From: a virus | Virus record (IMG/VR): IMGVR_UViG_3300005913_000107 | Span: 1-22,152 of that record | DNA: 22,152 bases | Reading direction: 5' to 3' (one strand) | In this document: positions 1 through 22,152 of the stretch, in pieces | Layout: the number at the start of each line of letters is the position of its first letter | Position numbering within the stretch: position 1 is the first letter of the stretch | The notes under the pieces: generated by a model | Databases searched by the model: none | Seen by the model: only the letters and a program-made list of their open reading frames with translations | What the model was told of the DNA's origin: nothing | Program-made: the position numbers and the translations under genes

Positions 1-3000
1 AATTAAAAAGTTTTCATCTGTACTGATTCTTAGACTTTCTCCAAGTCTACTTGTATTGTCGTCGTTGTTGGTCATTGTAAGAGAAGATTGTATTTGGAAT
101 GTATCTCCCGGAACATTGTCACGTCTGAAGAAAAGATGTATCATTCCTTGACCGCTAGCCGGAGCACTTACAGCCATAAACCTTCCGTCGTTTCTAGCAA
201 CTACACGATGGCCAAATTCTTGATCGTTTGCTTCTGTAGGGCTTTCAATTAATTTAAGTGTATAAGGATCATTTTTTTCATACACAGACCATTTTCCGCT
301 TCCATTGTTGTCAGCAAAAACTCTATCTCCAATGTTGTTGTTTAGTGTATCCTTGTCTTTATATTCGTTGTAACTTAACAAACTGTTGACGTTATTCATT
401 GAACTTACTCTCACTGACACAAACTTATAGACATTACCATATGAATCAAACGTTGATCCGTCTGCTAAAATTCCATTTGTTTGTATTATCGTTGTGCTGT
501 CATAATCAAAAATTATTGTACGATGGTCTGGAATTGTTGCGATTTTATAAACACCGTTAAGGTCAGCAAATTGACTGTTACTAATCAAAACAAAATCATT
601 TTTAGAAAATCCATGACTGTCTGAAAAAATTAATTCTAGTTGTGTCGCATTGTTTAATGGCTCAATGGAAACAATGTTTATTCCAGTATTTGAAATCCTT
701 TGTACGTCCCAGTCTGTGTTTTCTTTCTTGGCTATCCATATCAAGTCATTGTCGTTAATAGCATTTACATCAAGATTTAATAGATCAGTTAGATTGAAAG
801 CAGTATGCTGTACATCCTCTGCTCGAACATATCCTGCAGTTTTATAAGTCTGTACCGTGTCCCTGTCAAACCCTTCTAAGTCGTAATTGTATTTTAAAAA
901 TGTAGTAGAAGCAACATAATCAATTGGTTTTTGATATAAATTTTGTTGTTGGATTGCAACCGATCTAGCAAAGTCTTTTTGTCCTGCAGTATTGTCTAAT
1001 AACTCAATAGATTGTTTGTTGAAGAAAAATTTATCATCATCCATTTCAAACTGTATAGATTTTTTATTATCAACATTGCCTATTTCACCTGCTTTAATCA
1101 TCCATTCCGGATAGATATCTAGACTAATATTTTCTCCGTTGAATTGAGCTTTTAAAAGTCTGTTGATCGCATTAAGAGTTCCTTTTTCTCTAATAAAACC
1201 TTGATAGAATTTGTACTGTGTTACATCATTCACAAAAAGATTTTCTAGATAATTCCTGGATTGATATCCTATTAAATGTTGTGCTAATTTCTGCTGGCCT
1301 TCATCAAAGTTATTTGTTTCTAAATTATAAAAATCATTAAACTGAGATATCTTATAATCAAAATTTGGAATTAATTGAGCACGTGGTTTTTCGCTTTTTA
1401 TCTGCCAGTTTGAATTTTCAAAACCGTCTCCGCTGTTGTGATTAAATTTAGCTACATAAAAATTATTTTGATATTCTACTGTATTCCCTACATAATAATC
1501 TTTATTGTTTTCCCATAAATTAACATTTGCTTCGTCAAAAATAAATCCTGGAGAATAATAATCACCGTTCCACTGGCCTGTTTTCCATCCAACAAGTTTA
1601 AGTCTTTGTTGTCTGAATCCTGTTGTTGGATCAAAAATTATGTCATTAAAAACTGTTTTGTTATCAAAGAGTATCATGTGCTCTTTTTGTACAGCATTCA
1701 TTACAATGTTGAAGATACCTTGCTCTTTGCCTTTAGATACTATTTCAAAATTAGTTCCAACTCGTTTAGTGCTAATTTGTTTTGGAGAAATGTTACTTCC
1801 TTGAGAATCAAGTACTGTGTATTCACCTACAAGATTTGTTAATTTATTAATAACTGAATTTTTTGTAGTTAAACTAAAACCGGCGGCGCCGGCTGAAACA
1901 GTAATTGCTGAACCATTTGCCCAACCCTGTGTGGTCCAATACAAAAATTCTCTTGCCGACATTCTCCAGTCGTTTACTTCTTTAATTTCCGAACTCCATG
2001 TTTCAAAACTAAATCCTTCATTTTTCAGATAGGCTTCATACCCCAACAAGAAATTAACAACGTCTTGTTTTGATTTTAATATTGATCCGTATGTTAGTTG
2101 TTGTTGTTGTTTTCCAAATTCTGTGTAAAATAATGCTTCTGTGTTTCCAATTGTGAACTTTTTATTATTTCCATTTTTAATTACAGGAAAATATGTAAAA
2201 TATGGGCTTAACTTATTGTAACCTATAACTTTGTAACCGCCTTCTAGTGTTGAACCGTCGTTGGTAACATCAGTGTTTAATTCAATAAGGACACCTGAAT
2301 AGCTAAATTTATTAACCGGATTAGATGTTCTAAAAAGAATTTTAAAGTTTTCTTCTGGAATGAATTGCGATCCGCTTAACGATGCCGGAGATACACTATC
2401 TGTTAGAATTTTTAAATTATCTTTATCTGTAAATCCGCCTAATTTGTATGCTAACTGAACATTTAGGTTTTTCATTTTATTATAGAAAAATACAGCTGGA
2501 TCTAAATTATTCTTTATTAGATAGTTTACAACAAAAGGTTGATAGCCAGTTGTTTGATGTCTTGTAACTGCACCTGTAACCAAATCCGTAGTTGTTTCGA
2601 GGTGATAATATATTGATGATAATCTTTGTCTAATTCCAGTATCTTTATCTACTAAATTATTCGCCGTGTTTACTGTAAGTTTTGAATTGTCCAAATATAG
2701 ACTAAAAAATTTAGCCGGCTTGGTCAATGCCAACATTCTCATCACTGCAAATGGGTATTGGGCACTTCTTCTCCATGCCGTTTCGCCTGGACCTTGATCT
2801 CCAAATTTCCATTCTTTTCTAATATTTGATGAATCAAAAGATTGCAGAAGTTGTGTTCTAACAGGAGTTAACAAATTTCCATTTTCGTCTACCGGTAGAT
2901 AATTTGTAAGACCTGTTCTGGTGTATCTTGCTTTTGTTGTTTGAGTGTGTTTGTCGTAACCTGCTTCTAGGTCTTGCCACATTACAATGTTACCTGCCGA

Positions 3001-6000
3001 GTAAGGAGCCGGACCGTAATTTGTTTCCCAAGTACTAGGTTTTTCCGAATACCCTAACATCTCCCATGGATGTGTGTGAGGTTTGTCAGTGTCGTAGAAG
3101 TAGTTGTATATGCCTCTCCAATGTCCTTGAAGAAACTTATTGTTTAAAGAACTTTTGCTTGTGGAGTAATTGTATGAAAATGCATCTCCGTCAACAAAAT
3201 TTTGTTTTTGATACTGTACAGCATTTACTCCTGCCCAGTTGTAAAAATCTAATGCTAGTATTTCATTTGCTTCGTTGTTTGTATAATCTGTTTTAACATC
3301 GTCCTCAATAAAAGCGGAAGGTCTAACATCCTGCTCAGAAAGAAGTGTGCTGTCATACTCAACTTTTATATTGTTGTATATACGTTTTTCAAATTCTAAA
3401 AGTAAATTGTCTCTATAATCACCATAAGCAATAGTTCTTGAACCGTCGTGTCCTACAATCACATTGGTTGCAGTTCTGTAAGTGTTGTCTAACACCAGCT
3501 CAGGTTTAAATTTAGGATACATTCCCAACTTGGTAGGAGTAGGTGGAACAAAACTTCCAGTTGTATCATTGTAATCTTTGATAAGAACAACATCTCCCAC
3601 AGCAATAGTAGACAATATTTTAATGCTATCGTCCGTTGTGTTAAAGGTGTAGTCGGTTCCTCTGATCAATTGATTATCGTTCAAATAAACATAAACGGCT
3701 CTATTTGATAATTTGCTTATGTTAAATTGACTGTCAATTGCGTACTCAACTTCTAACTCATCTTGCACCGTATATGTTCTTGTTGAACTATTTTCACCGT
3801 ATCCAATCATGTCTTCATAAAAGAAAGGAAAATTATTATTTTTATTCTGTTGAAGACTTGAAATAATTTCATCCAATCTTTCTGCTATAGTGCCGTCATG
3901 GTCTGATCCTGTTTTATATTTGAGAACACTCTCTTTGAATTTCTGATAAGAATTACTACAATAGTCTAGTGCGGCAACAATATTACTTGGTGTATCTATC
4001 AAACTAAAGAAAGCATTTGTCAACGGCGCACTGTGTTGAAGTATTGTTCCGCCTTTTAATTTAACATTAGGTAGATCTCTTAAATTAGTATTTCCTGGAA
4101 ACTCTTCTCCAATAATATCTATATTTTTTTCATGTATATCATGCAAGTGATTTAAGATTTGTCCATATGTTAATTCGCCAAAAATAGAATTTAAAGGATT
4201 CACTGACAAATTTTCGGGTACTTCGTAAAGTCCTTTGCCTGCAACTTTTTTAGTTTTACTATATGTTAATATTTTTACCTGATCGCCTACTTTTAATTCC
4301 TTATTAAATTTTACATATTTGTGAAGTGTTCCGTTTTCCAATGTGTAATCGGTAGTTAAATTTTTTCTATTATGATTTACATCAACACTCACTTCTAGGT
4401 CGGCAATGTCCTTACTGTTTTTGTAAACGTCAATAACAAAAAGTTTTTTTTCGTCGGCAATAACATTGTGTGTTTTAATTACACGTTGTTTGCTCTGTTC
4501 TATTCTTTCTATCCAAGCACTTTTGCTATTGTGTGTTGTTTGTCCTGTTGTATAATGTAAGTGTCCAGCACTGTACAACTTTTCTTTGAACGTATCTCCA
4601 CTTTTGTATTCAAAAGAAGACGATAACAAATCCGATGCAAAAACAATATCTCCAACATTGTTAATGGTGTTATATTTTACTTTGATTCCTAGTACTGAAT
4701 CAACCGTCGCCGAATCTGACGTTTGATATTCAAAAACTTTTGCTCCAGTAAAACTACTGGATGGGTATGTTATGGTATCTCCAAATGATACGTGTTCATT
4801 ATCCCAAATGCCAAACAACGGCTGTTGATTTAATTTAGTTTTCTCTTGTCCTGTTTTCCACGTCTCTGTTGATGAATTATAATAAAAAGTTTTTCCCTGA
4901 TTGTTTTTTCCTAATTCTACAAACACACTGTCACCGTCATCTGGTGAGCCGTCGCTCTCTAATGTTAAACTAATTACTTTTGTACTGTTAACTGTAACAA
5001 GATTAAGTTTATAAATTTTATTCTTATACTGTGTGTCTGTGTCGGCGGTAAAAAGAATACGCATTCCATTGGTCATTGTTATCCCGTCGATGATGTACCC
5101 GATGTTGTTTACAATAGTAGACCCAACATCTGTAGTAACCGAATCAACAACAGTAACACTTTTCTTGGCTACCACTCCATGGTCATATAATGCTAATCCA
5201 GAATCAAATTCTATTATCGGACGCTTTGCTCTAGCTGTTTCTAATAGAGCAACCGATGACGCATTAATAGTCGCCGTTGTTTCTACTACATCTTTGTGAA
5301 ACCATCTGTTATATCGAGACCAAGCATTTCCGTCAATACTAGCTCGGTTGATTGTAATATAATCAGGATTGGTTGGTCTATAAAAAGCAATTGAGTATGG
5401 TCTCGAGTCGTATGCAGTTTCGTCGTACAATGTTGTACTTTCTTCGGCATATGCTTCCGGAGTTATTAAGTCTGCTGTGTTTGTGAGTGTTATTGATTCT
5501 CCAACTCCATCAATATAAAATTCTTTAAAAGCGTAATTAACTGTATCTGTTACATTTTGACCAAACTTAATTTTCATTCCGTTTGATAGGCTATAACCGT
5601 TGCTGAAAGTATAATTTTTACATCCTGTTATCTGTTGTGAAACATCTATGTTTGTGGCGTCTGTGATATTTTTAATTTTGATTATACCGTTCATCCCTGA
5701 ATGCGAGCCACACTGATAATGTAGAGTATCCGGAGCATTATCCGGAATAGTAAAAGTTAATGTACCGTTTTTTACACCGTTGTTAGTAACACCAGTATTA
5801 TAAAGTACACTTGTTGACCCGTCTACATCAATCCCTGTCTTATAGGGTTCCGTCATTAGATAGAAAGGATGTGTATCCGAATCCTTAACAAACTTGTATG
5901 TATTTCCTCTATACAAAGTTATTTGCGGATTGTCTGTTGTTCCGTATGTTGAAAATCTATAAGAACCTGATCCGTTGGTTGTAAGAGATATTTCGTATAT

Positions 6001-6531
6001 TGCAGACGGTCCTATTGAGCTTACAAGAATTGGGTTTGGTCCTTCCGGTAACCAATAATATTCTCTATAGTTTATTAACTTGTCTAGGTCTACTGCTGAA
6101 TTCCAGTTGTATACTTTTTCTTCGGTTAATCTACCATGGTTCTCAACGTTACCTCCTAGATACGATAGCTGGTTGACAAAGTCGTCGTATGTTGCAGTGA
6201 ACTTAACTTTGTCTTCTGGATTTACACTGCTAGTATCATTGTCTATATAAGTGACTGTTGGTTCTAATTGATAGTTTGTTCTTGCTTCACTAGTGGCATC
6301 GATGTAATTGTCTGCCACTTTTCGTGTGTAAGAATATTTTCTTCCAATAAAACCGTCCAAACGTTCTAGGCTTCCTTTTTGTATTAAAGGATCTAGTGTT
6401 GACGACAGGAATCGTTGATTGTTATCTGTTCTGTAGTAGGCCGGTAAATGCCCGACCGTTCTTCGGTAGCTTCTTCCGTCTTTGTCTGTGACTACTTCTA
6501 AATTTCTTGTAGATTGATTATCATCTGCCAT
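1..6531 (-). CDS. Giant virion structural protein, probably baseplate or tail periphery (3' end outside window)
   Basis: The reading frame is open for 2177 codons from an ATG at 6531 to the left edge with no stop seen, so the C terminus is missing. The start lies two bases after the gp6 stop, in the place T4 uses for wedge gene 7, but no convincing gp7 similarity was recognised. Modules that can be seen are: a cupredoxin-like segment at about residues 195-290 (His221 in DTHPFYLM, then Cys274, His277 and Met280 in HYQCGSHSGMNG); a segment near 1018-1050 with GHDGSRTIAYGDYRDN, a type I recall from marine T4-like phage structural proteins; a CBM5/12-like aromatic motif at about 1673-1709 (Trp-Tyr-Tyr-Tyr-Tyr-Trp spacing); and the start of an FG-GAP-like beta-propeller at about 2104-2177 (QEFGHRVVARNDGRFMAVSAP, then SRLGESLRIS). 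Size, mosaic build and operon position point to a large wedge or fibre-network protein. The exact role is unknown. Confidence 0.85.
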   Translation of the reverse strand, partial: MADDNQSTRNLEVVTDKDGRSYRRTVGHLPAYYRTDNNQRFLSSTLDPLIQKGSLERLDGFIGRKYSYTRKVADNYIDATSEARTNYQLEPTVTYIDNDTSSVNPEDKVKFTATYDDFVNQLSYLGGNVENHGRLTEEKVYNWNSAVDLDKLINYREYYWLPEGPNPILVSSIGPSAIYEISLTTNGSGSYRFSTYGTTDNPQITLYRGNTYKFVKDSDTHPFYLMTEPYKTGIDVDGSTSVLYNTGVTNNGVKNGTLTFTIPDNAPDTLHYQCGSHSGMNGIIKIKNITDATNIDVSQQITGCKNYTFSNGYSLSNGMKIKFGQNVTDTVNYAFKEFYIDGVGESITLTNTADLITPEAYAEESTTLYDETAYDSRPYSIAFYRPTNPDYITINRASIDGNAWSRYNRWFHKDVVETTATINASSVALLETARAKRPIIEFDSGLALYDHGVVAKKSVTVVDSVTTDVGSTIVNNIGYIIDGITMTNGMRILFTADTDTQYKNKIYKLNLVTVNSTKVISLTLESDGSPDDGDSVFVELGKNNQGKTFYYNSSTETWKTGQEKTKLNQQPLFGIWDNEHVSFGDTITYPSSSFTGAKVFEYQTSDSATVDSVLGIKVKYNTINNVGDIVFASDLLSSSFEYKSGDTFKEKLYSAGHLHYTTGQTTHNSKSAWIERIEQSKQRVIKTHNVIADEKKLFVIDVYKNSKDIADLEVSVDVNHNRKNLTTDYTLENGTLHKYVKFNKELKVGDQVKILTYSKTKKVAGKGLYEVPENLSVNPLNSIFGELTYGQILNHLHDIHEKNIDIIGEEFPGNTNLRDLPNVKLKGGTILQHSAPLTNAFFSLIDTPSNIVAALDYCSNSYQKFKESVLKYKTGSDHDGTIAERLDEIISSLQQNKNNNFPFFYEDMIGYGENSSTRTYTVQDELEVEYAIDSQFNISKLSNRAVYVYLNDNQLIRGTDYTFNTTDDSIKILSTIAVGDVVLIKDYNDTTGSFVPPTPTKLGMYPKFKPELVLDNTYRTATNVIVGHDGSRTIAYGDYRDNLLLEFEKRIYNNIKVEYDSTLLSEQDVRPSAFIEDDVKTDYTNNEANEILALDFYNWAGVNAVQYQKQNFVDGDAFSYNYSTSKSSLNNKFLQGHWRGIYNYFYDTDKPHTHPWEMLGYSEKPSTWETNYGPAPYSAGNIVMWQDLEAGYDKHTQTTKARYTRTGLTNYLPVDENGNLLTPVRTQLLQSFDSSNIRKEWKFGDQGPGETAWRRSAQYPFAVMRMLALTKPAKFFSLYLDNSKLTVNTANNLVDKDTGIRQRLSSIYYHLETTTDLVTGAVTRHQTTGYQPFVVNYLIKNNLDPAVFFYNKMKNLNVQLAYKLGGFTDKDNLKILTDSVSPASLSGSQFIPEENFKILFRTSNPVNKFSYSGVLIELNTDVTNDGSTLEGGYKVIGYNKLSPYFTYFPVIKNGNNKKFTIGNTEALFYTEFGKQQQQLTYGSILKSKQDVVNFLLGYEAYLKNEGFSFETWSSEIKEVNDWRMSAREFLYWTTQGWANGSAITVSAGAAGFSLTTKNSVINKLTNLVGEYTVLDSQGSNISPKQISTKRVGTNFEIVSKGKEQGIFNIVMNAVQKEHMILFDNKTVFNDIIFDPTTGFRQQRLKLVGWKTGQWNGDYYSPGFIFDEANVNLWENNKDYYVGNTVEYQNNFYVAKFNHNSGDGFENSNWQIKSEKPRAQLIPNFDYKISQFNDFYNLETNNFDEGQQKLAQHLIGYQSRNYLENLFVNDVTQYKFYQGFIREKGTLNAINRLLKAQFNGENISLDIYPEWMIKAGEIGNVDNKKSIQFEMDDDKFFFNKQSIELLDNTAGQKDFARSVAIQQQNLYQKPIDYVASTTFLKYNYDLEGFDRDTVQTYKTAGYVRAEDVQHTAFNLTDLLNLDVNAINDNDLIWIAKKENTDWDVQRISNTGINIVSIEPLNNATQLELIFSDSHGFSKNDFVLISNSQFADLNGVYKIATIPDHRTIIFDYDSTTIIQTNGILADGSTFDSYGNVYKFVSVRVSSMNNVNSLLSYNEYKDKDTLNNNIGDRVFADNNGSGKWSVYEKNDPYTLKLIESPTEANDQEFGHRVVARNDGRFMAVSAPASGQGMIHLFFRRDNVPGDTFQIQSSLTMTNNDDNTSRLGESLRISTDENFLI

Positions 6532-6533
6532 CT

Positions 6534-9500
6534 TTAGTAACCTGTACCACTACTTCCCGAACTCGAATTGCTTCCAGACCCGTATGTTGAAGTGGTAACC
6601 GAAGATACTGCCGATGATGATCTTGTGTTATTTGTTATTGACGTAGTTGATGTTACAACTGTGCCTGAAGCTTCTAACTGGTTTGCTCCTAAGGCATCAA
6701 TTATTGAAACATCATCAACTGTGGCTCCACTGATGAAAATTTCGTCTGACGCAGAACTAATTTGGAATAAAGATCCAAACGATTGTCCCGATTGATTTGG
6801 CACAATAACTGCTGTCAATAGATCCGGCGCAACTTCACGATGTATGTAAGCGGCCAGTTCCGTGAAATAAAAAGTATCTCCAAAATCCCAGTTTTCTAAA
6901 GCAAAAAATCTGTTTATTGCCTGTATAACTTTTGTTTTAATAATTGCATTACTAACGTTTGTATCGGGATTTTTAACAACTTTAAAAGTTGCTTGTAATT
7001 CTTCAACGGAGTTTTTTCCAAATAAGATTTTGTATTTTACCGATCTGTATATGATTTGATCACTTAGACCTTTTACAGGATTTAATTTAGCATCATAGCT
7101 TATTCTTAACTGGTCACTAGTGCTAGGAGAAGGACGGGTGCCTCCTTCTACTAACCAGGTTCGGTAATTAGTGTCGTATGTTCTTTCTAACATATAGATA
7201 TCAACTATATTGCTAACACTTGGATCTATTCTAGATCCTTGTCCTGCATGATGTTTATATTGAAAATCAATTGTGTTTCTACCAGATCTAACAATATAAT
7301 TTGTTGTTGTTGTTAAAGTTTGTGTTGTAGAACTATATTTCTTGATGACATCTTCAGCAGGATCACTAAAATAAAACAACTGGCCGTCGGTGTATGTGCC
7401 CGGCACAATAATATCTATTTCGTTTGCTGTTACAACAAAGTTAGATGCGTCATACGGCTTAAATCTTTCAATGTTGTTATAAGAAATATATTTTTCAAAA
7501 AATACATATTTTGTAGTTGGTGAAACAGTTGGCTCAACAATGATATCAAATATTTCTGGATTGTCTACTACCCCGTCATCGTCTGAATCAAAAAATCCTA
7601 CTTCGACTTTTCTATTATCTTGATAACCATCTGCTTCTTGAATTGTGTTGGTCACTTGCCAATATATTGGATACCCTACAGCAGTTGACGATGATAAAAT
7701 TAAATTATTTTTTAAAACTTTTACATAATCTTTTACTAATTGTCCTGTTCTGTAATCATAAATTCTTTCTTCGATATCATAATGAAATTTATTTTGTCCT
7801 TCCGATTCAAAAAGATATTTTAATCCTCTGTAAGTAACTGTGTATGTATTTCCATCGTTTGTAAATTTAAACCACCAACTAGCATCTAAACTAGTTTCTG
7901 TGTTGTCTCCTTCGTTTGTTAAACTGAAATCGTTTATTGTGTTCAGGTTTGAAGATGTAATAAATTTCCATTCAGTGTTCTCTGAATCAAATCTTAATGC
8001 AAATGTTTCGTATGCTTCAATTTTGTTTTGTATATCAGTTTTAAGTTCAGCCGTAAATGTTGTTAAAAACGGAGGTATCACAGCATTTACTATAGAGTTT
8101 GCTGGAACAATATTTGCTAATGTAAGCGGACCTACTCCTGATTCTAAATTACCTAAACCGCCATTAGCACCGTCGCCAACAACACCAGTTGTTTTTGCCC
8201 AAAGTCTATCTTGTGCATTATTTGTTCCCCCGGTGACTAGTCTTCCGTTTAAGAATTCTCTCGTATCCGGTGATGTAAATTTTATAAGAGATCCTGCTTT
8301 TACATATTGTAAATTATTTGTACTGTATTCACCAACTACCATAGGACCGCTGGCATTGAAATAACCTGTGTTTGTGTTTGTTCCAGTTGTAGTACTGACC
8401 CAAGTAGCACCCAGAGGTGTAATATCTTTTGTTGTGTATTTTAGATAATAAAATTGTCTCGAATATGCGTTTTTTAATTTTGCTTCTACCAATGTATTAA
8501 GTGTATTTAAAATGTCAGTTTTATTTGAAAATGTAAAAGTAAATGTTGGCGATGTTTCTTCTCTATAAAGTATGCCATCATCGGCAATAGTTGACACTTG
8601 AGAATATGCTCCAGTTGGATCAATTATATCCTTAGCCCTTGATATACCCGACGCTGTTCTGTTGACTGATTTTATTTTAACAATTTCTTGAGAAGCACTT
8701 AAAGGTACTATATTATAATCTTCTGCAGTTATCATTCTATTTTGTGAATAATATGTCTGCGGAGCATTTTCTCTTATCGAGTCGTTACTTTCTGTTGCTG
8801 AAGAATTGTAAACTGATTGTTTTAAACTTACTGTAATACTAGCAACCTGGCTTGCACCATTTCTATCTAGATACGGTAAATCAAATTGTACATTTTGTAT
8901 GTCTGTTGATTTGATAGTATATTTTTCGTTATCACTTATTCTGTGGTATGCTCTAAACGACCCCGACGGAAGGTTAGCAAAATTTCCATCACCAAATACA
9001 AGATCAACCGAATCGTTGTTTTTTGTGATCACGTTGTAAACATCTCGTTCACCGGTAGACAAACTATTATAGATTGTATTATTTCCTGCTACACTAGGAA
9101 CCTTTGTCCATAACTTTGAAACTTGATTTAGATTGTCAAGGCTGTAAAGCCATACATCGGTATCGTTAATGTTATTAACATTAATATTTTGTACGAAATT
9201 GGTTGTTGCTTGATCGATTGAAAATTCGGTATTTGTTAATGATCCTTGTTTAAACAGAACAAAAAATCCTGTGTTGTTTGACGAATCACCTGCACCGTCT
9301 GTTCTGTATAGGTAACTAAATCCGTCTCCGGGTACTGGTTGCTTTTCGTATATAGATTCGCTTGACGAAACTGTTGACGGAAGAATTTCAAAATTTCTTG
9401 TTACACCGTTAACTGGTTTTACAAATTTGTAAATTGGCAGGTCAACATTAATACTGTTTGATGTATAAACTTCTGTTGTTATTCCTCCAACTGATGTTGA

Positions 9501-10025
9501 TTCTAAAGGTTTTCCAAATTTTTGTTCAGTAAAGTTTAATGAGTTTAGTATTGATATAAATTGTTCTCTATAATTTCCGTTTGTTGGATCATTCCATACT
9601 ATTGATGTATTTGCTAGATTGTTTCCAGTTGGATCAATCACTGCTTCTGTTGTTGAAATAGAATCTATCTTTAATAAACCGGTAGCACACTGATTTCGTT
9701 TGGCATTATAATTAATTAATCTTGCTAATCTTAATATAGAATTTCTTCTTTCGGCAGTTTCTAAAAAGTTTTCTCTAGCATTTAGATCTACTCTGAAAGA
9801 TAATGACTGAGATATGTAAGCTATCAAATCTATTAATGCCACATATTCAGAACTCTCTACAAAATCATTGAAATCATCTGGATAGTTTTCTTTGATGTAC
9901 GACACCATTGTACGTCTGATGGTTTCAAAATCGTAACTTTTGAAATCAGCTTTTTGAAAAGATCTATAGATCTTTCTCCAATCTTCCGCAACTAATAATC
10001 TGTTTTGTCTGTCTGTGGTAGCCAT
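6534..10025 (-). CDS. 6: Baseplate wedge subunit gp6
   Basis: Homologue of T4 gp6, which forms the iris-like ring linking the baseplate wedges. The N terminus (MATTDRQNRLLVAEDWRKIY, then an early helical part with SSEYVALIDLIAYISQSLSF) and the C-terminal segment (ALENWDFGDTFYFTELAAYI, followed by HREVAPDLLTAVIVP and FGSLFQI) are characteristic of the family. At 1163 residues it is much longer than T4 gp6 (about 660); the extra length lies in the middle and in a Ser/Thr/Gly-rich tail of about 40 residues. The ATG at 10025 is preferred over an in-frame ATG at 10037 because MATTDRQNR is the typical start and because the late promoter at 10041-10048 would begin transcription downstream of 10037. 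No Shine-Dalgarno is visible. The start codon lies inside an inverted repeat (10022-10040). Confidence 0.93.
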   Translation of the reverse strand: MATTDRQNRLLVAEDWRKIYRSFQKADFKSYDFETIRRTMVSYIKENYPDDFNDFVESSEYVALIDLIAYISQSLSFRVDLNARENFLETAERRNSILRLARLINYNAKRNQCATGLLKIDSISTTEAVIDPTGNNLANTSIVWNDPTNGNYREQFISILNSLNFTEQKFGKPLESTSVGGITTEVYTSNSINVDLPIYKFVKPVNGVTRNFEILPSTVSSSESIYEKQPVPGDGFSYLYRTDGAGDSSNNTGFFVLFKQGSLTNTEFSIDQATTNFVQNINVNNINDTDVWLYSLDNLNQVSKLWTKVPSVAGNNTIYNSLSTGERDVYNVITKNNDSVDLVFGDGNFANLPSGSFRAYHRISDNEKYTIKSTDIQNVQFDLPYLDRNGASQVASITVSLKQSVYNSSATESNDSIRENAPQTYYSQNRMITAEDYNIVPLSASQEIVKIKSVNRTASGISRAKDIIDPTGAYSQVSTIADDGILYREETSPTFTFTFSNKTDILNTLNTLVEAKLKNAYSRQFYYLKYTTKDITPLGATWVSTTTGTNTNTGYFNASGPMVVGEYSTNNLQYVKAGSLIKFTSPDTREFLNGRLVTGGTNNAQDRLWAKTTGVVGDGANGGLGNLESGVGPLTLANIVPANSIVNAVIPPFLTTFTAELKTDIQNKIEAYETFALRFDSENTEWKFITSSNLNTINDFSLTNEGDNTETSLDASWWFKFTNDGNTYTVTYRGLKYLFESEGQNKFHYDIEERIYDYRTGQLVKDYVKVLKNNLILSSSTAVGYPIYWQVTNTIQEADGYQDNRKVEVGFFDSDDDGVVDNPEIFDIIVEPTVSPTTKYVFFEKYISYNNIERFKPYDASNFVVTANEIDIIVPGTYTDGQLFYFSDPAEDVIKKYSSTTQTLTTTTNYIVRSGRNTIDFQYKHHAGQGSRIDPSVSNIVDIYMLERTYDTNYRTWLVEGGTRPSPSTSDQLRISYDAKLNPVKGLSDQIIYRSVKYKILFGKNSVEELQATFKVVKNPDTNVSNAIIKTKVIQAINRFFALENWDFGDTFYFTELAAYIHREVAPDLLTAVIVPNQSGQSFGSLFQISSASDEIFISGATVDDVSIIDALGANQLEASGTVVTSTTSITNNTRSSSAVSSVTTSTYGSGSNSSSGSSGTGY

Positions 10026-10040
10026 TGTATAATACAATGG
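10022..10040 (-). promoter_or_regulatory. Perfect inverted repeat containing the gp6 start codon (possible translational switch)
   Basis: On the minus strand the sequence is CCATTGTATTATACAATGG: 8-base arms that pair perfectly around a 3-base TTA loop. The ATG of gp6 (10025-10023) is in the 3' arm. The late promoter box ends at 10041, so a late transcript starting about 6-7 bases further on would lack most of the 5' arm and leave the AUG free. A transcript reading through from gp25 would carry both arms and could hide it. This resembles the known T4 gene e arrangement; that it works this way here is inference. Confidence 0.6.
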
Positions 10041-10048
10041 TATTTATG
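10041..10048 (-). promoter_or_regulatory. T4-type late promoter before gp6
   Basis: The minus strand reads CATAAATA followed by CC, one mismatch from the T4 late box TATAAATA recognised by the gp55 sigma factor. It lies in the 43-base gap between gp25 and gp6, 15 bases before the chosen ATG. The downstream bases match those after the late promoter of gp48 almost exactly, which supports the call. Transcription would be expected to begin near 10034. Confidence 0.7.
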
Positions 10049-10068
10049 TGCTAGGAAATATGCGTACT

Positions 10069-10476
10069 TTAAGTTAGACGTATGGTACTGTTCTGATCAA
10101 AATCTAACTGCAATTTTTCGGTAATATTATATGGTAGATAACTGATTGTTGCTTGTATAGAGATTCCGTGATCTTCCTCTGATACTATAATCTCGTCTGT
10201 ATTGACACGAGGATCAGCATTAAGATTACGTGTAATATCGTCAGCAATAGCCTGTCTTAAATCTTCAGTCAACGGTTCAAATAGTACATCGTATATTATA
10301 GTGCCAAACTCTGGATTTTCTACCCGTTCTCCTTTTCGTATTGACAATCTATTGAGAAGATTTTGTTTGACTAATTCAAAGTCATACAGTTTATAATTGG
10401 TCTGATCTGCCTGACTGCTGAAACCTTTAAAGGTTTTTTCCTTTGTTATCAATGTCTTTCCTGTATCTTGTGCCAT
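10069..10476 (-). CDS. 25: Baseplate wedge subunit gp25
   Basis: A 135-residue member of the GPW/gp25 family (T4 gp25 is 132 residues), the protein that anchors the first sheath ring to the baseplate. The core is visible at about residues 45-70: LSIRKGERVENPEFGTIIYD followed by VLFEPL, matching the conserved R-G-E-R, NPEFGT and LFEP positions, then a helix (TEDLRQAIADDITRNL) and a beta strand ending the domain. The gene starts five bases after the gp5 stop and ends 43 bases before the gp6 start. The Shine-Dalgarno is weak. Length and motifs agree with an intact protein. Confidence 0.95.
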   Translation of the reverse strand: MAQDTGKTLITKEKTFKGFSSQADQTNYKLYDFELVKQNLLNRLSIRKGERVENPEFGTIIYDVLFEPLTEDLRQAIADDITRNLNADPRVNTDEIIVSEEDHGISIQATISYLPYNITEKLQLDFDQNSTIRLT

Positions 10477-10481
10477 GTCTA

Positions 10482-12746
10482 TTAAAATCTGCTAAAAAAA
10501 CTTCCTATACTAGAACCAACTGAGGCAATGGTAGAGGATATTCTGCTTCCAACATTACTTACCAAGGATTTGACATTGGTCATTGCTGTCACATGTCCGC
10601 CCATAATGTTCTTGTAATTATTTTGTACAAATTTTGCTGACTTGCCAATTACTTCATTTTGTGATAGTCCGGTTATTGAGCTGGCTACGTCAACACCTTT
10701 CATTCCATACTGTATACCTGTTTTTGCGATGTTGTTAATTTTGCCTGCGCCTGCAATTTGGTCTACAAAATTAACAGCTGAACTAGTAATACCGGCATTA
10801 TCCTGAAATATGCCGGCAACTGTTGAGGAACTGGTTGTAGCTGATGATAAACTATTAATAACCTTGCTAGCGGAAGTGCTGACCTTTTGTGAAAGATTTC
10901 CGGATGTGAACAATGTACCTGATTGATTAATGAACACCTGATCCTTTAATGTTTGTGAAACGTTTCCATTAATTGAACTTATTGTCTGGCTAATGGCATC
11001 ATTAACTCCTGCTGTTATTGGGGTCAATGATTCATTTTTGATAGAATATAATGTATTATAATTTTTAGTAAATTTATCTGCCTCTTGTTGAATTTTGGTT
11101 ATTGCTCCTACAGTATTATTTGTTTTTTTGGCTAATCCTTTAGCTTCTAAATGTGCTTGAAGATCTGCCTGGAACTGTCCTATTTTTATAGTTGGGTTAC
11201 TACTATTTCTGTTTCGTTGGGAAATAAATTGGGAAGTACCCGGAATCTTGTCATTAAGGCTGGGTCCAGTGGTTCCAGCAAAAGAAATAATTTTATCGTA
11301 ATGATAAGGAAAAGGCTCGTGGGTAGGAACTCTCATACCCGACATAGAAACATTTCCTTCTACCGTCACTTCCAACGGACCTGCTTGATATTTTTCCATT
11401 GGATTTACATCGGGAATAAAAACGTGTCTTGTACCTGTTCCAAAAGGATTTGTGTCAGTTGCATTTGTTCTTTCAAGGTCACTAAAAATACTAGAGTTTG
11501 TTCCTATACTATTAAAATGGACTTGAGCACCTGTTAAGTGATGTTGTCCGCCTGCCATGTGAATCTGTTGTTGACCGGCATAAGTTAAAATGGAACCATT
11601 TGGTGCTTTTTCTGTTATACTACCTGTTGTGGCCTGTAATTGAATATCTGTATCTGAAAACTGTTGTATTGCTCCACCATCTATAACTGTTTTATTAAGA
11701 GAACGCATCTTAATTTGATTCCTAGCAAACATATTAATATCGGAATCACTGTGCAAGTTAAGATCTCCACCTGCTCTAATGTTTATTGAATTTCCTGAAT
11801 AGATATCAATCGCTCCGTTGGCTGAAAACTCCATCCAGACATTTCCAGATCCGTTGGCTAGATAAACTACTCCTGATGAATCATTGAGTAAAAGTTGATG
11901 TCCCGACGAACTCCGTAATCTTATAAGTTGGTTTTCTCCATTACTGTCACCGTCGTCCATAACAAAACTGTGTCCAGTGAGTCTATCAACAATTTCTTGT
12001 TTAACACTATCTACCCCTCCAATTTTTCTTTTTCTTCCACGTGGGTCTTTTCTGCCGGGTGTGCTTATTCCGTAAACTTGGCTAGGAGATTCTCTCCTGG
12101 CACTTGATGTTGTTGTTCCTCTAACTGTGTCTTGTATAAGTCCTTCTTGTCTTAGTGTTTCAGCAAAAGGGTGTATTGGTTGTTTCACTGACCCAGGTGC
12201 GTCTGCTAATAATCTAGTATTAATTTCTCCTGCCGGTACTTTGTCTGTTCCGTACATTTCTTCTTTGGACTGTTGAAAATCTCCGAGAGCTTCCACTTGT
12301 GTGTTTGTAGATGCCGCTATACCCGGTGTCATAAAATTGTTGTTGGGCTCTGGAATACATCCTATCCAATAAGCCTGTGAAGCATCTCCTTCGACAAATA
12401 ATATCATTACTCGTGTACCTGTGTCGGGTGGTACCATCCACATTCCGTACGAATGCCTTGATTGGCTATATGATCCAGGACTGTCTGAATTATTATAACT
12501 GCTCTCTATGTGTTCTGCTCCTTTTGTACCATAGAACGGAGTCATGTAACGACACAAAACCTCATGAGATTGATAGTCTTTGGTTGTTCCTACTGATGCT
12601 TCTATTATAACTGCTATACGTCCCAGTCTTTCCGGGTCTCTATTATTAGTGACAAGTCCCACATACGGTCCAGAATTTTTTTCCACCATCTTCTGTAGGT
12701 GAAGGCTGGGTTTTATTGTTGAAAAATCGCTAAACTGTGTAGACAT
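10482..12746 (-). CDS. 5: Baseplate central spike / hub protein gp5, without a lysozyme domain
   Basis: A VgrG/gp5-type spike protein of 754 residues. Residues about 25-135 form the OB-fold (GPYVGLVTNNRDPERLGRIA, later MWMVPPDTGTRVMILFVEGD and AYWIGCIPEP). Residues about 258-405 contain the approach to and body of the triple-stranded beta-helix, with short repeats such as IDIYSGNSINIRAGGDLNLH and DSDINMFARNQIKMRS. In T4 the lysozyme domain sits between OB-fold and helix; here only about 100 residues of polar linker occupy that place, with no lysozyme motif seen. Beyond the helix there is an extra 350 residues, including RVPTHEPFPYHYD (about 472-484) and a Ser/Thr/Asn-rich, apparently helical C terminus. 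The gene starts four bases after the upstream structural gene and ends five before gp25. The function in membrane puncture is inferred from the family. Confidence 0.9.
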   Translation of the reverse strand: MSTQFSDFSTIKPSLHLQKMVEKNSGPYVGLVTNNRDPERLGRIAVIIEASVGTTKDYQSHEVLCRYMTPFYGTKGAEHIESSYNNSDSPGSYSQSRHSYGMWMVPPDTGTRVMILFVEGDASQAYWIGCIPEPNNNFMTPGIAASTNTQVEALGDFQQSKEEMYGTDKVPAGEINTRLLADAPGSVKQPIHPFAETLRQEGLIQDTVRGTTTSSARRESPSQVYGISTPGRKDPRGRKRKIGGVDSVKQEIVDRLTGHSFVMDDGDSNGENQLIRLRSSSGHQLLLNDSSGVVYLANGSGNVWMEFSANGAIDIYSGNSINIRAGGDLNLHSDSDINMFARNQIKMRSLNKTVIDGGAIQQFSDTDIQLQATTGSITEKAPNGSILTYAGQQQIHMAGGQHHLTGAQVHFNSIGTNSSIFSDLERTNATDTNPFGTGTRHVFIPDVNPMEKYQAGPLEVTVEGNVSMSGMRVPTHEPFPYHYDKIISFAGTTGPSLNDKIPGTSQFISQRNRNSSNPTIKIGQFQADLQAHLEAKGLAKKTNNTVGAITKIQQEADKFTKNYNTLYSIKNESLTPITAGVNDAISQTISSINGNVSQTLKDQVFINQSGTLFTSGNLSQKVSTSASKVINSLSSATTSSSTVAGIFQDNAGITSSAVNFVDQIAGAGKINNIAKTGIQYGMKGVDVASSITGLSQNEVIGKSAKFVQNNYKNIMGGHVTAMTNVKSLVSNVGSRISSTIASVGSSIGSFFSRF

Positions 12747-12750
12747 AAAA

Positions 12751-15117
12751 TTACTTACTAAAAAACCTTTTTATTTTTTGTGATATTGAGTTAAACACTT
12801 CACGTATGCTTGGTCCTTCCGGCATCTCACTATCAAGTACTATATTTTTCCATTTATCAACATACTCATCTTTACTAATTGCAATATTACCACTATTAGT
12901 TTTTGTGAATTCATCTGGCACAGGATTTTTCATTTTAATTCCTTGGTTTTTAAATCTAACCATGTGTAGTACTTGTTTAAACTGTCCTTGATCAAAATTA
13001 TTTTCAATCTTAAAAACTCTGTATAATCCACTAAAGGGTATTCTGTCTCCTTTGTTCAACATATATGTTCCTGATTCTAAATCAATATCTACCGGAAACC
13101 TAAAATCTAAACTTACATATGGTTCGGCCATATTTAAATTATAACTCATAAATGTATCATCATATGCGTTGTAAGAATTATCCCTTATACTTCTATTTTT
13201 GTTATCCCATACACCAGGTCCTTGTATATCTGTAAACTCCGGTGTTAACAACGGAGCAAATTGATTATTACTTAGATAAGCAGGATCTCCCATCACTGTC
13301 ATTTCTAATTTAACCATATCTCCCTCTGGGTTACTGAATGCATCTTGGAACTGTACAAGACTTTCGTTTACACCTGTAACACCTGTTGTCGATGTCTTTC
13401 CCCCTCCGGGATAGGCAGTGTGTGGAAGATCCGGTTCAACGCTCTCTGTATCGTTGGATAAATTTCCTGTTGTTCCTCTAGCGGCATTGGTAACTGTAGA
13501 ATATTGTTGCGGAGATAATGCTTTATATCTTGGACTATAGTACGCAACATTATATCTTATGTTTAGATCTAAGATTTCTGTATTTTCACCAGTGAACACA
13601 TATTGATATCTTTTTCTTGCTAAAAATTTGTTGTTTATAGAAACAAAGTTTCTAAATCTCGAATGGAGCCCTGGTTGTGTATAATTTAAGATATGAATTT
13701 TGATTGGTTCTAAATGATAATGTATTATCTTGGCGTGTGATTTTGTTTTTTCATCTATGCTTGATAATTGTTTGATGTTGGTTGTTACTTTAAAATAGTC
13801 TACATAAAACTTATCTTCGTTATCCATAACAAACTTTGCCTTTGCTTCTTCGCTAACCAATTTATCAATCGAATCGCCCATATCGCCGTTGGCCCTGAGT
13901 GCCCAATCTTTCAATCTTTGTTTGTCGTTGTTATACGGAGGAATTAATTTCATAACTTCAATAAGATGTTGGCTAATTCCTGTTCCTTTATCTACCGTAG
14001 AAAGTCTAGTTGCTAATTTCTTGTTTGTGTTAAACTTTTTTGAATCATCAACATTCTCAGTCAATGAGTCATCTGGTTGATCTGTTGGCGAAAGGTTTGT
14101 GAAATTAATATTGCTGGCTTTATCTATAACAAACACATCATTTAATTTTGGATCACAGGTTATAAGATATTTGTCTGCTGTAGTGCCTCCAAATTGTTTT
14201 TGCTCGATTTCAATATTAATCATTTCATTTAATGCTTTTGTAAAATCCTGACAATAGTCTGATAGTTTGCCTCCGGCTTTTATGTCAACAGTCAAAGGAC
14301 TCCTTGTGTAATTGAATCTGTTCATGAAAGCATATTCGTTTACAGGCACGGCTTTGACTGCATACTGAGATCCTCCTTGATTAACATCAATCTGCATCTG
14401 GGTAATGTGTACAGGAATGGCTCTTTTTAAATTATCGCCATTGACCAAAGGTTTTCCATGGCTGTCATAACCTTTGTATTCTACTGTAAGTAAAAACGGT
14501 GCTGTAACATGATCTTTGAAACCCGAAGCATTTGCGGCTCCCCTCACCTTTGTCACAAGGCTCAACCCGTAGGGTTCGGCAATAGACATGTCAATGCTAG
14601 TCACTGACGTAAATTGTCTAGACGGATCTGCTACCGGTACTGTAGTGATATCACACTTCTCTATAAAAAAATCGTGTGCTCTTGTTAGTACTGATTTTGC
14701 AAAATCTGAAATTTGCCTATTCTCTACTGTACGAACAGTTGTTTGCGAAGAAATTCCTTCCGAATTTTCGTTTGCTTGTGCCTGAGGAAATATTTGTTCA
14801 GATTGGTCTACAAAATTTAAACTACCGTTTATGCCCCCGGTTCTTGCCACAATGTTTGTTGGTTTGTATCCAGATTTTAGATACGATGCAGAATATAATT
14901 CTTCTCTAGTTAAGGCACTTAATGTGAAGATACTAACGTACGACGAAAATCGAGTTAACGGGTTTTCGTAATCAATTTTTGCCCTCTTAACATTAGAATT
15001 TACGTTTACAACAGTTGCTCCAGAAAACGCATTTTCATTAAAAGTATTAATTTCTTCTTGAATCTTTATTTGCTGTTCAGATTTGATGTTTTTTCTTTTT
15101 TCATATCTACTGACCAT
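12751..15117 (-). CDS. Baseplate structural protein, candidate hub (gp27-like position)
   Basis: A 788-residue protein between gp53 and gp5. No motif names it outright. The N-terminal 30 residues are charged and helical. Residues 50-270 are beta-rich (for example SIAEPYGLSLVTKVRGAA and FLLTVEYKGYD). The C-terminal part has features of phage hub proteins of the gp27/gpD type: GDPAYL at about 600-610, and near the end IPFSGLYRVFKIENNFDQGQ followed by FKQVLHMVRFKN, the 'G-Y-V...H-F..G.F.Q.L.L.R' pattern. No separate gp27 gene is seen in the window and this one directly precedes gp5, whose T4 partner is gp27. The hub role is therefore a reasonable inference but not shown. At twice the size of T4 gp27 (391 residues) it may carry additional domains. 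A good Shine-Dalgarno (TAGGAT) precedes the ATG at 15117. Confidence 0.8.
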   Translation of the reverse strand: MVSRYEKRKNIKSEQQIKIQEEINTFNENAFSGATVVNVNSNVKRAKIDYENPLTRFSSYVSIFTLSALTREELYSASYLKSGYKPTNIVARTGGINGSLNFVDQSEQIFPQAQANENSEGISSQTTVRTVENRQISDFAKSVLTRAHDFFIEKCDITTVPVADPSRQFTSVTSIDMSIAEPYGLSLVTKVRGAANASGFKDHVTAPFLLTVEYKGYDSHGKPLVNGDNLKRAIPVHITQMQIDVNQGGSQYAVKAVPVNEYAFMNRFNYTRSPLTVDIKAGGKLSDYCQDFTKALNEMINIEIEQKQFGGTTADKYLITCDPKLNDVFVIDKASNINFTNLSPTDQPDDSLTENVDDSKKFNTNKKLATRLSTVDKGTGISQHLIEVMKLIPPYNNDKQRLKDWALRANGDMGDSIDKLVSEEAKAKFVMDNEDKFYVDYFKVTTNIKQLSSIDEKTKSHAKIIHYHLEPIKIHILNYTQPGLHSRFRNFVSINNKFLARKRYQYVFTGENTEILDLNIRYNVAYYSPRYKALSPQQYSTVTNAARGTTGNLSNDTESVEPDLPHTAYPGGGKTSTTGVTGVNESLVQFQDAFSNPEGDMVKLEMTVMGDPAYLSNNQFAPLLTPEFTDIQGPGVWDNKNRSIRDNSYNAYDDTFMSYNLNMAEPYVSLDFRFPVDIDLESGTYMLNKGDRIPFSGLYRVFKIENNFDQGQFKQVLHMVRFKNQGIKMKNPVPDEFTKTNSGNIAISKDEYVDKWKNIVLDSEMPEGPSIREVFNSISQKIKRFFSK

Positions 15118-15125
15118 ATAACATC

Positions 15126-15425
15126 CTATATCCCTAGGTCATCTTTAAGGCTAGAAAGTTTTGGAAGTTGAATTGTTGTGCCTGGTGCAAAATCATATAT
15201 AGGATCTTCGATCGCATTTGGATTCCTTTGAGCAAACACCCACCATAATCGCGGAGATCCATATAAGTCATATGCTAACAGATCCGGTCTGTATGCATAT
15301 ATTCTATCTATAGTATATTGCACGTCGTCTTCTCTGGCCGTAATTGGTCTAGGTACAAAAAAATCTAAATTTAAGTTATTCTGAGGTGTGACAGCATATG
15401 GAGATGTGTTACTGTACTGAGCCAT
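15126..15425 (-). CDS. 53: Baseplate wedge subunit gp53 (short form)
   Basis: A 99-residue homologue of T4 gp53 (196 residues). The diagnostic block lies at about residues 46-95: YRPDLLAYDLYGSPRLWWVF followed by AQRNPNAIEDPIYDFAPGTT and IQLPKLSSL, a LysM-like fold with the conserved GSxxLWWVxAxxNPN and DPIxDFxxG positions. The N-terminal part gives little more than a short extended segment (NLDFFVPRPITARED), so only the LysM-like half of the T4 protein is represented. In T4, gp53 clamps neighbouring wedges together at the hub. The start codon shares one base with the gp48 stop (TAATG), so translation is probably coupled. Confidence 0.9.
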   Translation of the reverse strand: MAQYSNTSPYAVTPQNNLNLDFFVPRPITAREDDVQYTIDRIYAYRPDLLAYDLYGSPRLWWVFAQRNPNAIEDPIYDFAPGTTIQLPKLSSLKDDLGI

Positions 15426-16324
15426 TAAATAAATCCTATTTGTTCAATATTGTTTCCGCTAGTTCCACCTGTGAGTTTTCCAGAAGCAAAATCCTGTAAA
15501 GAGAAATTCTTAATTGCTTCTCTGCTGTAAACTGGTTGTATCTGTACTGTAAAGATACTAGATGTTGGAGCCCAAGTTTCTGGGATACGTGTAGAAGTTG
15601 AACTGTATGCAGTTTCAGACGCTTCCGGTAAGGATGCTCCTTGTGATGTACAGATATAATCTACATTGTTAGTAAGTTCTACTGTGAAGTTTGTAACTAC
15701 AACAGGAATATTTTTAAACACGTGCTGTCCATATCCATTCAATAAAAGTATAGGTGGAGGACTGCCTTTATAAGCTTCGTCTCCACCAAAAAACATTTTT
15801 GTAACTGTTCTTAAAAAATGTAACGTGGCTACCCATGACTGTGCATCGTCTTGGTTCTGTACAGGAAACTCACCAACTATTGTCATGTTGCTTGTTTCAG
15901 AATTTTGGTAGGCATAAAAAGGAAAATTGTTATGAACTGTTGCCATAGGATTATATGCCGCTTGGTGTTGTACAATCACGTTTGGAGTTAACGGAAACAA
16001 TATCCCGCCGGTATCGGACAGTTTTGAAAGCATATTGTATTTTGTGCCTCCCTTGGTTTTGTTTTGTGTTGTCCCATCACCAAAAAGTATTTGTCTCAAA
16101 TATGTGTTAGCTGTTGGTACTGTAAGTCTAACTCTCCAGTCGGTTTGGGCGTTTCTTCGTGTCCAAGAAGCATCTGCTCTTGTTCTTAAAGGTGACTCTG
16201 CTCCTTGTTGCAGATTTGCGCCAAGCAATCTACCAAGTGTTCTATTAAACACATTAGATGCTACTCCGCCAATAGTTTGCGACAGTGATTTACTGTCCGG
16301 GGCTATTAAATTTGAATCGTTCAT
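15425..16324 (-). CDS. 48: Baseplate tail-tube cap / initiator protein gp48
   Basis: A 299-residue protein similar to T4 gp48 (364 residues), which sits on the hub and primes tail-tube assembly together with gp54. Recognisable parts are DWRVRLTVP at about residue 61, the tube-like core GGILFPLTPNVIVQHQAAYN, then GEFPVQNQDDAQSWVATLHF and the run that continues with LRTVTKMFFG, the PPPILLLNGYGQHVF stretch, and a C-terminal IFTVQIQPVYSRE. It is the first gene of the minus-strand structural operon and follows a T4-type late promoter (16365-16372). No obvious Shine-Dalgarno is present before ATG 16324. Since gp48 and gp54 are related and no second copy is seen here, it might cover the role of either. 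Confidence 0.85.
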   Translation of the reverse strand: MNDSNLIAPDSKSLSQTIGGVASNVFNRTLGRLLGANLQQGAESPLRTRADASWTRRNAQTDWRVRLTVPTANTYLRQILFGDGTTQNKTKGGTKYNMLSKLSDTGGILFPLTPNVIVQHQAAYNPMATVHNNFPFYAYQNSETSNMTIVGEFPVQNQDDAQSWVATLHFLRTVTKMFFGGDEAYKGSPPPILLLNGYGQHVFKNIPVVVTNFTVELTNNVDYICTSQGASLPEASETAYSSTSTRIPETWAPTSSIFTVQIQPVYSREAIKNFSLQDFASGKLTGGTSGNNIEQIGFI

Positions 16325-16329
16325 AATCG

Positions 16330-16358
16330 TTGACTAACTTGTAAAAATTCTGTATAAT
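16330..16358 (+). promoter_or_regulatory. Strong sigma-70 early promoter for gp55-gp47-gp46
   Basis: The -35 element is TTGACT (16330-16335), the spacer is exactly 17 bases, and the -10 element is a perfect TATAAT (16353-16358), so 11 of 12 consensus bases match. The start would be near 16365, leaving a leader of about 75 bases before gp55. It reads away from the structural operon, toward early-type genes, as expected for a promoter used by unmodified host RNA polymerase. Confidence 0.85.
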
Positions 16359-16364
16359 CAATAG

Positions 16365-16372
16365 TATTTATT
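16365..16372 (-). promoter_or_regulatory. T4-type late promoter for the baseplate operon (gp48 onward)
   Basis: The minus strand reads AATAAATA followed by CT, one mismatch from the T4 late box TATAAATA. Transcription would start near 16358 and give a leader of about 35 bases before gp48. The box and its next 15 bases match the site before gp6 (10041-10048). It lies at the expected start point of the opposite-strand early promoter (16330-16358). Confidence 0.75.
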
Positions 16373-16440
16373 AGGCATAATTATAGGCGCACTTTATATC
16401 CCAAAAGTTTACAATTAAAAACAAAGGAAAACAGGAAAAT

Positions 16441-17454
16441 ATGAAAAAAGTAAATTATTTGAACAACAAGGACTTGTTGAAGGAAATTCATAAGAGCAAG
16501 AACACGTATTGTTCTTTTGTAAACGAGGGTAACGATCAGTACGACCTTATAGTTCCTGATATTAAAAAGATAAATGCATCAGCTATATCCCAGGCAAGAA
16601 AAATAAAAGCAAAAAGACTTACACAAGAGTCGTGGGAACAAGCAAAAGCCGAGGGAGTAAAAAGAGCAAAAATGAGTGATTATGAAGTATCACCAAGAAA
16701 ATTAGATAAAACAGAGTTGATATTTAGAGTAAAGACATTTGATCATATCCCGGAAGAGGAAGGCAGAAAGAAAAATCCAAAAACAGTTGGGGATCGTCAT
16801 ACTAAAGTTAATTTTCCACCGTTCCAGCACTACAGAATTAACGAAAAAAATGAAAATGTTTGTGTGGGTAAAAGTCACTGGGAAGGCGGCATGTCAAACG
16901 GAAACTTTAATACAGGACACGGAAAAATGACAAACAAACTAGCATTAATGTACATGAAGCTGTGTGAGAGATACGGCACAAGAAGTAACTGGAGAGGTTA
17001 CACATACAATGACGAGATGCAATCACAAGCCTTAATGCAACTGAGTCAGATTGGATTACAGTTTGACGAGTCAAAGTCCGACAATCCGTTTGCGTATTAT
17101 ACAGCGGCAATAACAAATTCTTTTACAAGGATTTTAAATTTAGAAAAGAAAAACCAGAACATCAGAGACGATATAATGGAAATGAACAACCTTAAGCCTA
17201 GTTTTACTAGACAAAATAAAAATGATGAACAAACAAAAACAGAAAGAGCAGATAGAGAGAAAGTTATTATTGCGGAAAAAAGTAAAAAAGTAATTGAAAA
17301 AACGTATTATCACACTGCGGCCGGAGACAAAATTGAAAGAACACAACCTCTTGCTCCTGTAAAAGTGTATACTAAAAAAGCAATCGCCCAATTAAACAAG
17401 GTACTTAAAAAAAACGGAAATATTACAAGCAAAGATTTTAAAAAGATAAAATAA
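16441..17454 (+). CDS. 55: Late-transcription sigma factor gp55, enlarged
   Basis: The N terminus (KVNYLNNKDLLKEI) matches the YVNNKELLQAI start of T4 gp55. Residues 164-242 match its sigma region 2-like core: TNKLALMYMKLCERYGTRSN, then RGYTYNDEMQSQALMQLSQI and FDESKSDNPFAYYTAAITNSF. The family protein directs RNA polymerase to TATAAATA late promoters, two of which occur in this window. The protein is 337 residues against 185 in T4. About 140 extra residues (roughly 17-160) separate the two conserved blocks and include a His/Trp/Gly-rich stretch (VGKSHWEGGMSNGNFNTGHG). The C terminus is lysine-rich and lacks the acidic-hydrophobic tail by which T4 gp55 binds the gp45 sliding clamp. The start has a clear Shine-Dalgarno (CAGGAAAAT). 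It is the first gene after the early promoter; gp47 begins three bases after its stop. Confidence 0.88.
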   Translation: MKKVNYLNNKDLLKEIHKSKNTYCSFVNEGNDQYDLIVPDIKKINASAISQARKIKAKRLTQESWEQAKAEGVKRAKMSDYEVSPRKLDKTELIFRVKTFDHIPEEEGRKKNPKTVGDRHTKVNFPPFQHYRINEKNENVCVGKSHWEGGMSNGNFNTGHGKMTNKLALMYMKLCERYGTRSNWRGYTYNDEMQSQALMQLSQIGLQFDESKSDNPFAYYTAAITNSFTRILNLEKKNQNIRDDIMEMNNLKPSFTRQNKNDEQTKTERADREKVIIAEKSKKVIEKTYYHTAAGDKIERTQPLAPVKVYTKKAIAQLNKVLKKNGNITSKDFKKIK

Positions 17455-17457
17455 TTT

Positions 17458-18480
17458 ATGTCAATGTTTAAAAAAGCGGCGTGTTTCACTGACATCCATT
17501 TTGGATTAAAAGGCAATTCACGAGTACACAACGATGACTGTGAACAGTTTGTAAAATGGTTCATAGATCAAGCCAAAGCCGAAGGGTGTGAGACTTGCAT
17601 ATTCCTAGGAGACTGGCATCATCACAGGTCAGCAACAAATGTTTCCACAATGAACTACACTGTATCCAATATGGAACGTCTAAGTGCGGCGTTTGAAAAA
17701 GTTTATGTGATAATGGGCAATCACGATTTGTTTTATAGAGAAAAAAGAGAAATTAACTCAATGGAATTTATCAGAAATATACCAAACATACACATCGTTA
17801 ACGAATGGTTAGTAGATGACGATGTTGCAATCATTCCATGGATAGTTGAAGACGAGTGGAAGAAAATTCCAGAAATGAAACAAAAATATATATTTGGTCA
17901 TTTTGAGATTCCGTATTTTAAAATGAATGCCATGGTTGATATGCCAGATGTTGGAACTATACAAGCCGATCATTTTGTAAATCAACAATATGTGTTTACC
18001 GGACACTTTCATAAAAGGCAAGTTAGAAACAATATACATTATATTGGTAATGCTTTTCCACACAATTATGCAGATGCAGGTGACGACGAACGAGGAATGA
18101 TGATATTAGAACACGGTGGAAAACCAAAATATATCAATTGGCCCAATATGCCCAAATACAGACAGTATAAAATCAGTAGCCTATTAGCAGACACAGACAG
18201 AATGTTAGAAAAAAATATGTATGTAAGGGTTGGATTAGACATAAAAATTTCATATGAAGAAGCTAATTTTATAAGAGAAACTTTTATAGAAAAATACAAA
18301 TTAAGAGAATTACAACTGGTACCAGAACAACTAGATCAAGCCGAATCAAAACCAGTAACAGTAGAAAAATTTGATTCTGTTGATCAAATTGTTTTAAAAC
18401 AATTAGAAAGCGTTGATTCAAAAACATTTGATAAAAATATTTTAATGGCAATTTATAATAATTTAGATGTTAACAATTAA
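17458..18480 (+). CDS. 47: Recombination endonuclease subunit gp47 (SbcD/Mre11-like)
   Basis: A 340-residue calcineurin-like metallophosphoesterase, the same length as the T4 protein. All metal-binding motifs are present in order: FTDIHFG (Asp12, His14), LGDWHHHR (Asp52), MGNHD (Asn88-His89-Asp90), FGHFE (His148) and TGHFHKR (His183, His185). With gp46 it forms the Mre11/Rad50-type complex that trims DNA ends and supports recombination-dependent replication. The ATG at 17458 is three bases after the gp55 stop; a second in-frame ATG two codons later is an alternative, and neither has a clear Shine-Dalgarno. The 3' end overlaps gp46 by 14 bases, so the two subunits are probably translated in a coupled way. 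Confidence 0.97.
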   Translation: MSMFKKAACFTDIHFGLKGNSRVHNDDCEQFVKWFIDQAKAEGCETCIFLGDWHHHRSATNVSTMNYTVSNMERLSAAFEKVYVIMGNHDLFYREKREINSMEFIRNIPNIHIVNEWLVDDDVAIIPWIVEDEWKKIPEMKQKYIFGHFEIPYFKMNAMVDMPDVGTIQADHFVNQQYVFTGHFHKRQVRNNIHYIGNAFPHNYADAGDDERGMMILEHGGKPKYINWPNMPKYRQYKISSLLADTDRMLEKNMYVRVGLDIKISYEEANFIRETFIEKYKLRELQLVPEQLDQAESKPVTVEKFDSVDQIVLKQLESVDSKTFDKNILMAIYNNLDVNN

Positions 18481-20236
18481 AACACTCACAGTTAAAAATT
18501 TCTTGTCTGTCGGCAATCAGGCTCAAGCGATTAATTTTGATAATAAAAAATTAGTGCTTGTTATAGGAGAAAACTTGGATCTCGGCGGAGACGATGCTGG
18601 TGCTCGTAATGGCACAGGTAAAACTACCATTATAAATGCAATCAGTTATGCATTCTTTGGCGAAGCACTTACTAACATACGTAAAGATAACCTGGTAAAC
18701 AAAACTAACAGCAAGGATATGTTGGTAGCTATTGAATTTGAAAAGAACGGAACAAGATATAAAATTGAAAGAGGAAGAAAACCACAGGTATTAAGGTTCT
18801 ATTCAGACGATATAGAGCAAGAAAGCAACGAAGCACAAGGCGAAAATAGAGAAACACAGCGTGAAATAAACAAACTGTTAGGTATGACCCTGTCAATGTT
18901 TAAAAATATTGTTGCACTAAACACATATTCACAACCGTTCCTTTCGACCAAACAAGCAGAGCAGAGAGAAATTATTGAACAATTACTAGGCATTACTTTA
19001 TTATCTCAAAAAGCAGAGTTGTTAAAGGAGCAAATAAGAGCAACAAAATTACAAGCAACCGAAGAGAAATTTAAATTAGATTCAACGGTAGCATCTAACC
19101 AAAAAATTGAAGAGTCTATTAATAATCTAAAACTACGAAACTCTGCATGGAAAACACAGCAACAACAAGATATTAAAAAGTTTAAAGAAGCAATCAAAGA
19201 CCTGGAAAAGGTTGATATTAAGATTGAATTAGAATCTCACAAACAAGTTCAAAAACAACAAAACGATTTAAAAACAGTGAGAGGTCTCGAAAAAGAAAAA
19301 GCATATCACGAAAATAGTTTAACAAAAACTATAAAACAAATAGATCTAAAGAAAAAAGATGTTGAATATGCAAAGGATGCCACTTGTCCAACTTGTGAAC
19401 AAGAACTGCATGACAACAAGCATCAACAACTTTTAAAAAAAATAAATGAGGATCTATTAGAATTAATTAATGACGAAAAAAAACTTAATTCGGAATTAAA
19501 ACAGATTAACGATAGCATAGAAAACATTGGTGATATTGGCGCACTAGCAGATACATTCTACGACACTATCGATGAGGCTTACAATCACAAAGGCTCGTTA
19601 GAGGATCTAAAACGTCAATTAGAGCAAACTGACAAAAAAGAAAATCCATATCAAGAGCAAATTAACGAATTAACCAAAACTGCTATGCAAGACATAGATT
19701 ATACAAAAGTTAACGAATTAGATGATCTACAAAGGCATCAAGATTTCTTATACAAACTATTAACAGCAAAAGACTCTTTTGTAAGAACAAGAATTATTGA
19801 ACAAAACTTAACTTTTTTAAATCAACGGTTGGCTTGGTATTTGTCACAAGTCAAACTACCACACACTGTAGTATTCCAACCCGATCTAACTGTACAAATT
19901 GAAGAATTAGGTAGAGAATTAGATTTTGATAACTTGAGTAGAGGTGAACGAAACAGATTGATTCTATCAATGAGCTGGGCATTTAGAGATGTTTGGGAAA
20001 GTCTTTATCAACAGATCAACTTGCTGTTTATTGACGAGTTAATTGATGCTGGGATGGATGCTTCTGGTGTAGAAAGTTCCATGGCTGTATTAAAAGAAAT
20101 GTCACGAACACAAAACAAGAACATATTCTTAATCTCACACAAAGACGAATTAGTGAGTAGAGTGAACTCTGTTTTGAAAGTTGTTAAAGAAAATGGTTTT
20201 ACTAATTATGCTAATGACGTTGAAATACTGATATGA
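18467..20236 (+). CDS. 46: Recombination endonuclease subunit gp46 (SbcC/Rad50-like ATPase)
   Basis: A 589-residue SMC-type ATPase (T4 gp46 is 560). It has a Walker A motif (GARNGTGKT, residues 45-53), a Q-loop near Gln156, and a long coiled coil of about 165-430 broken by a zinc-hook CPTC (Cys307, Cys310) that dimerises the arms. The ABC signature is LSRGE (490-494; Arg replaces the usual third-position Gly), the Walker B is INLLFIDE (517-524), and the H-loop His is in ISHKDEL (His558). It works with gp47, encoded immediately upstream, to process DNA ends. The ATG lies inside the end of gp47, with no Shine-Dalgarno of its own. Its stop overlaps the next start (ATGA at 20233). Confidence 0.97.
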   Translation: MLTIKTLTVKNFLSVGNQAQAINFDNKKLVLVIGENLDLGGDDAGARNGTGKTTIINAISYAFFGEALTNIRKDNLVNKTNSKDMLVAIEFEKNGTRYKIERGRKPQVLRFYSDDIEQESNEAQGENRETQREINKLLGMTLSMFKNIVALNTYSQPFLSTKQAEQREIIEQLLGITLLSQKAELLKEQIRATKLQATEEKFKLDSTVASNQKIEESINNLKLRNSAWKTQQQQDIKKFKEAIKDLEKVDIKIELESHKQVQKQQNDLKTVRGLEKEKAYHENSLTKTIKQIDLKKKDVEYAKDATCPTCEQELHDNKHQQLLKKINEDLLELINDEKKLNSELKQINDSIENIGDIGALADTFYDTIDEAYNHKGSLEDLKRQLEQTDKKENPYQEQINELTKTAMQDIDYTKVNELDDLQRHQDFLYKLLTAKDSFVRTRIIEQNLTFLNQRLAWYLSQVKLPHTVVFQPDLTVQIEELGRELDFDNLSRGERNRLILSMSWAFRDVWESLYQQINLLFIDELIDAGMDASGVESSMAVLKEMSRTQNKNIFLISHKDELVSRVNSVLKVVKENGFTNYANDVEILI

Positions 20237-20712
20237 AGACGTTGATAACAGGTGGCAACGGAAAGTTTGCCACACAATTACAAAAATATATCGACGGTGA
20301 TTACTTTAGCAAAGATCGTTTAGATTTAACAAACATTGAACACATCCAGAACTTACCAAATTACGATTGTATTATTCATACTGCTACTGGGTCACCGTCT
20401 ATTAACAAGTTTACTTTATTATTACTAACAAAAGGAAAGAAAAACTTTATATTCACTAGTAAGCAAGGAACGTTTCTTAACTGGAAGAAACAGGGAGATA
20501 TGTTATACGGTATAGAAAAACTTGTTTTAAATTTTATGGTTTATAGATTTAATATGGAAAAAGAAAATTGTCAATTGGTCGAACCTGGACATATGGGAAC
20601 AACAGACGAGTATGATCAAAAAGCAAAAAAATTTAAAGAATATTTAGATCAGTGGAAATACACAAAAAATATGATCTACGACCTCGAAAAAGATCGATAT
20701 CTACCTTACTGA
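20233..20712 (+). CDS. Miniature SDR-fold (Rossmann) protein, function unknown
   Basis: A 159-residue protein that retains the order of motifs of a short-chain dehydrogenase/reductase: LITGGNGKFA (residues 4-13, nucleotide-binding glycine motif), DLTN (31-34), YDCIIHTATG (44-53, the strand-4 'NAG-like' position), a serine in FTSKQGT (74-80), YGIEK (92-96, the YxxxK catalytic pair) and VEPGHMGT (116-123, the 'PG' motif). Normal SDRs have about 250 residues or more; here the helices between motifs are shortened and the substrate-binding C-terminal part is reduced to a helix and a short tail. The gene overlaps the gp46 stop by four bases, so it is co-transcribed with the recombination genes, and its 3' end overlaps the convergent oxygenase gene by seven. 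Substrate and activity are not known. The intact frame argues against a decaying remnant. Confidence 0.8.
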   Translation: MKTLITGGNGKFATQLQKYIDGDYFSKDRLDLTNIEHIQNLPNYDCIIHTATGSPSINKFTLLLLTKGKKNFIFTSKQGTFLNWKKQGDMLYGIEKLVLNFMVYRFNMEKENCQLVEPGHMGTTDEYDQKAKKFKEYLDQWKYTKNMIYDLEKDRYLPY

Positions 20713-21269
20713 TACCTTACGTATAAACTTGTCCTTGTTCCGGCTTGTACAGAATATTCTGTTGAATGAAAAGTTTTTTCTGACGACAACAGTGCATACC
20801 CATGATTTTGCTTATATTTAAAAAATTTAAATGGTGTCTCGTCAATATCATGGTGTAAACAAGTCCCTGGATGTTTAGCACTATCTAAATAAATTTGTAG
20901 GCTTAATTTTATAGAAGCATGATCCACATGTGGTTTTAAAAAATATTTTTTTGTGTCATACCATATGTCGACCGATGAAAGCGTTAGTTCTGTTTTAAAA
21001 TTTTTCTCTAATTGTTTTTTAAAACTTGCGTTAGAAAACATTATCATCATTTCTCTTATTATCTTATTAGAACTATCAGCTTTTTCTCTGAATTGGGTTT
21101 CCTGCCCTTGCAATTTTGTTTTTACAAGGTTATCTTTAACACTTACCAACGAATTTAGGATCTTGGGGCTAAGAATATTTTGGTATTCTTGGTAAACAAA
21201 GTTTTTTTCTGTAATAACCGGTGATTTTTGTATTGACTGAACCAGAAATTTAATGTTATCATTGCTCAT
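20706..21269 (-). CDS. 2-oxoglutarate/Fe(II)-dependent oxygenase family protein
   Basis: A 187-residue protein with the full iron and cosubstrate signature in a jelly-roll setting: HVD (His114, Asp116) after YDTKKYFLKP, the distal histidine in EKTFHST (His168), and the 2-oxoglutarate-binding arginine in GTRTSLYVRY (Arg179). The spacing fits prolyl-hydroxylase-like enzymes. Such oxygenases are frequent in marine T4-like phages, where their substrates are mostly unknown. About 90 residues precede the catalytic core. The gene is on the opposite strand from its left neighbour and overlaps its 3' end by seven bases; it starts 40 bases from the divergent histone-like gene. It may act on a phage or host protein or nucleotide; the sequence does not decide. 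Confidence 0.88.
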   Translation of the reverse strand: MSNDNIKFLVQSIQKSPVITEKNFVYQEYQNILSPKILNSLVSVKDNLVKTKLQGQETQFREKADSSNKIIREMMIMFSNASFKKQLEKNFKTELTLSSVDIWYDTKKYFLKPHVDHASIKLSLQIYLDSAKHPGTCLHHDIDETPFKFFKYKQNHGYALLSSEKTFHSTEYSVQAGTRTSLYVRYQ

Positions 21270-21289
21270 ACGTTAATTAATTAGCGTAT
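21268..21289. promoter_or_regulatory. 22-base near-perfect palindrome between divergent genes (operator candidate)
   Basis: The palindrome has 11-base arms meeting at 21278/21279, with a single mismatch (T at 21273, G at 21284), and a TTAATTAATTA centre flanked by ATACG and CGTAT. It begins at the oxygenase start codon (21267-21269) and ends 20 bases before the histone-like start. Symmetry and placement suggest a site for a dimeric regulator of both genes. No clear -35/-10 pair was recognised around it. Confidence 0.45.
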
Positions 21290-21309
21290 TAACAAAATGG
21301 AGAGTAAAA

Positions 21310-21501
21310 ATGTCTGAGACACACGATCAAATTATGTCGACAATTCAAGCCTATTCAGAAGAGAACTCTAAGTTCGTTGAAAAGGGTGTTAAAGCTTCAG
21401 CAACAAGAGCCAGAAAAGCATTAGCAGAATTAGGCAAATTAATTAAGTCAAGAAGAAAAGAAATTCAAGAAGTTAAGAACGCGGCAAAAACAGCGGCGTA
21501 A
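21310..21501 (+). CDS. Histone H1/Hc1-like DNA-binding protein
   Basis: A 63-residue, lysine- and alanine-rich helical protein. The central part (FVEKGVKASATRARKALAEL, then GKLIKSRRKEIQEVKNA) follows the pattern of the bacterial Hc1 histone H1-like family, in which a short 'KG.KAA.TR.RKAL.EL' helix pair is followed by a basic helix. The family coats and compacts DNA. The protein has seven arginines or lysines in the 'KSRRKEIQEVKNAAK' stretch alone, while the first 20 residues are acidic to neutral. It has the strongest Shine-Dalgarno of the right arm (GGAGAG, six bases before ATG) and its own terminator, so it looks like a separate, highly expressed unit. Packing phage DNA or altering host nucleoid structure are both possible. 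Confidence 0.72.
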   Translation: MSETHDQIMSTIQAYSEENSKFVEKGVKASATRARKALAELGKLIKSRRKEIQEVKNAAKTAA

Positions 21502-21507
21502 TTAATA

Positions 21508-21525
21508 TTTGAATTGCAATTCAAA
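21508..21525. repeat. Perfect 18-base palindrome TTTGAATTGCAATTCAAA
   Basis: The sequence reads identically on both strands, centred at 21516/21517. It begins seven bases after the histone-like stop and runs into the first bases of the terminator stem. It could be a second hairpin near the transcript end or a protein-binding site. Nothing in the sequence decides between these. Confidence 0.55.
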
Positions 21526-21556
21526 ACCCCTTGCTATTTTAGTTAGGGGTTTTTTT
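21523..21556 (+). terminator. Rho-independent terminator, probably bidirectional
   Basis: A nine-base stem (AAAACCCCT at 21523-21531 with AGGGGTTTT at 21545-21553) encloses a 13-base loop and runs into a T tract to 21556. It lies 21 bases after the histone-like gene. In the other direction the stem is followed by four Ts and lies directly at the end of the GIY-YIG gene, whose stop codon is within its edge, so it probably serves both converging genes. Confidence 0.85.
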
Positions 21557-21962
21557 ATGACTTGAGGATTCCTTTACCGTGTACCCTTACACGGATATGA
21601 CCATTATAATAATCATTAGTTTCTAAGACCTTACGTGAGAACTGCTCACGTGCCTCCACATAGGATAACTCCGATCTCGATTTACAGTAGAACAGTATCT
21701 CCCTCTTAAAATTTTCTTTGCCCAGTTTGTGGATGTCCATTGTCAGATCATCACTAGATCCATAGTAGTCTTGCCAGTCGCTGTCCACCTTGTACCTACG
21801 CTTGTTCCTGTTGCCCTTGAGTGGTGGTCTGGATCTCTTGAACCTGGCCAGTTTCTTGCCTATGTACTTCCTACCGTTGGTTGTGTTTGTTATCTCATAC
21901 ACGAAACCCTCGCAGTCCGCGGGCAAGATGGTAATCTCATTTCCTTGGTAGGTCCAATTCAT
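21555..21962 (-). CDS. GIY-YIG family nuclease
   Basis: A small nuclease domain protein of 135 residues from the ATG at 21962. The family motif is split as usual: GFVYEITN (GIY part) and GRKYIGKK (YIG part), followed by basic residues (ARFKRSR) that can supply the catalytic arginine and a later glutamate in SYVEAREQF. The rest (DWQDYYGSS, then GKENFKREILFYC and YYNGHIRVRVHGKGI) matches stand-alone GIY-YIG proteins of T4-like marine phages as I recall them. A TTG start at 21980 would add six residues. ATG is preferred because the motif starts soon after, but no Shine-Dalgarno supports either. My hand count over 21601-21960 gives about 45% GC, clearly above the neighbouring genes, which suggests separate acquisition. 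It may be a homing-type or a DNA-repair/restriction-type nuclease. Confidence 0.85.
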   Translation of the reverse strand: MNWTYQGNEITILPADCEGFVYEITNTTNGRKYIGKKLARFKRSRPPLKGNRNKRRYKVDSDWQDYYGSSDDLTMDIHKLGKENFKREILFYCKSRSELSYVEAREQFSRKVLETNDYYNGHIRVRVHGKGILKS

Positions 21963-21980
21963 ATTGGTATTTAAAGCCAA

Positions 21981-22152
21981 AAGGATTGCCCAGTTTTTTA
22001 ATCCGTGTTATATAGTAGTGAAGGGCAACCGTATCCTTCCACCAGGCAAACAAATTTCCCCATAGGCAAACATAGCATCTTCTCAGTGAGCAGTGAAATG
22101 CACCGGATAACGGGATAAGTGAATCACTTGATGCACCATACAAAAATGATGA
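21981..22152 (-). other. Right-edge stretch: open minus-strand frame, not assigned
   Basis: One minus-strand frame is open from the right edge down to 21937, where it ends inside the GIY-YIG gene. It has no ATG start in the window (TTG at 22143 at best) and its 70 or so codons (for example CYVCLWGNLFAWWKD) match nothing I recognise. It could be the end of a gene entering from the right, or chance. A 13-base inverted repeat (AAGTGAATCACTT, 22117-22129) lies in it. No convincing promoter, tRNA or terminator was found here. Confidence 0.25.

Follow-up and report, generated by a model that had tools for sequence, protein, structure and literature searches.

A probable promoter-coupled translation switch of the T4 gene e type at the gp6 baseplate gene of uncultured marine T4-like phages

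In bacteriophage T4, RNA coming from upstream folds into a helix that covers the start region of the lysozyme gene e, and a late promoter is located around the 5' strand of this helix (PMC3014915). Late RNA of gene e lacks the 5' strand of the helix, and this anatomy is matched at the gp6 baseplate wedge gene described here. The two differ in that gene e has a ribosome site of the Shine-Dalgarno (SD) type and long RNAs that are made early, whereas the gp6 junction is without an SD, lateness is expected of its long RNA too, and the product is a baseplate wedge protein. Other examples have been described in T4 soc, 49 and I-TevI and in Aeh1 mobE, where the SD and/or the AUG is hidden in a helix of the long RNAs, and in the case of I-TevI a late promoter is found near the helix (PMC3014915). 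This hiding of the start region resembles what is seen at gp6 here, but none of the four is a baseplate wedge gene. Their roles are in capsid decoration, as a recombination nuclease and as homing endonucleases. In T4 genes 25 and 38, a structure at the start region aids translation by bringing the SD and the AUG together (PMC3014915); these are, like gp6 here, baseplate or tail genes with a structured start, but gp6 has no SD and its AUG is itself paired. A published report of such a switch at a baseplate gene was not found in the open-licence papers searched.

The DNA analysed here (the window) is the entire 22,152-base record of a T4-like myovirus with 32-37% GC, which is likely to be part of a larger genome. 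A baseplate operon on its minus strand is ordered as a 299-aa structural gene (16324-15425), a gp53-like gene, a 788-aa gene, a gp5-like hub/lysozyme gene, a gp25-like baseplate wedge gene (10069-10476; PHROG 261 and 43), gp6 (6534-10025; 1163 aa; PHROG 10646, E 1.5e-286) and a giant ORF, the gp25-like gene lying 43 nt before gp6. Between these two genes, a T4-type late promoter box, CATAAATA (10041-10048, minus strand), is directly adjoined by the 5' arm of a hairpin, CCATTGTA (10033-10040), which is followed by the loop TTA (10032-10030) and by the 3' arm, TACAATGG (10022-10029), containing the gp6 ATG (10025-10023). An earlier note on this DNA had described a perfect 8-base repeat with the gp6 AUG in its 3' arm and a late box abutting the 5' arm, and its coordinates and letters proved correct on re-reading: the stem is a perfect one of 8 bp with a 3-base loop, and the box at 10048-10041 is succeeded by the arm from 10040 onwards.

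When a 32-nt piece is folded, the hairpin has an energy of -8.2 kcal/mol (z -4.0), and in contexts of 76 and 141 nt it still forms, the whole-piece z-scores of -0.9 and -0.4 being nothing special; in the read-through RNA of the window, the AUG is predicted to be paired with a probability of 1.00. Taken alone, neither the hairpin nor the box is remarkable, with four perfect 8-bp hairpins (loops of 3-8) in the window versus 1-7 in ten shuffles, and with no window-wide enrichment of box-like words. A chance hairpin, with which this abundance agrees, was considered and rejected since pairing across relatives exceeds that in shuffles, and the placement of the hairpin together with the comparative evidence is beyond chance as judged from sequence. 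On the plus strand, the same letters score as terminator-like, with 9 pairs and the tail ATTTATGTGC, and could be read as a terminator for antisense transcription; this is hardly credible, in that the region has five such sites where 3.8 would be expected, no more than three of the pairs are GC, and the T-rich tail is the complement of the conserved box.

We favour, with moderate confidence, a promoter-coupled translation switch of the T4 gene e type acting on gp6. In this system, RNA reading through from the upstream baseplate genes would have both arms, and the short hairpin would fold over the gp6 AUG, which, with no SD to help, would lead to poor translation of gp6 from read-through RNA. 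A gp55-type polymerase would instead start at CATAAATA, with the first RNA base falling within the 5' arm (about 10035), to give a predicted leader of 10 nt (10026-10035, minus strand) that is unstructured and leaves the AUG exposed. Expression of gp6 and of the ORF beginning 2 nt past its stop would then come chiefly from a late promoter of their own, out of step with the upstream hub and gp25. The start site, the folding in vivo, the translational effect and a purpose in gp6 dosage are what we infer from the features described below. A T4-type late promoter is plausible because the window also has a gene for a gp55-type late sigma factor (16441-17454, plus strand; PHROG 12791, E 2.1e-82; PHROG 234, E 7.9e-23). 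The plus strand also has an SbcD-like gene, identified by a PHROG match, which is followed by an ORF that looks SbcC-like.

Relatives were collected from IMG/VR in six scans, five by protein and one by pattern, which gave 160 distinct gp25-gp6 junctions and, from these, 145 representatives. Tested as an 8-bp box matching (T)ATAAATA, the late box NATAAATA was located 9-27 nt, mostly 14 or 15 nt, ahead of the gp6 ATG in 160/160 distinct junctions, a count that pertains to starts of one kind, as the start-finding pattern required ATGG and a beginning of the M-A-x-x-(D/E)-RQ type (but not the box) and would miss other kinds of start. This form of the late box is the one reported for cyanophages (PMC2984593). 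An SD-like sequence before gp6 was seen in only one of the 145 representatives. The box, the arms, the conservation of their pairing and the missing SD can all be read from the sequence. The one relative in which an SD-like leader (GTTGTAACGAGGAAAGCGA) was seen ahead of gp6 (L357) has no start-codon stem and is placed on the gp6 tree on a long branch beside a stemless clade.

In the cultured jumbo relatives PA5oct, SCTP-2, RaK2, 121Q, GAP32 and CBB, gp25 precedes gp6 in most, as it does here, and a GATAAATA box is present in the gp25-gp6 gap of GAP32, CBB and XbC2. The cultured relatives differ, however, in that a purine-rich SD-like sequence precedes gp6 and the ATG has neither a box beside it nor a start-codon hairpin of this kind, so the hairpin-promoter design seems specific to the marine group. 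Cultured phages were also considered as tests of conservation and set aside, the nearest having only about 40-49% gp6 identity and the design being absent from them.

In T4, the late box occupies -13 to -6 (PMC2988020), and because the box starts at -13, +1 would fall at the sixth base after the gp6 box (10035), inside the 5' arm. Spacing at other late genes was surveyed in 773 kb of the window and its relatives, which contain 72 genes with a box at most 60 nt away: the ATG follows the box by 5-8 nt in 30 genes (14 families), by 12-16 nt in 15 (mostly gp6) and by 28-52 nt in 27, while none of the 72 has a spacing of 0-4 nt. The presence of 5-8 nt and lack of 0-4 nt spacings independently support a putative late start at base 6 after the box, and, given T4 geometry, they suggest that late mRNAs of the 5-8 nt class would be leaderless or would have leaders of 1-3 nt. 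If true, this would be sequence-based evidence for leaderless mRNAs from T4-type late transcription, and it would alter late-gene annotation and how host ribosomes must start. The 30 genes in question are found in L083-L102 and L408-L427 (contigs G001-G005 and G009-G013).

Folding of the RNA from -60 to +60, with strong masking defined as an AUG pairing probability of at least 0.8, predicts strong masking in 98/145 read-through RNAs and in 1/145 RNAs that begin at base 6 after the box; the predicted masking disappears in RNAs whose 5' end lies beyond the third base past the box. The claim of the earlier note that late RNA loses the 5' arm while read-through RNA folds over the AUG is thus supported by both the geometry and the predicted folding. 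Strong read-through masking is predicted for 6/62 other late genes versus 7/10 gp6 genes in the same contigs.

Pairing of the bases after the box with AUGG is present in 108 of the 120 leaders of 14-17 nt, as opposed to 17.2 +/- 3.9 when shuffled. The arm base opposite U is A in 54 and G in 64, about half of the pairings being via G-U, and opposite G the arm has C or T in all cases but one. This pattern of C/T and A/G fits RNA pairing with G-U, and a DNA palindrome would not favour it. A dyad in the DNA where transcription starts, bound by a regulator, would account for the perfect inverted repeat of the window and for one group of relatives with the perfect palindrome CCATAGTTTAAACTATGG, but we regard it as very improbable: about half of the relatives keep the pair opposite U as G-U only, which breaks the DNA symmetry, and the arms differ between families, leaving no single conserved recognition sequence.

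The arms vary between groups and match within them (CCRUUGU/ACAAUGG, CCRUAC/GUAUGG, CCAUAGU/ACUAUGG and UCGUACAU/AUGUAUGG), and the inner pairs co-vary between the stem families as UUGU/ACA, UAC/GU, UAGU/ACU and UACAU/AUGU, the strongest being inner pair 2, which is paired in 33/46 versus 20.1 +/- 2.9. In 36 distinct anchored rows, counted with the loop swapped for a constant spacer, 79.4% of cells are paired as against 72.9 +/- 1.6 shuffled and 24-51% with the partner slid, and 19 cells are changed on both sides where 10.6 +/- 2.6 are expected, these shuffle controls being ones that ignore relatedness. The anchor is picked by the best AUGG pairing, a choice that favours the four outer pairs in native and shuffled sequences alike; the three inner pairs lie outside the anchoring. 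The stems are short, at -4 to -7.5 kcal/mol, part of the 3' arm being fixed by ATGG, and the mean energy of short leaders is -3.5 for native versus -1.3 for shuffled sequences. The alignment across relatives that had been proposed at the outset as a check did yield compensatory changes in the arms, along with G-U pairs.

An alternative in which the bases after the box are promoter or initial transcribed sequence, the pairing with ATGG is incidental and the hairpin has no role is in keeping with the conservation of the box everywhere, and of TACGCA nearly so, even where the stem is lost, and with the similar start, CTATTGATTATACA, of the upstream operon promoter. We consider it unlikely, since the core pairing occurs in just 1/48 other distinct late leaders, the inner arm letters change jointly between families, and substitutions opposite AUGG nearly all preserve RNA pairing.

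While the hairpin-promoter arrangement is conserved in most relatives by these comparisons of predicted stems, the stem is weak or absent in 47/145 representatives (about a third), with the box always present. Among the stem-poor groups are a deep clade with leaders of 9-13 nt (no stem), type D, whose stem has a T-T mismatch, and the majority of the 24-27 nt leaders. On a quick tree, about 27 changes between the strong and the weak state of the stem are counted against a shuffled mean of 40. The earlier note had taken relatives with the promoter kept and the stem lost as speaking against its reading, and this holds for part of the group, the box being retained in 160/160 and the stem weak or missing in roughly one third. 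Some relatives with long leaders fold the hairpin upstream of the AUG rather than over it, and this, like the location of the hairpin at an internal operon boundary, would suit an element between gp25 and gp6 that acts in RNA processing, stability or pausing and whose main effect is not a block of translation. Such an element is decidedly unlikely, because the stem ends exactly on AUGG in most relatives, as is expected for masking and unneeded for processing, and a search against Rfam gave no match.

Stem types A and B are intermixed on the gp6 tree, with 24-26 changes between them, at least 9-11 of which are forced by well supported branches. This intermixing suggests that the promoter-hairpin leader is a cassette exchanged between phages by recombination, and because the differences from A to B are read as cassette exchange, they were not counted as many independent events. 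A wider reading, which we put forward only tentatively, is that these marine phages rely on leaderless or near-leaderless mRNAs for much of their late expression and that the exchanged gp6 cassette, by linking translation to the promoter of origin, may set baseplate wedge stoichiometry.

As mentioned above, the long RNAs of T4 gene e are made early, and the earlier note had drawn its parallel with gene e as a means of keeping lysozyme off early. The sequence evidence speaks against this part of the parallel in the window, where the upstream baseplate operon is opened by a second late box, AATAAATA (16365-16372, minus strand), with the same promoter in relatives, and where a scan for early or host-type promoters on the operon strand yields chance level only. 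The two boxes, at 16372-16365 and 10048-10041, are the only exact NATAAATA boxes on the minus strand of the whole window, and they stand 40 nt ahead of the first operon gene and 15 nt ahead of gp6, respectively; the former is likely to be the source of read-through RNA into gp6. With the upstream genes served by a late box and no host-type promoter above chance, both RNAs would be late, so the hairpin would not postpone gp6 but make it dependent on the promoter it has for itself, and this role fits better than the silencing of an early RNA.

A gene e-type combination of promoter and start-codon hairpin on gp6 of T4-like phages in this large, uncultured marine group would be a known T4 trick used on a new class of gene. 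If true, a timing device familiar from T4 textbooks would also serve to control a baseplate gene by promoter, without any Shine-Dalgarno, and the switch would be one that operates in an abundant uncultured marine phage group.

The giant ORF that follows gp6 (1-6531, minus strand; >2,177 aa) runs off the record, and its ATG is located 2 nt past the gp6 stop (TAAAGATGG). It may be a gp7-like baseplate protein whose translation is coupled to that of gp6. A TACGCA element (10061-10066, minus strand) lies 18 nt upstream of the gp6 box, at about -31 to -26, and TRYGC is found at exactly this distance in 113/145 relatives. In the promoter of the first operon gene (AGTGCGCC, before a gene of 277-300 aa), GCGC is located 17-18 nt from the box. 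Descriptions of T4 late promoters give them no -35 element, and the TACGCA/TRYGC element that precedes the gp6 box may act as an activator site at -30.
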